A stretch of 64,000 nucleotides of DNA from an uncultured Brachyspira sp. Lineage in GTDB: Bacteria; Spirochaetota; Brachyspiria; Brachyspirales; Brachyspiraceae. The notes under the pieces were generated by a model. That model worked only from the letters and a program-made list of their open reading frames with translations, was not told the DNA's origin and ran no database searches. Position numbers and translations under genes: made by a program. Location: the NCBI RefSeq assembly GCF_944388875.1, contig NZ_CALXKQ010000015.1, forward strand, positions 1 to 64,000, in the 5' to 3' direction. Of the stretch, positions 1 through 64,000 are shown piece by piece; the stretch's first letter is position 1, and each line of letters starts with the position of its first letter.

Positions 1-16
1 ATTTGTTTATTATTGT

Positions 17-463
17 CGAGGCGAACATAGCAATATATGGAGTAGAGCCGAAGCCAGCAAATAAAATTATTTATTTGCTTATTATATGCGAGGCGAACAT
101 AGCAATATATGGAGTAGAGCCGAAGCCAGCAAATAAATTTATTTATTTGTTTATTATTGTCGAGGCGAACATAGCAATATATGTAGGAGAGCCGAAGCCA
201 GCAAATAAAATTATTTATTTGTTTATTATTGTCGAGGCGAACATAGCAATAATGTAGGAGAGCCGAAGCCAGCAAATAAATTTATTTATTTGTTTATTAT
301 TGTCGAGGCGAACATAGCAATAATGTAGGAGAGCCGAAGCCAGCAAATAAATTTATTTATTTGCATTATAGACGAGGCGAGCATAGCAATAATGTAGGAG
401 AGCCGAAGCCAGCAAATAAAATTATTTATTTGCTTATTATAGGCGAGGCGAACATAGCAATAA
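17..463. repeat. Tandem ~71-72 bp repeat array (seven copies)
   Basis: The conserved core CGAGGCGAACATAGCAAT (with slight variation) begins at 17, 89, 161, 233, 304, 373 and 444, so the period is 72, 72, 72, 71, 69 and 71 bp. Each unit also carries a block reading GAGCCGAAGCCAGCAAATAAA followed by an AT-rich self-complementary stretch (GCAAATAAA...TTTATTTGC in some copies), so each can fold into a hairpin. The first part is open in a TTG-started frame only because three periods are multiples of three. In most later copies the ATG of the unit is followed at once by TAG. This looks like an intergenic minisatellite rather than coding DNA. The array extends to or beyond the left window edge. Confidence 0.93.
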
Positions 464-750
464 TGAAAAAAGTGAATAAAAAAATTATGACAATTTCTAT
501 ACTATCAGGTTCTATACTTACTGTTATAATTGTTATTCTGCTTACTTTACTTATTTATAATCTTAAATTAGAAAATGCTTCTTTTCTTCCAAATACTTTT
601 TCAAAATATGCTGTATCTTTTTTAATAGCATTTATAATTAGTCAGCTAATAACAGCAATTCTTAATAAACTTATATTACTTGGTTTAACTTTAATTGGTT
701 TAGTTCTTATGAAGAAAATAGTAAAAGATGAGGAAGATAAAGGAATTTAA
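463..750 (+). CDS. Small two-helix membrane protein, unknown
   Basis: This is a 95-residue product starting MKKVNKK, with hydrophobic segments at about residues 10-31 and 45-80 and a short charged tail (KKIVKDEEDKGI). I chose the ATG at 463 because sequence upstream in the same frame is only the tandem repeat. This ATG is the terminal motif of the last repeat unit, where AATG is followed by AAA instead of TAG. No good ribosome site is visible: a GAGG lies about 14 nt upstream, within the repeat. I do not recognise the family, and it could be a chance ORF. Confidence 0.5.
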   Translation: MKKVNKKIMTISILSGSILTVIIVILLTLLIYNLKLENASFLPNTFSKYAVSFLIAFIISQLITAILNKLILLGLTLIGLVLMKKIVKDEEDKGI

Positions 751-899
751 TTTTTCTTATAAAAATTATAGCATGGTTTTATCATGTATAAAATATTACT
801 TTATTTAAAATAATAAGTTATATTTTAGACTAGTATTTTTATTTGACTTATTATATAATAAAGAGTTGAATAAAAACAATTTTGGAGGTTTTTAATATT

Positions 900-1634
900 A
901 TGGCAAATCCAGTATTATCAGATAAGGCATTTAATTATGCATCAAGTTATGAAAATGATAAAACAATGACTCTTAATGGAGCAATTAACAAATCAATAAT
1001 ACTCACATTGATACTTATGCTTTCAGCTATGGTAAGTGTATTTTTTGTTTTGGCTTCTAATCCTAAACTTCTTTATCCTGCAGCTTTAGTATCATCTATA
1101 GGTGCTTTTGTTTTAGCTTTAATAATGACTTTCAAAAAAGAATTAGCTAAAGTGTTTTCTATACTTTATGCTGTACTTGAAGGTGTTGCTATAGGTGCTG
1201 TTTCTTATGTATTTAATGCTGCTTATGATGGTATAGTTGTTCAGGCTGTATTTCTTACATTTTTGGATCTGTTTATAATGTTAGTATTATACAGATTTAG
1301 AATAATAAGAGTAACTGAAAAATTGAGAAGTGTTATTATAGTATCTACTTTGTGTATAGGTATTGTATATTTAGTTAATTTTATAATGTCATTCTTTGGC
1401 ATGAGAATACCTTTCTTATACGGTTCAAGTCCTTTAAGCATTGGAATAAGCATTGTAATAGTTCTTATTGCTTCTTTAAATCTTCTTTTAGACTTTGATT
1501 TTATGGAGAAAGGTGAGCAGTATAATATGCCTAAATACTTTGAATGGTATGCTGCTTTTGGACTTCTTGTTACTTTAGTATGGCTTTATTTAGAGATATT
1601 AAAACTTTTATCTAAACTAAGAAGCAGAGATTAA
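900..1634 (+). CDS. Bax inhibitor-1/YccA family membrane protein
   Basis: This 244-residue protein has about seven hydrophobic segments. It matches the bacterial Bax inhibitor-1/YccA family as I know it: an N-terminal NPVLSDKAF motif, a central LDFDFMEKG motif and the C-terminal FEWYAAFGLLVTLVWLYLE signature. Family members are inner-membrane proteins, some proposed to be pH-sensitive calcium leak channels; the substrate here is not determined. The ATG at 900 is preferred over an upstream in-frame start at 882 because GGAGG lies at 884-888. A stem-loop terminator follows the stop. Confidence 0.88.
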   Translation: MANPVLSDKAFNYASSYENDKTMTLNGAINKSIILTLILMLSAMVSVFFVLASNPKLLYPAALVSSIGAFVLALIMTFKKELAKVFSILYAVLEGVAIGAVSYVFNAAYDGIVVQAVFLTFLDLFIMLVLYRFRIIRVTEKLRSVIIVSTLCIGIVYLVNFIMSFFGMRIPFLYGSSPLSIGISIVIVLIASLNLLLDFDFMEKGEQYNMPKYFEWYAAFGLLVTLVWLYLEILKLLSKLRSRD

Positions 1635-1657
1635 AAATTATATAATTGAAATTAAAC

Positions 1658-1689
1658 GGCATGCATATTAATTTATGTATGCCTTTTTT
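1658..1689 (+). terminator. Rho-independent terminator after the Bax inhibitor-like gene
   Basis: GGCATGCATA (1658-1667) pairs with TATGTATGCC (1674-1683) with one G-T wobble, followed directly by a run of six T. Confidence 0.8.
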
Positions 1690-1728
1690 ATTATATAGTT
1701 AGAAAATAAATTTTAGTTTTTAATTCCA

Positions 1729-1985
1729 TTAACGCACGGTTAATCAAATTTTATAAATAATTTAAATTATAATTTAAAAATTAGTTTATATTACAAATAT
1801 TATTCTGCGTGCGGTAATAGCAGTAATAAATTTAAAAAAATCTAGGGTGGGTGTTATAATCACAGTTTAAAATTAAAAAGAAAAGTTATACAAAAATCAC
1901 AGATTAGATTAACAATATATAGGGTGGGCAAATGTAATTAAATTTTAAAACTTTAATTACATACCCATCACTTTAATATTTGCAG
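1729..1985. repeat. Intergenic modular element, copy A
   Basis: Module 1 is an inverted repeat with arms TTAACGCACG (1729-1738) and CGTGCGGTAA (1808-1817). Module 2 follows: an AGGGTGGG box at 1844, a second at 1921 (77 bp apart), then ATGTAATTAAATTTTAAAAC and an inverted half-copy ending near 1970 (TACATACCCATCA). Related copies lie at 3425-3745 and 10140-10385. The rest of the 1690-2610 gap holds no convincing gene. It contains a TTTTATTTATTGATTTT direct repeat (near 2040 and 2348) and a hairpin around the TTTTTTTCGTCAAAAAAG stretch near 2205-2221. Confidence 0.75.
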
Positions 1986-2610
1986 TTTATTTTGAAATTC
2001 TAATTTATTTCGTAATTAAAGTCTTTATTATATTTGGAATTTTATTTATTGATTTTCAAAGCTTTGTTATTGGAAATAGATATTTTTTTCTCAAATAGTA
2101 TGAAACAATACTAATATTAAAAACTCTTATATTTACTGTTTTGATAGAGGAATATTAATAAAAATAAGTATATGAATGGTTAACAAAGTTTTTTATTTAT
2201 CAACTTTTTTTCGTCAAAAAAGACTTGGGTTTTGAAGGTTTAGAATTAATTATTCTTACTTCATGAAATTTCATTTATTAATAATTATAATATTTTTACT
2301 CTCTAAATATAAAATATAAGACTTGTACAAATATTTATGATGTCTTGAATTTTATTTATTGATTTTGCAAACGCTTCAAACTCTTCTTTTTGAAATGATA
2401 TATAAAGGTACTCAGTAGTATTAATTTTAATAGTAAATCTAATTTCTATAAAAAAGTGTAAATTTATATTGCTTTAAATTTAAAAATATTATATAGTATA
2501 ATAAATTTATAAATACATTTTAATTTGAATTTAAATGTAAATAACCATTTAATATATTTTGGGTTTATAAAAATGTTTTTAATAAAAAATTAATTAAAGG
2601 AGTTTCATTT

Positions 2611-3018
2611 ATGAACAAAAAATTATTAACAATCTTTTTAAGCCTATTTTTGGTAGGTATTTTATCAGTAAGCTGTTCTAATAAGGACAAAACAGGTTCT
2701 TCAGGTATAGAACAATTCAACGGTAATTCCTATGTATCGGCATCTACTATAAATGGCAGCCAAGTATATTTATGGGTTTCAATAAAAGATGGTACAGTTG
2801 GTATTTATGGTTATAACAGCAATACATCAGAACCTTCTTATCCAGGATATATGAATGTAACAGGTTCAGGTACCGATTATAATTTTTATTCTGGAATTGG
2901 TGATGCGGCAGGTACTTTAAAATTTGCTTCTGATGGTTCTTCTGTAACAGTGAGATTTACAAAAAATACACAAGCAAATGATATTGTAGGTCAAAATATC
3001 GTATGTAATAAAAAATAA
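2611..3018 (+). CDS. Small lipoprotein, unknown function
   Basis: This 135-residue protein has a type II signal peptide (MNKKLLTIFLSLFLVGIL) and a lipobox ending at Cys22 in VSCSNKD, so it is probably a membrane-anchored lipoprotein. The mature part is rich in Gly, Ser, Tyr and Asn with alternating hydrophobic residues (for example QVYLWVSIKDGTVGIYGY), suggesting a small beta-rich domain. AAAGGAG stands upstream of the ATG. I recognise no family. It is likely monocistronic, between a repeat-filled gap and its own terminator. Confidence 0.8.
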   Translation: MNKKLLTIFLSLFLVGILSVSCSNKDKTGSSGIEQFNGNSYVSASTINGSQVYLWVSIKDGTVGIYGYNSNTSEPSYPGYMNVTGSGTDYNFYSGIGDAAGTLKFASDGSSVTVRFTKNTQANDIVGQNIVCNKK

Positions 3019-3036
3019 TCAATCATATTTTTAGTT

Positions 3037-3080
3037 AAAAGGCTTTGCTTGAAGTTTTTTGAGTAAAGCCTTTTATTTTG
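3037..3080 (+). terminator. Terminator after the small lipoprotein gene
   Basis: AAAAGGCTTT (3037-3046) pairs perfectly with AAAGCCTTTT (3065-3074) around an 18-nt loop, followed by ATTTTG. Confidence 0.8.
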
Positions 3081-3167
3081 CAAAATATTAAAAATAAAAA
3101 ATTATGACAGTTTTTGTCGCAAATATAATATATAATTAAATTATAATAAAAATTAAGGAGGCTTTTT

Positions 3168-3422
3168 ATGGCTCAAAACTTTTACTGTGAATACTGCGGA
3201 GCTAAATATTCTTCTATAGCTTCACTAACAAGTGGTTATTGTCTAAAACATCCAAATGGTCCTAACAAGGGAAAGCATAAACTTTATGAAGGCGGTGAAA
3301 AGTCTGAATATTTTTGTAAGTATTGCGGAGCTAAAAATAAATCTTTACAGTCATTAGTAAATGGTTATTGTCTAAAACATCCTAACGGACCTAACAAAGG
3401 AAAGCATGCACCTGCTTTATAA
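3168..3422 (+). CDS. Double zinc-ribbon-like small protein
   Basis: This 84-residue protein is made of two tandem ~34-residue repeats. Each reads roughly F/YC-x2-YCGAK-x4-SL-x2-GYCLKHPNGPNKGKH. Two CxxC pairs, two later Cys and several conserved His per chain suggest one zinc site per repeat. Similar small proteins with one or two such repeats occur, as I recall, in Fusobacterium, Bacteroidetes and other anaerobes; I know of no assigned function. A strong AAGGAGG precedes the ATG. The preceding gene has its own terminator, so this is probably a separate transcript. Confidence 0.85.
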   Translation: MAQNFYCEYCGAKYSSIASLTSGYCLKHPNGPNKGKHKLYEGGEKSEYFCKYCGAKNKSLQSLVNGYCLKHPNGPNKGKHAPAL

Positions 3423-3424
3423 TA

Positions 3425-3745
3425 AAGCACGGTAATTAAAACAAAAAATAAAATTAAATTCTGTTTTATTTTTTATTGCAATAATTATACAAAATTAATC
3501 GTGCGTTAAACAAATTTCTTCAATCTAATCATAGCTTGGGTGGGGATGCTGTTTTTAATTAAGCAGTAAAATAATTGTAATTAAATATTCATAATAAAGT
3601 AATAAAGAAAACAGGGTGGGATATGTAAATAATTTTTTAAATTTTATTCTAACTCCACGCCCTTTATATTTATTAATGTCTTTTGTATTTTCTGCTTTTT
3701 ATTTATTTTTAATCTTATTAGAAAATATAACGCCATCCCTAGCTT
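3425..3745. repeat. Intergenic modular element, copy B (most complete)
   Basis: Inverted arms near 3425-3437 (AAGCACGGTAATT) and 3496-3509 (TTAATCGTGCGTTAA) form module 1, which is inverted relative to copy A. Module 2 is nearly a full palindrome: a GGGTGGG box at ~3538, a second box at 3613, the AT core ATGTAAATAATTTTTTAAAT, an inverted box (CCACGCCC, 3655-3662) and a last inverted box (CCATCCC, 3733-3739). The spacing between boxes in each half is about 76-77 bp, matching copies A and C. It occupies almost the whole gap before the MATE gene. Confidence 0.75.
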
Positions 3746-3805
3746 ATGATTTTTATTATATAGTTTATAATAAGCATCAGTTTAATTTAAGGTAATAAAA
3801 GAAGT

Positions 3806-5170
3806 ATGGCTAATCATATAGGTACAGATCTTACAGAAGAAAAAGTTGTTCCAACTCTTATAAAGTTGCTTGTACCAATACTGCTTTCTAATATATTAAG
3901 CGTTGTTTATAATATAGTTGACAGTATTTGGATAGGCAATATTATAGGACCTCTTGGACTTTCATCTGTAGCTGTAAGTTTTCCAATAATGTTATTGATA
4001 GGTTCTTTTGCCTTCGGTGTAAATATGGCTAACGGAGTCATAGTTTCGCAGTATTACGGAGCTAAAGATTATGATACTGTAAGCCATGTAATAAAAGTAT
4101 CTACTACATTGGGAGTAATAATACTTTTTACAGTAGGTTCTTTAATGCTTATATTTTCAAGACAAATATTAATCATAATGAATACTCCTGAAAATGCTAT
4201 GGATATGGCTTTAATATATTTAAGAATATCTATAATAGGTTTGCCTTTTGCTTATGCTTACTTTTTTATATCATCCATACTTAGGGCAGTAGGCGATACA
4301 GTACGTCCTTTAATATTTTTAATTATATCATCTGTGCTTAATATAATATTAGACCCTATACTAATAAAAGGCTTTTGGATAATTCCTGCAATGGGACTTA
4401 AAGGTGCAGCGATAGCAACCGTTATATCTCAATTTACTTCTGTATTAATCAGTACAACTTATTTAAGGATAAAAAACAGCTTTATAAAGATTAATCCTTT
4501 TGTATTTACATTTGATTTAGAGATGACTAAAAAAATAATGAAATTAGGCATTCCAATATCATTCAATCAATTTATAGTATCATTCGGCTGGCTTATTATA
4601 ACAAGGCTCATAAGCAGTTTCGGAGAGGCAGCTAGTGCAACTGTTGCCATTGTAAATAGGGTAGAGTCATTATTTATCATGCCTATAGCTGCTTTGGGTA
4701 ATGCTGTAATGACAATGTCGGCACAGAATATAGGAGCTAAAAAGATAGAAAGAGTAAAAGAAATTTTTAAAAGCGGTATTATAATAGGACTTATAATTTC
4801 ATCTATTATGAGCATATTTTCTATTACTAATCCATATTTGCTTATAAGAATGTTTACAAAAGATATTCATGTATTTGAATATGCTAAAAGCTATATTTAT
4901 ACTATAATGCCTATATTTGTTTTTTATTCTATAATGTTTGTATGCAACGGCGTCATTAACGGAGCAGGCAAAACTATTGTCATAATGATCTTTACAACTT
5001 CAACAACTCTTATTTTAAGAACTATTTTGGCTTATAGTCTATCACCTAAATTTGAACTTATGGGTATATGGTTTTCTATGGGGATATGCTATATAATAAA
5101 TACTTTATTCAGCATGTATTATTTGAAATCCAACAGATGGCAGAAGAATGCCAATATAACAGATAGTTAA
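3806..5170 (+). CDS. MATE family efflux transporter
   Basis: The 454-residue, 12-segment membrane protein has the usual length of the MATE (NorM/DinF-like) family. The N-terminal stretch LLVPILLSNILSVVYNIVDSI, with its family-like Asn and Asp residues, and the later GVNMANGVIVSQYYGA motif are characteristic. Two six-helix halves are visible, the second beginning near residue 235 (MKLGIPISFNQF). Members export cationic drugs or metabolites using a Na+ or H+ gradient; the substrate cannot be read from sequence. The ribosome site is weak (AAGGTAATAAAAGAAGT before the ATG). No partner gene is adjacent. Confidence 0.9.
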   Translation: MANHIGTDLTEEKVVPTLIKLLVPILLSNILSVVYNIVDSIWIGNIIGPLGLSSVAVSFPIMLLIGSFAFGVNMANGVIVSQYYGAKDYDTVSHVIKVSTTLGVIILFTVGSLMLIFSRQILIIMNTPENAMDMALIYLRISIIGLPFAYAYFFISSILRAVGDTVRPLIFLIISSVLNIILDPILIKGFWIIPAMGLKGAAIATVISQFTSVLISTTYLRIKNSFIKINPFVFTFDLEMTKKIMKLGIPISFNQFIVSFGWLIITRLISSFGEAASATVAIVNRVESLFIMPIAALGNAVMTMSAQNIGAKKIERVKEIFKSGIIIGLIISSIMSIFSITNPYLLIRMFTKDIHVFEYAKSYIYTIMPIFVFYSIMFVCNGVINGAGKTIVIMIFTTSTTLILRTILAYSLSPKFELMGIWFSMGICYIINTLFSMYYLKSNRWQKNANITDS

Positions 5171-5588
5171 TATTTATTTTACAATATAATATTTAGCTTT
5201 TTTATATAAAAACATTAATTGTAAAATAAACTATTATCTTATTTGTTTCTAAACTCTCAGCTTCTATTAATGTTATTACTACAATTAATGTTTTGATGTA
5301 AAGAAGAAATTTGTGGGTATATACCTAAACAATTATAATTTGTTAAAAAATGGATTATTTAAATTTATATATTTACAGGTTTTTGTAGGTCACCAGCTTC
5401 TTTTTACATTGGTATGGCATAAAAAGCAAAAAGTATATATTTTATACTAAATTTGGTAATTTATCCTATATGTAAAACATAATTAGTATGATTATATACT
5501 AATTTCTATGCTTGCACTTTTTGCAACTTTTTGCGGCGGGAAAAGTTGAATAAAAAAATTAGCAGCAAATTTGATAATTTTAAGTATA
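5171..5588. other. Intergenic gap with a hairpin; no gene seen
   Basis: There is no credible ORF on either strand. A GC-richer hairpin, CAACTTTT (5524-5531) against AAAAGTTG (5541-5548) around TGCGGCGGG, stands out from the AT-rich surroundings and looks like an interspersed palindrome. It sits just past the point where the restriction-enzyme remnant stops. Confidence 0.6.
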
Positions 5589-5806
5589 TTATCCGTTTTT
5601 TATAGGAAATATGAATAATTCTTTTTCTATGAATATATCTGGTCTGATTTCTCTATGATCCTGTTTGCATAAAATTCTTACTTCTTTTTCAGAAGTTGTC
5701 TTAAAATCTTTATCATTTTAGCATTAATATAAAATGGTTCTTTATCAAAATTATGATTATTTATATTATATTTATCAAATATAGCTTTCCAAGAATTACT
5801 GCTCAT
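5589..5806 (-). pseudogene. Frameshifted N-terminal remnant of a probable type II restriction endonuclease
   Basis: From the ATG at 5806 the frame reads MSSNSWKAIFDKYNINNH and runs to a stop at 5678. The adjacent frame continues with DFKTTSEKEVRILCKQDHRE and RPDIFIEKELFIFPIKNG to a stop at 5589, so one frameshift splits a single protein-like stretch. The phrase FKTTxEKEVRILCKQD is one I associate with N-termini of type II restriction enzymes; that identification is from memory only. The position supports it, because the ATG overlaps the end of the methyltransferase frame, as in compact R-M pairs. Nothing of the catalytic part remains. Confidence 0.6.
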
Positions 5807-6520
5807 AAAACCCTCTATCATCTATTTCTATACCTATATAATTTCGGTTTCCTATTATTTTGCAGTACCAGAACCGTTAAAAGGATCTAAAATAGTGTCA
5901 TTATCTTTTGTTGATGCTAATATTATTCTAGTTAAAAGTTTTAATGGTTTTTGAGTAGGGTGTTTACCATGTATTTTTTCACTTTTTGAAGGTGCAGATA
6001 TTGACCATACACTTCTCATTTGCTTACCCTTAGATTTTAATTTATCATCTTCAAAATCCATATTTTTCATAAGATCATAATTATAATAATGTTTTGCATT
6101 TTTATTTTTTTTAGCCCAAAGAATAGTTTCATGGCTGTGAGTAAATACCTTACAGCTTAAATTTGGGGCAGCATTAGGTTTATACCAAACTATATCATTT
6201 AATATATAAAATCCTAATTTTTCTAGTAAATATCCGCATTTATATATGCTATGATTAGTACCGCTTATCCATATAGTGCCTTCATCTTTCAAAACCCTTT
6301 TGCATTTTGATATCCAAGCCTCATGGAAAGAAACATCTTCTTCAAAACCCAAACTTTTATCCCATTCACCTTTATTTACACTAACCATTTTGCCAGCATG
6401 ACAAGTTATTCCATTATTTGAAAGATTATAAGGCGGATCGGCAAATATCATGTCTATAGAGTTCTCTTCTATAGTATCAAGCACTTCTAAACAATCGCCT
6501 TTTATTATATTAAAGCTCAT
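5796..6520 (-). pseudogene. Beta-class DNA adenine methyltransferase, C-terminus frameshifted
   Basis: The intact frame (5855-6520, 221 residues) has motif IV FADPPYNLS near residue 27, then a target region, HPTQKP, and motif I (DPFNGSGT) near the C-terminus. This is the beta-class order and is very like DpnA/HinfI-type N6-adenine methylases as I recall them. The frame stops at 5855 right after GSGTAK. The next frame carries the missing end, IIGNRNYIGIEIDDRGFYEQ, to 5796. Alignment to the expected GSGTTGxxA...GRNYIGIE pattern suggests a loss of about 10 nt. The lost segment normally follows the SAM-binding loop, so activity is doubtful. It starts 6 nt after hisD, on the same strand. Confidence 0.8.
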
Positions 6521-6526
6521 ATATAA

Positions 6527-7801
6527 TTAAAACCTTACTTTTACTGAATTGGCATGTGCTTCTAAACTTTCATGCTCTGCAAAGTTAATTATATTGTATT
6601 TTACTTTCTCTAATGCATCTTTAGTGTAGTAGGTTATATAAGATTTTTTTATAAAGTCATCTACTGATAAAGGAGAAGCAAACTTTGCTGTTCCGCTTGT
6701 AGGTATTACATGATTAGCACCAGATAAATAATCTCCCAATGCTTCAGGAGTATAATCTCCCAAAAATATTGAACCTGCATTTTTTATTTTGCTCAATACT
6801 GAGAATGGCTCTTTTATACTTATCTCTAAATGCTCTGGGGCTATTTCATTGCTTATATATATAGCTTCATCTATAGTTTCAGTTATTATTATTCTGCCGT
6901 TATTTTCTATAGATTCCATTGCTATATCCTTACGGCTTAATTTTTCTAACTGTTTATATAATTCTTCTTTTACTTTTTCTGATATGCTTTTGCTTGTTGT
7001 AATTAATATACTTGAGGCTAATTTATCATGTTCAGCCTGTGCAAGCATATCAGAAGCTATATGTACTGGATTTGCAGTTTCATCTGCTATTATTAATACT
7101 TCGCTTGGTCCAGCCACCATATCAATAGACACTTCTCCATATACAAGTCTTTTAGCCATAGCAACATATATATTCCCTGGCCCTACTATTTTGTACACTT
7201 TTGGTATAGACTCTGTACCGTAGCTTAAAGCCGCTATTGCCTGAGCTCCTCCTGTTTTGAAAACTTTATTTACTCCTGCTATTTTTGCTGCTGCTAATAT
7301 ATTATCATTTATTTTTCCTTCTTTATTTGGAGGCGATACTAATATTATTTCATTTACTCCAGCAACTTTTGCAGGTATAACATTCATAAGCACAGTTGAA
7401 GGATAAACTGCTGTACCGCCCGGTATATAAACTCCTACTTTCTCTATAGGGTTTATAATCTGTCCCATAACAATACCGTCTTCTTCGTTTGTTATAAAGC
7501 TGTTTCTTAATTGTTTTTTATGGAATTTTTCTATATTGTTATAAGCTAGTTTTAATGTTTCTTTAAACTTCTCATCAACTCTATTATACGCTTCTTCTAT
7601 CTCTTTTTCTGTTACTTTTAAATTATCTATTTTAGCATTATCAAACATTTCAGCATACTTTTTTAATGCATTATCGCCGTTTTGTTTTACATCTTCAAGT
7701 ATTGTTTTTACTTTTTCATTAACATCATCATAGCTGAATTGACTTCTTAATAATATATCATCTAATGATTTGCATTCTTTATAATTAATTACTTTTATCA
7801 T
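6527..7801 (-). CDS. hisD: Histidinol dehydrogenase
   Basis: This 424-residue enzyme oxidises L-histidinol to L-histidine with two NAD+, the last step of histidine synthesis in the cytosol. Family landmarks are present: GGTAVYPSTVLMNVIPAKVAG, KIVGPGNIYVA, MVAGPSEVLIIAD, zinc ligands Gln and His in AQAEHDK, the catalytic Glu-His in EIAPEHLE, and the terminal HANSVKVRF. The length is normal. It lies 12 nt downstream of hisG and is probably cotranscribed. The decayed methyltransferase follows 6 nt later. Confidence 0.97.
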   Translation of the reverse strand: MIKVINYKECKSLDDILLRSQFSYDDVNEKVKTILEDVKQNGDNALKKYAEMFDNAKIDNLKVTEKEIEEAYNRVDEKFKETLKLAYNNIEKFHKKQLRNSFITNEEDGIVMGQIINPIEKVGVYIPGGTAVYPSTVLMNVIPAKVAGVNEIILVSPPNKEGKINDNILAAAKIAGVNKVFKTGGAQAIAALSYGTESIPKVYKIVGPGNIYVAMAKRLVYGEVSIDMVAGPSEVLIIADETANPVHIASDMLAQAEHDKLASSILITTSKSISEKVKEELYKQLEKLSRKDIAMESIENNGRIIITETIDEAIYISNEIAPEHLEISIKEPFSVLSKIKNAGSIFLGDYTPEALGDYLSGANHVIPTSGTAKFASPLSVDDFIKKSYITYYTKDALEKVKYNIINFAEHESLEAHANSVKVRF

Positions 7802-7813
7802 AACACTAATTCC

Positions 7814-8434
7814 TTATAAAACTTCTTCTATATTTTGTACTATTTTTTTTATTAAATCATTTTTAAACTTATAGCTTACTTTGTTAACTATGAGTCTTGC
7901 ACTTATATAATCAATAATATCTCTTATAATTACGAGATTATTTTCTCTTAATGTGCTTCCTGTTTCTACTATATCAACTATCACATCGGATAAATTGAGT
8001 ATAGGTGCTAACTCTATAGAACCGTTTAATTTTATTATCTCAACATCTCTGTTTATAGAATTAAAATAATTTTTTGATATATTGACATACTTTGTAGCAA
8101 CTCTCAATCTTCTCTCAATATCTTCTTTATATCCATTAACAGAAGCCATACAAACCTTACATTTTCCGAATTTTAAATCAAGAAGCTCATATACATCATG
8201 ATTATTTTCAAGAAGTATATCCTTTCCAACAATGCCGATATCAGCTACCCCTTTCTCAACATATATTCCAACATCAGACGGCTTTACTATTAAATATCTT
8301 ACATTTTTATCTTTGTTTTCAAATACTAGTTTTCTATTATCTTCTAGTATTTCTTTATTTTCATAACCTATTTTTTCAAATAGAGTATATACTTTATTTA
8401 CTAATCTTCCCTTAGGTAATGCTATATTAATCAT
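7814..8434 (-). CDS. hisG: ATP phosphoribosyltransferase, short form
   Basis: This 206-residue protein couples ATP and PRPP in the first step of histidine synthesis. It is the short (HisG-S) type: it begins MINIALPKGRL, has the PRPP loop in VDIVETGSTLRENN, and lacks the C-terminal ACT-like regulatory domain. Short forms need HisZ for activity, and a hisZ gene lies just upstream on the same strand. hisG has its own promoter-like sequence (8468-8495), so it need not depend on hisZ transcription. Confidence 0.95.
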   Translation of the reverse strand: MINIALPKGRLVNKVYTLFEKIGYENKEILEDNRKLVFENKDKNVRYLIVKPSDVGIYVEKGVADIGIVGKDILLENNHDVYELLDLKFGKCKVCMASVNGYKEDIERRLRVATKYVNISKNYFNSINRDVEIIKLNGSIELAPILNLSDVIVDIVETGSTLRENNLVIIRDIIDYISARLIVNKVSYKFKNDLIKKIVQNIEEVL

Positions 8435-8467
8435 AATTTATATTCTTTTTATCATTTTTTGTATACT

Positions 8468-8495
8468 ATTATAATATAATAAAATATTTTTTCAA
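8468..8495 (-). promoter_or_regulatory. Putative sigma70 promoter for hisG-hisD
   Basis: On the minus strand, TTGAAA (8495-8490) and TATAAT (8473-8468) are 16 bp apart, about 33 nt before the hisG start codon. Confidence 0.55.
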
Positions 8496-8634
8496 ATAGT
8501 AATCTTAATAATTTTTTGTTATCATTGAATGTATTATTGTTCTATAAAATCTAAAATAAATGAAATGTTTTCTCTTAAATATGATTATATTTACTAATAA
8601 AATTTAAAAAATATTATAAATTTCACATATTTTC

Positions 8635-8662
8635 TTGACAATTTAATTATGATTTATATACT
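8635..8662 (+). promoter_or_regulatory. Consensus-like promoter for the 42-residue ORF
   Basis: A perfect TTGACA (8635-8640) and TATACT (8657-8662) are 16 bp apart, followed by GGAGG at 8671-8675 and an ATG at 8683. Confidence 0.65.
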
Positions 8663-8682
8663 AAGTTAATGGAGGTATTTAT

Positions 8683-8811
8683 ATGTCTAACAATTTGAAC
8701 ATGGAAAGCACCAAAAAAACTTTATTACAATCTAAACTTAGCGATGGTACTATAGTAAAAGTTCATCCATTTGTAACTAAAATAATTTTGTTTGATGAGA
8801 AAAAGGATTAA
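8683..8811 (+). CDS. 42-residue small protein, unknown
   Basis: The ORF encodes a 42-residue product starting MSNNLNMESTKK and ending ILFDEKKD. It has a clear promoter and a strong GGAGG 7 nt before the ATG, better signals than many larger genes here. The last codons overlap the 3' end of the convergent hisZ gene by 4 nt. No signal peptide or membrane segment is evident. It resembles nothing I know. Its location between hisZ and hisG on the opposite strand interrupts what would otherwise be a hisZGD run. Confidence 0.6.
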   Translation: MSNNLNMESTKKTLLQSKLSDGTIVKVHPFVTKIILFDEKKD

Positions 8812-9944
8812 GTTTTTTCAATTAAAGAATTATTTTCAAAGATATATTTTTCTTTATAATTATAATTTGTATTGTAATTATCGGTATATATATCGGTTCT
8901 TACCTTTTTACCATTCTTTATGAATTCATGAACTTTACTTAATAATACTCTCTCTTCTCCGCTTTTATATAAAATCAGCATATCAAAATCATATTCATTT
9001 TTGCTTATGCTTTGTGTATATAATTTATCCATATAAACTGCAAATCCTATTGCATTTTTCTTATTTTTTTCATTTATTTCATGGGCATTGAATTTAGCAA
9101 GAAGTTTATCATATCTTCCTCCTGAAAGTACAGCATCATTATTTCCTTTTATATATCCTTTGAATATTATTCCATTATAATATCCAAGTTTGCTTTCTAT
9201 AGAAAAATCTATAAATATATTATCAAAATTATTATAAAGCTCAAATACAGCAGATAGAGTATCTAATTCATTATAGGCATTTTGCATTTTTTCATTAATG
9301 ATTAGTTCTTTTATATTATTTATAACTTCTTTGAAACTTCCCGAAAAATCTATTAATGATAGTATATAATATTTGTATTTATCATTAATATTATTTGCTG
9401 ATAATGTCTTTTCTAAATCATGCTTATTTTTGCTGTATATTAAATTTAAGATTTCAAGCTTTTTATCCTCATCTAAATTAAGTTCATCTATAAGAGCAAA
9501 CATGAAGTCTATGCTTGATATTTCTAATATATATTCATTATTTATAGATTTTAAGCTGTCTATTGCCATACTTATTATTTCTAAATTTGAATATTTAGTT
9601 AAAGTCCCTATTATTTCAACTCCAAGCTGCTGTATTTCTTCATACTCATTTGATACTTCATCTATTTTATAAATATCTTCTATATAATATACCTTATTTG
9701 TGTATTTATCATTATCTTTTAGTATTTTTTTTACTATTGATAAAGTAACATCTGGTCTTAATGACTGCAAATTACCATTCAAATTCATAAATGTTAATAT
9801 ATGTTCTGTTTGAAGAAAATCTTTATAATTATTGTATAGATTATAATCTTCAAATTTGCTTAACTTAATTTTTTTATATCCGTATTGTTCATATATTTTT
9901 GTTAATTTGTGTACTATGCTGTTTTCATTTATTAAATTATTCAT
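8808..9944 (-). CDS. hisZ: ATP phosphoribosyltransferase regulatory subunit
   Basis: This 378-residue protein resembles class II histidyl-tRNA synthetase in its catalytic core: an N-terminal ExxxxYGYKKIKLSKFEDY region, LRPDVTLSIVKKI (motif 2-like), and ESKLGYYNGIIFKGYI with SGGRYDKL (motif 3-like). It lacks the anticodon-binding domain, as HisZ proteins do. It pairs with short HisG to form the active, feedback-controlled enzyme. I placed the start at the ATG at 9944 (MNNLINENSIVHKL); a longer frame to 10010 adds a non-homologous leader. The pairing with the adjacent short hisG supports HisZ over a true HisRS. Confidence 0.87.
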   Translation of the reverse strand: MNNLINENSIVHKLTKIYEQYGYKKIKLSKFEDYNLYNNYKDFLQTEHILTFMNLNGNLQSLRPDVTLSIVKKILKDNDKYTNKVYYIEDIYKIDEVSNEYEEIQQLGVEIIGTLTKYSNLEIISMAIDSLKSINNEYILEISSIDFMFALIDELNLDEDKKLEILNLIYSKNKHDLEKTLSANNINDKYKYYILSLIDFSGSFKEVINNIKELIINEKMQNAYNELDTLSAVFELYNNFDNIFIDFSIESKLGYYNGIIFKGYIKGNNDAVLSGGRYDKLLAKFNAHEINEKNKKNAIGFAVYMDKLYTQSISKNEYDFDMLILYKSGEERVLLSKVHEFIKNGKKVRTDIYTDNYNTNYNYKEKYIFENNSLIEKT

Positions 9945-10010
9945 AATGATGATTTCTTTATCAGTAAAATTTTTACAACTATTATAATACAAAAATAAAA
10001 AAATAACCAT

Positions 10011-10544
10011 ATATAGTAATTAAAATATTGTTATATGACTATAGATATCATACTTTCATTTATTTAAATTAAAATTAATAAGCCTAATGATTATTATTTG
10101 ACTTACATTAATATAGTACTTATTTTCCTTTTAATACAAAATTATGTTTTAAGTAAATTTTAAAATTTATTACATACCCCGCCCATATAAATTTTTTGTT
10201 TTTATTAAAAATGTCATTTTAATTAATCTTATTATTTAATTATAAAAGCACACCCGCCCTAGCTTTTATTAAATTTGGAATTTTATTAACGCACGGTTAA
10301 TAAAATTAGTAATATAATATAAATTTGTATTTAAAATAAATATGTATTTTTGACTTTATTCTGCGTGCGGTAAGTAATACAAAAAATAAAAAAATATTGA
10401 GTGGGAATAATATTAAATGTTTATGTATTAATCATAATTAAATATATTTATTATATTTTAAAGTAAATTCATTTTATATAATTGCTATTTTAACAGTTTT
10501 ATTATATACTTTTACATCAATATTTCTTATGAGGTGTTTATTAA
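10011..10544. repeat. Intergenic modular element, copy C, in the hisZ-lepB gap
   Basis: The element runs in the opposite orientation to copy A. It has TACATACCCCGCCCATAT (inverted box, 10178-10184), a second inverted box CCCGCCC at 10253-10259 (75 bp apart), then the module 1 arms TTAACGCACG (10286-10295) and CGTGCGGTAA (10374-10383). TAAATTTTAAAATTTA at 10155-10170 matches the AT core of copies A and B. No gene is seen in the gap; the last ~100 bp are the upstream region of lepB. Confidence 0.75.
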
Positions 10545-11594
10545 ATGGAAAATCCTATAAAAAATATTACAGAAACAATAGTAGGCGAATGCAGAAATAT
10601 TAAGCATACATTGAAGGAAATTTTATATGCAATAATTATTGTACTTATAATAAATACTTTTTTAATACAGAATTATCAAATACCTACAGGATCAATGATA
10701 CCGATAATCATGCCTGGCGACAGATTATTTGCAAATAGATTTGTATATGGGGTAAAGCTGCCTTTTACAGACGGGCTTTTAGGCTACAGACTTCCAAAAA
10801 TTAAATCACCTCAAAGGGGTGATTTAGTAGTATTCAGAGCTCCTCCCTCAGCTTCTTTTGGATGCGAATCAGCTATGCCTTACTATGAGCCTTCTCCATT
10901 AGTTCAGTTTCTTAAACTTCCAGTTATGATATTTGCCATAACGCCTTTTACTTGGGACCCTAGATTTTTATTAGCCGATTATATAGGAGAAAAACTTACA
11001 GGAGGAACGCATTTAGCACCAGCTCCTTTATTTTTCGGACTCAAAACTGTGGATTTAGACCCTAGAAAAGAGTTCGTTAAGCGTGTTATAGCTACTGCTG
11101 GAGAAACTGTTGAAATCAGAGAGAAAAAAATTATTATTAATGGAAATGAAATAGAGGATAAATGGGGATATTTTTTCTATGGAGATGACAGAGAATTTGT
11201 ACCTATAATAGATATATACGGACCTATTTATGTACCTAAAAAAGGAGATGTTATAATATTTAAAAAATTAGTTGACAGAGCTGATTATTATAATGATCTT
11301 AGCTCATTTGAGGTTTATATAAATGATAAAATAGTAAGCGATGATATAAAACTATGGTATTGGATGAATATATATGTTCCTAATACTAAAGACAGACCCA
11401 ATGAATATATATACAATGTTCCTGAAGATTATTTCTTTGTAATGGGGGATAATAGGGATCAAAGCTGCGACAGCAGAATGTGGGGGCTTGTTCCGTACAG
11501 ACATATAAAAGGTCAGCCTATGATTGCATGGATACAGTCAAAAAGACCTGATGATGTTGAGCAGGGTTTCTTTAAGTATTTTATAATTAAATAA
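10545..11594 (+). CDS. lepB: Signal peptidase I
   Basis: This 349-residue membrane-bound serine protease removes signal peptides from secreted proteins. One transmembrane helix (about 26-43) precedes the catalytic Ser50 in the PTGSMIP motif. The general-base Lys is near residue 179 in FVKRVIATAGE, and MGDNRDQSCDSRMWGLVP closes the fold. It is longer than a minimal enzyme because of insertions between the Ser and Lys boxes and before the GDNRDxSxDSR box. GAGGTG precedes the ATG. It heads a likely operon with the following two genes (12- and 4-nt gaps). Confidence 0.96.
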   Translation: MENPIKNITETIVGECRNIKHTLKEILYAIIIVLIINTFLIQNYQIPTGSMIPIIMPGDRLFANRFVYGVKLPFTDGLLGYRLPKIKSPQRGDLVVFRAPPSASFGCESAMPYYEPSPLVQFLKLPVMIFAITPFTWDPRFLLADYIGEKLTGGTHLAPAPLFFGLKTVDLDPRKEFVKRVIATAGETVEIREKKIIINGNEIEDKWGYFFYGDDREFVPIIDIYGPIYVPKKGDVIIFKKLVDRADYYNDLSSFEVYINDKIVSDDIKLWYWMNIYVPNTKDRPNEYIYNVPEDYFFVMGDNRDQSCDSRMWGLVPYRHIKGQPMIAWIQSKRPDDVEQGFFKYFIIK

Positions 11595-11605
11595 GAATAA
11601 TTATT

Positions 11606-13246
11606 ATGTATGAACAAATTTCTCAAGATACTATAAAAGAATTATTAAAAATTTGGAAAGCAAAGAATATTGAAGAGTTAAAAAATAAATCTTCAAATAT
11701 ATCGATTGTTTCTTTTAAATTTTATAATTTATCAAAAGAAGCCAAAAATATAATTCTTTATATACTAAAAAATGAAAACAAAGAATTAAATTCCATAGAT
11801 ATAGCATATTCTCTTAAATATACTCAAAAGCAGCTTCCTATGTTTTTTAATTCTGTAGATGAAATAAAGAAATCAGGATTATTATATTTAAAAATAAAAA
11901 GAAGAAGATTAAATTCGCATGATGATACTTTATATTTTCTTCCTGAAGTTAAGTCTATCATATCCAGTATTATATTAAAAGATATAGTTAAAATAACAGA
12001 TTATATAGATGGGCCTTACTCTGCTAATGTTTATAAAAAATATCTGCAAAAGATAATTAATATTTATGAAAACGGCGGTATTTTAGAATATTCAAAAACC
12101 AAAATAGATGATGATGAATTATTGGCTTTATGCAAGGCTAATATAGTTTCTATTTATTTTGATGATAATTTTTCATGTTATATTGGTATTAATAATAACA
12201 CTGTTCTAGGGAATTTGGATAAAACATTAAAAGACAGTATAGACAGTTCTATATTTATATATAATCATTTTAATATATTAAATGATATAGATATTTTTAT
12301 ATATGAATGCGATGTTCAAAAATTAACTGTTAATGATATAAATATTAAATTTTTAACTAATAATTTGGAATCTTCTTCTATGATTAATATATGCTCAAAA
12401 TTATCTTTAATAAAAGTTGATTCCAAAGGATATATTTCATTAGATTATGACAGCATAAAAAAATATTTGTCAAATACAATAGAAGGAAGAATAGAACTTA
12501 TATCTAAAACTATTTATAAAAATTATTCTGATTATTATAAGAAAGTATTAAAAATATTAGAAAATGGCAGTATATCAAAATCATCATTATATATAAAATT
12601 AAAAGATGAATTTAATATATCCATTTCTGCTGAGGTTTATAATAATGTTATATTTTCAATGTTTATATTAGGAATTATAGAGGTATCTTTTTATGAGAAT
12701 GCCATTTTAGCCTTGAGAAATTCTTTAAATAATGCTGGTGATAATAATAAAAAATGCTTTATAAATGGAAATTTTGAAATAACTTTAATTAATCACTATT
12801 TATTTAATAATGATTTTATATATATGTGTAATTTATATTTCGATATAGATAAGCAGGAAACAGTTTATACTTACACTATGACAGAAGAGAGTATCTTAAG
12901 AGGCAAGACTATTATTACTGATAACTGCTCTGAATATTATTTTGAAAAATTTTTGGAGATTTTAAAATCTGTATTAGAAGATAATAATGTTGATATGCCT
13001 AAACATATTGAAACCAGTATTAGAAGATGGTACGATAGAGGAATTATCTCATCAGTATATGATAATATTACTTTAATAGTTATAAAAGATTCGAATAAAT
13101 TAGAAGAGATTATACATGAGGCTAAGAGAAAGGGTATATTGATGACTAAGATTAACGATGAATATGCCATAATAAAATCAAGTTCTGTTACAAAAAAGAA
13201 TCTTACAAAATTTTTAAGACAGAGAAAAATAATAGTAACGTTTTAA
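11606..13246 (+). CDS. Helicase-associated (XPB/Ssl2 N-terminal-like) domain protein
   Basis: This 546-residue protein is mostly alpha-helical and very Asn/Ile/Lys-rich. Its last ~160 residues (FEITLINHYLF..., YTYTMTEESILRGK, then DMPKHIETSIRRWYDRG) resemble the helicase-associated domain (Helicase_C_3 type) found next to XPB-like helicases. The middle may hold winged-helix modules (SKSSLYIKLKDEFNIS). No Walker motifs or signal peptide are seen, so it is not itself a helicase. It could act with an XPB-type helicase encoded elsewhere; that is inference. It sits in an operon between lepB and queA. Confidence 0.6.
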   Translation: MYEQISQDTIKELLKIWKAKNIEELKNKSSNISIVSFKFYNLSKEAKNIILYILKNENKELNSIDIAYSLKYTQKQLPMFFNSVDEIKKSGLLYLKIKRRRLNSHDDTLYFLPEVKSIISSIILKDIVKITDYIDGPYSANVYKKYLQKIINIYENGGILEYSKTKIDDDELLALCKANIVSIYFDDNFSCYIGINNNTVLGNLDKTLKDSIDSSIFIYNHFNILNDIDIFIYECDVQKLTVNDINIKFLTNNLESSSMINICSKLSLIKVDSKGYISLDYDSIKKYLSNTIEGRIELISKTIYKNYSDYYKKVLKILENGSISKSSLYIKLKDEFNISISAEVYNNVIFSMFILGIIEVSFYENAILALRNSLNNAGDNNKKCFINGNFEITLINHYLFNNDFIYMCNLYFDIDKQETVYTYTMTEESILRGKTIITDNCSEYYFEKFLEILKSVLEDNNVDMPKHIETSIRRWYDRGIISSVYDNITLIVIKDSNKLEEIIHEAKRKGILMTKINDEYAIIKSSSVTKKNLTKFLRQRKIIVTF

Positions 13247-13249
13247 ATT

Positions 13250-14329
13250 ATGATAGATTATTTAAATAAAGAAACTTATAATTTTTATTTACCAGAAAAT
13301 TTAATAGCGACTTCTCCAAATTATGAGCGGGATCATTGTAAATTAATGACTTTAAATAAAAAAACAGGAAAATTGGAGCATAAAATTTTTTCTGATATTA
13401 TAAATTATTTGAATAGCGATGATGTGCTGGTATTAAATGACAGTAAGGTTATACCAGCAAGAATATATGCCAAAAAAAATACAGGAGGCAATGCTGAAAT
13501 ATTACTGCTTAATAAAGTTAATGATGATGACAGCATTTGGGAATGTTTGATAAAGGGTAAAAATATAAAAGAAAAAGATATTTTATATTTAAATTATGAT
13601 TATTTGGATAATGTAGGAAATATTGAGGCTTTGATAGAAACAGATAATATATCAACAAAAATAATAAAATTTTCAAAACCGTTAACTTCTTATATATTAA
13701 ATAGTATAGGCAATGTTCCTCTTCCTCCTTATATAATACAGAGCAGAAAAAAGAAAGGCGAAGAAGAATATAATGATAAGGATAAGGAGTTCTATCAAAA
13801 TGTGTATGCCAAAAATGAAGGAAGTATAGCCTCCCCAACATCAGGACTTCATTTTACATCAGAACTTCTAAACAAGATAAAAGATATTGGAGTAACAGTT
13901 TGCTATGTTACACTTCATGTAGGATTTTCTACATTTAATCCTTTGAAAGAAGATGACTTACGCAATCATGTTATGCATGAGGAGAGGTTTATAATACCTA
14001 ATGAAAGTGCCGATATAATAATAAATGCTAAGAAAAATGGAAGTAGAATAGTATCCTGCGGCACAACAGTTTCTAGGGTTTTGGAAAGTGAATATAATAA
14101 TTATAGTTTTAACAGATTAGAAGGCTCTACAAATATATTTATTTATCCGCCTTATAAATTTAAATGTGTAGATTCCTTAATAACTAATTTTCACACTCCG
14201 CATTCAACACTTTTGGCTATGGTTAGTGCTTTTGCTGGCTATGATAATATAATGAATGCCTATAAAGAAGCTATAGCAAATAATTACAGATTCTTTTCTT
14301 ATGGCGATGCTATGTTTATGTATGAATAA
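13250..14329 (+). CDS. queA: tRNA preQ1(34) S-adenosylmethionine ribosyltransferase-isomerase
   Basis: This 359-residue enzyme transfers and isomerises the ribosyl group of SAM onto preQ1 in tRNA, giving epoxyqueuosine. Family motifs seen: YxLPENLIATSP near the N-terminus, VLVLNDSKVIPARI, EGSIASPTSGLHFT, TLHVGFSTF and TNFHTPHSTLLAMVSAFAG. The length is normal. The ATG lies 4 nt after the preceding stop, so it is probably translationally coupled in the lepB operon. Confidence 0.97.
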   Translation: MIDYLNKETYNFYLPENLIATSPNYERDHCKLMTLNKKTGKLEHKIFSDIINYLNSDDVLVLNDSKVIPARIYAKKNTGGNAEILLLNKVNDDDSIWECLIKGKNIKEKDILYLNYDYLDNVGNIEALIETDNISTKIIKFSKPLTSYILNSIGNVPLPPYIIQSRKKKGEEEYNDKDKEFYQNVYAKNEGSIASPTSGLHFTSELLNKIKDIGVTVCYVTLHVGFSTFNPLKEDDLRNHVMHEERFIIPNESADIIINAKKNGSRIVSCGTTVSRVLESEYNNYSFNRLEGSTNIFIYPPYKFKCVDSLITNFHTPHSTLLAMVSAFAGYDNIMNAYKEAIANNYRFFSYGDAMFMYE

Positions 14330-14371
14330 TTCATATATTAATGCTTTTTTCTAATAAAAAATTATAATTGC

Positions 14372-14399
14372 TTGACAATAAAATCTATTAAACTATAAT
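14372..14399 (+). promoter_or_regulatory. Promoter of the first mglB paralogue
   Basis: A perfect TTGACA (14372-14377) and TATAAT (14394-14399) are 16 bp apart, 23 nt before the ATG at 14423. Confidence 0.75.
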
Positions 14400-14422
14400 T
14401 TAAAAAAATAGGAGAATAAACA

Positions 14423-15454
14423 ATGATCAATAAGAAATTATTTTTATTTATATTAGTTATAATATTATCATCTTCTATATTGCTTTACACTCAAAAGAAA
14501 AATTCTTTAATTGGCATAGCATTGTACAGATATGATGATGATTATACAAAATATTTGAAGCAGTATTTGGAAAAGAATGCCAGAAATAATTTTTCTTTAT
14601 TGATGGTTGATTCATATAATAGTCAGGCTACGCAAAATGCTCAAATAGATATGTTTTTGAAGAAGAATGTTAATATTGTTGCCGTTAATTTGGTAGATAA
14701 GAATCAGGCACAAAAGATAATAGATAAGGTAAGCATTAATGATATACCATTAATATTTTTTGATAGAGAACCTGATTTTGATTCTATGAAAACTTATGAT
14801 AAGGTTTGGTACATCGGAGGCAAAAGCGATGAGGCTGGAATTGCACAGGGCAGGCTTATAGCAGAGAGCTGGAGAGAGCGTTTAAATTGGGATAAAAATG
14901 AGGATGGCAAAATCCAATGCATTATAATAAAAGGCGATACAAATGACAGAGATACGATTAACAGAACTGAATATATGAAAAAATATATAGCCTCTAACAA
15001 TATTAAACTTGATATTTTAGCCGAAGTTTCTGCTATGGGTAAAAGAGATTTAGCTATGGGTACTGTTGAACAGCTGTTTATTAAATATGGAAAGAAAATA
15101 GAGTATATAATTTGTAATAATGATTATATGGCTTTGGGAGCATTAGACGCTTTAAAAAAATACGGATTTAATAACAGCAGCAGAATGCTTAATTATATAC
15201 CTATAGTCGGCATTGACGGTATTTTAGAATGCTTATACGAGATAAAAAATTACGGGATATTTGCTACTGTACTTCAGAATCCTTCAGTTCAGACGCAGGC
15301 ATTATGTGCTGTTTCGAGAAATATACTAAATGGGAAAGCTCCTTTAGACGGAACGCATTTTAATTTTGATAATAATAAATATATTTCAATACCGTATATA
15401 CCAGTAACTGCGTCCAATTTGGAAAGGGCTATAGGAATTTATAATAGTAAATAG
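14423..15454 (+). CDS. MglB-like sugar-binding protein, most divergent paralogue
   Basis: This 343-residue periplasmic-binding-protein fold has an N-terminal signal segment (KKLFLFILVIILSSSILL) but no lipobox Cys, unlike its three neighbours. The MglB frame is retained, including the calcium loop DKNEDGKIQ and CNNDYMALGA. Several sugar-contact positions of E. coli MglB differ: the FFNK motif is FFDR, GHPDAEAR is replaced by TNDRDTINR, the tryptophan motif AMWD becomes AMGK, and VLND is VLQN. It probably binds a different ligand or has lost sugar binding. It has its own strong promoter. Confidence 0.88.
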   Translation: MINKKLFLFILVIILSSSILLYTQKKNSLIGIALYRYDDDYTKYLKQYLEKNARNNFSLLMVDSYNSQATQNAQIDMFLKKNVNIVAVNLVDKNQAQKIIDKVSINDIPLIFFDREPDFDSMKTYDKVWYIGGKSDEAGIAQGRLIAESWRERLNWDKNEDGKIQCIIIKGDTNDRDTINRTEYMKKYIASNNIKLDILAEVSAMGKRDLAMGTVEQLFIKYGKKIEYIICNNDYMALGALDALKKYGFNNSSRMLNYIPIVGIDGILECLYEIKNYGIFATVLQNPSVQTQALCAVSRNILNGKAPLDGTHFNFDNNKYISIPYIPVTASNLERAIGIYNSK

Positions 15455-15529
15455 CATAGATTAAATTTATATATTTTGACATCTAATTTCAAAAATTATA
15501 AGTTTATTAAATAAAATATGGCAATTTTA

Positions 15530-15557
15530 TTGACTTATTAGTTTTTTTTTATACAAT
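15530..15557 (+). promoter_or_regulatory. Promoter of the second mglB paralogue
   Basis: TTGACT (15530-15535) and TACAAT (15552-15557) are 16 bp apart, 33 nt before the chosen start codon. Confidence 0.65.
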
Positions 15558-15590
15558 AAAATATTATTCATATAAATGCAGGAGTTTTTT

Positions 15591-16610
15591 ATGAACAAGG
15601 CAATTTTGATTTTTTTAATTATTTCTGTATTAATAGGATGCAGTGCAGAATCAAAGGATAACGGAGAAATAGAAATAGGCATCACAATATACAGATATGA
15701 TGATAATTTTATTTCGTTTATGAGAAGGAATATAGAAACATTATTAAACGGCAGAGCGAAGTTTATAATGAATGATTCGGAAAATGATCAGGTAAAACAA
15801 AATGATCAGGTTGATGCTGCCATTCAGAGAAATGTTGATGCTTTGGCTATTAATTTAGTTGATCCTTCATCAGCCAGCTTTATGATTGACAAAATAAAAC
15901 CTACAGGAATTCCTGTGATATTCTTTAATAAAGAGCCTAGCAAAGCTGATATGGAGCTTTATGATAAAGCATGGTATGTTGGTACTTTGAGTGAGGAATC
16001 AGGAGATATTCAGGGAGATATAGTTCTTAAATCTTGGATGTCAAATGCTTCTTGGGATAAAAACGGCGACGGTAAAATACAGTATGTATTATTGAAAGGG
16101 GAAGCAGGACACCCTGATGCTGAGGCTAGAACTGAGAGAATAAAATATGTTTTAACTAACAATGGAATAGAAATAGAAGAACTTGATGAGCAGACTGCTA
16201 ATTGGGATATACTTCAGGCACAAAATGCTGCTGATGCTTGGATAAAAAAATATGGAAACACTATAGAGTTTATATTTTCTAATAATGATGCTATGGCTTT
16301 AGGTGCTTTAAAATCTATTCAAAAAGAAGGATATAATATAGGCGACAGCAATAAATTTATACCTATAGTAGGGGTAGATGCTATTCCGGAAGTTATTGAA
16401 GAAATAAAAAAAGGTACTATTGTAGGTACAGTTTTACAAAGTCCTAAAGATCAGGCTAAGGCCATTGTGGATATGGTTATTAATGCCGCTAATGGAAATG
16501 ATGTTCTTTCTGGAACAGAATATAAATTAGATGATGCTAAAGCTGTAAGAGTACCTTATAGAGCAATTACTTTAGATAATATTGATGATGCTCTTGATGC
16601 TTATAAATAA
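15591..16610 (+). CDS. MglB-type galactose/glucose-binding lipoprotein, paralogue 2
   Basis: This 339-residue protein has a lipoprotein signal (MNKAILIFLIISVLIGCS). The ATG at 15591 is preferred over the in-frame ATG at 15576 because the GGAG at 15579-15582 is then an 8-nt-spaced ribosome site. Ligand motifs are close to E. coli MglB: ITIYRYDDNF, FFNKEPS, the calcium loop DKNGDGKIQ, GEAGHPDAEARTE, TANWD, SNNDAMAL and GVDAIPE. The late Asn contact of VLND is replaced (VLQSP). It probably binds glucose or galactose or a close analogue and feeds MglAC encoded downstream. A terminator follows. Confidence 0.92.
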   Translation: MNKAILIFLIISVLIGCSAESKDNGEIEIGITIYRYDDNFISFMRRNIETLLNGRAKFIMNDSENDQVKQNDQVDAAIQRNVDALAINLVDPSSASFMIDKIKPTGIPVIFFNKEPSKADMELYDKAWYVGTLSEESGDIQGDIVLKSWMSNASWDKNGDGKIQYVLLKGEAGHPDAEARTERIKYVLTNNGIEIEELDEQTANWDILQAQNAADAWIKKYGNTIEFIFSNNDAMALGALKSIQKEGYNIGDSNKFIPIVGVDAIPEVIEEIKKGTIVGTVLQSPKDQAKAIVDMVINAANGNDVLSGTEYKLDDAKAVRVPYRAITLDNIDDALDAYK

Positions 16611-16632
16611 TTTATAAAAAAGATATATTTAT

Positions 16633-16678
16633 ATAGGCAATATAGTATACTTAAATTATACTAATTGCCTATTTTTTT
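16633..16678 (+). terminator. Terminator after mglB paralogue 2
   Basis: ATAGGCAATATAGTATA pairs with TATACTAATTGCCTAT (one small internal mismatch), followed by seven T at 16672-16678. Confidence 0.85.
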
Positions 16679-16768
16679 AAATAATTTTATATATATGTTT
16701 CAAATAATATGATATTTATTGATAAATTTATTATAATAATATATATAAATTAATTTAAGGAGAAGCGT

Positions 16769-17794
16769 ATGATAAAAAAAATTATTACCGCAATATTGAC
16801 AGTTTTTATTACTATTTTATTTTTAAATGCCTGCTCATCTAAAGAGCCGTTTATAGGAATTACTATATATCGCGGTGATGATATTTTTGCAAATTATATT
16901 AAGGTTAATTTAGAGAAATCTCTTTCAGGCAAAGTAAAATATATTATAAGCGATTCAAAAGATAATCAAGCCGTTCAAAATGAACAAATAGATAAATATA
17001 TTTCAAAAGGTGCTTCAGTTTTAGCTGTTAATTTGGTTGATTCTCAGGCAGCTGAAACGATAATTAATAAAGTTAGAGAAAAAAACATTCCTATAATATT
17101 TTTTAATAAAGCTCCGAATAAATCCGTTATGAATAGTTATGATAAAGTTTGGTATGTAGGTGCTTTCAGTGAAGAGGCAGCTAATATGCAGGGAAAAATA
17201 ATTACTGACAGTTGGAAAGCCAATCCTAATTGGGATAAGAATGGGGATGGAAAGATACAATGCATTATACTGCAGGGAGAGCCGGGTAATTATGATACTG
17301 ATGTTAGAACAAAAAATTTAATTTCTTTTATAGAAAATAGTGGTTTGGAGCTTGATATATTAGAACAAAGAACAGCTATGTGGAATAGGGACAGAGCTAA
17401 AACAATTATTGACAGCTTTATTTCAAATAATTTAGAAGATTCTGACATAAAAATAGAATATATTTTTGCTAATAATGATTCTATGGCTTTAGGTGCTTTG
17501 AGAGCTTTACAGTCATTTGGATATAATATTGGAGATTCAAACAAGTATATTCCTATAGTTGGGATAGATGCTATAAATGAAGCAGTGCAGGAAATATCTA
17601 AGGGAAATATTGTAGGCACTGTTCTTAATGACGGATTCTCTCAGGCAAAGGCTGTTGCTGATTTATCATTTAGTTTATTTAAAGGCAATGCGAATCCTAT
17701 ACTCGGAACTAGCTGGATATTAGATAATAATAAAGCTGTTAGAATTCATTATAAACCTATAACATCATCAAATTTGAATGAAATTAGAAAATAA
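16769..17794 (+). CDS. MglB-like sugar-binding lipoprotein, paralogue 3
   Basis: This 341-residue protein has a lipobox ending at Cys22 (FLNACSS). It keeps FFNKAPN, the calcium loop DKNGDGKIQ, TAMWNRD, NNDSMALGA, GIDA and VLND, but the key His of GHPDAEAR is replaced (GNYDTDVR) and the first ligand loop reads TIYRGDDIF instead of TIYRYDDNF. This suggests a changed sugar preference with an otherwise working pocket. AAGGAG stands before the ATG. No consensus promoter is obvious; TTGATA followed by AT-rich DNA lies about 40 nt upstream. Confidence 0.9.
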   Translation: MIKKIITAILTVFITILFLNACSSKEPFIGITIYRGDDIFANYIKVNLEKSLSGKVKYIISDSKDNQAVQNEQIDKYISKGASVLAVNLVDSQAAETIINKVREKNIPIIFFNKAPNKSVMNSYDKVWYVGAFSEEAANMQGKIITDSWKANPNWDKNGDGKIQCIILQGEPGNYDTDVRTKNLISFIENSGLELDILEQRTAMWNRDRAKTIIDSFISNNLEDSDIKIEYIFANNDSMALGALRALQSFGYNIGDSNKYIPIVGIDAINEAVQEISKGNIVGTVLNDGFSQAKAVADLSFSLFKGNANPILGTSWILDNNKAVRIHYKPITSSNLNEIRK

Positions 17795-17864
17795 TGTAAT
17801 AATATATTTTTGTGATATTAAGAATTATCATTTTGTATATTTATATAATTAATATGTTTTTTAC

Positions 17865-17892
17865 TTGATTTACTAGATAAAATTTATATACT
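17865..17892 (+). promoter_or_regulatory. Promoter of mglB proper and the mgl operon
   Basis: TTGATT (17865-17870) and TATACT (17887-17892) are 16 bp apart, 41 nt before the ATG. Confidence 0.65.
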
Positions 17893-17933
17893 TAATTTTA
17901 GAGAATATTAATTAATTTAAGGAGTTTTCATAT

Positions 17934-18989
17934 ATGAAAAAGTCACTTATTGCTACTGGAGCATTGTTGGTAATGTCTTCTATTTTTGTAATATCATGCG
18001 GAGGCGGAGCTTCATCTTCTAATGCTGCTGCAGACGGTCCTACTATAGGAGTAACAATTTACCGTTATGATGACAACTTTATGTCTTTCTACAGAAGAAA
18101 CATTGAAAGTAGAATGAGCGGAAAAGCAAATTTAATAATCAATGATTCACAAAATAACCAAGCTCAGCAAAATGACCAAGTTGATGTTATGATTCAAAAA
18201 GATTCAAAAGCATTAGCTATCAATTTAGTAGACCCTCAGGCTGCTCAAACTATAATAGCTAAAGCTAAAGCTAAAGAAATACCAGTTATATTTTTCAATA
18301 AACAGCCTAGTGCTGAAGCTATGGCTAGCTATGATAAAACTTGGTATGTAGGTACTACTCCTGAAGAATCAGGCGATATGCAAGGAAAAATCGTTGTAGA
18401 TACTTGGAAAGCTAATCCTACTTGGGATAGAAACGGCGATGGTATCATACAATACGTATTATTAAAAGGCGAACCAGGACACCCAGATGCTGAAGCTAGA
18501 ACTAGCCATGTTACTTTATACATCACTAATAATGGTCTTAAAGTAGAAAGATTAGAACCAGAACAAACAGCTATGTGGGATACTGCAAAAGCTAAAGATA
18601 TAGTTGATGCTTGGATGCAAAAACACGGCAACAAAATCGAATATATTTTCTGTAATAATGATGCTATGGCTTTAGGTGCTTTACAATCTGTACAGGCTTT
18701 AGGATATAATTTAGAAGGCGGAGATCCTGCTAAATTTATACCTATAGTAGGTGTAGATGCTATTCCAGAAATGATTAATGAAATCAAAAAAGGAACAGTT
18801 GCAGGTTCTGTTCTTAATGACCCAGTTGGTCAGTCTCAAGCTCTTGTAGATTTGACTTTAAACGCAGCTGCTGGAAAAGATCCTTTAGATGGAACTACTT
18901 GGGTTTTAGACGAAGTTAAAGCAGTTCGTGTTCCTTATGTTGCTATAACTAAAGATAATATAAATGTTGCTGAAGAAGCTTATAAATAA
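17934..18989 (+). CDS. mglB: Galactose/glucose-binding lipoprotein
   Basis: This 351-residue substrate-binding protein of the Mgl ABC transporter has a lipobox in FVISCGGG and is anchored outside the membrane. All the E. coli MglB contact motifs I can recall are kept: VTIYRYDDNF, FFNKQPS, DRNGDGIIQ (calcium loop), GEPGHPDAEAR, TAMWDTA, CNNDAMAL, GVDAIPE and VLND. It is the paralogue nearest to mglA, so it is the most likely main binding protein. Its codon choice is less extreme (more C-ending codons) than its neighbours, which fits high expression. Confidence 0.95.
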   Translation: MKKSLIATGALLVMSSIFVISCGGGASSSNAAADGPTIGVTIYRYDDNFMSFYRRNIESRMSGKANLIINDSQNNQAQQNDQVDVMIQKDSKALAINLVDPQAAQTIIAKAKAKEIPVIFFNKQPSAEAMASYDKTWYVGTTPEESGDMQGKIVVDTWKANPTWDRNGDGIIQYVLLKGEPGHPDAEARTSHVTLYITNNGLKVERLEPEQTAMWDTAKAKDIVDAWMQKHGNKIEYIFCNNDAMALGALQSVQALGYNLEGGDPAKFIPIVGVDAIPEMINEIKKGTVAGSVLNDPVGQSQALVDLTLNAAAGKDPLDGTTWVLDEVKAVRVPYVAITKDNINVAEEAYK

Positions 18990-19006
18990 TAAATAGTTTA
19001 TTATTG

Positions 19007-19042
19007 ACAGGGGTATTATTTATCTAATATCCCTGTTTTTTT
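19007..19042 (+). terminator. Intra-operon terminator between mglB and mglA
   Basis: ACAGGGGTATTA (19007-19018) pairs with TAATATCCCTGT (19025-19036) with one wobble, followed by a T run to 19041. Partial read-through would give more binding protein than transporter. Confidence 0.8.
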
Positions 19043-19084
19043 AATATTTTAAGTTTTTAGTTATTTTATAAAGGTTTTATATAT

Positions 19085-20584
19085 ATGGATAAAAAAGTTA
19101 TTCTTGAAATGAAAGGTATTTCAAAGTCTTTTCCAGGTGTAAAAGCATTGGACGATGTTCAGCTTACCGTAAGAGAAGGCGAAGTTGTGGCACTTATGGG
19201 TGAAAATGGTGCTGGTAAATCTACTTTAATGAAATGTCTATTTGGTATATATCATAAAGATAGCGGAACAATATTATTGGATGGGAAGGAAGTTAATTTT
19301 ACTTCACCTAAACAGGCTTTAAATAACGGTGTTGCAATGGTTCACCAAGAATTAAATCAGGTTAGACAGAGAAATATATCTGATAATATATGGCTTGGAA
19401 AATATCCTACTAAATTCGGATTAGTTGATGAGAAGAAGATGTATGATGATACTAAAGCCATATTTGATGATTTGGAAATACCTTTGGACCCTAGAACTAA
19501 AGTTTCTACATTATCCGTATCTGAAATGCAAATGGTTGAAATAGCTAAGGCTGTTTCATATAATTCTAAAATATTGGTATTGGATGAACCTACAAGTTCA
19601 TTAACTGAAAAAGAGGTAGCTAAATTATTTAAGATCATACGAAAACTTCAAAGCAGAGGCGTTGGTATGATTTATATATCTCATAAAATGGAAGAAATTT
19701 TACAAATTTCTGATGAAGTTACAATAATGAGGGATGGAAAATATGTAGCCACTACTCCTGCAAAAGAATTAACAACCGATATGATAATAAAACAAATGGT
19801 AGGAAGGGATCTTACTAACCGCTTCCCAGAAAAAACAAATACCCCTGCTGAAGATATTTTAGAAATAAAAGATTTTACAGCATTCTATCAACCTTCTCTT
19901 AAGGAAGTTAATTTTAGCGTTAGAAAAGGAGAGGTATTTGGAATAGCAGGACTTGTCGGAGCTAAGAGAACTGAAGTTTTAGAGAGTATATTCGGCATGC
20001 GTACTTTATCTTCAGGACATGTAATAAAGATGGATCATGAAGTTAATAACTCTTCTACTAGAAAAGCTATTAGAAATGGTTTTGCTTTAGTAACTGAAGA
20101 GCGAAGACAGACTGGCATATTCGGCATGCTTTCTATCAATTTTAATTCCACTATAGCAAATATAGATAATTATAGGAATAAATTCGGATTTTTAGATAAT
20201 AAAAAAATGCATGAAGATACCAAATGGGTAATAGACAGTATGCAGGTAAAAACTCCTTCTGAGAAAACTGCTATACAGTCATTATCAGGAGGTAATCAGC
20301 AGAAAGTTATTTTAGGAAGATGGCTTTTAAGCAAGCCTGATATTCTTATGCTTGATGAACCTACACGCGGTATTGATGTTGGGGCAAAATATGATATATA
20401 CAGACTTATTATAGATTTAGCTACAGTTGGTAAGGCTGTAATAGTAGTTAGTTCTGAAATGCCTGAATTGTTAGGAATAACTGACAGAATTATGGTTATG
20501 AGCAACGGACGTGTTGCTGGAATTGTTGAAACTAAAAACACTAATCAGGAAGAAATTATGGCATTGTCTGCTAAATATTTATAA
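19085..20584 (+). CDS. mglA: Galactose/methyl-galactoside import ATP-binding protein
   Basis: This 499-residue protein holds two ABC ATPase domains in tandem. The first has Walker [10 protein letters not shown] (near residue 40) and Walker [10 protein letters not shown]. The second has the degenerate GLVGAKRTE in place of Walker A, as in E. coli MglA, then [15 protein letters not shown] and [19 protein letters not shown]. It powers sugar import with MglC. It is 20 nt upstream of mglC and follows the mglB terminator; no separate promoter is evident. Confidence 0.97.
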
Positions 20585-20604
20585 TTTAATTAAAAGGATT
20601 AATC

Positions 20605-21627
20605 ATGGATAAAAATAAAATAAACATTAAAACTATTAAATCATTTGTATTAAACAATGCTATATTTGCGGCATTACTGTTAATAATTATAGGTATTATC
20701 ATTAAAGACCCTAGTTTCTTCAAATTAAGTAACTTCTTAAATATATTTGCTCAGGCATCTACTCGTATGATAATAGCTGTAGGTATTGGTACTCTTTTGG
20801 TAACTCAAGGTAACGACTTAGGTGCAGGCAGAGCTGTAGGACTTGCTGCTGTTGTAAGTGCTTCTTTATTACAATCTACTTCTAACCCTACTAGAATGTA
20901 TCCTGATTTACCTGTACTTCCTGTTATACTTCCTATACTTTTAGTTATGCTTATACTTATGGTATTCGGACTTATAAATGGCTTTATCATTTCTAAATTA
21001 TATGTAACTCCATTTATTGCTACTTTAGGTATGCAGCTTATACTTTATGGTGTAACTAGTACTTATTTTGACAGACCTCCTTATGGTGCTCAGCCTATTG
21101 GTGGACTTGATCCTAGATTTACTAACTTAGCTCAAGGCGGTATTAAATTGGGAAGTTATACTATTTCATATTTAATTATATTTGCTATCATAATAACAGC
21201 TATAATGTGGGTTGTGTGGAATAAAACTAAATTAGGTAAAAACATATTTGCGGTAGGAGGTAACCCTGAAGCTGCTGCTGTTTCTGGTGTAAATATTCCT
21301 GTTACTCTTATGATAGTTTATACTATGGCTGGTGCTTTATATGGTATAGCTGGTTCATTAGAGGTTGCTCGCGTTGGTTCTGCTACTAATAATTTGGGTA
21401 ATGGTTATGAGCTTGATGCTATTGCTGCTTGTGTAGTTGGAGGGGTTTCTTTCTCTGGCGGTATTGGTTCTATATTAGGTATTGTATCTGGTGTATTAAT
21501 ATTCCAAGTTATTAACTATGGTATGACATTCGTTGGTATTTCTCCATACATGCAATATATAATTAAAGGTGCTATCATCATAGCTGCTGTTGCTGTTGAT
21601 ACACAAAAATATTTGAAAAAAGTTTGA
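20605..21627 (+). CDS. mglC: Galactose/methyl-galactoside permease
   Basis: This 340-residue inner-membrane permease of the BPD_transp_2 (RbsC/MglC) family has about eight to ten hydrophobic segments. Typical phrases are GTLLVTQGNDLGAGRAVGLA, NGFIISKLYVTPFIATLGM, AVGGNPEAAAVSGVN and VVGGVSFSGGIGSILG. AAAGGATTAATC precedes the ATG. It ends 11 nt before a small membrane-protein ORF that may be cotranslated. Confidence 0.97.
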   Translation: MDKNKINIKTIKSFVLNNAIFAALLLIIIGIIIKDPSFFKLSNFLNIFAQASTRMIIAVGIGTLLVTQGNDLGAGRAVGLAAVVSASLLQSTSNPTRMYPDLPVLPVILPILLVMLILMVFGLINGFIISKLYVTPFIATLGMQLILYGVTSTYFDRPPYGAQPIGGLDPRFTNLAQGGIKLGSYTISYLIIFAIIITAIMWVVWNKTKLGKNIFAVGGNPEAAAVSGVNIPVTLMIVYTMAGALYGIAGSLEVARVGSATNNLGNGYELDAIAACVVGGVSFSGGIGSILGIVSGVLIFQVINYGMTFVGISPYMQYIIKGAIIIAAVAVDTQKYLKKV

Positions 21628-21638
21628 TGGGTTTTATT

Positions 21639-21797
21639 ATGGAATATGATGATAATAATGATCCTTTTAGAAGAGAATTTAATAAAAAGGAAACTAGAAA
21701 ACGTACTTTAAAATCTTGGATATTCTTAGGTTTTATATTTATGATATTTTTAGTTGCCGAGTTTGTCAGATATATAATGACAATAATATACGGATAA
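21639..21797 (+). CDS. 52-residue single-pass membrane protein downstream of mglC
   Basis: The product starts MEYDDNNDPFRREFNKK, carries a basic patch (KKETRKRTLK), then one hydrophobic helix (WIFLGFIFMIFLVAEFV) and ends MTIIYG. The charge pattern predicts an N-in, C-out single pass. It begins 11 nt after mglC stops and ends before a strong terminator, so it lies in the mgl transcript. No strong ribosome site is present (GATGGG), so coupling to mglC is likely. I recognise no family; a small accessory subunit is only a guess. Confidence 0.6.
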   Translation: MEYDDNNDPFRREFNKKETRKRTLKSWIFLGFIFMIFLVAEFVRYIMTIIYG

Positions 21798-21807
21798 AAT
21801 AAAAAAT

Positions 21808-21842
21808 AAAGGCTGTGCTTATTAATTAGCATAGCCTTTTTT
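21808..21842. terminator. Bidirectional terminator at the end of the mgl operon
   Basis: AAAGGCTGTGCT (21808-21819) pairs with AGCATAGCCTTT (21828-21839) with one wobble. T runs lie on the plus-strand side, and the complementary A run upstream serves the convergent minus-strand gene. Confidence 0.85.
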
Positions 21843-22263
21843 ACTGAATTTCTTCATATATAAGCGGTTCATCCATGAATGTTGTATATATAAAAAGGTT
21901 ATTGTTTTCTATTTTAAAAGAATATGCTGTCTGAAGTATTGATATATAATCTCCTTCCGCTTTTCTTTTTTGAGCATTATCAGTTTTTCTTGTTGTTTTT
22001 ATCATAGCTATTGAAATTAAGTCGCCGTTAATAGTACAGTCAGCCCAATAATCATTTATAGCAGATTTTCCGTATATTTTATTATCATCTATACTTATAG
22101 TAATATTCATAGCTGTATGCATATTTATAAGTTTATAGACCTTTACTTTTTTTTCAATTTGCGGATGTTCAGTACCTGATTTGATGCAGTACGAACATGA
22201 AATTAATGGATGAGGCATTAATAATATAAAACAAACTATTATTTTTTTTAAATTTAAAATAAT
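21841..22263 (-). CDS. Small lipoprotein, probable non-canonical ATT start
   Basis: From the first standard start (ATG, 22218) the product is 125 residues and begins MPHPLISCSYC, with no room for a signal peptide. The same frame stays open upstream and reads ILNLKKIIVCFILL before it, giving a textbook lipoprotein signal ending in LISC. The only well-placed start is ATT at 22263, 7 nt after a GGAG, which would make 140 residues and overlap the upstream acetyltransferase gene. The rest is beta-rich (NITISIDDNKIYGKSAIND) and recalls small META/HslJ-like domains; that resemblance is weak. Confidence 0.6.
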   Translation of the reverse strand: MILNLKKIIVCFILLMPHPLISCSYCIKSGTEHPQIEKKVKVYKLINMHTAMNITISIDDNKIYGKSAINDYWADCTINGDLISIAMIKTTRKTDNAQKRKAEGDYISILQTAYSFKIENNNLFIYTTFMDEPLIYEEIQ

Positions 22264-22760
22264 GTAAGTTCTCCTTCTTTGCTGCCGCCTCCGCTTAAAT
22301 CTTCAAATGTATCCATACCGCCTGAACCGCTATTATCAAATGCACCAGATGAATTTCCTTTAAGCACATCCTCAAATATAGGCGAACTTATCAATCTAGT
22401 ATAAGCCTGATTTTGATTTTTTTCAAATTGAATATTAGGATTAGTTTTAATGGCATGGGTTAGAAGTAATTTTGCAAAACCATTTCTTCTATACGGATAA
22501 TTCATATATATATATTTTAATACATTATCTTTTCCTATATAGTAATATCCGTGTATCCTGCCGTCTATAGTTAATAATCCTATATTTGTATTATTAGTAC
22601 GAAGTATTTTAAAGAAATAAGGGTCTGTATAAACAACCTCTTTATTATCTTTTATCTTTATATTACGTATAAAATTTTCTAATTCATTTCTGTATAAGCT
22701 GTTATACTCTATAACCACTACTGATGGATATTCTTCATGTTCTATGATTGTAGCAGCCAT
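22254..22760 (-). CDS. GNAT-type acetyltransferase with Gly/Ser-rich tail
   Basis: The 168-residue protein shows a GNAT-like core: IGLLTIDGRIHGYYYIG (beta strands), then LKYIYMNYPYRRNGFAKLLL, which fits the acetyl-CoA-binding motif A (R-x2-G-x-A). The C-terminal ~40 residues (GNSSGAFDNSGSGGMD, then SGGGSKEGELTLF) are low complexity and not part of a normal GNAT fold. The acceptor is unknown. It heads a two-gene minus-strand unit with the lipoprotein whose probable start overlaps its end. Confidence 0.65.
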   Translation of the reverse strand: MAATIIEHEEYPSVVVIEYNSLYRNELENFIRNIKIKDNKEVVYTDPYFFKILRTNNTNIGLLTIDGRIHGYYYIGKDNVLKYIYMNYPYRRNGFAKLLLTHAIKTNPNIQFEKNQNQAYTRLISSPIFEDVLKGNSSGAFDNSGSGGMDTFEDLSGGGSKEGELTLF

Positions 22761-22900
22761 ATAATTACCCCCAAGATTATATACAATATGTTATTTTTTA
22801 GTATCGGCAATATTTAATTTTTTATTGACTATTTTATATTTATAATATAGTCTTTTATCATATAAGTATAATAAAAATTAAAATATATTCAAGAATCTCA

Positions 22901-24898
22901 ATGCTTATTTTTTATAAAAAACAAATAAATATTATAAAAGCATTCTTGATAAGAGCATTGGATTTTATTCCGAGTGTTCTTACTGGCATGTTTGTACTTG
23001 TTATATCCAATAATCTGTTTGGAAGAGAAAATTCCACTATAGGCATAATTACTATATTTATATGTGCATTTATGAGGCAGAGTTTTACTGTTTCATCTTT
23101 TCCTGCTGTGGCATTTAGAATATTGTTATTGGGTTTTTTAGCTACTATAGCAGAACAGAATATAGTTTTTATAATATTGTTTAATTTTATAGTGCCTTTC
23201 TGCGTAGTTTTTCTATTATCCGATGATTTTGTTCCTAGAAATTATTTTATATACGGGTTTACTTATGTTCTGCTGCAGGCATATAATATACCAATATCCA
23301 ATATACATTTAAGAATGGAGGCTATACTTACAGCATTATTAGTATCATTTATATTTTTGGTATTAAATAAATTTTTAACTAAGCATAAAGTTTCTAATAA
23401 TCTTGCTTCAAGCAGTATTAAGATAATAAGCAAAAAATTATTATCATTATACAATAAATCATGTTCTTTAGATAAGGGAAAGAATGATGAATTATTTTCT
23501 ATAATAAATTCTTATACTTCAGCTATATATGTTGACTCATTAAAAAGACACGGCATTATGAATAATAGAAATATTAATCATTTTGAATTAGTATTATTTT
23601 TAGAAGAGATCAATCAGCTTATAAAAAAAGAATACGAAAAAATGTGCATTTTAAATGATGATGATTTGAATTATTTTCTGCAGCTTTCCAAATTAATGGA
23701 TAGAATATCTAATTTGCTTAAGCATGATATATCTAAGAAGGAAAAAGAGTTTAATTCTGTTATTTCTGGTATTAAATATTTTTATGATAATTATTCATTA
23801 AGCGATGAGAAATCAAATTATGAATGGATATACGCTGTAAGGAAACTCAACAGAATATTATATAGGATGTTTGAAAATAAAAAGGATGATTTTGAGATAA
23901 AAAGGGTATTTAATTTAAAATTTATAAGATTAAAAAAAGAGTTTAATATTAATAAATGCCATTTTAGATTTGCTTTAAAAATGGGTATAATAATGTGTAT
24001 ATCTTTTACCATAAGATATTTTCTTCCTGATGAGATTGCAGTCAGAGGATACTGGCTTCCTATACTTTCTTATATTATGATTTATCCTTTTTATGAAGAG
24101 CAGAAAGCAAATTTAAAAATAGATGTATTTGGTAATTTTTTAGGAGCATTGATATTTGCGGCAGTTTTTAAATATGTTCCAAATGAAATGATTATACCTT
24201 CTATAGGAGTATGTTTTGTTTTGTCATTATCATCTGTCAATGGATTTTTTAAAAAGATATACGGAACAGTGTCAGCATTAATATCATCATTTCCATATAT
24301 GACTAAGTTAGTTTCTACATCATCAAGAGTTGGGTTTATACTTATAGCATTGTCTATGGTGTGGATATTTGATCATTTTATCATAAGAACTGAGAGCCAT
24401 AAAGGAATGGTTGATAAAATAAGCGAACTTATAGAAATAGATACTATAATTATTAATCAAATAAGAAAAGCTATTAATAATGAAGAAACTTCTGTGTACT
24501 TGTATGAAATTATATTAAAGGCATACATGATAAAAAATAACATTATAATACATGAGAAAAATCAAACTAGATATAAAGGAACTCCTATAACTGATTCATT
24601 AATTGAAAGTAATGATAAATTTATACTTGAAGCTGAGCAGATAATATCATTAATTAAATCCTATAATAGAGAAGAGGATAAGCAGAATATGCTGATATTT
24701 ATTGAAAATATAACAAATATATTAGGAAATACAGCAAAACTTTTTAGAAATGAAATAGATGATTTTAATAATAATGAAGAAAATAAAATAAATACAATAA
24801 AAGATGATTCTTATATATTTTACAGATTAGAAAATTGTTTCAACAGCATCAATTCTATTAACAGCTCTATAAAAAATAATATTGATAATATATTTTAA
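22901..24898 (+). CDS. FUSC family membrane protein (YccS/aromatic-acid-exporter-like)
   Basis: This 665-residue protein has two membrane blocks: five or six helices in residues ~10-155, a long soluble helical region (~160-350), a second block at ~355-500 (FALKMGIIMCISF, RGYWLPILSYIMI, GNFLGALIFAAVF), then a soluble helical tail. This layout and the RGYWLPIL phrase fit the FUSC family of exporters related to AaeB/YccS. The substrate is unknown. No clear ribosome site precedes the ATG, so translation may be weak or leaderless. Confidence 0.78.
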   Translation: MLIFYKKQINIIKAFLIRALDFIPSVLTGMFVLVISNNLFGRENSTIGIITIFICAFMRQSFTVSSFPAVAFRILLLGFLATIAEQNIVFIILFNFIVPFCVVFLLSDDFVPRNYFIYGFTYVLLQAYNIPISNIHLRMEAILTALLVSFIFLVLNKFLTKHKVSNNLASSSIKIISKKLLSLYNKSCSLDKGKNDELFSIINSYTSAIYVDSLKRHGIMNNRNINHFELVLFLEEINQLIKKEYEKMCILNDDDLNYFLQLSKLMDRISNLLKHDISKKEKEFNSVISGIKYFYDNYSLSDEKSNYEWIYAVRKLNRILYRMFENKKDDFEIKRVFNLKFIRLKKEFNINKCHFRFALKMGIIMCISFTIRYFLPDEIAVRGYWLPILSYIMIYPFYEEQKANLKIDVFGNFLGALIFAAVFKYVPNEMIIPSIGVCFVLSLSSVNGFFKKIYGTVSALISSFPYMTKLVSTSSRVGFILIALSMVWIFDHFIIRTESHKGMVDKISELIEIDTIIINQIRKAINNEETSVYLYEIILKAYMIKNNIIIHEKNQTRYKGTPITDSLIESNDKFILEAEQIISLIKSYNREEDKQNMLIFIENITNILGNTAKLFRNEIDDFNNNEENKINTIKDDSYIFYRLENCFNSINSINSSIKNNIDNIF

Positions 24899-25000
24899 TA
24901 ATTTTCCTTTGTATATATATCAGGGGACATACTGATATATGATTTGAATTAAATATATTTATATCTATAATTCATACAAATATAAAAATATGGATGATAT

Positions 25001-25648
25001 ATGAAAAAAACTATTTTTTTATTTGTACTTATTATAACAATATCTTCAAATGCATTTTCTCAATTAGGTTTTTTTAGTTTAGGCTATATACTTCCTTTAG
25101 CTGGAAGCCTGCCTTCATATTATATTGGGAATCAGAATAATGTTTATAAATCAAAATCTGCTTTTGAGATAGGTTTTTTGCTTCAGCCTGCATATAATTT
25201 CTTTTTGAGTAAGAATGCGTTATTGGGACTAGGCATGGATTTAGGATACTACAGAGATAGTTACGGATTTATGGATAATGGAAAAAAATATACTCATGTT
25301 TTTGATAGTTTGAATATAGGCGGATACATTGAAACGATGTTTGCCAGAATGTTTATGATAGGTTTTGGAGGCGGGGTTAAGGTGCCGCTTGGAGGAAGCT
25401 ATAGATACGATTATATAATAGAAGTTTTAAATTATGGAAGGCTTAAAAACAGATTTGATAATATAGTAATACCTTATATAAAATTTCTCGTAGGTTTAAA
25501 AACATTTGTAAGTTTTAGCGGCATAAGTTTAAGTTTTTATTTCAATTATGATTTTCCTCTTATGGAATATAAAAGAACATCAGTTAAATTTTCATCTATA
25601 GATTTGGGTGTTCAAATTGGATTATATTTTTCTACTTTGTCATATTAA
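25001..25648 (+). CDS. Putative outer-membrane beta-barrel protein
   Basis: The 215-residue product has a Sec signal peptide (MKKTIFLFVLIITISSNAFSQ) with a likely cut after AFS or AFSQ, then alternating aromatic/glycine-rich strands (LGFFSLGYILPLAG, GLGMDLGYYRDSYGF, MIGFGGGVKVPLGG, SLSFYFNYDF). The final residue is Tyr after a predicted strand. This pattern suggests a small outer-membrane barrel; no specific family is recognised. It lies 100 bp after the FUSC gene and is probably expressed on its own. Confidence 0.65.
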   Translation: MKKTIFLFVLIITISSNAFSQLGFFSLGYILPLAGSLPSYYIGNQNNVYKSKSAFEIGFLLQPAYNFFLSKNALLGLGMDLGYYRDSYGFMDNGKKYTHVFDSLNIGGYIETMFARMFMIGFGGGVKVPLGGSYRYDYIIEVLNYGRLKNRFDNIVIPYIKFLVGLKTFVSFSGISLSFYFNYDFPLMEYKRTSVKFSSIDLGVQIGLYFSTLSY

Positions 25649-25649
25649 T

Positions 25650-26816
25650 TTATATAAAATTATAATCTGATGTGAAATTGAATGTATTGTATATATATAT
25701 TTCATTCATTGGGATATTAGGCTTATTTTGCAAGGTATCATATATTATATTGTATGAATTGCTTAGATGAACAAGATCATTGAATGTTTCTTCTTTGAAA
25801 ATATTATTAGAAAAACCGTCCATTAATGCATCTTCAATATATTTATAGCTTGTAAATTGAGCCTTTAATATTTTATAGCTGTTGGAGTTTATATTGATAT
25901 TAACTCTTTCATCAAATATGACATCTTTGAATGCATTTTCAGCACATATTTCTGGTATAAAATTAATAATTTCTTCTCTTATACTGTTATCGGGGATAAT
26001 ATTTTTTATGCTTCTTATAAATTTTTCATAATCTCCATTAGAATTTTCAAATTCCAATACATACTCTATGACAAAATATTCTATTTCTTCTTTTGTATAC
26101 GGATATTTTATATAAGTATTATCAGATTGAAGTATAAAGAAAAACTGCTTTATAGAAAAAAATTCTCCTTCATTATTCCATTTTATAATTTCATCCTTAA
26201 TACAATCTTCCAATGTTTTGTTATTAACATTGTTTATTGTACATTCAACAATAACATCTCCATTAGGCATTTTAGCACCATAAGTCTTTATAAAATTAAC
26301 TCTATTATTTCTTAATATAAAAGGCACATCCTTATACACAGCATTCCATAAAAAACTTGAATATCCATTCTCTCCATCAAATCCCACATAATCTTCATAA
26401 AAATTTTCTTTGTTTTCTATATTTCCAAGACCTATCATAGGGCTTTCGCATACCGTGAAACTTTTCTTTTTATCAAGAATAAATGTTTCTATTTCATGGT
26501 GATAAACCCCATTTAAAAAATCTAAAATACCTTGTAAAGGACAATAAACAAAATTATCAGAAGCTATCATTATAGCTTTATATTCGTCCGATGCCATACT
26601 GGAAGATGAATCAAAAAATATATTATCAAATAAAGGAGCTTTGACATAGAAATATATGGAGCATAATACACTGTTCTTTCTCTCAAGCTGTACTATTTCG
26701 GGTTCTATAATAATATCATAGCTTAAAAGTCTTATATGATTATTCTCTATTTTATTTTTTTCGGTAATAGTTCTATGAAGTCTGTTTAATAATATATTTT
26801 TATATTCATTTACCAT
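25650..26816 (-). CDS. Uncharacterised 388-residue cytoplasmic protein
   Basis: There is no signal peptide or membrane helix. The first ~230 residues alternate strands and helices around distinctive phrases (ERKNSVLCSIYFYVKAPLF, LGNIENKENFYEDYVG, AKMPNGDVIVECTINN). The second half is helical and acidic (IREEIINFIPEICAENAFKD). The layout loosely recalls proteins annotated with DUF6348, but I am not confident. It starts 5 nt after ugd ends on the same strand, so the two are probably cotranscribed. Confidence 0.7.
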   Translation of the reverse strand: MVNEYKNILLNRLHRTITEKNKIENNHIRLLSYDIIIEPEIVQLERKNSVLCSIYFYVKAPLFDNIFFDSSSSMASDEYKAIMIASDNFVYCPLQGILDFLNGVYHHEIETFILDKKKSFTVCESPMIGLGNIENKENFYEDYVGFDGENGYSSFLWNAVYKDVPFILRNNRVNFIKTYGAKMPNGDVIVECTINNVNNKTLEDCIKDEIIKWNNEGEFFSIKQFFFILQSDNTYIKYPYTKEEIEYFVIEYVLEFENSNGDYEKFIRSIKNIIPDNSIREEIINFIPEICAENAFKDVIFDERVNININSNSYKILKAQFTSYKYIEDALMDGFSNNIFKEETFNDLVHLSNSYNIIYDTLQNKPNIPMNEIYIYNTFNFTSDYNFI

Positions 26817-26821
26817 GTTAT

Positions 26822-28129
26822 TTAGTCTTCGGCAACGCCTAATGAAATATATTTTATGCCTCTTTCTTTCATTCTGCTTTTTTCATATTGATTTCTGCCG
26901 TCAAATATTATAGGTTCTTTTAATAATTCTTTAATTTTATCAAAACTAGGTCTTCTAAACTCATTCCACTCAGTAACTAAAATTAAAGCATCTGCATTTG
27001 ATAAAGCATCATAAGCATTTTCAGCATAGTATATTTTATCTCCGAATATAGCTTTAGCACTATCGAAAGCCTTAGGATCATAAGCTCTAATATTAGCACC
27101 TGCATCTAAAAGCATGTTAATGATAGTTATTGAAGGAGCTTCCCTCATATCATTGGTTCTAGGTTTAAATGCAAGTCCCCATAAAGCAAAAGTTCTGCCT
27201 TTAACATCATTATTATAATGTTTAAGAATTTTATTTACGAATATTTTTCTTTGATTAACATTAACTTTGTGAGTAGCCTTAAGCAAGTCTGAATTGATAC
27301 CGTAATCAGAAGCAGTTTTTATTAATGCCTGTACATCCTTAGGAAAGCAGCTTCCTCCGTATCCTAATCCATGAAATAAGAATTGATTTCCTATTCTTTT
27401 ATCGCTTGACATACCGATTCTGACTAAATCAGCATTAGCACCAACTTTTTCACATATATTAGCTATTTCATTGGCAAAAGATATTTTAGTTGCTAAAAAT
27501 GCATTAGCAGCATATTTAGTCATTTCAGCAGAACGCACATCCATTATAATTATAGGATTTCCAGTTCTTGTAAATGGGTTATAAATATCTCTCATTATAT
27601 CTATTGCTTTTTCACTGTCTGAGCCTATAACAACTCTATCTGGCTTCAGAAAATCATCAACAGCAGCACCTTGCTTTAAAAACTCAGGATTAGAAACAAC
27701 ATCAAATTCCCCATTATAATTTTTCTTTATCTCATCTTCAACTAGTTTATGAGTTCCAACAGGTACTGTAGATTTATCGACTATTACTTTATACCCATTC
27801 ATAGCTTTGCCTATATCATTAGCAACGGAAAGTACAAAACTTAAATCGCAGCTTCCATCATCTCCAGAAGGAGTACCTACAGCGATGAAACAAGCTATAG
27901 ATTTTTGTACAGCAGAAGCTAAATCGTTTGTAAACTCTAATCTTCCTTCAGAAACATTGGCTAATATAAGTTCTTCAAGCCCTGGTTCGTACAGAGGAGT
28001 AATACCATTTTTTAATTTTTTAAGTTTTTCTTCGTCATTATCTACACATATAACATAATTACCCATTTCAGCAAGACATGCACCTGTAATAAGACCAACA
28101 TAACCAGTACCTATTATACATATTTTCAT
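26822..28129 (-). CDS. ugd: UDP-glucose 6-dehydrogenase
   Basis: This 435-residue enzyme oxidises UDP-glucose to UDP-glucuronate with two NAD+, supplying surface polysaccharide precursors. The NAD-binding loop GTGYVGLITGACLAE is at the N-terminus. VDKSTVPVGT, SNPEFLKQGAAVDDFLKPDR and YAANAFLATKISFANEIA follow. The catalytic Cys is in GLGYGGSCFPKDVQAL, and the C-terminal domain has LWGLAFKPRTNDMREAPS. Length and order are standard. It is transcribed divergently from cheA. Confidence 0.97.
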   Translation of the reverse strand: MKICIIGTGYVGLITGACLAEMGNYVICVDNDEEKLKKLKNGITPLYEPGLEELILANVSEGRLEFTNDLASAVQKSIACFIAVGTPSGDDGSCDLSFVLSVANDIGKAMNGYKVIVDKSTVPVGTHKLVEDEIKKNYNGEFDVVSNPEFLKQGAAVDDFLKPDRVVIGSDSEKAIDIMRDIYNPFTRTGNPIIIMDVRSAEMTKYAANAFLATKISFANEIANICEKVGANADLVRIGMSSDKRIGNQFLFHGLGYGGSCFPKDVQALIKTASDYGINSDLLKATHKVNVNQRKIFVNKILKHYNNDVKGRTFALWGLAFKPRTNDMREAPSITIINMLLDAGANIRAYDPKAFDSAKAIFGDKIYYAENAYDALSNADALILVTEWNEFRRPSFDKIKELLKEPIIFDGRNQYEKSRMKERGIKYISLGVAED

Positions 28130-28173
28130 TTTTTGCCCCTTTAAAATAAAGATATAGACATTTAATTGTTTTT

Positions 28174-28201
28174 ATAATATAATAAATTATTATATTTTCA
28201 A
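28174..28201 (-). promoter_or_regulatory. Putative promoter for ugd
   Basis: On the minus strand, TTGAAA (28201-28196) and TATTAT (28179-28174) are 16 bp apart, 44 nt before the ugd start codon. Confidence 0.5.
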
Positions 28202-28282
28202 GTAAAATATTATTTACTATAGACATTTTTATCTTTTTCCGATAATATATAGTAAGATTTTCGATTTTTATGAGGCGTATAG

Positions 28283-30670
28283 ATGGATGATTATATAAAA
28301 AGTCTGCTTAAGGATTTCTTTGAAGAAGCATTTGAAATGCTTGATAGACTTGAGCAAAATATACTTATTTTAGATAATGAAAGAAACAATGTTGATGCAA
28401 TACAGGAAATATTCAGAGCTGTTCATACTTTAAAAGGAAGTGCAGGTGCTGTAGAATTAGTTGAAACACAAAAATATGCTCATAGATTTGAAGATTTACT
28501 TGATTTAATAAGAAATAATAAAATAGAAGTAGATGATGCTACTATAGATGTTCTTTTAAAAGGCATAGATATATTAAAAGACTTAATTAATACAGCTAGT
28601 GAAGAAAGCGAGTATTCTGGAGATATAGAAGCAGAGATAAAAAAGCTTGAAGATTTTAAAAACATGAAATTAGGCAATGCTCCTGCATCTTCCGCCGCCG
28701 AAAGTACTACAAGCACATCGGCAGCTCCTGAAACAGAGAAAAAAGTTAATAAATATGAGCTTCTTCCAAATGATAATGATTTACTGGGTATAATTAGAGA
28801 TAATGTTGAAGAGGGTGTAAAAACAAAATTAGTACATGTTAGTTTTGATCCAGAAAGCCCTATGAGAACTGTAGGCGGTGTTCAAGTATTTGTAGCTCTT
28901 AAAGATGTAGGGGAGATAATGGGGAGTATTCCTCCTCTTGAGGCTTTGGAAGGTGATGAGTTTTATGAACATGTTACATATATATTTGCAACTATAAATG
29001 AAGATAAAACAATAATAGATGCCATTACATTACCAGATGTTACAAAAGAAATATCCATTGAAGATATTATATTAGAAGAATATGAGAAATTTCTTCAAGA
29101 TAAGAAACAAAAAGAAGCAGCTCCTGCTGTTAAAGAGGCAGCTCCTGCATCAAAAAAACCTGAAGCGGCAAAGGGAGGAAAAGATCATAAAACAGAAAGA
29201 CAAAGTTCTTTCCTTAGAGTAGAAAGCGACAGAATTGATGCCATGATGAATCAGGTAGGAGAGCTTGTAACTAATAAAAGTTCTTATGTTCAGTATGATG
29301 ATGACTTTACATCGTATAATAAAATAATAGGTAATGGTATAAATGAGGTAAAAAGGTATTATAGGGATAGTATTGTTCAGATACTTAGAAAATTTGAAGA
29401 ATACATGCAAAAGAAAGAGATTAAAGAGATTAGGAATGTATATTTAGATGGTTTTAATGATAAACTTTCAGAATTGGTAAAAATGGAGGAAGAGTTTAAA
29501 ACCACTTTGGATAAATTTAGAAATTCATATCAGCTTCTTACTAGGGTAACTAATGAACTTCAGGAAACTGTAATGAAGATAAGGATGCTTCCTATAGCAC
29601 AGACATTCAATAGATTTCCTCGTTTGATTAGGGATTTATCAAGGGATTTAGGCAAAGAAGTTAAATTGGAAATGTACGGAGAGGAAACAGAATTAGATAA
29701 ATCAGTTATAGAAGTATTAGTAGACCCATTGGTGCATATTATAAGAAATGCCATGGATCATGGTATAGAACATCCTGATGAAAGAGAAAAAGCTGGAAAG
29801 CCTAGAACAGGGACAGTAGTTTTAGGTGCTTCGCATGAAGGCAACTTAATAATAATAAAAATATCTGATGACGGCAAAGGAATGATACCTCAGAAAATAT
29901 TTGAAAGTGCTGTAAAAAAAGGATTAGTATCTGCAGATGCCAAACTTTCTGAAAAACAAATGCTTGAATATATATTTGCTCCAGGTTTCTCTACAGCTGC
30001 AAAAATAACCAATGTATCTGGAAGGGGAGTTGGTATGGATGTAGTTAAAAAGAGTTTAGAGAAAATTAACGGAACTGTCGGTATAGAAACAGAATGGGGT
30101 AAGGGTTCTACTTTCTTTCTTAGAATACCTCTTACTGTAGCAATTATTCAGGCTCTTATAGTTGATGCTGAAAAAGAGTATTATGCTGTTCCTATTAACA
30201 GTATATTGGAAACTGTAAAAATAGATGTTAAAGATATTCAGGAATTGGAAGGCATAGAGGTAATAAAGGTTAGGGATGATGTTATCAATGTACTTAGTAT
30301 TAAGGAATTATTCAGACTTCCTTCAAGATATGATAATATAAAATCATATTATGCTGTTATACTTTCTTCTGAGGGTAAAAAAGTTGCGTTATTGGTTAAT
30401 AACTTAATAGGAGAGCAGGATATAGTTATTAAGACATTAAAAGATAGCATTACAAAAAGCGAAGGTTTGGCTGGTGCTACAGTTCTAGGGGATGGTACAG
30501 TAAGCTTTATTTTGGATATTCAAACTATAGTTAGTCTTGGTACAAAGAGAATCATAGAAAGAGGAAAAGTTTCTAATTCTTCTGCTTCAAAAAATGATTT
30601 AAGAAGTTTTATAGAAAAATTAAAAAATAATGAAATACCAGAAGCTAATGCTACAAAAAATAAAGACTGA
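28283..30670 (+). CDS. cheA: Chemotaxis histidine kinase
   Basis: This 795-residue protein is a complete CheA. The Hpt domain has the phosphoryl-accepting His48 in FRAVHTLKGSAG. A Pro/Ala/Glu/Lys-rich linker (~270-295) follows a P2-like region. The P3 dimerisation helices contain DRIDAMMNQVGELVTNKS. The HATPase has the N box VDPLVHIIRNAMDHGIEHP, then ISDDGKGM and GRGVGMDVVK, and a CheW-like domain ends the chain. It passes signals from chemoreceptors to CheY for control of periplasmic flagella. GAGGCG lies before the ATG. No other che gene is adjacent here. Confidence 0.96.
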   Translation: MDDYIKSLLKDFFEEAFEMLDRLEQNILILDNERNNVDAIQEIFRAVHTLKGSAGAVELVETQKYAHRFEDLLDLIRNNKIEVDDATIDVLLKGIDILKDLINTASEESEYSGDIEAEIKKLEDFKNMKLGNAPASSAAESTTSTSAAPETEKKVNKYELLPNDNDLLGIIRDNVEEGVKTKLVHVSFDPESPMRTVGGVQVFVALKDVGEIMGSIPPLEALEGDEFYEHVTYIFATINEDKTIIDAITLPDVTKEISIEDIILEEYEKFLQDKKQKEAAPAVKEAAPASKKPEAAKGGKDHKTERQSSFLRVESDRIDAMMNQVGELVTNKSSYVQYDDDFTSYNKIIGNGINEVKRYYRDSIVQILRKFEEYMQKKEIKEIRNVYLDGFNDKLSELVKMEEEFKTTLDKFRNSYQLLTRVTNELQETVMKIRMLPIAQTFNRFPRLIRDLSRDLGKEVKLEMYGEETELDKSVIEVLVDPLVHIIRNAMDHGIEHPDEREKAGKPRTGTVVLGASHEGNLIIIKISDDGKGMIPQKIFESAVKKGLVSADAKLSEKQMLEYIFAPGFSTAAKITNVSGRGVGMDVVKKSLEKINGTVGIETEWGKGSTFFLRIPLTVAIIQALIVDAEKEYYAVPINSILETVKIDVKDIQELEGIEVIKVRDDVINVLSIKELFRLPSRYDNIKSYYAVILSSEGKKVALLVNNLIGEQDIVIKTLKDSITKSEGLAGATVLGDGTVSFILDIQTIVSLGTKRIIERGKVSNSSASKNDLRSFIEKLKNNEIPEANATKNKD

Positions 30671-30689
30671 TTAAAAAATTTAAAAAATA

Positions 30690-30727
30690 AAAGCAAGAAA
30701 CTAAATATAGTATCTTGCTTTTTTATT
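30690..30727. terminator. Bidirectional terminator between cheA and the pth-ABM gene
   Basis: AAAGCAAGA (30690-30698) pairs with TCTTGCTTT (30713-30721), with a T run after it on the plus strand and an A run before it, so it can serve both convergent genes. Confidence 0.8.
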
Positions 30728-30751
30728 TTACTTAATAAGTAAAAATAATTT

Positions 30752-31657
30752 TTACTTCACTTCTTTATATAAAACAGTATCCATTTCTCCGTCAGTCAAT
30801 TCCCTAATCTTTGGTACTATAGATTTAAAATGATCTGAATTATTATGAGTTTCTATTGCTTTTTCATCTTTCCATTCTTCTATAAATGTTAGGTATTTTC
30901 CATCTAAACTTTCATATAGATTATATGATATACATCCTTCTTCTGCTCTGCTTTTTTCTATAAGTTCCTTTACTGTTTCTATAAATTTTGCTTTATTTTC
31001 TTGTTTAACTGGGTTTTTAGCGACAATTTTAATCATTTTTTTATCCTTTTTATCTATTTTTTTATTTTCTTTTTTTTCATTATTTATTCTTTTATTAAAT
31101 TTATTTTGTGCTATTATAGGAGATTCAAATAGGGCTGTTTTTACTGCTTCAATTACATCAATAGAAATATCATTATCTAATTTTTCCCTCTCTGATTTGC
31201 TGAAAGATGAAAGCACATAATCATTAACCTGTTTTCCTCCGCTTGGTCTTCCTATTCCTATTCTAATTCTTGTAAAGTCATCGCTTTTCAAATGAGCAAT
31301 CAAACTTTTAATTCCATTGTGCCCGCCTGAACTTCCGCCTTTTTTAATTTTAAAACTTCCAAATGGTATATCCATATCATCATATATTACAATTATATCT
31401 TCTGTATTTATATTGAAAAATTTTGTTATATAAGAAGCAGATTCTCCAGACAAATTCATAAATGTAAGAGGTTTAAGGAGTATATATTCTATGCCGTTTT
31501 TTTTAGCTCTTCCGTATAAGGACTTTTTTTTATTATTATCAAAATTAACTGAAAGATTTTGTGCTATCTTATCAAGCATAATAAATCCGACATTATGCCT
31601 ATTATTTTTATATTCTTCTCCAGGATTTCCTAGCCCAATAACTAATTTAGTAATCAT
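30752..31657 (-). CDS. pth: Peptidyl-tRNA hydrolase fused to an antibiotic-biosynthesis-monooxygenase (ABM) domain
   Basis: The 301-residue chain begins with a complete Pth domain (~1-190): GLGNPGEEYKNNRHNVGF with the conserved Asn and catalytic His, FMNLSGES, YDDMDIPFG and GGSSGGHNGIKSL. A Lys-rich linker (INNEKKENKKIDKKDKK) leads without a stop into an ABM/YgiN-like ferredoxin-fold domain (MIKIVAKNPVKQEN... to VLYKEVK). An internal ATG at 31036 has AAGGAT 6 nt upstream, so the 94-residue ABM domain may also be made alone. It overlaps the upstream second pth gene by 4 nt. Confidence 0.9.
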   Translation of the reverse strand: MITKLVIGLGNPGEEYKNNRHNVGFIMLDKIAQNLSVNFDNNKKKSLYGRAKKNGIEYILLKPLTFMNLSGESASYITKFFNINTEDIIVIYDDMDIPFGSFKIKKGGSSGGHNGIKSLIAHLKSDDFTRIRIGIGRPSGGKQVNDYVLSSFSKSEREKLDNDISIDVIEAVKTALFESPIIAQNKFNKRINNEKKENKKIDKKDKKMIKIVAKNPVKQENKAKFIETVKELIEKSRAEEGCISYNLYESLDGKYLTFIEEWKDEKAIETHNNSDHFKSIVPKIRELTDGEMDTVLYKEVK

Positions 31658-32244
31658 GAATATTTCTTTTTAGCAGCCTGAGGAGATTCAAATAAAGCTA
31701 TACATACAGCATCAACAACATTGTCAGATATATCTTTAATTTTTTTTCTTTCATCTTTTGTAAAAGGTGATAATAAAAAATCTGCTTTTTCTTCATTTTC
31801 AGGGCATGCACCTATTCCAACACCAATTTTTGTAAAGTTGCCATTTTTAAGAGAATCTTCTATGCTTTTCACACCATTATGATCTATCTTATAATTTTCT
31901 GTATCATCATCACTGTCATCATTTTTAGCTGGTATTACTCTAAATTCACCTATAGGTACATCCATATCATCATATATAACGATAATATTTTCAACCGTAA
32001 TTTTCATAAAACTAGCCATATAAAGAGCAGCTTCACCAGAAAGGTTCATAAAAGTCTGAGGCTTTAATAATAGATATTCCATTTTACCATGCTTAGCTCT
32101 TCCAAAAACAGTTTTCTTTTTTTTGATATCCAATTCAACATTAAGTTTTTTAGCTATTCTATCTAAAATCATATAGCCTACATTATGTCTATGATTTTTA
32201 TATTGCTCACCTGGGTTTCCAAGTCCCATTACTAATTTCATCAT
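31654..32244 (-). CDS. Second peptidyl-tRNA hydrolase paralogue
   Basis: This 196-residue Pth-family protein hydrolyses peptidyl-tRNA released from stalled ribosomes, if active. It keeps GLGNPGEQYKNHRHNVGYM (Asn and catalytic His), FMNLSGEA and YDDMDVPIG. The glycine-rich GGxxGHNGL loop is replaced by an acidic insertion (AKNDDSDDDTENYKIDHNG), leaving only HNG. It lies directly upstream of the pth-ABM gene with an ATGA overlap and downstream of rplY, as expected for pth. Either copy could be the housekeeping enzyme; the altered loop makes this one the less certain of the two. Confidence 0.9.
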   Translation of the reverse strand: MMKLVMGLGNPGEQYKNHRHNVGYMILDRIAKKLNVELDIKKKKTVFGRAKHGKMEYLLLKPQTFMNLSGEAALYMASFMKITVENIIVIYDDMDVPIGEFRVIPAKNDDSDDDTENYKIDHNGVKSIEDSLKNGNFTKIGVGIGACPENEEKADFLLSPFTKDERKKIKDISDNVVDAVCIALFESPQAAKKKYS

Positions 32245-32268
32245 ATATAGTATTAATCCTACTAACTA

Positions 32269-32856
32269 TTATTGATTAGTTTCGCCTTTAGCATCATCAT
32301 CTTGAGTAGTAACAACAGTAACAATTGCTTTAGAAGCATCGCCTACAGGGTCAACGCCTTCTGGGAATTTAATATCGCTAATATGCAAGCTATCTCCTAC
32401 TTTTAATTCGCTAACATCTACAATTAATTCTCTAGGAATAGAGGTTGGAAAAGCTTTAACATTTAATCCATATTCAACTTGTTCAAGAGTACCGCCTCCT
32501 AATCGTACACCTTCAGGAGTACCTTCAATATGAATAGGAACATAAGTTTTAATCTTTTTATTTCTATCTATTTCATAGAAGTCTATATGTCTGATACTTC
32601 TTTTTATACCGTCTATTTGATAATCTTTTACTAAAACTTCTCTTGATTTATCATTTTGTATATCTAAAGTAATAATATCATGCTGACCTGCTAATGAAAA
32701 TACTTTTGTAAACTCTTTTAATTCCACAGCGATTGAATATTGATTTTCTCTGCCGTAAAGAGTAGCCAAAGCATAACCTTCATTTCTTAATTTACGTCCA
32801 ACACTTTTAAATTTTGTATCTCTTTGTAAAGCTTTAATAGTATAATTCTCACTCAT
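32269..32856 (-). CDS. rplY: Large-subunit ribosomal protein L25 (Ctc/TL5 type)
   Basis: This 195-residue protein has the N-terminal 5S-rRNA-binding L25 domain (VGRKLRNEGYALATLYGREN, DIQNDKSREVLVKDYQID, RSIRHIDFYEID) and the C-terminal TL5 beta domain (VPIHIEGTPEGVRLGGGTLE, LHISDIKFPEGV). It binds 5S rRNA in the 50S subunit. The gene order prs-rplY-pth on one strand, with 17- and 24-nt gaps, is common in bacteria. Confidence 0.95.
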   Translation of the reverse strand: MSENYTIKALQRDTKFKSVGRKLRNEGYALATLYGRENQYSIAVELKEFTKVFSLAGQHDIITLDIQNDKSREVLVKDYQIDGIKRSIRHIDFYEIDRNKKIKTYVPIHIEGTPEGVRLGGGTLEQVEYGLNVKAFPTSIPRELIVDVSELKVGDSLHISDIKFPEGVDPVGDASKAIVTVVTTQDDDAKGETNQ

Positions 32857-32873
32857 ATTTCTTTCCTTTTATT

Positions 32874-33827
32874 TTACTTATCAAATAGTACACTTATTGA
32901 AAGTTCCATATGTATATGCCTAATAGCATTGGCAATAACAGGAGCAACAGAAAGTACTTCTATTTTGCTTCCTAATCTGTCTTTCATAACTTTTAAACTA
33001 TCAGTTATATAAAGTTTTTCTATATCGCTGGCATTAATTCTCTCATAAACATCGCCTGAGCATACAGCATGAGTAATAAATACATATATTTTTCTCATAC
33101 CTGCATTTTTTAGAGCTTTGATACTTTTTATAAGAGTACCGCCTGTATCTATTATATCATCTATAATAATAGCATCTTTTCCATTAACATCGCCTATTAT
33201 ATTCATAACTTCGCATTCATTGGCTCTATCTCTTCTTTTGTCTATAATAGCAATATCTAAATTTAACTGTTTGGCTATAGCCCTTGCTCTTCCTACACCG
33301 CCTATATCAGGAGATACTATTATAGAATTTGACATATCTAAATCCTGTCTTATTTTTTCTAAAAAAACATTTTTAGAAAGCATGTGATCAACAGGTATAT
33401 CAAAAAATCCTTGTATTTGGGCAGCATGTAAATCAAGAGCTAAAACTCTATGAGCACCAGATTCTGATAATAAATTCGCTACTAATTTTGCTGTTATAGG
33501 AACTCTAGGTTCATTTTTTCTATCCTGTCTTGAGTATCCGTAATAAGGTATAACAGCTGTAATACGTTTAGCACTAGCTCTTTTTAGAGCGTCTATTATA
33601 CAGTATAGCTCCATCCAGCTTTCACTGCTTGAAGGTCTGCCTGTAGGCTGTATTACATAAGTATCTTTATTTCTAACAGTTTCTTCAATTTGAACAAATG
33701 TTTCGCCGTCAGCAAACTTACGTATTTCCATATTACCTAACTTAAGACCTAAGTTATTAACAACATCTTCAGACAATTGAGGATTTGCTGTACCGCTTAA
33801 TATTAATATTTCGTCTGCTATGCCCAT
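32874..33827 (-). CDS. prs: Ribose-phosphate pyrophosphokinase
   Basis: This 317-residue enzyme makes PRPP from ribose-5-phosphate and ATP for nucleotide, histidine and tryptophan synthesis; his and trp genes are in the same window. Seen motifs: the ATP-binding region DGETFVQIEETVR, the YYGYSRQDRK flexible loop, LALDLHAAQIQGFFDIPVDH, KRRDRANE and the PRPP loop DAIIIDDIIDTGGTL. The length is normal. It directly follows the tRNA-Gln gene and probably shares its promoter. Confidence 0.97.
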   Translation of the reverse strand: MGIADEILILSGTANPQLSEDVVNNLGLKLGNMEIRKFADGETFVQIEETVRNKDTYVIQPTGRPSSSESWMELYCIIDALKRASAKRITAVIPYYGYSRQDRKNEPRVPITAKLVANLLSESGAHRVLALDLHAAQIQGFFDIPVDHMLSKNVFLEKIRQDLDMSNSIIVSPDIGGVGRARAIAKQLNLDIAIIDKRRDRANECEVMNIIGDVNGKDAIIIDDIIDTGGTLIKSIKALKNAGMRKIYVFITHAVCSGDVYERINASDIEKLYITDSLKVMKDRLGSKIEVLSVAPVIANAIRHIHMELSISVLFDK

Positions 33828-33848
33828 TTAAGTAACCATTTAGAAAAG

Positions 33849-33920
33849 TTGGGGTGGAAGGATTCGAACCCTCGAATAATTGGACCAAAACCAATTGTCT
33901 TACCGCTTGACGACACCCCA
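33849..33920 (-). tRNA. tRNA-Gln (anticodon TTG)
   Basis: On the minus strand the 72-nt gene begins TGGGGTGTCGTCAAGCGGTA and ends TCCACCCCA plus an A discriminator. The acceptor arms TGGGGTG/CACCCCA pair over seven base pairs. The anticodon arm is ATTGG-loop-CCAAT with loop TTTTGGT, giving anticodon TTG. The T arm has GGTTCGAATCC. CCA is not encoded. The overall sequence is very close to the E. coli glutamine tRNA as I remember it. Confidence 0.96.
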
Positions 33921-33960
33921 GTAGTCATAAAATTTAATTTTTTAAATCTATGAGTTCCGT

Positions 33961-33988
33961 ATTATACTATATCAATAAAATATGTCAA
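33961..33988 (-). promoter_or_regulatory. Strong promoter for tRNA-Gln and probably the prs operon
   Basis: On the minus strand, perfect TTGACA (33988-33983) and TATAAT (33966-33961) are 16 bp apart, 40 nt before the tRNA 5' end. No terminator is seen between the tRNA and prs. Confidence 0.8.
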
Positions 33989-34074
33989 GTATCTTATATC
34001 ATATTTTTTTTAAAAAATATTGATAAAAAATAAAAATAGTTTATTATATAATCATAATTAAATTAAGGTAAAAT

Positions 34075-35532
34075 ATGGTAATAGATATTAACAATTATGT
34101 TCCTATAGATTTGAATTTAATCAAGTCAAATTTGGATATAGTGAAGCTTCATTCTAACGGTATATTATGTGCTAATGATGATAATGTGTATATGATGGTA
34201 CCAAATTATAAGATAGATATTTTATTTGATAAAAATTATGTAAACAGCGATATGTTTACTAGTTTTTATATAGAAAAATCTTATAAAGAGGCTATTGATG
34301 TTTTCTTAAATAGGTCAAAAGAGGATGATAAAAATTATCATAACATAAAAGACATTAATCAGTTTTTAAAGGTTTATAAAGACTGCCTGCCTGATTCGGA
34401 AGAAACTAAAAAATTTGAGTATGACATATTAGAGGTGATACTTAAAGAAACTCCGAAAGAGAGATTTGTTTCTCTAAATAATTATACTGATATATTAAAT
34501 CAATACATAAATGAAGGCTTTGATGAAAATGCTGTACAATATATATTTGATATAATTACTGAATTAGCTTTTATAGAAAGAATAAATCTGATTCATCTTT
34601 TGAATGCTGTAAAAGACAGTATTAATCAGCCTGATTTTGATAATGTTGAATATTATGATACCCAGTATATATCAAATAATTTAATACTTTCTGTTGCCAA
34701 ATTAGTAAATAAAATATACCCAAATATAGATTTATTCTACAAAATTGACAGTTTTAGATGCAGAAATGTTATAGGGCATGGAAACAGAGTTTTTATTACT
34801 TTTATAGAATTTCTATTGTATTATAATGATGAGATATCAAAACAGCTTCCTCTGAAGTCAATAATTAATTTTAATACCAAATATTGCAAATACTATAAAA
34901 AAGTGTTTGAAAAATATAATATAGATAAAAAAATAATAACTTTTGATGATATTTTTAAAAATGGTCTTAAAAAATTATCTTTGGAAAGAATAGCTAGTTT
35001 TGCCGCAGGAGCATTTTGGCATGATGTTGTCAAAGTAAAAGAACTTGATTATTTGAATATAAATAAACCTAAATATTACAGCAAAGATTCTACTTCGCAT
35101 GCTATTAAAGGATATCAGTTCTTAAGATATTTCAGAAACTACAATAATGATATTTCTTTAATAGTAGGGATGCATCATGAATATTACGGATACGGATATA
35201 GTGTTTTATCCAATATAATATCAACATATCTAAAAGAAAATAAAACATTATCTCCTGCTTGGCTTATATCATATTATTCTGAGGATATTTATTCTTTAGA
35301 CAGTATATCTTTTTTTCCTGCCAAAGTGCTGGAGATAGTGGACTTATTCGATACAATAGTTCTTCCTCAAAAAATATATGATAGACAAGGACTTGATATA
35401 AAAGGTGCTGTAGAGTTTATATATGAAAACTATGTAGAAAAAGAGGTTCAAATAGACCCTATATTGTTTGATTTATTTATTCAATTCTTAATAGATATAA
35501 GAAAGGCTGATATAAAAAACCCGTTTAATTAA
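34075..35532 (+). CDS. HD-GYP-like domain protein, divergent
   Basis: This 485-residue protein has an N-terminal half of unknown type and a C-terminal HD domain. Metal-site motifs in order: NVIGHGNRVFITF (first His), AFWHDVVKVKEL (HD pair), STSHAIKGYQFLR, GMHHEYYGYGYS (matching HHExxxGxGYP of HD-GYP proteins but lacking the Pro) and VLEIVDLFDTIV. HD-GYP proteins usually hydrolyse cyclic di-GMP; the altered HDxGK (HDVVK) and GYP motifs make the activity uncertain. It overlaps the convergent isomerase gene by 4 nt. AAGG precedes the ATG. Confidence 0.75.
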   Translation: MVIDINNYVPIDLNLIKSNLDIVKLHSNGILCANDDNVYMMVPNYKIDILFDKNYVNSDMFTSFYIEKSYKEAIDVFLNRSKEDDKNYHNIKDINQFLKVYKDCLPDSEETKKFEYDILEVILKETPKERFVSLNNYTDILNQYINEGFDENAVQYIFDIITELAFIERINLIHLLNAVKDSINQPDFDNVEYYDTQYISNNLILSVAKLVNKIYPNIDLFYKIDSFRCRNVIGHGNRVFITFIEFLLYYNDEISKQLPLKSIINFNTKYCKYYKKVFEKYNIDKKIITFDDIFKNGLKKLSLERIASFAAGAFWHDVVKVKELDYLNINKPKYYSKDSTSHAIKGYQFLRYFRNYNNDISLIVGMHHEYYGYGYSVLSNIISTYLKENKTLSPAWLISYYSEDIYSLDSISFFPAKVLEIVDLFDTIVLPQKIYDRQGLDIKGAVEFIYENYVEKEVQIDPILFDLFIQFLIDIRKADIKNPFN

Positions 35533-36590
35533 TACTCGCCTTCATCATTTCCTATATAATATTTAAATAAATCATAAGGGCTGTAAATACCTAAATCTGT
35601 TACAACAGCACTGACTAAATGAGGAGGGGTATAATCAAAAGCAGGATAAAATCCTTTAACTCCATCTTTAGAAGTTTTTACTCCCATAGCTTCAGTTACA
35701 AGCTTTTCATCTCTAAACTCAAAATGTACATCATTAAGTCCATGATATCCTTTATCTGGAGCTCCTGTTACAAAATAAGGAATACCCAAATATTTAGCTA
35801 CTATTGCTATTTGAAAAGTACCTATTTTATTTACAACAGCACCATTAAGACATATTAAGTCAGCAGCAGAAGTAAATACATCTATTTTCTTTTCCTGCAT
35901 AGTGTATGCCACCATATTATCCGTTATAACTGTAACATCAGCACCCTGATCATAGGCTACAGTTGCTGTAAGCCTTGCCCCTTGAAAATATGGTCTTGTT
36001 TCTGCACATACAACTTTTATATCTTTTTTATTTTTCTGAAATTCCTGTATCATAAATCCCACAATAGATTCCCCAAAACATTGAGTAAGTATAGTTCCTT
36101 TATCAGGATACATTGATACCAGATTTTCAGCTATTTTTTTTATTTTGGAATATCTTTTTGTAGAAAGTTCTATTCCTCTGTTAAACATAGCTTCTATAGG
36201 GTCTTTGCCTGATTTTATAGCCTCTGTTCCTGCCTCTAAACATGATTTAGTTATAGACATCATCCTAGCACTTGTAGTAGGTCTTGAATTAGCCAAAGTA
36301 TTGCAGGCATGAGTTAAAAATTCTATCCTGTCATTACCTTCTAAATGCTTAGATTCATATCCAGCAAGTGCCATTCCCATAGCAACAGCAAGATAAGGTC
36401 CTGCACTTTGCGTTACCATATCAGCTATTGCCTTTGATACCTCTCTATGAGTTTTGCATTCAACAAAATTTACTTTATTAGGATATACTCTCCTATCTAA
36501 TATTTTCACGCATCCGTCATCATACCAAGCAATATTTTCAAATTGAAGCATAAAAGCCAATTCTTTATCTATTCTCTCTATCTTAGACAT
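35529..36590 (-). CDS. mtnA: MtnA/eIF2B-family methylthioribose-1-phosphate isomerase-like protein
   Basis: This 353-residue protein of the eIF2B-alpha/MtnA family probably converts S-methyl-5-thioribose-1-phosphate to the ribulose form. Typical features: NSRPTTSARMM (NxRPT motif), ILTQCFGES with the catalytic Cys position, CAETRPYFQGARLTA, the Asp of SAADLICLNG, and VVNKIGTFQIA. The Asp-adjacent motif differs somewhat from GADRIAANGD. It lies directly downstream of the methylthioribose kinase gene on the same strand, which is strong contextual support. Riboses of related nucleotides are alternative substrates. Confidence 0.85.
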   Translation of the reverse strand: MSKIERIDKELAFMLQFENIAWYDDGCVKILDRRVYPNKVNFVECKTHREVSKAIADMVTQSAGPYLAVAMGMALAGYESKHLEGNDRIEFLTHACNTLANSRPTTSARMMSITKSCLEAGTEAIKSGKDPIEAMFNRGIELSTKRYSKIKKIAENLVSMYPDKGTILTQCFGESIVGFMIQEFQKNKKDIKVVCAETRPYFQGARLTATVAYDQGADVTVITDNMVAYTMQEKKIDVFTSAADLICLNGAVVNKIGTFQIAIVAKYLGIPYFVTGAPDKGYHGLNDVHFEFRDEKLVTEAMGVKTSKDGVKGFYPAFDYTPPHLVSAVVTDLGIYSPYDLFKYYIGNDEGEY

Positions 36591-36624
36591 TAAAGTACTC
36601 CTAACAATATAATAAAAAATATAT

Positions 36625-37848
36625 TTAGATATTATTAAAATCTATTTTAGATATAACTTTATCTATAACTTCCATAAAATTTTCTTCTTCAGAAATTCTA
36701 TCCCTGTACATTATACATTCTATACCAATATTTAAAAGAGTATATTCTATATTTCTTCTTATTTCCTCATCTTCAACAGATTCTATCTCTTTAACCCTTG
36801 CACATCCTGTAGTTCTTCTTATTATCTCAAGTCCGCATATACCAAAAGATGTTTTTAGTACTTCTAATAAATAAAACTCTATAAAATAGTCATTTTTTAC
36901 AGATATATCATTTGTATCATGTATAAATTTAGTTATAAATTTATTTTTAAATAATTTTATAATGTCATTTATAACATGAAACAAAAATGAAGTATAATTT
37001 TTATCATTTGTAACATTTATATGATAAATATAAGCAAAAATAAAATTACCTATAATATTTCCTAAATCATACCCAATAGGACCGTAAAAAGCAAATTCAC
37101 AATCCATAACCTTTATATAATCTTCATTTACAAATATAGAACCAGTATGTAAATCTCCATGTATAAGTGCCTGAGCAGTATTCATAAATTCATATTTAAG
37201 TTTTGCCGCCTCTGACTGAAGTATTTTATTGTCATATAGATTATTTTTAACAAATTGTTTCAAAGAACTTGAAAATACGTTCTCATTTAATAAATTAAAA
37301 AAAGGTTCTCTGAATACAAGTTCTTCACTTATCTTACATAATTCCTTATTAATATATTTAGCAACATTATCTTTTTTATAGAAAGTATCTATAAAAAAAT
37401 CTGCAGATGATAAAGTTGTTTCTACTATAAACTCTGATATATGTTCTGCCAAATGATGATATATTTGTCCCTGAATTAAAGCATCTCTTAAAACTAAATA
37501 TCCCTTCAGGTCTTCCATTATAAATAATTTCATTGTTTTATCTATGTGTATAATTTTAGGTGCTAAATCTGGAAGAAGAGAACCATAATATGATAAAATT
37601 TCAGCCTCTCTAGTATTTCTATTAATATCCAGTACCCTTCCAGACGAATTGCTTCTAGTATGAACTCCAGCTTGTTTAAGTATAATAGAATTACTGCCAT
37701 TGCTTATTCTATAAACGTAATTTATATTACCGTCGCCTATTTCTTTGCATGTTATTTTGTCATTAGAATTAAAGTATTTTAACTCGTTTTTTATATATGC
37801 TATTACATCCTTTTCTTCCATTAAAAAATATTCGTTAAATTTTATCAT
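36625..37848 (-). CDS. mtnK: S-methyl-5-thioribose kinase
   Basis: This 407-residue enzyme of the aminoglycoside-phosphotransferase/choline-kinase fold phosphorylates 5-methylthioribose in methionine salvage. It shows ITCKEIGDGNINYVYRI (nucleotide loop), MEDLKGYLVLRDALIQGQIY, the catalytic LIHGDLHTGSIFV and the metal site VMDCEFAFYGPIGYDLG, closely following B. subtilis MtnK as I recall it. I placed the start at the ATG at 37848 (MIKFNEYF); a longer frame to 37908 adds non-homologous residues. It is 34 nt upstream of the mtnA-like gene. I see no S-box riboswitch in the upstream region. Confidence 0.9.
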   Translation of the reverse strand: MIKFNEYFLMEEKDVIAYIKNELKYFNSNDKITCKEIGDGNINYVYRISNGSNSIILKQAGVHTRSNSSGRVLDINRNTREAEILSYYGSLLPDLAPKIIHIDKTMKLFIMEDLKGYLVLRDALIQGQIYHHLAEHISEFIVETTLSSADFFIDTFYKKDNVAKYINKELCKISEELVFREPFFNLLNENVFSSSLKQFVKNNLYDNKILQSEAAKLKYEFMNTAQALIHGDLHTGSIFVNEDYIKVMDCEFAFYGPIGYDLGNIIGNFIFAYIYHINVTNDKNYTSFLFHVINDIIKLFKNKFITKFIHDTNDISVKNDYFIEFYLLEVLKTSFGICGLEIIRRTTGCARVKEIESVEDEEIRRNIEYTLLNIGIECIMYRDRISEEENFMEVIDKVISKIDFNNI

Positions 37849-38116
37849 AATAAGACCCATATATAAATTTTTATTTTTAAAATATAGCATAAAAAGTATA
37901 AATATCAATGATATTATGAATTTTTATAATTTGGAATTCTGAATTTTTATTTGATTTTAGTATTATGTTAATAATATTATTTAATAAGTGAATTGCTAGT
38001 TTATAATTTCAATTAACAATATTATTTATATAATAGCTAATATATAAGAATTAGTAAAGTTATTATATAAAAATGTTTCTAATAGTATAAAATTGTAATT
38101 AACTATATAATATACC

Positions 38117-38145
38117 TTGACTAAGTATGTTTTTTGTACTATAAT
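38117..38145 (+). promoter_or_regulatory. Promoter of nox
   Basis: TTGACT (38117-38122) and TATAAT (38140-38145) are 17 bp apart, 49 nt before the ATG. Confidence 0.7.
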
Positions 38146-38194
38146 AAATACTAAAATATATATTAATTTTTTAAAAATAAAGGGGTTAAATATT

Positions 38195-39550
38195 ATGAAA
38201 GTTATAGTAATAGGTTGTAACCATGCCGGTACATGGGCAGCAAAAACATTAGCAGCTTCTAAAAAATGTGAAGTAGTAACTTATGATAGAAATGATAATA
38301 TATCTTTCTTAGCATGTGGTATTGCTCTTTGGGTTGGAGGAGTAGTAAAAGATCCTAAAGGTTTATTTTATGCTAGTCCTGAAAGTTTAACAAGCGAAGG
38401 CATTAAAGTTCACATGGGACATGAAGTAACTAAAATTGACTGGGCTAATAAAAAATTACATATCAAAGAATTAAAAACAGGAAAAGAGTTTGATGATAAT
38501 TATGATAAACTTATTCTTGCTACTGGTTCTTGGCCTGTAACTCCTCCTATAGAAGGTTTAATGCAGGAAGGTACTACTTACGGACTTAAAAAAGGCATTT
38601 TCTTCTCAAAATTATATCAACAAGGTCAGGAAATCATTAATGAAATAGCTAAACCAGATGTAAAAAGAGTTATGGTAGTTGGTGCTGGTTATATAGGTGT
38701 TGAACTTATAGAAGCATTCAAAAATCATGGTAAAGAAGTTATATTGATGGAAGCTATGCCTAGAGTTATGGCTAACTATTTCGATAAAGAAATAACTGAT
38801 GAAGCTGAAAAAAGAATAAAAGATGCTGGAATAGAAATGCATTTAGGTGAAACAGTTAAAAAATTTGAAGGTGATGACAGAGTTAAAAAAGTTGTTACTG
38901 ACAAAGGTTCTTATGATGTAGATATGGTAGTTATGTCTGTTGGTTTCAGACCTAACAGTGAACTTTACAAAGATTATTTAGAAACTCTTCCTAATGGTGC
39001 TATCGTTGTAGACACTACTATGAAATCTTCTAAAGACCCTGATGTATATGCTATAGGCGACTGTTCTACTGTATATTCAAGAGCTTCTGAAAAACAAGAA
39101 TATATTGCTTTGGCTACTAACGCTGTAAGAATGGGTATAGTTGCTGCTAACAATATCGTAGGAAATAAAGTAGAATACTGCGGTACACAAGGTTCTAATG
39201 CTATTTGTGTATTCGGATACAATATGGCTTCTACTGGATGGTCTGAAGAAACAGCTAAGAAAAAAGGATTAAAAGTTAAATCTAACTTCTTTAAAGATGC
39301 GGAAAGACCAGAATTTATGCCTACTTATGAAGATGTATTAGTAAAAATCATTTATGAAGAAGGCAGCGGACGTCTTTTAGGTGCTCAAATAGCTTCTAAC
39401 CATAACCATGCTGAAGCTATTCACGCATTCTCTCTTGCTATTCAAAGAGGTATGACAGTTCAGGAATTTGCTTTATCAGACTTCTTCTTCTTACCTCACT
39501 ACAACAAACCATTATCTTGGATGACTATGGTTGCTTTCACAGCTAAGTAA
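38195..39550 (+). CDS. nox: NADH oxidase (water-forming type, FAD-dependent)
   Basis: This 451-residue flavoprotein of the CoA-disulfide-reductase-like family reduces O2 with NADH and gives oxygen tolerance; nox is a well-known Brachyspira gene. It has the FAD loop VIGCNHAGTWAAK, the redox-active Cys41 in FLACGIALW, the NAD loop VVGAGYIGVELIEAF and the second FAD motif DVYAIGDCSTVYSRA. I used the ATG at 38195 with AAAGGGG at 38178-38184; a longer frame starts inside the promoter -35 box. It is monocistronic, with its own promoter and terminator and less biased codons, consistent with high expression. Confidence 0.96.
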   Translation: MKVIVIGCNHAGTWAAKTLAASKKCEVVTYDRNDNISFLACGIALWVGGVVKDPKGLFYASPESLTSEGIKVHMGHEVTKIDWANKKLHIKELKTGKEFDDNYDKLILATGSWPVTPPIEGLMQEGTTYGLKKGIFFSKLYQQGQEIINEIAKPDVKRVMVVGAGYIGVELIEAFKNHGKEVILMEAMPRVMANYFDKEITDEAEKRIKDAGIEMHLGETVKKFEGDDRVKKVVTDKGSYDVDMVVMSVGFRPNSELYKDYLETLPNGAIVVDTTMKSSKDPDVYAIGDCSTVYSRASEKQEYIALATNAVRMGIVAANNIVGNKVEYCGTQGSNAICVFGYNMASTGWSEETAKKKGLKVKSNFFKDAERPEFMPTYEDVLVKIIYEEGSGRLLGAQIASNHNHAEAIHAFSLAIQRGMTVQEFALSDFFFLPHYNKPLSWMTMVAFTAK

Positions 39551-39577
39551 TAAAAATTAATAATAATTAATTATATT

Positions 39578-39611
39578 AAGCCCTGATAAATATTTTGTCA
39601 GGGCTTTTTGT
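39578..39611 (+). terminator. Terminator of nox
   Basis: AAGCCCTGA (39578-39586) pairs perfectly with TCAGGGCTT (39598-39606), followed by TTTG. Confidence 0.85.
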
Positions 39612-39683
39612 TTGCATTTTTTTTATTTTGATATTAAATTGTACAATTATATAATAATTTTGCTGTGTTGGGAAAGAAAATAT

Positions 39684-40808
39684 ATGGTTAATTCAGATAT
39701 ACGTAAAAAAATATTGATAGTCATTATAAGTGTAATAATAAATTTTGTATTAGCTTATACAGCATCGTCATTAAAAATATGTTTTACATTTATGGATAGT
39801 GTAGGAACTATATTGAGCGGTGTAATTTTAGGTCCTATGTAGGGTGCTTTTGTAGGCGTTTTCACTAATATTGTACTTTCTTTATTTCTTGACTATGTAA
39901 ATATACATTTTGCTGTAGTTAATGCTGTTATAGGCTTAATTGTAGGTTTTACAGTTAATAAATATGGTTTTGGAATAAGAATAGCACTATTTTTAGGTAT
40001 TGTTATTGCTGTTATATCTGCCTCTATATCAATACCTATATTAATAATATTAACTAAAGGAGATATGGTTAAAACTCTTGACTTTACAGTTAAATATTTA
40101 ATAAGCAGAGGAATGAATGTAGAAACGGCATTAGTATTCGGAACTTTATCAAGCAGCATCATAGATAAAATACTTTCATGTTTAATTATTGCTGTGTTTT
40201 ATAGAAAGAAAAATTATACAAACTCTATTATTGGATATTATACAATAATTAAAAATGTTTTTAATGAGAAAAAAAGATATGATATTATAGCTTTTTTTAT
40301 TGGAATTATGGTAAATATAGTTTTTACATATACAGTTCTTATATTTAAGATACCTTTTCTCTTTATGGATTCCATTGGCACTATATTAACTGCTGTTGTA
40401 ATATGTCCTATTGCTGGGGCTTTAGTTGGAATATTCACCAATATAATATTTTCTTTTACTATAGATTATTTGAATATACATTTTGCTATTGTTAATGCCA
40501 TGATAGGACTTTCTGCAGGATTTATATCAAAAAAATATGATTTTAATATAAAAACAGCTCTTGTTTCAGGCATTTCAATAGGCATCATAAGCGGTTTAAT
40601 ATCAATACCTATTTCTATATTATTAGCTAATGGAGTAACTTCAGGAACTATAGATTTATTTATGCAGTCATTACTCAGCAGCGGTAAAAGTCTTATAATA
40701 TCTGCTGTAATTTTAACATTACCGTCAGCTGTATTGGATAAATTATTATCATGCATATTAGTTTCTATAGCGGTAAAAAGAATATGTTTTTTTAAAAATG
40801 ATGTATAG
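39684..40808 (+). pseudogene. Duplicated S-component-like membrane protein interrupted by an amber codon
   Basis: A continuous 374-codon frame (MVNSDIRKKILIVI... to RICFFKNDV) is broken only by TAG at 39840-39842. Translation without that stop gives two homologous ~185-residue membrane units in tandem. Both carry FMDSxGTIL, LG/CP...GAxVGxFTNI, and IHFAxVNAxIGL. The intact neighbour at 40876 has Tyr at the TAG position (GPVYGAIVG against GPM*GAFVG), so a Tyr-to-amber change is likely. The fold resembles ECF transporter S components. A downstream restart could still yield the second unit. Confidence 0.72.
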
Positions 40809-40875
40809 TGAAAATAAATTGAATTTTTTATTTATTTTAATATATTTTAAACATCGTATATTTTCGGCATAGTTT

Positions 40876-41454
40876 ATGAATAATAATTTGAAGTATAATA
40901 TAGTTGTAGTTTTTATAGGGCTGGTATCAAATTTTGCTTTTACTTATATAGTTTTGCTTTTTGATATACCTTTTTTGTTTATGGATTCCATTGGCACAAT
41001 ACTATCAGCTGTTGTACTTGGTCCTGTATATGGGGCAATAGTTGGAATACTTAGTAATTTAATTTTATCATTTTTTTTAAGCCATCAGCATTTATATTTT
41101 GCTATAATAAATGCATTAATAGGATTAATAGTTGGTTTTTCAGCATATAAATTTAGGTTTAATATTATATCAGCTTTAGTAATTGGAATAGTTATAGGTA
41201 TTATCGCTACGCTTATTGGAACTCCCATATCAATAGTACTTTCAAATGGATTTACAGGGGGGACTGTAGATTCTTTTATAACTTCTTTAATAGAGAAAGG
41301 TGTAAATATTGTAAAAGCATCATTTATAGCGAGAGTGCTGGCTAATATAATTGATAAGGTTTTATCATGTTTAATTGTTTATATAGCTGTAAATAAAATT
41401 ATATTTTTTCAGAAGTATATATTAACAGCAAATAATGAAAAAAGAGAGGAATAA
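40876..41454 (+). CDS. ECF transporter S-component-like membrane protein
   Basis: The 192-residue product has about six membrane segments and is a single copy of the unit duplicated in the preceding interrupted gene: FLFMDSIGTILSAVVLGP, YGAIVGILSNLILSF, LYFAIINALIGLIVGF and a C-terminal IIDKVLSCLIVYIAV. The fold resembles substrate-binding S components of ECF vitamin/metabolite transporters; no energising EcfA/T genes are nearby, so a shared module would be needed. It starts 67 nt after the interrupted gene and ends 2 nt before the dipeptidase gene, suggesting a functional link to peptides or their products. Confidence 0.7.
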   Translation: MNNNLKYNIVVVFIGLVSNFAFTYIVLLFDIPFLFMDSIGTILSAVVLGPVYGAIVGILSNLILSFFLSHQHLYFAIINALIGLIVGFSAYKFRFNIISALVIGIVIGIIATLIGTPISIVLSNGFTGGTVDSFITSLIEKGVNIVKASFIARVLANIIDKVLSCLIVYIAVNKIIFFQKYILTANNEKREE

Positions 41455-41456
41455 AA

Positions 41457-42404
41457 ATGATATTTGATGCTCATTCTGATATATGGACTGATGTTGCGGT
41501 AAAAACTTTAAGAGGCGAAAATAATATTATAAAGAAATATCATTATGATAATTTAATTAAAGGCAAAATAGGAGGTTCTATATTTGTTATATGGGTAGAG
41601 CCTAAAAATTATTCAAGGGCATTGGATAGGGTAAGAGAAATACAAAATTCAATATCAAATGAGCTTGAATATATAGATGATATTATATCTATAGTAAAAA
41701 GCTATGATGATATGATTAAGGCACAGAAAGAAAATAAAATATATGTGTTTATAGGGTTTGAGGGGCTTATATCTATAGATGATAATATTGATTTGCTAGA
41801 TGAGTATTATGAATATGGGGCAAGGCATGCCAGCTTAACATGGAATGAGGAAAATAAATTAGCATCTGGAGTAAGAGGAGATTATAACAGGGGATTAACT
41901 GAATTAGGAAAGAAAGCTGTAAAGAAGATGCAGGAAAAAGGTATGATAGTTGATGTATCTCACTTAAATGATAAGTCTTTTTTTGATGTTATGGATATAA
42001 CTTCATGTCCTGTAATAGCCTCTCATTCAAACAGCAGAAAATTATGCAATAGCCCTAGAAATCTTACGGATGAACAATTAAAAGCTATTAGAGATGTAAA
42101 TGGAGTTGTGGGTTTTAATTCATACAAATGGTTTATAGATGAAGATTCTAATAAACATACTATTTATAGGGCAATAGATCATATTAAATATATAGCAGAT
42201 AAGATAGGTATTGATCATATAGGACTTGGTTTCGATTATAATGAATACTTTGAAGATGATGAAACTCCTTATGTAAAAGGTTTAGAAAATGCTTCTAAAT
42301 CTTATGATATTATAAACCTGCTTAAAGATTCAGGCTTTAATGATGAAGAGATACAAAAAATTGAATACGGCAATTTCCATAGAATAATAAAAGAAATAAT
42401 GTAA
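41457..42404 (+). CDS. Membrane dipeptidase-family (M19) hydrolase
   Basis: This 315-residue zinc dipeptidase-like protein has the M19 order of metal and active-site motifs: FDAHSDIW (HxD) at the N-terminus, FIGFEGL (bridging Glu), VDVSHLND, IASHSNSRKLC and HIGLGFDYN (Asp). It probably cleaves dipeptides, including D-amino-acid-containing ones, in the cytosol since no signal peptide is present. It begins 2 nt after the S-component-like gene, so the two are almost certainly cotranslated, pointing to uptake and hydrolysis of a common compound. Confidence 0.9.
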   Translation: MIFDAHSDIWTDVAVKTLRGENNIIKKYHYDNLIKGKIGGSIFVIWVEPKNYSRALDRVREIQNSISNELEYIDDIISIVKSYDDMIKAQKENKIYVFIGFEGLISIDDNIDLLDEYYEYGARHASLTWNEENKLASGVRGDYNRGLTELGKKAVKKMQEKGMIVDVSHLNDKSFFDVMDITSCPVIASHSNSRKLCNSPRNLTDEQLKAIRDVNGVVGFNSYKWFIDEDSNKHTIYRAIDHIKYIADKIGIDHIGLGFDYNEYFEDDETPYVKGLENASKSYDIINLLKDSGFNDEEIQKIEYGNFHRIIKEIM

Positions 42405-42409
42405 AGCTA

Positions 42410-43372
42410 TTACCAAGTCTTTTTAATTTCTTTTAATATGGCTTCTGTTAATTTTATAGTATTAACATCATCCTCTATAGAAACGAATCTTTTATCTTTT
42501 CCTAATATACAGTTGGCAAAATGTTCATCTTCCAATTTTAGAGGATTATCTCTATGTATAAATACTCTTTCTATAATTGACTCTTGTTTATAGTTTATAC
42601 CAATAGAAGTTTTTATATTGCTCTGACTAGCTGCCTGTCTATGTATTGTTATATCCTGAGTGGCATAATCTAATAAAAAGTATGCCTCTTTTGTACTTAT
42701 AGCCAAAGTTCTAATTTTTTCCTGAGTTACTCTGCTTGCACTTATTGTTGCTATTGTTTCATCTTCAAATTCTAATAAAGCACTTGCTATATCTTCATTT
42801 TTTGTTCTTATTCTTTTACCGCTTGCAGAAAATTTTATAACTGGCTTTTTTACTAATGAAGTTACAATATCTAAATCATGTATCATAATATCAAATACAA
42901 CTCCAACATCAGTAATACGCGGAGTAAAAGGAGCTAATCTTCTAGCTTCTATAAGATATGGTTTTTCTATTATATGATGAAGTTCCTGAACAGCACCATT
43001 GAATCTTTCAACATGTCCTACCTGAAGTATAACATTTTTCTTTTTTACTATTTCTTCTAACTCTACAGCCTGAGCATAAGTTTCAGTCATAGGCTTTTCT
43101 ACTAAAACATGTTTTCCTTTTTCTACAGCCTTTTTAGCTATTTCAAAATGATATATAGTAGGGCTTGCTATTATAACAGCATCAGCATTATCTATAGCCT
43201 CATCTATACTTTGAAATTTTCTTATATTATATTTTTGAGATATTTCATTAAGATGATTTTCATCAGCATCATATATGCCAGATAAATCAATTTGATTAAT
43301 TTGACTTATAACATTTAAATGAAATTGTCCCATTCTTCCAACGCCTATAAGACTTACACTTACTTTATCCAT
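42410..43372 (-). CDS. Gfo/Idh/MocA-family NAD(P)-dependent oxidoreductase
   Basis: This 320-residue protein has an N-terminal Rossmann fold (SLIGVGRMGQFHLNVI, then IYDADENHLNE), the family EKP motif in HVLVEKPMTETYAQA, and a C-terminal alpha/beta domain with DVGVVFDIMIHDLDIV. Members oxidise or reduce sugars, inositols and related compounds; the substrate here cannot be assigned. It is convergent with the dipeptidase gene (5-nt gap) and stands alone. Confidence 0.9.
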   Translation of the reverse strand: MDKVSVSLIGVGRMGQFHLNVISQINQIDLSGIYDADENHLNEISQKYNIRKFQSIDEAIDNADAVIIASPTIYHFEIAKKAVEKGKHVLVEKPMTETYAQAVELEEIVKKKNVILQVGHVERFNGAVQELHHIIEKPYLIEARRLAPFTPRITDVGVVFDIMIHDLDIVTSLVKKPVIKFSASGKRIRTKNEDIASALLEFEDETIATISASRVTQEKIRTLAISTKEAYFLLDYATQDITIHRQAASQSNIKTSIGINYKQESIIERVFIHRDNPLKLEDEHFANCILGKDKRFVSIEDDVNTIKLTEAILKEIKKTW

Positions 43373-43563
43373 TAATACTTTCCTTTTATTTATAAAATAT
43401 TATTGAATAAGATTATAATTATAATTATTACAAAATTCAACAATATTTTGCATCAATTATTTAAATTATTTAAAAATATTATTAATATATGTATATCAAA
43501 TATTTTAAAATTGCTGTATATTGTTTTTATCGATTATATAATTACTATATTTAAGGAGTTATT

Positions 43564-45225
43564 ATGAAAACAGATATAGAAATAGCACAGGAATGTAAAT
43601 TAAAAAGAGCAGATGAAATAGCTAAAATGCTTAATCTCACCGATGATGATTATGAGGTTTACGGTAAATATAAGGCAAAGATTGAATTATCTCTTTTGAA
43701 TAAATTAAAAGATAAGCCTAATGGCAAATTAGTTTTGGTTACAGCAATAACTCCAACCCCAGCAGGAGAAGGAAAATCAACAGTTACAATAGGCTTGACA
43801 CAGGGCTTAAATAAGATAGGAAAAAATGCAATAGCAGCTTTGAGAGAACCGTCTTTGGGTCCTGTATTTGGAATTAAAGGAGGAGCATGCGGTGGAGGAT
43901 ATGCTCAAATAGTTCCTATGGAAGATATTAATCTGCACTTTAATGGGGATTTTCATGCTATAGGAAGTGCCCATAATTTAATATCAGCTTGTATTGATAA
44001 TCATATTAAACAAGGAAATGAATTAAAGATAGATACTAATAAAGTGATATTTAAAAGAGTTGTTGATATGAATGACAGGGCATTGCGTGATATTGTAATA
44101 GGACTTGGAGGAAGTGAAAACGGTGTTACAAGACAGTCATCATTTCAAATAACAGTTGCTTCTGAGATTATGGCTATACTTTGTCTTTCTAATTCTTTAA
44201 TGGATTTGAAAGAGAGAATAGGAAATATTGTATTTGCTTATGATGTTAATGATAATCCTTTAAAAGTTAAAGATTTAAAAGTTGAGGGTGCTGCTTGTGC
44301 CTTGCTTAAGGATGCTATAAAACCTAACTTGGTTCAGACTTTAGAAAATACTCCTGCTATAGTTCATGGAGGACCTTTTGCAAATATTGCACATGGATGC
44401 AACTCTGTACTTGCTACTAAATTAGCTTTAAAACTTTCTGATTACACAATAACAGAGGCTGGTTTTGCTGCTGACTTAGGAGCAGAGAAATTCCTTGATA
44501 TAAAATGCCGTGCTGCTGGTTTAAAGCCTAACTGCATAGTATTGGTTGCTACTATAAGAGCATTAAAACATCATGGAGGAGCTTCAGAGCTTAATAAAGA
44601 AGATTTGGATGCTTTGAATAGAGGTTTTGATAACTTGGATAAGCATATTGAAAACATGAAAAAGTATAATGTTCCAGTAGTTGTTGCTATAAATAAATTT
44701 TCTTCTGATACTGACAAAGAGATAGAGCTTATAACTAAACATTGTGAGAATATGGGGGCTGATATTTCATTATGCGAGGTTTGGGAGAAAGGAGGAGAAG
44801 GAGGAAAAGATTTAGCTCAGAAAGTTGTGAAAGCTGCTTCCGAAGAATCTAATTATAAGCCTTTATATGATTTAGAAAAAAGCGTAAAAGAAAAAATTGA
44901 GCTTATATGCAAAGAGATATATGGGGCAGGGGATATTAAGTTTTCTTCTAAGGCTAATAAAATGATGAAAAAAATAGAGAGTATGGGCTTCGGCAATCTT
45001 CCTATATGTATGTCAAAAACTCAGAAATCTATATCAGATAATCCAGCCTTATTAAATGCTCCTAAAGGATATACTATTAATATTGATGAAATAAAACTTG
45101 CCTCAGGTGCAGGATTTATTATTGCTATGGCTGGAGGTATAATAGATATGCCAGGGCTTCCTAAAATTCCAGCTGCCTGCAATATTGATATAGATGAAAA
45201 TGGAAAAATAAGCGGTTTATTTTAA
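43564..45225 (+). CDS. fhs: Formate-tetrahydrofolate ligase
   Basis: This 553-residue enzyme makes 10-formyl-tetrahydrofolate from formate, ATP and THF. Motifs are [16 protein letters not shown] (P-loop), [49 protein letters not shown]-like ([17 protein letters not shown]), [25 protein letters not shown] and the C-terminal [16 protein letters not shown]. The length is normal. AAGGAG precedes the ATG. It is a single gene with its own terminator. Confidence 0.97.
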
Positions 45226-45246
45226 AAATAAATCTTATAAATACAT

Positions 45247-45283
45247 AAAGCTATGCTGATTAATTTCAGTATAGCTTTTTTTA
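45247..45283 (+). terminator. Terminator of fhs
   Basis: AAAGCTATGCTGA (45247-45259) pairs with TCAGTATAGCTTT (45266-45278) with one mismatch, then a T run. Confidence 0.85.
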
Positions 45284-45365
45284 TACATTTTATTCATTTT
45301 GTATAATTATTCTTATTTTTTACAAAAAAAATTCATTTTTGATTATCAATGTAAATGTTTATTTA

Positions 45366-45393
45366 TTGACATTATTTTTATATTACTTATAAT
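45366..45393 (+). promoter_or_regulatory. Promoter of the trp operon
   Basis: Perfect TTGACA (45366-45371) and TATAAT (45388-45393) are 16 bp apart. Only ~36 nt separate the -10 box from the trpE start, so there is no room for a leader peptide and attenuator. AAAGG (45417-45421) is the ribosome site. Confidence 0.8.
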
Positions 45394-45429
45394 AGTATTA
45401 TTATTAATAGTAATATAAAGGCTTAATGT

Positions 45430-46902
45430 ATGTCCGCAACAATAGATGATATAAAAAAAATAGATAATTTATCTAGTTATAAGAGAATAGCCGTATCAAG
45501 AGAAATTTATTCTGACTTTATAACTCCAATAGAATTAATGAGAATATTAAGAAGTAATAGCGATAAAGTATTTTTGCTTGAGAGCATTAATGATAAATAT
45601 AATTGGGGCAGATATACGTTTTTGGGTTATGAACCAATACTTAACATAACATGTAAAAGATATGATGTGTATATAAACGGAGAGTTCTATAAAAAAGAAA
45701 ATCCAAAAGTGATTATAAGAGAGATTTTAAAAGATTATAAAAGCCCTAAATTAGAAAATATGCCGCCTTTTACAGGAGGTTTTGTAGGATATTTTTCTTA
45801 TGACTATGTGAGATATAGCGAAAAAAGGCTTGATTTTGAAAGTAAGGGAGAAGATATAATTGATTTAGATTTAATGCTTTTTGAAAGTATTATATGCTTT
45901 GATAATTTTAAGCAGAAGATAATTTTAATAACAAATGTAAAAATTGATGATTTAGATGCTTCATATAAAGAGGCATTAAATAAATTAGATGAGATGGAGA
46001 GTATAATAAGAAGCGATAAAAAGCATAATTTTGAAGATTTAAAAATAAAGTCGGATTTTGAATATGAGTTTGATGAAGATAATTATTCCAATATAGTAAA
46101 TAAAGCAAAGGAATATATTAAAGACGGTGATATATTTCAAGTTGTACTTTCAAATACTTTAAGAGCCAAAGCAAGCGGAAGTTTATTTAATGTTTATAGG
46201 GTATTAAGAACTATAAATGCCTCTCCTTATATGTTTTATATTTTAAATAATAATATAGAAATAGCAGGTGCTTCTCCAGAAACATTAGTAAAATTAGAAG
46301 ATAATAAACTTTATACCTATCCATTAGCTGGAAGCAGACCTAGAGGAAAAACTCAAAAAGAAGATTTAAATAATGAAAAAGATTTATTATCAGATGAGAA
46401 AGAATTAGCAGAACATAATATGCTTGTGGATTTAGCTAGAAATGATATAGGAAAAATAAGTAAAATAGGTACTGTAAATGTAGAAGATTATATGAGTGTA
46501 GAGCGTTATTCTCATATTATGCATATAAGTTCCACTGTTACAGGCATTATCAGAGATGATAAAGATGCCATAGATGCTATAGACAGTATACTACCTGCAG
46601 GTACTTTATCAGGTGCTCCTAAAATCAGAGCTTTAGAGATAATAAATGAATTAGAAACCATTGACAGAGAGCTTTACGGCGGAGCTATAGGTTATATAGA
46701 TTTTTCTGGTAATATGGACGTATGTATTGCCATAAGGCTTGTATATAAAAAAATGGATAATATTTGCATAAGGTCTGGTGCAGGCATAGTTTATGATAGT
46801 GATCCTAAAAAAGAGTTTTTAGAATGCATAAATAAAGCTAAAGCAGTTGTAAAAGCAATAGAAATATCAAAGGAGGCTTTTGATGATACTTTTAATAGAT
46901 AA
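45430..46902 (+). CDS. trpE: Anthranilate synthase component I
   Basis: This 490-residue large subunit converts chorismate to anthranilate with ammonia from TrpG. It carries the N-terminal LLES element (FLLESINDKYNWGRYTFLGY) linked to tryptophan feedback, the chorismate-binding GASPETLV, YPLAGSRPRGKT, DEKELAEHNMLVDLARND, PAGTLSGAPKIRALEIINELE and GIVYDSDPKKEFLECINKA. An out-of-frame ATG at 45426 is unused. It overlaps trpG by 20 nt and heads the seven-gene trpEGDCFBA operon. Confidence 0.98.
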   Translation: MSATIDDIKKIDNLSSYKRIAVSREIYSDFITPIELMRILRSNSDKVFLLESINDKYNWGRYTFLGYEPILNITCKRYDVYINGEFYKKENPKVIIREILKDYKSPKLENMPPFTGGFVGYFSYDYVRYSEKRLDFESKGEDIIDLDLMLFESIICFDNFKQKIILITNVKIDDLDASYKEALNKLDEMESIIRSDKKHNFEDLKIKSDFEYEFDEDNYSNIVNKAKEYIKDGDIFQVVLSNTLRAKASGSLFNVYRVLRTINASPYMFYILNNNIEIAGASPETLVKLEDNKLYTYPLAGSRPRGKTQKEDLNNEKDLLSDEKELAEHNMLVDLARNDIGKISKIGTVNVEDYMSVERYSHIMHISSTVTGIIRDDKDAIDAIDSILPAGTLSGAPKIRALEIINELETIDRELYGGAIGYIDFSGNMDVCIAIRLVYKKMDNICIRSGAGIVYDSDPKKEFLECINKAKAVVKAIEISKEAFDDTFNR

Positions 46903-47467
46903 TTATGATAGTTTTTCTTATAATCTTTATCAATTGATTGGAAAGTTTTGCAGTAATATAGAAGATATAAAAGTTATAAAAAATGATGAATTAACTTTAG
47001 AAGAAATAGAATATTTAAATCCTAAATTAATAGTAATATCTCCCGGACCAGGTAAGCCAAGCGATGCTGGTTTATGTATTGACATTATAAAAAACTTTTA
47101 TAATAAAATACCAATATTCGGAGTATGTCTTGGACATCAGGCTATATGCGAGGCATTCGGAGCTAAAGTGGATCATGCTTCTAAAGTTATGCATGGAAAA
47201 ACTTCTGTTATAAATATAGATAATAATTCTTTAATATTCAGAGATTTGCCGAACAATATTAAAGTTGCAAGATATCATTCTTTATCAGCAAAAAAAGATA
47301 CGGTTTCAGATTGTTTAAAGATTTCTGCTTTTTCAGATGATGATGAAATTATGGCTGTAGAACATAGAGATTATCCTGTATTCGGGGTGCAGTTTCACCC
47401 TGAATCTGTTATGACAGAAAATGGTATTGATATTATTAGAAATTTATTTAGGTGTATAGAAAAATGA
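46883..47467 (+). CDS. trpG: Anthranilate synthase component II (glutamine amidotransferase)
   Basis: This 194-residue class I amidotransferase releases ammonia from glutamine for TrpE. It shows ILLIDNYDSFSYNLYQ, VISPGPGKPSDAG, the nucleophile Cys in FGVCLGHQAICEAFG and the His-Glu pair in FGVQFHPESVMTENG. I chose the ATG at 46883, with AGGAGG at 46871-46876, over the preceding in-frame TTG. A 157-bp gap to trpD contains a short hairpin, TGGGG-TTAAT-CCCCA (47527-47541), of unknown role. Confidence 0.97.
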   Translation: MILLIDNYDSFSYNLYQLIGKFCSNIEDIKVIKNDELTLEEIEYLNPKLIVISPGPGKPSDAGLCIDIIKNFYNKIPIFGVCLGHQAICEAFGAKVDHASKVMHGKTSVINIDNNSLIFRDLPNNIKVARYHSLSAKKDTVSDCLKISAFSDDDEIMAVEHRDYPVFGVQFHPESVMTENGIDIIRNLFRCIEK

Positions 47468-47624
47468 AAGTATTTAATATTGCATTATATTATATAAAAG
47501 AATTCATAAATAATAAAAGTCTTTTTTGGGGTTAATCCCCATCAGTTAAATATCATTAAAAAATAATTAATTCAATAGATAAAATTAAATAAAACTCAAA
47601 TAAATAAAAAAGGAATATTATAAA

Positions 47625-48647
47625 ATGATTAAGAAGTCTATTTTAAAATTATCAAAAAAAGAAAATTTATCTTATGAAGAAGCAGAATATTCAATGAAGC
47701 AAATAATGTCTGGCAATGCAAGTTCAGTACAAATATCATCATATTTAACAGCTCTCACATTAAAAGGAGAAACTATAGATGAGATAACAGCGTCAGCTTA
47801 TGTAATGAGAGAGCATTCTAAAAAGTTATTAAATGACATGGATATACTTGAAATAGTAGGAACGGGAGGAGATTTTTCTAATTCTTTTAATATATCTACG
47901 GCATCTGCTATTATAATATCTTCTGCTGGTGTGTCGGTAGCAAAGCATGGAAATAGGGCTGCATCATCAAAGTGCGGCTGTGCTGATGTTCTTGAGGCTT
48001 TGGGTGTTAATATTAATCTTACGCCTGAAGAGAGCAAAAAACTTTTAGATGATATTAATATATGTTTTTTATTTGCTCAAAATTATCATTCGGCTATGAA
48101 ATATGTTGCTCCTGTTAGAAAAGAATTAGGCATAAAAACAATATTTAATATATTAGGTCCTTTATCAAATCCAGCTGGAGCAAATATGGAGCTTATGGGT
48201 GTTTATGATGAAAGTTTAGTTGAGCCTTTAGCGGAGGTTATGAGGAATTTAGGAGTAAAAAGAGGAATGGTTGTTTATGGAATGGATAAGCTTGATGAAA
48301 TATCTATAAGTTCAAAAACTAAAGTTTGCGAAATATCTGAAAATGGAAAATTAAGCACTTATTATATTTCTCCTGAAGACTTCGGATACTCATTTTATGA
48401 TAAAAATGAAATAGAAGGCGGGGATGCATCTTACAATGCTAATATTATTAAAGATATATTATCTTCAAAACTTAAAGGTGCCAAAAGAAATATAGTATGT
48501 TTAAATGCTGGGGCTTCTTTATATATAGCAGGCAAAGCTGAAAGTATTTATGATGGTATAAAAATGGCTGAAGAGATTATAGACAGCGGTAAGGCTATGG
48601 AAAAACTTAATATGTTTATAGAAAAAAGCAATGCTAAATTGGCATAA
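47625..48647 (+). CDS. trpD: Anthranilate phosphoribosyltransferase
   Basis: This 340-residue enzyme joins anthranilate and PRPP. It has the PRPP-binding VGTGGDFSNSFNISTASA, KHGNRAASSKCGCADVLEALG, FLFAQNYHSAMKYVAPVRKELG and FNILGPLSNPAG, all diagnostic. It follows trpG after 157 bp, the largest gap in the operon. Confidence 0.98.
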   Translation: MIKKSILKLSKKENLSYEEAEYSMKQIMSGNASSVQISSYLTALTLKGETIDEITASAYVMREHSKKLLNDMDILEIVGTGGDFSNSFNISTASAIIISSAGVSVAKHGNRAASSKCGCADVLEALGVNINLTPEESKKLLDDINICFLFAQNYHSAMKYVAPVRKELGIKTIFNILGPLSNPAGANMELMGVYDESLVEPLAEVMRNLGVKRGMVVYGMDKLDEISISSKTKVCEISENGKLSTYYISPEDFGYSFYDKNEIEGGDASYNANIIKDILSSKLKGAKRNIVCLNAGASLYIAGKAESIYDGIKMAEEIIDSGKAMEKLNMFIEKSNAKLA

Positions 48648-48668
48648 ATATCATCGGGATTTTATATT

Positions 48669-49448
48669 ATGACAATACTTGACAATATAGTAGAAAAAAC
48701 AAAAGAAAGAGTTGAAATTAATAAAAAAAATATATCTTTACAAAAAATAAAAGAATTAGCAGAAAATAACTCTAATCATAACAACTTTTTATTTGAAAAC
48801 TCAATCAAAAAAAGCATTAGTTTTATATGCGAAGTGAAAAAAGCCTCTCCTTCAAAAGGCATTATATCTAATTACTTTGATTATATTAATATAGCAAAAG
48901 ATTATGAGAAAGCTGGAGCCAGTGCTTTATCATGTTTAACTGAACCTTATTATTTTCTAGGAAGCAATGAATATTTAGAGAATATTAAAAAAAATATAAG
49001 TATTCCTGTTTTAAGAAAAGATTTTACAATAGATGAATATATGATATATGAGGCTAAAGCTATTAATGCTGATGCTGTTTTACTTATAGCTTCTATACTT
49101 GATAAAAATCAATTATCTGATTATTTTTCACTTGCTGATAGTTTGGGTCTTTCTGTGATAGTAGAAGTGCATGATGAAGATGATTTAAATAAGGCACTTT
49201 CTTCTGATACTAGAATAATAGGTATCAATAATAGAAATTTAAAAACTTTTGAAACCAGTATAAAAAATACATTTGATCTTATAAAACTTATTCCAGAAAA
49301 TATAATATCAATTTCAGAAAGCGGTATAAAAAGCAGAGAAGATATAAAACTTTTAGAAGAAAATAAAATAAATGCAGTTCTTATAGGAGAGCAATTGATG
49401 AGGCAAAAAGATAAAATAAAAGAAATAAAAACACTTATGGGATATTAA
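48669..49448 (+). CDS. trpC: Indole-3-glycerol phosphate synthase
   Basis: This 259-residue TIM-barrel enzyme closes the indole ring from CdRP. Typical segments: FICEVKKASPSKGIIS near the N-terminus, YEKAGASALSCLTEPYYFLGS, VLRKDFTIDEYMIYEAKA, ADAVLLIASIL, IIGINNRNLKTFETS, ISESGIKSREDI and AVLIGEQLMRQKD. The length is typical of a monofunctional TrpC; trpF is a separate gene 2 nt downstream. Confidence 0.98.
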   Translation: MTILDNIVEKTKERVEINKKNISLQKIKELAENNSNHNNFLFENSIKKSISFICEVKKASPSKGIISNYFDYINIAKDYEKAGASALSCLTEPYYFLGSNEYLENIKKNISIPVLRKDFTIDEYMIYEAKAINADAVLLIASILDKNQLSDYFSLADSLGLSVIVEVHDEDDLNKALSSDTRIIGINNRNLKTFETSIKNTFDLIKLIPENIISISESGIKSREDIKLLEENKINAVLIGEQLMRQKDKIKEIKTLMGY

Positions 49449-49450
49449 TT

Positions 49451-50095
49451 ATGAGAAGTTCACTTATAAAAACCTGCGGGCTTTTTAGAGAAGAGGATAT
49501 AAACTATGCTAATAAACTTGATACTGATTATATAGGTTTTGTTTTTGCCTCTGGAAGTAAGAGAAAAGTTGATTTTTCTTTGGCTTATAAATTAAAAAGA
49601 AAATTAAAAAATACTATAAAAGCAGTAGGTGTGTTTCGTGATAACAGCATTGATTTTATAACTGATTTATTTAATGAAAATATAATAGATTTAGTTCAGC
49701 TTCATGGTAAAGAGGATAATGATTTTTTAGATAATTTGAAATCAAAAATTAATGCTGATATTATCAAGGCTATTTCTATAAAAGATGAATATTCTTTTAA
49801 TCATTCTTTTATATCTGATTTTATTCTTCTTGACAGTGATAAAGCAGGTTCTGGTAATAGTTTTGATTGGATTTTCTTAAAAAATAAATTAGATAATGAT
49901 AAAAATTTTAAAAAAGAGTTTAATACAAAATATTTTTTGGCAGGAGGAATAAATATTAATAATATAAAAGAAGCATTAAAATTAAATCCATATTGTATAG
50001 ATTTATCAAGCGGATTGGAAGTTAATGGATTTAAAGATTTTAATAAAATGAAAAGTATTATAGATGAAGTAAACATAAATGAAAGGAGCTTATAA
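49451..50095 (+). CDS. trpF: Phosphoribosylanthranilate isomerase
   Basis: This 214-residue TIM-barrel enzyme performs the Amadori rearrangement of PRA to CdRP. Seen: [15 protein letters not shown] (catalytic Cys in KxCG), [76 protein letters not shown] and [15 protein letters not shown]. Its stop overlaps the trpB start by 1 nt. Confidence 0.96.
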
Positions 50096-51279
50096 TGGGA
50101 AATAAATATTTTGGTATGCATGGAGGAATGTTTATACCTGAAACTTTAATGAATGCGGTATTAGAATTGGAAGAGGCTTATAATTATTATAAAGATGATA
50201 AAGATTTTAATAGTGAATTAAAAGATTTATTAAATAATTATGCCAACAGACCTTCAAGACTATATTTTGCAAAAAGAATGACAGATAACCTTAAAGGAGC
50301 AAAAATATATTTAAAGAGAGAGGATTTGAATCATACAGGCTCTCATAAAATAAATAATGTAATAGGGCAGATACTTCTTGCAAAGAAGATGGGAAAAAAA
50401 AGAGTGATAGCAGAAACAGGAGCAGGACAGCATGGAGTAGCCACAGCAACTGTTGCGGCATTAATGGATATGGAATGTGAAATATTTATGGGAGAAGAGG
50501 ATATACAAAGGCAGTCTTTGAATGTTTATAGAATGCGTTTACTTGGTTCTAAAGTACATTCTGTGAAAACAGGAACTGCCACTTTAAAAGATGCCGTATC
50601 TGAAACTTTAAGGGAATGGACTTCAAGGATAGATGATACTCATTATGTACTAGGCTCTGTTATGGGACCTCATCCTTTTCCTACTATTGTAAGGGATTTT
50701 CAAGCTGTTATTTCAAAGGAGATAAAAGAACAGATTTATGAGTATGAAAAAAAATTACCAAGCATGATAGTAGCCTGCGTAGGAGGAGGCTCTAATGCTA
50801 TGGGGGCTTTTTATAATTTTATTGAAGATAAAGATGTTAAACTTATAGGATGTGAGGCTGCAGGAAGAGGCATTGATACATTAGAAACGGCTGCTACTAT
50901 TTCTACAGGAAAAATAGGAATATTTCATGGTATGCGTTCATATTTTTGTCAGGACAGTCAAGGGCAGATAGCTCCTGTTTATTCTATATCGGCTGGACTT
51001 GACTATCCTGGTATAGGTCCAGAGCATAGTTTTTTGCATGATACTAAAAGAGCTGAATATGCTGCAGTTACAGATGATGAAGCTATAGAAGCATTTGAAT
51101 ATTTATCTCGTATAGAGGGCATAATACCTGCAATAGAAAGTGCTCATGCAGTTTATTATGCCATGAAAAAAGCTCCTTCTATGAATAAAGATGATATTAT
51201 AGTTATTAATCTTTCTGGAAGGGGAGATAAAGATTGTTCATCAGTAGCTAAATACAGAGGAGAAAATATTTATGAGTAA
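50095..51279 (+). CDS. trpB: Tryptophan synthase beta chain
   Basis: This 394-residue PLP enzyme condenses indole with serine. The PLP Lys is in [21 protein letters not shown]. Other marks are [77 protein letters not shown] and [10 protein letters not shown]. This is the standard TrpB1 type. AAAGGAGC precedes the ATG. It overlaps trpA by 8 nt. Confidence 0.98.
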
Positions 51280-52042
51280 TATATACAAAGCATTTGAAAA
51301 TAAAAAAGCATTTATACCTTTTATAACATGCGGATATCCTTCTTTAGAATTAACAGAGGATATTATATATTCTATGATTGAAAATGGGGCAGATTTAATA
51401 GAGCTTGGAATACCTTTTTCTGACCCTACTGCTGAGGGTGTTGTTATACAAAATGCAAATGAAAAAGCTCTAAAAAACCATGTAACTAGAGATAAAATTT
51501 TTGATATGGTTAGAAGAATAAGAAAAAACAGTGATATACCTTTAGTTTTTATGACTTATGCTAATGTTGTTTATTCTTACGATATAGAAAAATTTTTATC
51601 AGTATCAAAAGAAATAAATATTGACGGATTAATACTTCCAGATGTGCCTTTTGAAGAGAAGAATATATTCGAGCCATTTTGTAAAAAGAATGATATTGAT
51701 TTAATTTCTTTAATAGCTCCTACTTCAGAAAACAGAATACATAAAATATCAAAAGAGGCATCAGGCTTTGTATACTGTGTATCATCGCTTGGGGTTACAG
51801 GCGTTCGTCAAAAAATAGAAACGGATATTGCTAAAATTGTAAACTTAGTAAAGAAAAGTACAAATATACCTGCGGCAGTAGGGTTTGGTATATCAACTAC
51901 AGAACAGGCAAAAAATATAAGCAAGTATTCTGACGGTATTATAGTTGGAAGTGCCATAATAAAGCTTTGTGAAAAATATGCAAATGATTCTCCAAAATAT
52001 GTAGGAGAATATGTGAAATCTATGAAGGATGCTATGAATTAA
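51272..52042 (+). CDS. trpA: Tryptophan synthase alpha chain
   Basis: This 256-residue TIM-barrel subunit cleaves indole-3-glycerol phosphate and channels indole to TrpB. Conserved parts are [37 protein letters not shown] (catalytic Glu and Asp), [54 protein letters not shown] and [13 protein letters not shown]. It ends the trp operon. Confidence 0.98.
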
Positions 52043-52051
52043 TTTATAAAA

Positions 52052-52088
52052 AAGAGCTATGAATAAAAATCATAGCTCTTATTTTTTA
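52052..52088. terminator. Bidirectional terminator at the end of the trp operon
   Basis: AAGAGCTATGA (52052-52062) pairs perfectly with TCATAGCTCTT (52070-52080), with ATTTTTT after it and AAAAA before it, so it can also serve the convergent gene ending at 52105. Confidence 0.9.
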
Positions 52089-52104
52089 TAGTATTAATTA
52101 TTTT

Positions 52105-54861
52105 TTATTCTGCAGCTGTATTGTCCGTATTATTATCATCAACTGTTGTTTCTTCTGCTGTACTAGTATTATCATTAACTGTTTCTGATTCTTCTGCAGT
52201 TGTAGCGTTATCAGTTGTTGTTTCTTCCGTTGCTCCAACATTATCAGATGTACTCATATTATCAGAAGATGATGTTTCTGCAGTATTATTTTCTTCTTTT
52301 TTAAGATTATCTATATCTTCTACACTTATACTTAAATCCATTCTTCTTATGACCATTTTAGCAGTTTCAGTATCAACAGCTTCTCCTAAAGAATCAACTA
52401 ATGTAACTTCAGGGTCTTCATTTCTGTACTGTTTCATTTCAAGTACATAACCTTCAGCATCTTTTGCTATAGTAGTTTTATTTCTTCCGTCATTATTTAT
52501 ATCTATAGTAACACCGTCTATTCTAACTTCATTTACAGTGCTTCTTCCGTCTATATAAGTTTTGGCAGTGGATGTGCTTCCGTCCGCTTCTGTTGTTGTA
52601 GTTTCAGTATTTCCTGCCGCATCTCTTGTTACTATTGTAATAGAGCCATTAGGTTTGGCTGTTGTTGTTATGCTGCTTGAGTCGGCATTTACAACTTCAG
52701 TAATAGTGCTTGAATCTCTATTAAGCGTTGTAGTTTCTCTTGATCCGTCTTGTCTTATTATTCTTTTTATAGTAGTACCGTCAGGCATTTTTATTTCGCT
52801 TATTGTATCATTTGCAACCGTATCAGTTATAACTGTGCCATCAACCTTTTTAGTTACAACTGTAAATGAGCCATCATCATTATATGTTTTAGTAATAACG
52901 CTTCCGTCATCAGCTTTTACATTGTACGAGAATGTACCAGCACCAGCTCCTGATGAATTTCTCTCTTCAACTCTTCCGTCTGGATAAACTACTTTTAAAC
53001 TGCTCATTCCGTTAGTATCAACTGTTGTAGTTCCTATGCTTCCGTCTATATAATTAGCTACCACTACATAGCTTCCGTCTGGATTTTCTGTTTTTACTAT
53101 TACAGCACCGTCAACACGTTTAGTTTCTGTTTTTATATTTCCTGAATTATCCTCTGTTTTTCTTACCTCTGTACCGTCTAAACTTCTGGTATAGAAAAAT
53201 GCTCCGTTATCATCTTTATAATTTGTAGTTATAGAGCCGTCAGATCTTTCTACTACAAATGCTTTATTATTATCTAACGTTTTTCTATTTATAAAAGAAC
53301 CGTCAGGGTATAAAGTATATTCAAAAGTATCTCCTGCAGATGTTTTTGTATTGATAGATTTGGAATTATCTATCATATATGTTTCTACTCTTCTATCTCC
53401 GTTTTCAAATAATATTTCTATTTCTCTTTTTCCGTAAGGGTACATTGTATCAGAAACTTCATAATTATTTGAATACATTTTAGTTTTTTCTATTTTTCCA
53501 TTCTCATAAGTTATTCTCACACCATTGCTGTATAATGTTTCTCTTTCATAATCGAAATTAGGATATATATTTTCTGTTGTTATACTTCCGTCATTATTAG
53601 TATTTACTCTATGATTATTAGTAAACGGAATAAACTTTACGGATGTATCGTTGCTTCTTATTAAAGATATAACTTTCTCTAATGATTCCTTTTGATAATA
53701 ATCATTTCCTACATTTGTTAAAAATATTTCATAGGCTATTGCTGCATTAGTTATTTCTCCAAGTGCTATAAATGTATGTCCCATATTTAAGTAAGCACTG
53801 TAATACAAAGCCCAAGTATTATATAGATCAACTGAAGCTATATTGGTTTTTATTTCTACCATATTGCCGTTAGTATCCATAACATTAGTCATGATAACTA
53901 TATTTGTTACAATATAAGGTTCTTTATTTTCTTCTGTTACAACATAGGTAGAACCTGTAGTTGTGGAGTTAGTATTTAAAGAAACGGCATTAGAATCTCC
54001 TGCTGATATTTCATTTGTAACATTATCAGGAGGGAGTGATGTTTCTGATACTGTAGGGTCTACAACTTCAAGATTAAAGTTTGCATTAGGTTCAAATATT
54101 ACTGTTGTATTTGTGAACTCATATTCATTTGTATATGTATTTGTTATAATAACATTTGTAAATAAAGGCAGTTTAGTGAATGTATTATCTAATTTATTTT
54201 TTATATTTTGATTTTCATTATTAAGATTATTTATAGCATCTGATATTGCATTTGTATCGGATGATATTGTATTCGTATCTGATGATACTTCAGGTGTAAT
54301 CATACTGTTGCTTCCGAATTCATTTGTACCTATAGATATATTTGTTATATTTTCATCAGAAGCTGTATTATCAACATCAAATGTGAATATTGTATTAGTT
54401 ACTACATTTTGGGAAACTGTATAATTTGTTAAAACTTCATAATTTAATTTTGTTGTGTAAGGAGAATGCAGACGTTCTATAGATCTGTTATACCAAACTA
54501 AAGCATCCTCATAATTTTTTAACTGATAATAAGAGTTGGCTATATTATTGCAGTATGAGTATGAATCATTTATATCAAAGGCTAATTTATAATAATTAAT
54601 TGCATTTTCATACTGCTTATCCTGAAAATAGCATGCCCCTATATAGTAATAGAGCATATCATTTGTGGATAATGGTCTTCTTTCTAGGTATAATAAAAAT
54701 GCTTCTCTTGCAAAGTTATATTTTTTTTGAAAGAAAAGTTTTTCTGCATTATAAAATTCTCTGTCTATGTTTCTCTCGTCGTTAGGAGCTGCATTCTGTC
54801 CTAGTAATGATAATGATACTACTAAAATAGCTGCTAAAGATATTATAAGAAATTTTTTCAT
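52105..54861 (-). CDS. Secreted TPR protein with long DGS/DGT beta-repeat region
   Basis: The 918-residue protein has a signal peptide (KKFLIISLAAILVVSLSLLG). TPR-like helices cover about 35-135 (YNFAREAFLLYLERRPLS, YENAINYYKLAFDIND, YEDALVWYNRSIERL), with another TPR-like stretch around 350-390. A Thr/Asn-rich spacer lies between. From ~430 to 830 there are many ~15-20-residue units with a DGS, DGT or DGR turn (for example NPDGSYVVVANYIDGSIGTT), a pattern that recalls MORN/YD-like beta repeats. The tail is acidic and Thr/Glu/Asn-rich. It is probably periplasmic or surface-exposed; function unknown. AAAGGAT precedes the ATG by 9 nt. Confidence 0.8.
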   Translation of the reverse strand: MKKFLIISLAAILVVSLSLLGQNAAPNDERNIDREFYNAEKLFFQKKYNFAREAFLLYLERRPLSTNDMLYYYIGACYFQDKQYENAINYYKLAFDINDSYSYCNNIANSYYQLKNYEDALVWYNRSIERLHSPYTTKLNYEVLTNYTVSQNVVTNTIFTFDVDNTASDENITNISIGTNEFGSNSMITPEVSSDTNTISSDTNAISDAINNLNNENQNIKNKLDNTFTKLPLFTNVIITNTYTNEYEFTNTTVIFEPNANFNLEVVDPTVSETSLPPDNVTNEISAGDSNAVSLNTNSTTTGSTYVVTEENKEPYIVTNIVIMTNVMDTNGNMVEIKTNIASVDLYNTWALYYSAYLNMGHTFIALGEITNAAIAYEIFLTNVGNDYYQKESLEKVISLIRSNDTSVKFIPFTNNHRVNTNNDGSITTENIYPNFDYERETLYSNGVRITYENGKIEKTKMYSNNYEVSDTMYPYGKREIEILFENGDRRVETYMIDNSKSINTKTSAGDTFEYTLYPDGSFINRKTLDNNKAFVVERSDGSITTNYKDDNGAFFYTRSLDGTEVRKTEDNSGNIKTETKRVDGAVIVKTENPDGSYVVVANYIDGSIGTTTVDTNGMSSLKVVYPDGRVEERNSSGAGAGTFSYNVKADDGSVITKTYNDDGSFTVVTKKVDGTVITDTVANDTISEIKMPDGTTIKRIIRQDGSRETTTLNRDSSTITEVVNADSSSITTTAKPNGSITIVTRDAAGNTETTTTEADGSTSTAKTYIDGRSTVNEVRIDGVTIDINNDGRNKTTIAKDAEGYVLEMKQYRNEDPEVTLVDSLGEAVDTETAKMVIRRMDLSISVEDIDNLKKEENNTAETSSSDNMSTSDNVGATEETTTDNATTAEESETVNDNTSTAEETTVDDNNTDNTAAE

Positions 54862-54908
54862 AATAATACAATCCTTTTTATAAATTATAAGGATAATATT
54901 TAAAACTA

Positions 54909-55325
54909 TTAATTCTTTATATAGTCAAAATACTGATTAAGCAGAGTGCATAATATATATTCGCTGTATCCTTTCACTTTGTTATTTAAAACTTCATTTA
55001 AAAATTCAAATGTTTTCTCATCAGGGTTTTCTATATAATATAGTTTCTCTTTATATAAAGATACGCTGTCATTTTTTAACATTTTTATAAGTGAAAGTTC
55101 TTTTAATCTGTCTTTATTATCTTCTCTGCTTGCCTTATAAGAAAATAATCTTTTAACTAAATTTTCAAATGACATTTTATTGTACATAACGGCACGTCTT
55201 ACATCCGTATCAACACTTCCATCATAATTATTTATTTCACTATCAAATATTGCAATTGATATTGCTGACCTTATATCTGCCAATACTGCTCTCTCTTCTT
55301 TTAGCTTAAATTCTTTATTAGACAT
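54909..55325 (-). CDS. Uncharacterised 138-residue helical protein
   Basis: The protein is charged and predicted helical (MSNKEFKLKEERAVLADIRS, then FENLVKRLFSYKASRED). It has no signal peptide, membrane helix or known motif. It sits 47 bp upstream of the repetitive TPR protein gene on the same strand, so the two may be cotranscribed. I do not recognise a family. Confidence 0.7.
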   Translation of the reverse strand: MSNKEFKLKEERAVLADIRSAISIAIFDSEINNYDGSVDTDVRRAVMYNKMSFENLVKRLFSYKASREDNKDRLKELSLIKMLKNDSVSLYKEKLYYIENPDEKTFEFLNEVLNNKVKGYSEYILCTLLNQYFDYIKN

Positions 55326-55455
55326 AATATTAGAAAATATACACCTTTATTTAAAATAAAATACTTTTATTATATCGGTAATATTATAAATTAGATTAGA
55401 TAAAATTATTTCATACGAATTGTATTAATGAATAAACTTATAGTATAATAAAAAA

Positions 55456-55482
55456 CCCCTCTCATAATATTTATGAAAGGGG
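55456..55482 (-). terminator. Terminator of cstA (minus strand)
   Basis: CCCCTCTCATAA (55456-55467) pairs with TTATGAAAGGGG (55471-55482) with one mismatch. On the minus strand the stem is followed by a run of six T. Confidence 0.85.
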
Positions 55483-55504
55483 CATAATAGTTTATGTATT
55501 AATA

Positions 55505-57205
55505 TTATTTATTTTTTATAGGATCATTAGGATTTGAAGCAGCTGATCTGTCTTTTAATCCGCGAGCCCATTGACCAGTGATAAATAATTCAACAACAGC
55601 TAATATTATCATTACAGCAGCAATACCAGCTAATACATATCCGTCAAAAGTAGCTTTCATAACATTAGTATATACTACTAAGCATAAAGCGGAAAGAGTA
55701 ACAGCAAACATGAATACTAAAGGAATAATAGTTTCCCAAGAGTTTCTTTTTTGAGTATTTTTTATCCAAGCAGCAACAGCTAATAATGATAAACCAGCTA
55801 ATAATTGGTTAGCACTTCCAAATATAGGCCATATTCTTTCATAGCCGTAAAGAGTAAATCCTAAAGATATGGCAACAGTAATACCTGTAGCAAGATAAGG
55901 ATTTGTAAATACGGTTTTTACTGTTCTTCCATCTTCAGTATAGTATTCACCCAATTCTTGAACCAAGTATCTTCCTATACGAGTGGCACTGTCTAAAGAA
56001 GTTAAAGTAAAAGAAGCGAATGCTAAAGTAACAAAAGTTTGACCTAATCCCATAGGTATTCCAAAAGAATTCATAAATGTTGCAACGCCTAAAGCAAATC
56101 TAGCAGCTGGAGTTCCTTCAGTATTTCCTGCAATTGCAGCAACGCTCATTAAAGCAACTATTGCAACTATACCTTCTATAAGCATAGCTCCGTAACCTAC
56201 AAGTTTAGCATCTTTTTCGCTATTAAGCTGTTTAGCACTAGTTCCCGAACTTACTAAAGAGTGAAAACCTGATATAGCTCCGCAGGCAACGGTAATAAAT
56301 AGTATAGGAAACAAATAATTGCCAGCACTAGGCATAAATCCTGTGAAAGCTTGAGTTTGTATAGCAGGTCTCATTATAACCAAACCAATAACACCTCCTA
56401 CTACCATAGCATATAATAAGAAAGAAGACAAATAGTCTCTAGGCTGCAGAAGTATCCACACAGGCAGAAGAGAAGCACATATTATATATATTACCAATAT
56501 TATTTGCCAATGAACTTTAGTTAAAGCTAAGAACGGAAATTTATCAGCTAAAAAAACTACAGCCGCTAATAACACAACTCCTATTACAGTTGAAACAGTT
56601 ACGTTTACGCCTCTTCTATAAACCAAAAAACCGAATAACAATGCCAAAACTATAAAAAGCATACTCGCAGTGCCTGCAGCAGCTTTCTGTTTTTCCGCTA
56701 AATCTATAGCATCAATATTTCCAACTGTCTGAACGTTTACTGCGAAAGTACCTGCTGTAATATCCAAAAATGCAGCAACAACTAAACAAATGGTAATGAA
56801 AGCATAAAGAGTGAACATTATCTTACCTTTTTGGCTAACATTACTTCTTATAACTTCTCCGATAGATTTACCTTCATGTCTTAAAGAAGCAAGTAATGAA
56901 CCGTAATCATGCACACCTCCGAAGAATACGCATCCGAATATAATCCATAAATACACAGGCAGCCAGCCGAACATAGTAGCAATAATAGGACCTGTAATAG
57001 GACCGGCTCCAGCTATTGAAGAAAAATGGTGTCCTAATAATACTTTAGCATCTGTAGGAACATAGTCTCTGCCATCAGGTCTAGTATGAGCAGGAGTCTT
57101 TCTGCCCGGATCTACACCCCATTTTTTCGCTAGATATGAACCATAAGTTATATAGGCTATGAAAAATATAATCATACCTAACAATAGAAGAATGAAAGCA
57201 TTCAT
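55505..57205 (-). CDS. cstA: Carbon starvation protein CstA family peptide/pyruvate transporter
   Basis: This 566-residue membrane protein has about 16 hydrophobic segments. Characteristic phrases are HTRPDGRDYVPTDAKVLLGHH, FSSIAGAGPITGPIIA, GCVFFGGVHDYGSLLASLRH, ACGAISGFHSLVSSGTSAKQL and FTLTSLDSATRIGRY. Relatives import peptides or pyruvate during starvation; which one applies here is open. It is the short form of the family. No CstA-associated small partner or two-component system is adjacent. Confidence 0.95.
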   Translation of the reverse strand: MNAFILLLLGMIIFFIAYITYGSYLAKKWGVDPGRKTPAHTRPDGRDYVPTDAKVLLGHHFSSIAGAGPITGPIIATMFGWLPVYLWIIFGCVFFGGVHDYGSLLASLRHEGKSIGEVIRSNVSQKGKIMFTLYAFITICLVVAAFLDITAGTFAVNVQTVGNIDAIDLAEKQKAAAGTASMLFIVLALLFGFLVYRRGVNVTVSTVIGVVLLAAVVFLADKFPFLALTKVHWQIILVIYIICASLLPVWILLQPRDYLSSFLLYAMVVGGVIGLVIMRPAIQTQAFTGFMPSAGNYLFPILFITVACGAISGFHSLVSSGTSAKQLNSEKDAKLVGYGAMLIEGIVAIVALMSVAAIAGNTEGTPAARFALGVATFMNSFGIPMGLGQTFVTLAFASFTLTSLDSATRIGRYLVQELGEYYTEDGRTVKTVFTNPYLATGITVAISLGFTLYGYERIWPIFGSANQLLAGLSLLAVAAWIKNTQKRNSWETIIPLVFMFAVTLSALCLVVYTNVMKATFDGYVLAGIAAVMIILAVVELFITGQWARGLKDRSAASNPNDPIKNK

Positions 57206-57242
57206 TTTTATCTCCTTAAAAATTTTATTATTTTATAACCTC

Positions 57243-57767
57243 CTAAAAATCTGAAAGAAGAAGTTTTAATTCTTTCTTACGCATTTTAGGTAAGTATACA
57301 TTTTTATCTGTCATAGATACTATAGCATATTGCGTTTCTGACCATCCATGAAATAGTAATTTGTAATTGACTTTATAAAAGAATTTTTTTGTTATCTTTT
57401 CCCATTCTTTTTCTAAAGGACTTTCTGTAACTAATATTCCTGTTATTAAACTTCTTTTATGAAATTTATTAGGATTAGATAATATAGGAGTAAGTCTAAT
57501 AAGCATATTTTGAAAATTTTCTATATCTTCATTCTTTAACTCTTTAATAAATCTTAAAAGCATATGTTCAAATACAGAATAACCTTCATAAACTGTAGAT
57601 TTAGTTATAAATGATTTGAAGAAATCGTTTCTATGAAAAGCATACAAATCAAAGTATTCATCTTCTTTGGTAATTTCATACTCTAAATCAAAATGTCTCA
57701 TTAGCTTTTCAGAGATATTAAATATGTATTTTTTTACATTTTCGTTATCTATGTGAAGTTTAGCCAT
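57243..57767 (-). CDS. Uncharacterised 174-residue protein behind a palindrome-flanked promoter
   Basis: The protein is cytoplasmic, basic and aromatic-rich (NENVKKYIFNISEKLMRHFD, then WEKITKKFFYKVNYKLLFHGW). It has no membrane segment or motif that I know. GGAGAG lies before the ATG. The gene has a strong promoter-like sequence and a perfect palindrome just upstream, suggesting regulated expression. It is 37 nt upstream of cstA on the same strand, so it may be cotranscribed with it. Confidence 0.75.
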   Translation of the reverse strand: MAKLHIDNENVKKYIFNISEKLMRHFDLEYEITKEDEYFDLYAFHRNDFFKSFITKSTVYEGYSVFEHMLLRFIKELKNEDIENFQNMLIRLTPILSNPNKFHKRSLITGILVTESPLEKEWEKITKKFFYKVNYKLLFHGWSETQYAIVSMTDKNVYLPKMRKKELKLLLSDF

Positions 57768-57790
57768 TTTTATCTCTCCATGATATATAT

Positions 57791-57818
57791 ATTATATATA
57801 GATTTTTTCCAATGTCAA
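57791..57818 (-). promoter_or_regulatory. Promoter for the 174-residue protein gene (and perhaps cstA)
   Basis: On the minus strand, TTGACA (57818-57813) and TATAAT (57796-57791) are 16 bp apart, 23 nt before the start codon. Confidence 0.75.
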
Positions 57819-57824
57819 GTTTTT

Positions 57825-57863
57825 ATACATACTAAATAGTAATTATTATTATTTAGTATGTAT
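57825..57863. promoter_or_regulatory. Perfect 14-bp inverted repeat, candidate operator
   Basis: ATACATACTAAATA (57825-57838) and its exact complement TATTTAGTATGTAT (57850-57863) are separated by 11 bp. The inner edge lies 6 bp upstream of the minus-strand -35 box. No T run follows on the minus strand, so it is not a simple terminator for rdgB; an operator or RNA element is more likely. Confidence 0.55.
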
Positions 57864-57959
57864 TATAGTATTTTTATATAAAATCTAATCTATAATCTAT
57901 TCATATTTACAGATAAATCTCATAAAATATTATATGTAGTAATAATATTATAGTCTTTT

Positions 57960-58559
57960 TTATTTGATTTGTCCATAAATATTTGACAAAATTTCTTTCA
58001 TTTTTTTCATTGCTAAAGATCTATGGCTAATAGAATTTTTTTCTTCTAATTTCATTTCTGCATAAGTTATATCATAACCATCAGGCTGAAATATTGGATC
58101 ATAACCAAAACCATCATAACCTCTAGGATTTTCTATTATTTTTCCATTTACTTTTCCTTCTACAGCTATATAGTAATTATCATCCAATACACATACAGCA
58201 GCACTAATGAAATATGCACTTTTATCTTCTTTATATTTCAATTCATCTAAAAGCATTTTCATTTTTTCTTCATAAGATAAATTTTCTCCGCCGTATCTTG
58301 CTGAGTATATTCCTGGATGACCATTGAGAGCATTAACACAAAGTCCCGAATCATCTGCTAATGAAGGCAGCTTAGTATGATTATATACTGCTCTTGCCTT
58401 TATAAGTGAATTTTCTATAAAAGTTTTACCATCTTCTATTATCTCTCCAATACCAGAAGGCATAGGCAGTATTTCTTTTATAACACTTCCTTTTAATATA
58501 TCTTCCATTTCTTCTAATTTATGTTTATTTGATGTTGCTATTACCAATTTATCTAACAT
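57960..58559 (-). CDS. rdgB: Non-canonical purine NTP pyrophosphatase (RdgB/HAM1)
   Basis: This 199-residue enzyme hydrolyses ITP, XTP and dITP to monophosphates, cleaning the nucleotide pool. It begins LVIATSNKHKLEEME (substrate/metal loop), has LADDSGLCVNALNGHPGIYSARYGG, and ends with RGYDGFGYDPIFQPDG, TYAEM and SHRSLAMKKM. The length is normal. Confidence 0.96.
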   Translation of the reverse strand: MLDKLVIATSNKHKLEEMEDILKGSVIKEILPMPSGIGEIIEDGKTFIENSLIKARAVYNHTKLPSLADDSGLCVNALNGHPGIYSARYGGENLSYEEKMKMLLDELKYKEDKSAYFISAAVCVLDDNYYIAVEGKVNGKIIENPRGYDGFGYDPIFQPDGYDITYAEMKLEEKNSISHRSLAMKKMKEILSNIYGQIK

Positions 58560-58583
58560 ATATATACGCCTTTATTAATTATA

Positions 58584-59054
58584 TTATTTTGATATATTAA
58601 AAAATAAATAAAAATCTTTAGAATTGGGTATATAATATTCCATAACATTACCTATTATACTATATCCGTTTTTAGGGGCATAATTTTCTACAATATCATT
58701 AAAAACTTCGCTATAGTTTTTAATATTGCATTTTACTTTAATAAACTTTCCGCCTTTAATTTTCCATTTTACCCATCCGCTTGGAGCAGCAGAATTTTCT
58801 TTTACTTCTACTCCAGCCATATATTTTCCAACTTCATTCCAAGGAGAAAAAGTTTCATTTATATCATTCATTATACCCCATATTCCAGATAAATTATTAT
58901 CTTCATCAATTTTCACTAAAGTAATTATTTCTTTTATATTTTTATTAAAATTTTGCCATAATGGTAAAACCCATTCGGAATGTTTCTCACTTTCTCCTAT
59001 TCCAACTTTTCCTATTACTTCAAAATCTTCTTTTTCCACGATTTCTATGTACAT
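58584..59054 (-). CDS. GyrI-like/effector-binding domain protein
   Basis: This 156-residue single-domain protein resembles the GyrI-like (AraC effector-binding) fold: the start VEKEDFEVIGKVGIGES, a central WGIMNDINETFSPWNEVGKYMAGVEV, PSGWVKWKIKGGKFIKVKC, then an IIGNVMEYYIP strand. There is no DNA-binding domain, so it is a stand-alone ligand binder or gyrase-inhibitor-like protein. It lies 24 nt upstream of rdgB on the same strand. Confidence 0.8.
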   Translation of the reverse strand: MYIEIVEKEDFEVIGKVGIGESEKHSEWVLPLWQNFNKNIKEIITLVKIDEDNNLSGIWGIMNDINETFSPWNEVGKYMAGVEVKENSAAPSGWVKWKIKGGKFIKVKCNIKNYSEVFNDIVENYAPKNGYSIIGNVMEYYIPNSKDFYLFFNISK

Positions 59055-59076
59055 AAATATTTTTGCTCCAAATAAT

Positions 59077-59589
59077 TTATTGTGCCGTTATATATGATTT
59101 TATATAATAAAATAGATTCACATTTTTATATTCTATTTTTATGATAGTTTGAGGGTTAAAGGTCTTATTTAATTCAAAAATTTTATCATCTATCATAAGG
59201 CTGTGATTTGCAGATGTTCCTATAGATAAATATAAATCTTTGATAATCATGTTAATATTATCTATTTCCATATAATCATCCGTAATGAGAAAAGTTTGTC
59301 CTTCTTTTGGCTCAGGAACTCCTGCTCCGTAAGAAACGAATCTTGTCTTTTCCAAAACTATATCTTTGTCTTTATTTATATTGTAGTAATCCCTAATTTT
59401 GCTTTTATTTACAGAATGTATATAGGATATTATGAATTCTTTTTTTGGTATTTTTAATATCATATCAATTTTATCATTTTTCACACTATTTAGTATAAGT
59501 CTTGGAAACATCGGAACAAATAATATAATAATAATTATAATAGTGATTATTATAAATGTAATGATTTTTTTTAATATTGGAGTATTCAT
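59077..59589 (-). CDS. DUF1850-type protein associated with TAXI transporters
   Basis: The ~170-residue product has one N-terminal membrane helix and an extracytoplasmic domain with IISYIHSVNKSKIRDYY, KTRFVSYGAGVPEPKEGQ and an LYLSIGTSANHSL stretch, matching DUF1850 as I know it. DUF1850 genes commonly sit between a TAXI solute-binding gene and a fused TRAP permease gene. Here the TAXI gene precedes it by 12 nt, but the next gene is GyrI-like, not a permease. I used the ATG at 59589; an in-frame TTG lies 9 nt further upstream. Confidence 0.75.
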   Translation of the reverse strand: MNTPILKKIITFIIITIIIIIILFVPMFPRLILNSVKNDKIDMILKIPKKEFIISYIHSVNKSKIRDYYNINKDKDIVLEKTRFVSYGAGVPEPKEGQTFLITDDYMEIDNINMIIKDLYLSIGTSANHSLMIDDKIFELNKTFNPQTIIKIEYKNVNLFYYIKSYITAQ

Positions 59590-59601
59590 AGTAATCAATA
59601 A

Positions 59602-60552
59602 TTATTGTATATAGTATCCTAATTCTTTATAATATTTTATAGCACCAGGATGAAATGGTATAGATATACCTTTGTATGCTTCTTCTATACTAAACTCTTT
59701 ACCTTTCTCATGGGCAAGACCTAGATCATATTGCTTATCAAATAATGTTTTCATTAAATTATAAACTGCATCTTCAGGTACATTATTATTAACAACAATA
59801 GATGCTTTTACAGCGACTGCCATAGTATCAGAAGATACATTATTGTATGTGTTAGCAGGTATTATAACTTTTGAATAATATTTGTATCTGTTAACAATTT
59901 CATCCATTTGTATTTTATCCAATGAAATTAAAGTGATATCTGTATGCAGTGATAATTCCTGCAAAGCGGCATTAGGTATACCTGCTACTATAAAACAAGC
60001 ATCCAATGTGTTATTTTGTAAACCGTCGCTTGAATCTTTAAATGAAAGATTATATTTTTCTATGTGATCAAAACTCAAACCGTATGCCCCTAATATTTGC
60101 TTAGCATTAAACTCTACGCCGCTTCCTGCATCTCCTACAGATACTCTTTTTCCTTTTAAATCAGCTATAGTTTTTATTCCGCTTGATTTTGAAGCAGCTA
60201 TTTGAACTATTTCAGGATATAATGTAAGCATAGCAGAAAAATTAGTTAATACTTCCCCATTAAATATGTCTGTTCCATTGTATGCATAGTACATAACATC
60301 ATTCTGAGCAAATGCTAAATTAGCTCCTTGTCTATCTAATAATCTTAAATTTTCAGCAGAAGCACCAGTAGATATTGCAGTAATATTCATTCCTTTTATA
60401 TTGGCATTCCATATACTTGACATACTGTTTCCAAATGAATAATATGTTCCGCTTGTTCCTCCTGTAGCAAAAGTATAATTATAATTTGCACTCTTTTTAC
60501 ATGAAATAATCAATAATGATACGGCAATAATAACAATAATTATTTTATTCAT
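59602..60552 (-). CDS. TAXI family TRAP transporter solute-binding lipoprotein
   Basis: The 316-residue protein has a lipobox in SLLIISCKKS and then the TAXI family start FATGGTSGTYYSFGNSMS. SAENLRLLDRQGANLAFAQND, LKGKRVSVGDAGSGVEFNAK, and LDACFIVAGIPNAALQEL follow. Such proteins capture organic acids or amino acids for a TRAP permease. I used the ATG at 60552, with GGGGGGAT upstream, instead of a longer frame to 60609. The permease gene is not in the neighbourhood. Confidence 0.93.
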   Translation of the reverse strand: MNKIIIVIIAVSLLIISCKKSANYNYTFATGGTSGTYYSFGNSMSSIWNANIKGMNITAISTGASAENLRLLDRQGANLAFAQNDVMYYAYNGTDIFNGEVLTNFSAMLTLYPEIVQIAASKSSGIKTIADLKGKRVSVGDAGSGVEFNAKQILGAYGLSFDHIEKYNLSFKDSSDGLQNNTLDACFIVAGIPNAALQELSLHTDITLISLDKIQMDEIVNRYKYYSKVIIPANTYNNVSSDTMAVAVKASIVVNNNVPEDAVYNLMKTLFDKQYDLGLAHEKGKEFSIEEAYKGISIPFHPGAIKYYKELGYYIQ

Positions 60553-60756
60553 AAGAAATCCCCCCATTTTGTATATGACTAATAATATACTCATATTATT
60601 AAAAGTCAATATTTGTTATATTTATAATAATACATATTATTAATATTTTATTTCTTACAGATTTAGTTTTTTCATTTATTGGATTGTTTTTTTATAAAAA
60701 TATTGTATTATATTGATAGTGAAAAATTTAATTATACTTCAAAATATGATAGCTTT

Positions 60757-60927
<171 letters not shown>

Positions 60928-60943
60928 TATATGGAGTATTTAG

Positions 60944-61744
60944 ATGACTAAAGAAAAATTGGATAAAATTAATAAGATTGTGTGGTTTATACCATTTAGA
61001 GGTTTAAGAGATAGAACTAGAGAAAAGTTAAAAAATAAAGAAAATAAAAAATGGATTAAGGAATGTATAGAAAAATATAATGCTTTAAATAAGTCTGGAA
61101 GATTTCCAATAGAATCTAAGAATAATTGGTATATATTTGGTGAAGATGTTATAAATATTGGTTTTGATGCCCATTATTTATATCATCCTGCTTGGGCTGC
61201 TAGATGTTTAAAAGAGATAAATCCTAAAAATCATATAGATATATCTTCAATTAAAGATTTTTGTACCATTGCTTCAGCTTTTATACCTATTGACTATTAT
61301 GAATATAGGCCGCCACAAATTTATAATTTAAAAGGTTTTAATACTTATTCATGTGATATAACGAATCTCCCTTTTGAAGATAATAGTGTAGAATCTATAT
61401 CTTGTATGCATGCTATGGAGCATATTGGTCTAGGAAGATATGGTGATGAGGTAGATCCAGATGGTGATATAAAAGGAATAAATGAATTAAAAAGAGTTAC
61501 TAAAATAGGAGGAAATATACTTTTTGCTGTTCCTGTTGGTAAGCCTAGACTTCAATATAACGCTCATCGAATATATTCTTATGATATGATAATGGAATAT
61601 TTTCAAGGATGTAAATTAATAAATTATTCTTTGATACCTGACAATGCTTTAGATGATAATGTTGGTATAATAAATAATGCTACAAAGGAATTAACAGATA
61701 AACAAATACATGGATGCGGATGTTTTTGGTTTCAAAAATTATAG
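60944..61744 (+). CDS. DUF268-type putative methyltransferase
   Basis: This 266-residue protein contains HIDISSIKDFC, YSCDITNLPFEDNSVESISC and the highly typical MHAMEHIGLGRYGDEVDPDGD block of DUF268, a Rossmann-like SAM-methyltransferase relative often found in surface-polysaccharide clusters. The classical GxGxG loop is replaced by IDISS, as in that family. GGAG lies 7 nt before the ATG. The CAAG tract upstream may control it. Target unknown; a glycan or lipid modification is inferred from family context. Confidence 0.8.
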   Translation: MTKEKLDKINKIVWFIPFRGLRDRTREKLKNKENKKWIKECIEKYNALNKSGRFPIESKNNWYIFGEDVINIGFDAHYLYHPAWAARCLKEINPKNHIDISSIKDFCTIASAFIPIDYYEYRPPQIYNLKGFNTYSCDITNLPFEDNSVESISCMHAMEHIGLGRYGDEVDPDGDIKGINELKRVTKIGGNILFAVPVGKPRLQYNAHRIYSYDMIMEYFQGCKLINYSLIPDNALDDNVGIINNATKELTDKQIHGCGCFWFQKL

Positions 61745-62151
61745 TTTATATAATATTTAATTATAATTTACTTTTATAAGTATTAAAAATTATGGTATGT
61801 ATTAGATAACTTAACTTATTAAAGTTTTAGTATTAATTGTAGTAAATTAAGTAAATATATATAACTAAAATTAATATAATATTTTTAGTAAGAATTATAT
61901 CTATATTTAGTTAAAGTTGATATAGTTACATATTATTATTAATAATTTTATTTTTAATGTTGAAATACAAATATATGACAGCTAAAGTTAAAAGAAAAGT
62001 GAAACGATATATCATAATATATTATGATTTTTATAGCTATTATAATATATTATATTTATCTGAATTAAATATTTTATAATTAAAAATAAAAAAAATTGAA
62101 GAAAAATTATTAATTATATAAAATTATTTTATATATATTTGAGAAATTATT
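61745..62151. other. Extremely AT-rich gap without a recognisable gene
   Basis: There are no ORFs of note. A short stem ATCATAAT (62011-62018) / ATTATGAT (62021-62028) followed by TTTT could be a weak terminator about 270 nt after the methyltransferase gene. Confidence 0.55.
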
Positions 62152-62723
62152 GAATAGTTTTAGAAATATTATATAAAAATAAAGATCATAAATTTAATTG
62201 TATAGAAAAGCTTTTAAATTTAAAAGATTTTATTATATATTCAAGAATTAAGCATGGTGATAATTATTGTTTGATGTTAGGAGGTTTTGATTTAGTTTTA
62301 AATAATAATTCTTTTTGCCTAAATATATCAAATGTTTATAACGGTTGTTATGGAGATCATTTTATTATTATCTCAAATAAAAAGTATATATATCATTTGT
62401 ATGAATATTCAGGATTAGAAATTTTAGATATTCCGAATAATCATTGTATAGCAGGATTGGCTTGGGTTCATCTTGGCAGTGTAAAAAGAGGCTATAATAT
62501 TAATAGTAAAATTGAAGTTAGAGATATAATAAAAATGACTAATGAAGATATGCTGGAATATATAAAAGGAAAAGATTATAGAGATATAAAAAAAGATTTT
62601 ACTATAAAATATTTTGATAATGATAAAAAATATATAAATGATGAGTTTTATAGAATATACCTAGAAAAGCCTCTTGAATATGCTGTTAAACATTATTCTG
62701 ATAAAATAGAAAGATTATGGTAA
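62152..62723 (+). pseudogene. 5'-truncated hypothetical gene
   Basis: The frame is open from just after a TGA near 62149 and looks protein-like throughout (VLEILYKNKDHKFNCIEKLL, then YSRIKHGDNYCLMLGGFD...). No ATG, GTG or TTG with a ribosome site occurs near its beginning. The first ATG is at 62274 inside the apparent domain and would give a 149-residue product ending KHYSDKIERLW. I interpret this as a gene that lost its 5' end, though translation from 62271/62274 is possible. The family is not recognised. Confidence 0.5.
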
Positions 62724-62729
62724 TATACA

Positions 62730-63716
62730 TTATCTATATTTTATGATACGTTCTATTATTATTCCTATTATTATGGTTGATGAACCTAATATAATAAAAA
62801 ATATCCAAGTATTCATTCTAAAATAAAAATATTCAAAATATCTTATATATAGATTAAGTATTATTAAGAATATCGAATATTTTACTATAGAAGAAATTTT
62901 CAATTTATATCCCATTATAAGAGTGATGATATTTGATAATAGAAACAATGAACTATATATAAGAATATATGGATTTCCATACTCTTTAAGAATTATTGCA
63001 TAGTCATAATTACCAAATACTGACATAAATGCTAATATTGTATTCAAATATAATAATCCTATTGTGTAATAAATGACTGAAAATTTAAAATATTTATTTC
63101 CTAGTTTTTTATTTATATCAGTTATTCCAACTAAAAATATGAATATGCTGCTTATTATAAATCTTATATAATTATTAAGCCTCAAATCTACACCTGATAT
63201 ATCAAATCCCTCAATACCATACCAAGTAATTATTGATATTATTGCTATAGATAATACTACATAATTTCTTTTTATATATGCTATTATAAAAAACAGAATT
63301 ATGCTTATAAGTGATAATAGAATGAAATTATCTTTATTATTAGTAATTATATATGAAATTGTAAATATATCAGCGGATAAAAATATGGATGATAATGCTG
63401 TTATTGCAGAAGAAGTTTTAGGCAAATATATTTCTTTTCTCTTAAGAACCTCATCTATTATAAAGCCTAATATAAAGAGTGTAAAAAATAAGAACGCTAT
63501 AAAATAGAGAGAAAAAATATAGAAACTTATAAAAGATATGAAACCCAAAGACACCATTACAATACCCGTTATCATTATAGCTCTTATAATAGGCTGCCAA
63601 TTTATATAATCATCTTTGTATTTTTTTGACAGAGTTTCAAATTGCTCATCCGTAATGATATTATCTTTGTTCCATTTTTTTAATTCTTTTAATATAAATC
63701 TGTTTTTACTGCTCAT
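62730..63716 (-). CDS. DUF2157-type multi-spanning membrane protein
   Basis: The 328-residue protein has a soluble N-terminus (KNRFILKELKKWNKDNIIT, then EQFETLSKKY) typical of DUF2157 proteins, followed by about nine or ten hydrophobic helices (IRAIMITGIVMVSLGFISFI, then repeated Ile/Phe-rich segments to IIERIIKYR). The helix following the N-terminal segment has the family-like GIVMVSLGFISF. Function unknown. It starts 1 nt after the upstream partial gene stops, so the two are coupled. Confidence 0.75.
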   Translation of the reverse strand: MSSKNRFILKELKKWNKDNIITDEQFETLSKKYKDDYINWQPIIRAIMITGIVMVSLGFISFISFYIFSLYFIAFLFFTLFILGFIIDEVLKRKEIYLPKTSSAITALSSIFLSADIFTISYIITNNKDNFILLSLISIILFFIIAYIKRNYVVLSIAIISIITWYGIEGFDISGVDLRLNNYIRFIISSIFIFLVGITDINKKLGNKYFKFSVIYYTIGLLYLNTILAFMSVFGNYDYAIILKEYGNPYILIYSSLFLLSNIITLIMGYKLKISSIVKYSIFLIILNLYIRYFEYFYFRMNTWIFFIILGSSTIIIGIIIERIIKYR

Positions 63717-63717
63717 A

Positions 63718-64000
63718 TTAATAATCTTTGAATATTTCTTTTTTTATATATTTCATATTATCTAAAGTATATCTGGTATAATCATTGCTTCCGTCTGGAG
63801 ATTTCATTGTTCTTAATACTCTTATATATTTTATAAAATTTTTAAAATTATCAGTTAAATTTTCTGGAACAATTTTTTTTATATCATCTTTTATACTTTC
63901 ATTAAAATCATCACCGTTCTCAAGTATTATCATATCGCATAATTCATTTTTATTTTCAAAAAAACTTTCTAAATTGTTGTTTTCTAAATATAATATAAGT
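63718..64000 (-). CDS. Partial gene at the window edge, unknown
   Basis: The frame is open to the right window edge and encodes at least 93 residues: it reads LENNNLESFFENKNELCDMI, and later LRTMKSPDGSNDYTRYTLDN, ending KKEIFKDY. The ATG at 63933 is internal and not needed as a start. Acidic and helical, no motif recognised. It is directly upstream of, and nearly overlaps, the DUF2157-type gene. Confidence 0.6.
   Translation of the reverse strand, partial: LILYLENNNLESFFENKNELCDMIILENGDDFNESIKDDIKKIVPENLTDNFKNFIKYIRVLRTMKSPDGSNDYTRYTLDNMKYIKKEIFKDY

Follow-up and report, generated by a model that had tools for sequence, protein, structure and literature searches.

What does a bacterium with a single Mgl importer do with four genes for its binding protein? 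This question is raised by a Brachyspira genome (3.1 Mb, 48 contigs), of which one stretch of 64,000 nucleotides, called the window here, was analyzed. A sequence-only reading had listed four tandem MglB paralogues in it. Four open reading frames were indeed found in tandem, named D, B, C and A in gene order (Table 1), and all of them matched PRK15395, the NCBIfam model of MglB, near full length. The scores were 252 bits for D, 361 for B, 300 for C and 403 (402.6) for A; all four lay under the equivalog cut-off of 420 bits, A only just. Despite this score, A was assigned to the Mgl type by its sugar contacts, its gene context and the assignments of MglA and MglC. It has a Peripla_BP_4 fold and every sugar contact of the E. 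coli protein. Within the window, A was 59% identical to B, 50% to C and 37% to D, and C was 42% identical to D. Identities to E. coli MglB were 55% (A), 50% (B), 42% (C) and 37% (D). The relatives of D obtained with it as the query were Brachyspira records (alvinipulli, innocens, hampsonii and uncultured).

Table 1. Features of the mgl cluster and of the Gfo/Idh locus in the window
Feature	Position	Strand	Remarks
D promoter	14372..14399	+	TTGACA-N16-TATAAT, 12/12 to consensus
Copy D, MglB paralogue without lipobox Cys; predicted soluble periplasmic receptor	14423..15454	+	Pocket Y16, D91, D152, G183, Q256
Copy B, MglB lipoprotein	15591..16610	+	N256Q and M182N fixed in the genus, remaining contacts intact
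Terminator-like hairpin and T-run 3' of B, closing the D-B unit	16634..16678	+	-15.9 kcal/mol, z -5.4, 0/200 shuffles as stable
Copy C, MglB lipoprotein	16769..17794	+	In 8/26 Brachyspira genomes; H152N in this species only
A promoter	17865..17892	+	TTGATT-N16-TATACT
Copy A, canonical MglB lipoprotein, binding protein of the importer	17934..18989	+	Residues, family match, C-ending codons
Terminator- or attenuator-like hairpin between A and mglA	19006..19044	+	-16.7 kcal/mol, z -5.5
mglA, ATP-binding subunit	19085..20584	+	Exceeds NCBIfam equivalog cut-off
mglC, permease	20605..21627	+	Exceeds NCBIfam equivalog cut-off
Gfo/Idh/MocA oxidoreductase	42410..43372	-	Probable original location of the cluster

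Only one transporter had been recognized, and the genome as a whole has a single mglA-mglC pair. Another CUT2 permease, on contig C35, was 37% identical to MglC and had its own binding protein; no dedicated second permease for D was found in the genome. This second CUT2 system (G000 contig 35, 15729-22173; L003, L012) also includes a short-chain dehydrogenase and an alcohol-dehydrogenase-like protein, and a related cluster is present in genome G019 (L095).

The four copies were compared across 26 Brachyspira genomes. The calcium site, said to be kept by all copies, was confirmed: D134, N136, D138, Q142 and E205 were found in every genome, and position 140 varied. The residues read from the window were also correct. 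Every sugar contact is present in A, one Asn is lost in B (N256Q), which additionally has M182N, and the pocket His is replaced in C (H152N). However, the idea of a graded, stepwise loss of contacts across the four copies failed over the 26 genomes. H152N in C and N91D in D are private to this species, so the steps are a single-genome impression, and those of B are old and would still allow glucose to bind. Stepwise ligand loss was rejected on these grounds.

Copy A was found in 25 of the 26 genomes, with the ten contacts kept save for one N256Q. Copy B, likewise present in 25, has N256Q and M182N fixed and all other contacts invariant. Copy C is present in 8 genomes; His152 and all sugar contacts are kept in 7 of these, and Y12 is replaced in all C orthologues. 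Pocket residues of these three copies are conserved far above the average, and a Cys lies within the first 45 residues of all their orthologues. Neither A nor B has a fixed pocket difference between the main clade (18 genomes in the analysis of the D pocket) and the pilosicoli clade, which is our label for G011, G012, G013, G014 and G017. The N256Q change of B need not alter the ligand, because the same Gln is found in TpMglB-2 (Tp0684), a glucose-binding MglB of T. pallidum with a Kd of 1.1 uM for glucose and 33 uM for galactose (PMC4990184). TpMglB-2 shares this Gln with both B and D but differs from them in its circularly rearranged topology and its location in its own mgl operon. By analogy, B would be expected to bind glucose. 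Two or three of the four copies look like normal glucose/galactose binders, and on the best reading A and, judged by their residues, B and usually C are proteins of this type, lipid-anchored, that can work with MglAC. An in-frame stop was seen in copy A of G007 (L049, 5797-6849) and G025 (L073, 5417-6466), and mglC was split by a stop in G024 (L072); these stops may be real or assembly errors.

For copy D, the reported loss of the Asn, His and Trp positions (N91D, N256Q, H152D and W183G) was borne out, together with F16Y, as was the lack of the lipid anchor, since no Cys occurs in the first 45 residues. D was found in 24 of the 26 genomes and was intact in 23, the G013 copy being split over two contigs. 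It is absent from G001 and G003 and is thus dispensable. Among the 23 intact orthologues, none has a lipobox Cys within the first 45 residues, and all have F16Y and have lost H152 and N256. Position 183 carries Gly or Asp in 20 of the 23 and has kept its Trp in G002, G020 and G019; since the window's species is sister to G002, Trp183 was lost more than once. With its signal peptide and no lipidation, D is predicted to be exported and soluble in the periplasm. It lacks the sugar-contact set of a glucose/galactose binder and has the MglB fold and calcium site. The contacts that main-clade D retains are D14, D154, N211, D236, R158 (or Lys) and, except in this species, N91, and with these it might still bind a hexose weakly. 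In TpMglB-2, no glucose binding can be measured once the residue corresponding to N91, F16 or D236 is changed to Ala, and the W183A equivalent binds tenfold less well (PMC4990184). Judging from these mutant effects at equivalent positions, D would be expected to bind glucose poorly, and least in the pilosicoli clade, whose D has Gly in place of Asp236.

Pairwise dN/dS values were 0.04-0.15 for A, 0.06-0.14 for B, 0.10-0.21 for C and 0.035-0.18 for D. The range of D is similar to those of the other copies and speaks for strong purifying selection on D, which is not decaying. Over all orthologues, the D pocket was not more conserved than average. Within the main clade, conservation of the altered pocket was 0.947, against 0.795 for random sites (P 0.009; 0.9% of random site sets were as high). 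D has Asp152 and Gly183 in the main clade and Ser152, Glu154, Asp183, Asp211 and Gly236 in the pilosicoli clade, with E154, D211 and G236 as the three fixed differences. A pocket conserved in one clade and fixed for other residues in the other indicates remodelling by clade, not random loss. That D is a pseudogene was ruled out by dN/dS and the conserved pocket. An AlphaFold model built from the D alignment had a mean pLDDT of 90.8, with the signal region alone poor, and its best PDB matches were glucose-bound MglB structures (TM-score of 0.86 by target length). The equivalent of E. coli Gly74, a Trg-contact site, is a variable position in these copies and was uninformative. Compared with MglB of E. 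coli and Salmonella (PDB 2fvy and 1gca), the Brachyspira proteins share the fold and the calcium site, and A shares every sugar contact, but A, B and C are lipoproteins, whereas D is unlipidated, differs at 5 of 10 contacts in this species and occurs without the permease in one genome.

That genome is G019 (2.0 Mb, 99% complete, about 20 contigs, a single assembly), which has D without A, B, C, mglA and mglC. Its best match to MglC was 35% identical and its best match to MglA 44%; MglC of other genomes was at least 93% identical. The two CUT2 permease clusters of G019 closest to Mgl each have their own binding protein. D is clustered with the mgl genes in most genomes; in the five pilosicoli-clade genomes, D-B (with D split in G013) lies apart from A-mglA-mglC, on another contig or tens of kb away. 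The gene order in G019 (locus L067) is FTHFS, Gfo/Idh, D, and Gfo/Idh is immediately 5' of D both there and in the pilosicoli clade. In G001 and G003, Gfo/Idh is followed by B. In the window, the Gfo/Idh gene sits beside FTHFS (formate-tetrahydrofolate ligase), about 27 kb from D. These placements point to an ancestral Gfo/Idh-D-B site, and the mgl cluster probably stood at the Gfo/Idh locus originally. The neighbors of D across genomes, named by eye from the sequence, were queA, aroB, a large membrane protein, Gfo/Idh, LexA or a SpoIID-like protein, none of them sensory. No gene for a methyl-accepting chemotaxis protein (MCP) or sensor kinase adjoined D in any genome examined, so no partner was identified for D. 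MCP-domain matches numbered 36 in the window's genome and 14 in G019.

The first, second and fourth copies had each been credited with a promoter of their own. This held firmly for D, whose promoter is strong, through conservation for A, and weakly for B. A perfect D promoter with a spacer of 16-17 bp was found in 21 of 23 genomes and an 11/12 match in one, and it was absent in G019. It is the strongest promoter of the cluster in nearly all genomes, and a D-type promoter is still present 5' of B in both genomes that lack D. Perfect matches are rare: both strands of the 64 kb hold four, and chance gives 0.2 per strand of the shuffled window. Upstream of A, the blocks CTTGATTTA and TATATACT were conserved in 14 of 14 representatives, including those where A lies apart from D-B. 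The hairpin 3' of B, the promoter region of A and the hairpin between A and mglA make it likely that D-B and A//mglA-mglC are separate units. The fraction of C-ending codons in this genome was 0.30 in A and 0.11-0.15 in the other copies, which, together with a lower dS, suggests higher expression of A.

We favor, with moderate confidence, the explanation that MglAC is served by A, B and usually C, and that D, soluble in the periplasm and not coupled to the importer, acts as receptor for a new ligand, probably in sensing. A single Mgl importer (A-mglA-mglC) would then be accompanied by extra MglB paralogues with different fates. D would be a neofunctionalized MglB that keeps the calcium site and the Venus-flytrap fold and has a rebuilt sugar pocket, probably a poor site for glucose. 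Expressed from a strong constitutive-type promoter of its own and not needing MglAC, it would most likely bind a different small ligand and, once closed, dock on a membrane receptor, one of the many MCPs or another sensor, and not on the permease. The signaling step is suggested by the dual role of E. coli MglB, the galactose chemoreceptor, in transport and chemotaxis (PMC4990184), by the 36 MCP-domain matches and by the fact that D needs no permease where it occurs alone.

The main rival is that all four copies feed MglAC and widen its substrate range, D being the most divergent donor. Several binding proteins on one permease are a known arrangement, MglAC is the sole Mgl permease, and the copies share a cluster in most genomes. 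However, D is kept in G019 without MglAC and is separated, with B, from A-mglA-mglC in the pilosicoli clade, and we regard this rival as possible but doubtful. Ligand diversification of one importer, offered by the sequence-only reading, was not supported for B: its Gln256 fits glucose binding as in TpMglB-2, and its other contacts do not vary. C keeps its contacts in 7 of its 8 genomes, and G019 speaks against a link between D and the importer. The other option offered, a soluble sensor, is supported for D by the missing lipobox, the intact fold, purifying selection, the conserved remodelled pocket, the strong promoter and importer independence, from which a sensing role may be proposed.

It is very improbable that D is a paralogue in decay, no longer able to bind a ligand and without a specific function. 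Decay would fit the differences in pocket residues between clades and the two genomes without D, but not the low dN/dS, the invariant calcium site, an altered pocket conserved in the main clade, a strong promoter in 22 of 23 genomes, or an intact D in the smallest genome. D might also act without a small-molecule ligand, as a structural or periplasmic protein (adhesin-like, a chaperone, or working together with the Gfo/Idh enzyme or with envelope glycan synthesis). Such a role agrees with the Gfo/Idh gene directly 5' of D in G019 and the pilosicoli clade, at what is probably the ancestral site, and with a galactose-glucose binding protein, copy not identified, that is reported to be immune-reactive with B. 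hyodysenteriae challenge sera (PMC5415613). We consider it unlikely all the same, as the main-clade pocket is conserved beyond average, the fold matches glucose-bound MglB, and Gfo/Idh is apart from D in the window.

D has its closest parallel in TpMglB-1 (Tp0545), an orphan of Treponema pallidum that is also a spirochaete MglB homologue outside any transporter operon, with degenerate glucose contacts (N14, L16, S154, C158 and D183) and an intact calcium site (PMC4990184; L093). The MglB contacts at locus L093, from a 1.14-Mb outgroup genome, are exactly those published for Tp0545. Unlike D, TpMglB-1 is a putative lipoprotein, keeps His152 and Asn256, and is only 31% identical to D; because the tree puts it with outgroup MglB proteins, the evidence so far speaks against its being orthologous to D. 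In the same family, a sister genus (G065 and G073) has a second, non-lipidated MglB without importer neighbors (L086 and L088). Like D, it has no lipobox Cys and no adjacent importer genes, and it has Gln256 and Gly237; unlike D, it keeps F16, H152, D154, R158 and W183, with contacts otherwise canonical. A tree from all columns grouped D with this orphan (83/89), and with the pocket columns and the Tp0545 row left out, D grouped with C (89/82). In topology tests, D with the sister-genus orphan was not rejected (p 0.26), and B with D was weakly rejected (p 0.03). PA0602 and PA0222 of Pseudomonas aeruginosa are, like D, solute-binding proteins outside transporter operons and were studied for sensor kinase activation, but they belong to the SBP_bac_8 family and have other ligands; the same work cautions that gene association alone is no proof of a functional link (PMC11113362).

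Spirochaete MglB paralogues and orphan solute-binding proteins are already known. A literature search whose reach did not extend to the original B. pilosicoli MglB paper (PMC98373) found no description of four MglB copies in Brachyspira. Nor did the literature searched describe an MglB that occurs throughout a genus, is not lipidated, does not depend on the importer and differs in its pocket between clades. Chemotaxis toward mucus is considered important for colonization by Brachyspira, and to our knowledge no ligand has been identified for Brachyspira chemoreceptors. B. hyodysenteriae has 46 MCP genes (PMC2650404). D, a conserved binding protein free of the importer and with a pocket that differs by clade, offers a concrete candidate sensory protein that can be purified, and it would give a second spirochaete MglB released from transport, after Tp0545. 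More speculatively, and with considerable doubt, D may represent a dedicated soluble MglB-derived receptor of the Brachyspiraceae that split from import before the genus diversified, had its pocket retuned to other ligands in each clade, and passes its signal to chemoreceptors, so that these spirochaetes of the mucus are led to compounds specific to host or diet. The sister genus itself uses a different MglB and, in G073, an MglA and an MglC about 50% identical (L087, L089 and L090), grouping with other spirochaetes, so that the importer of Brachyspira or of the sister genus may have been exchanged.
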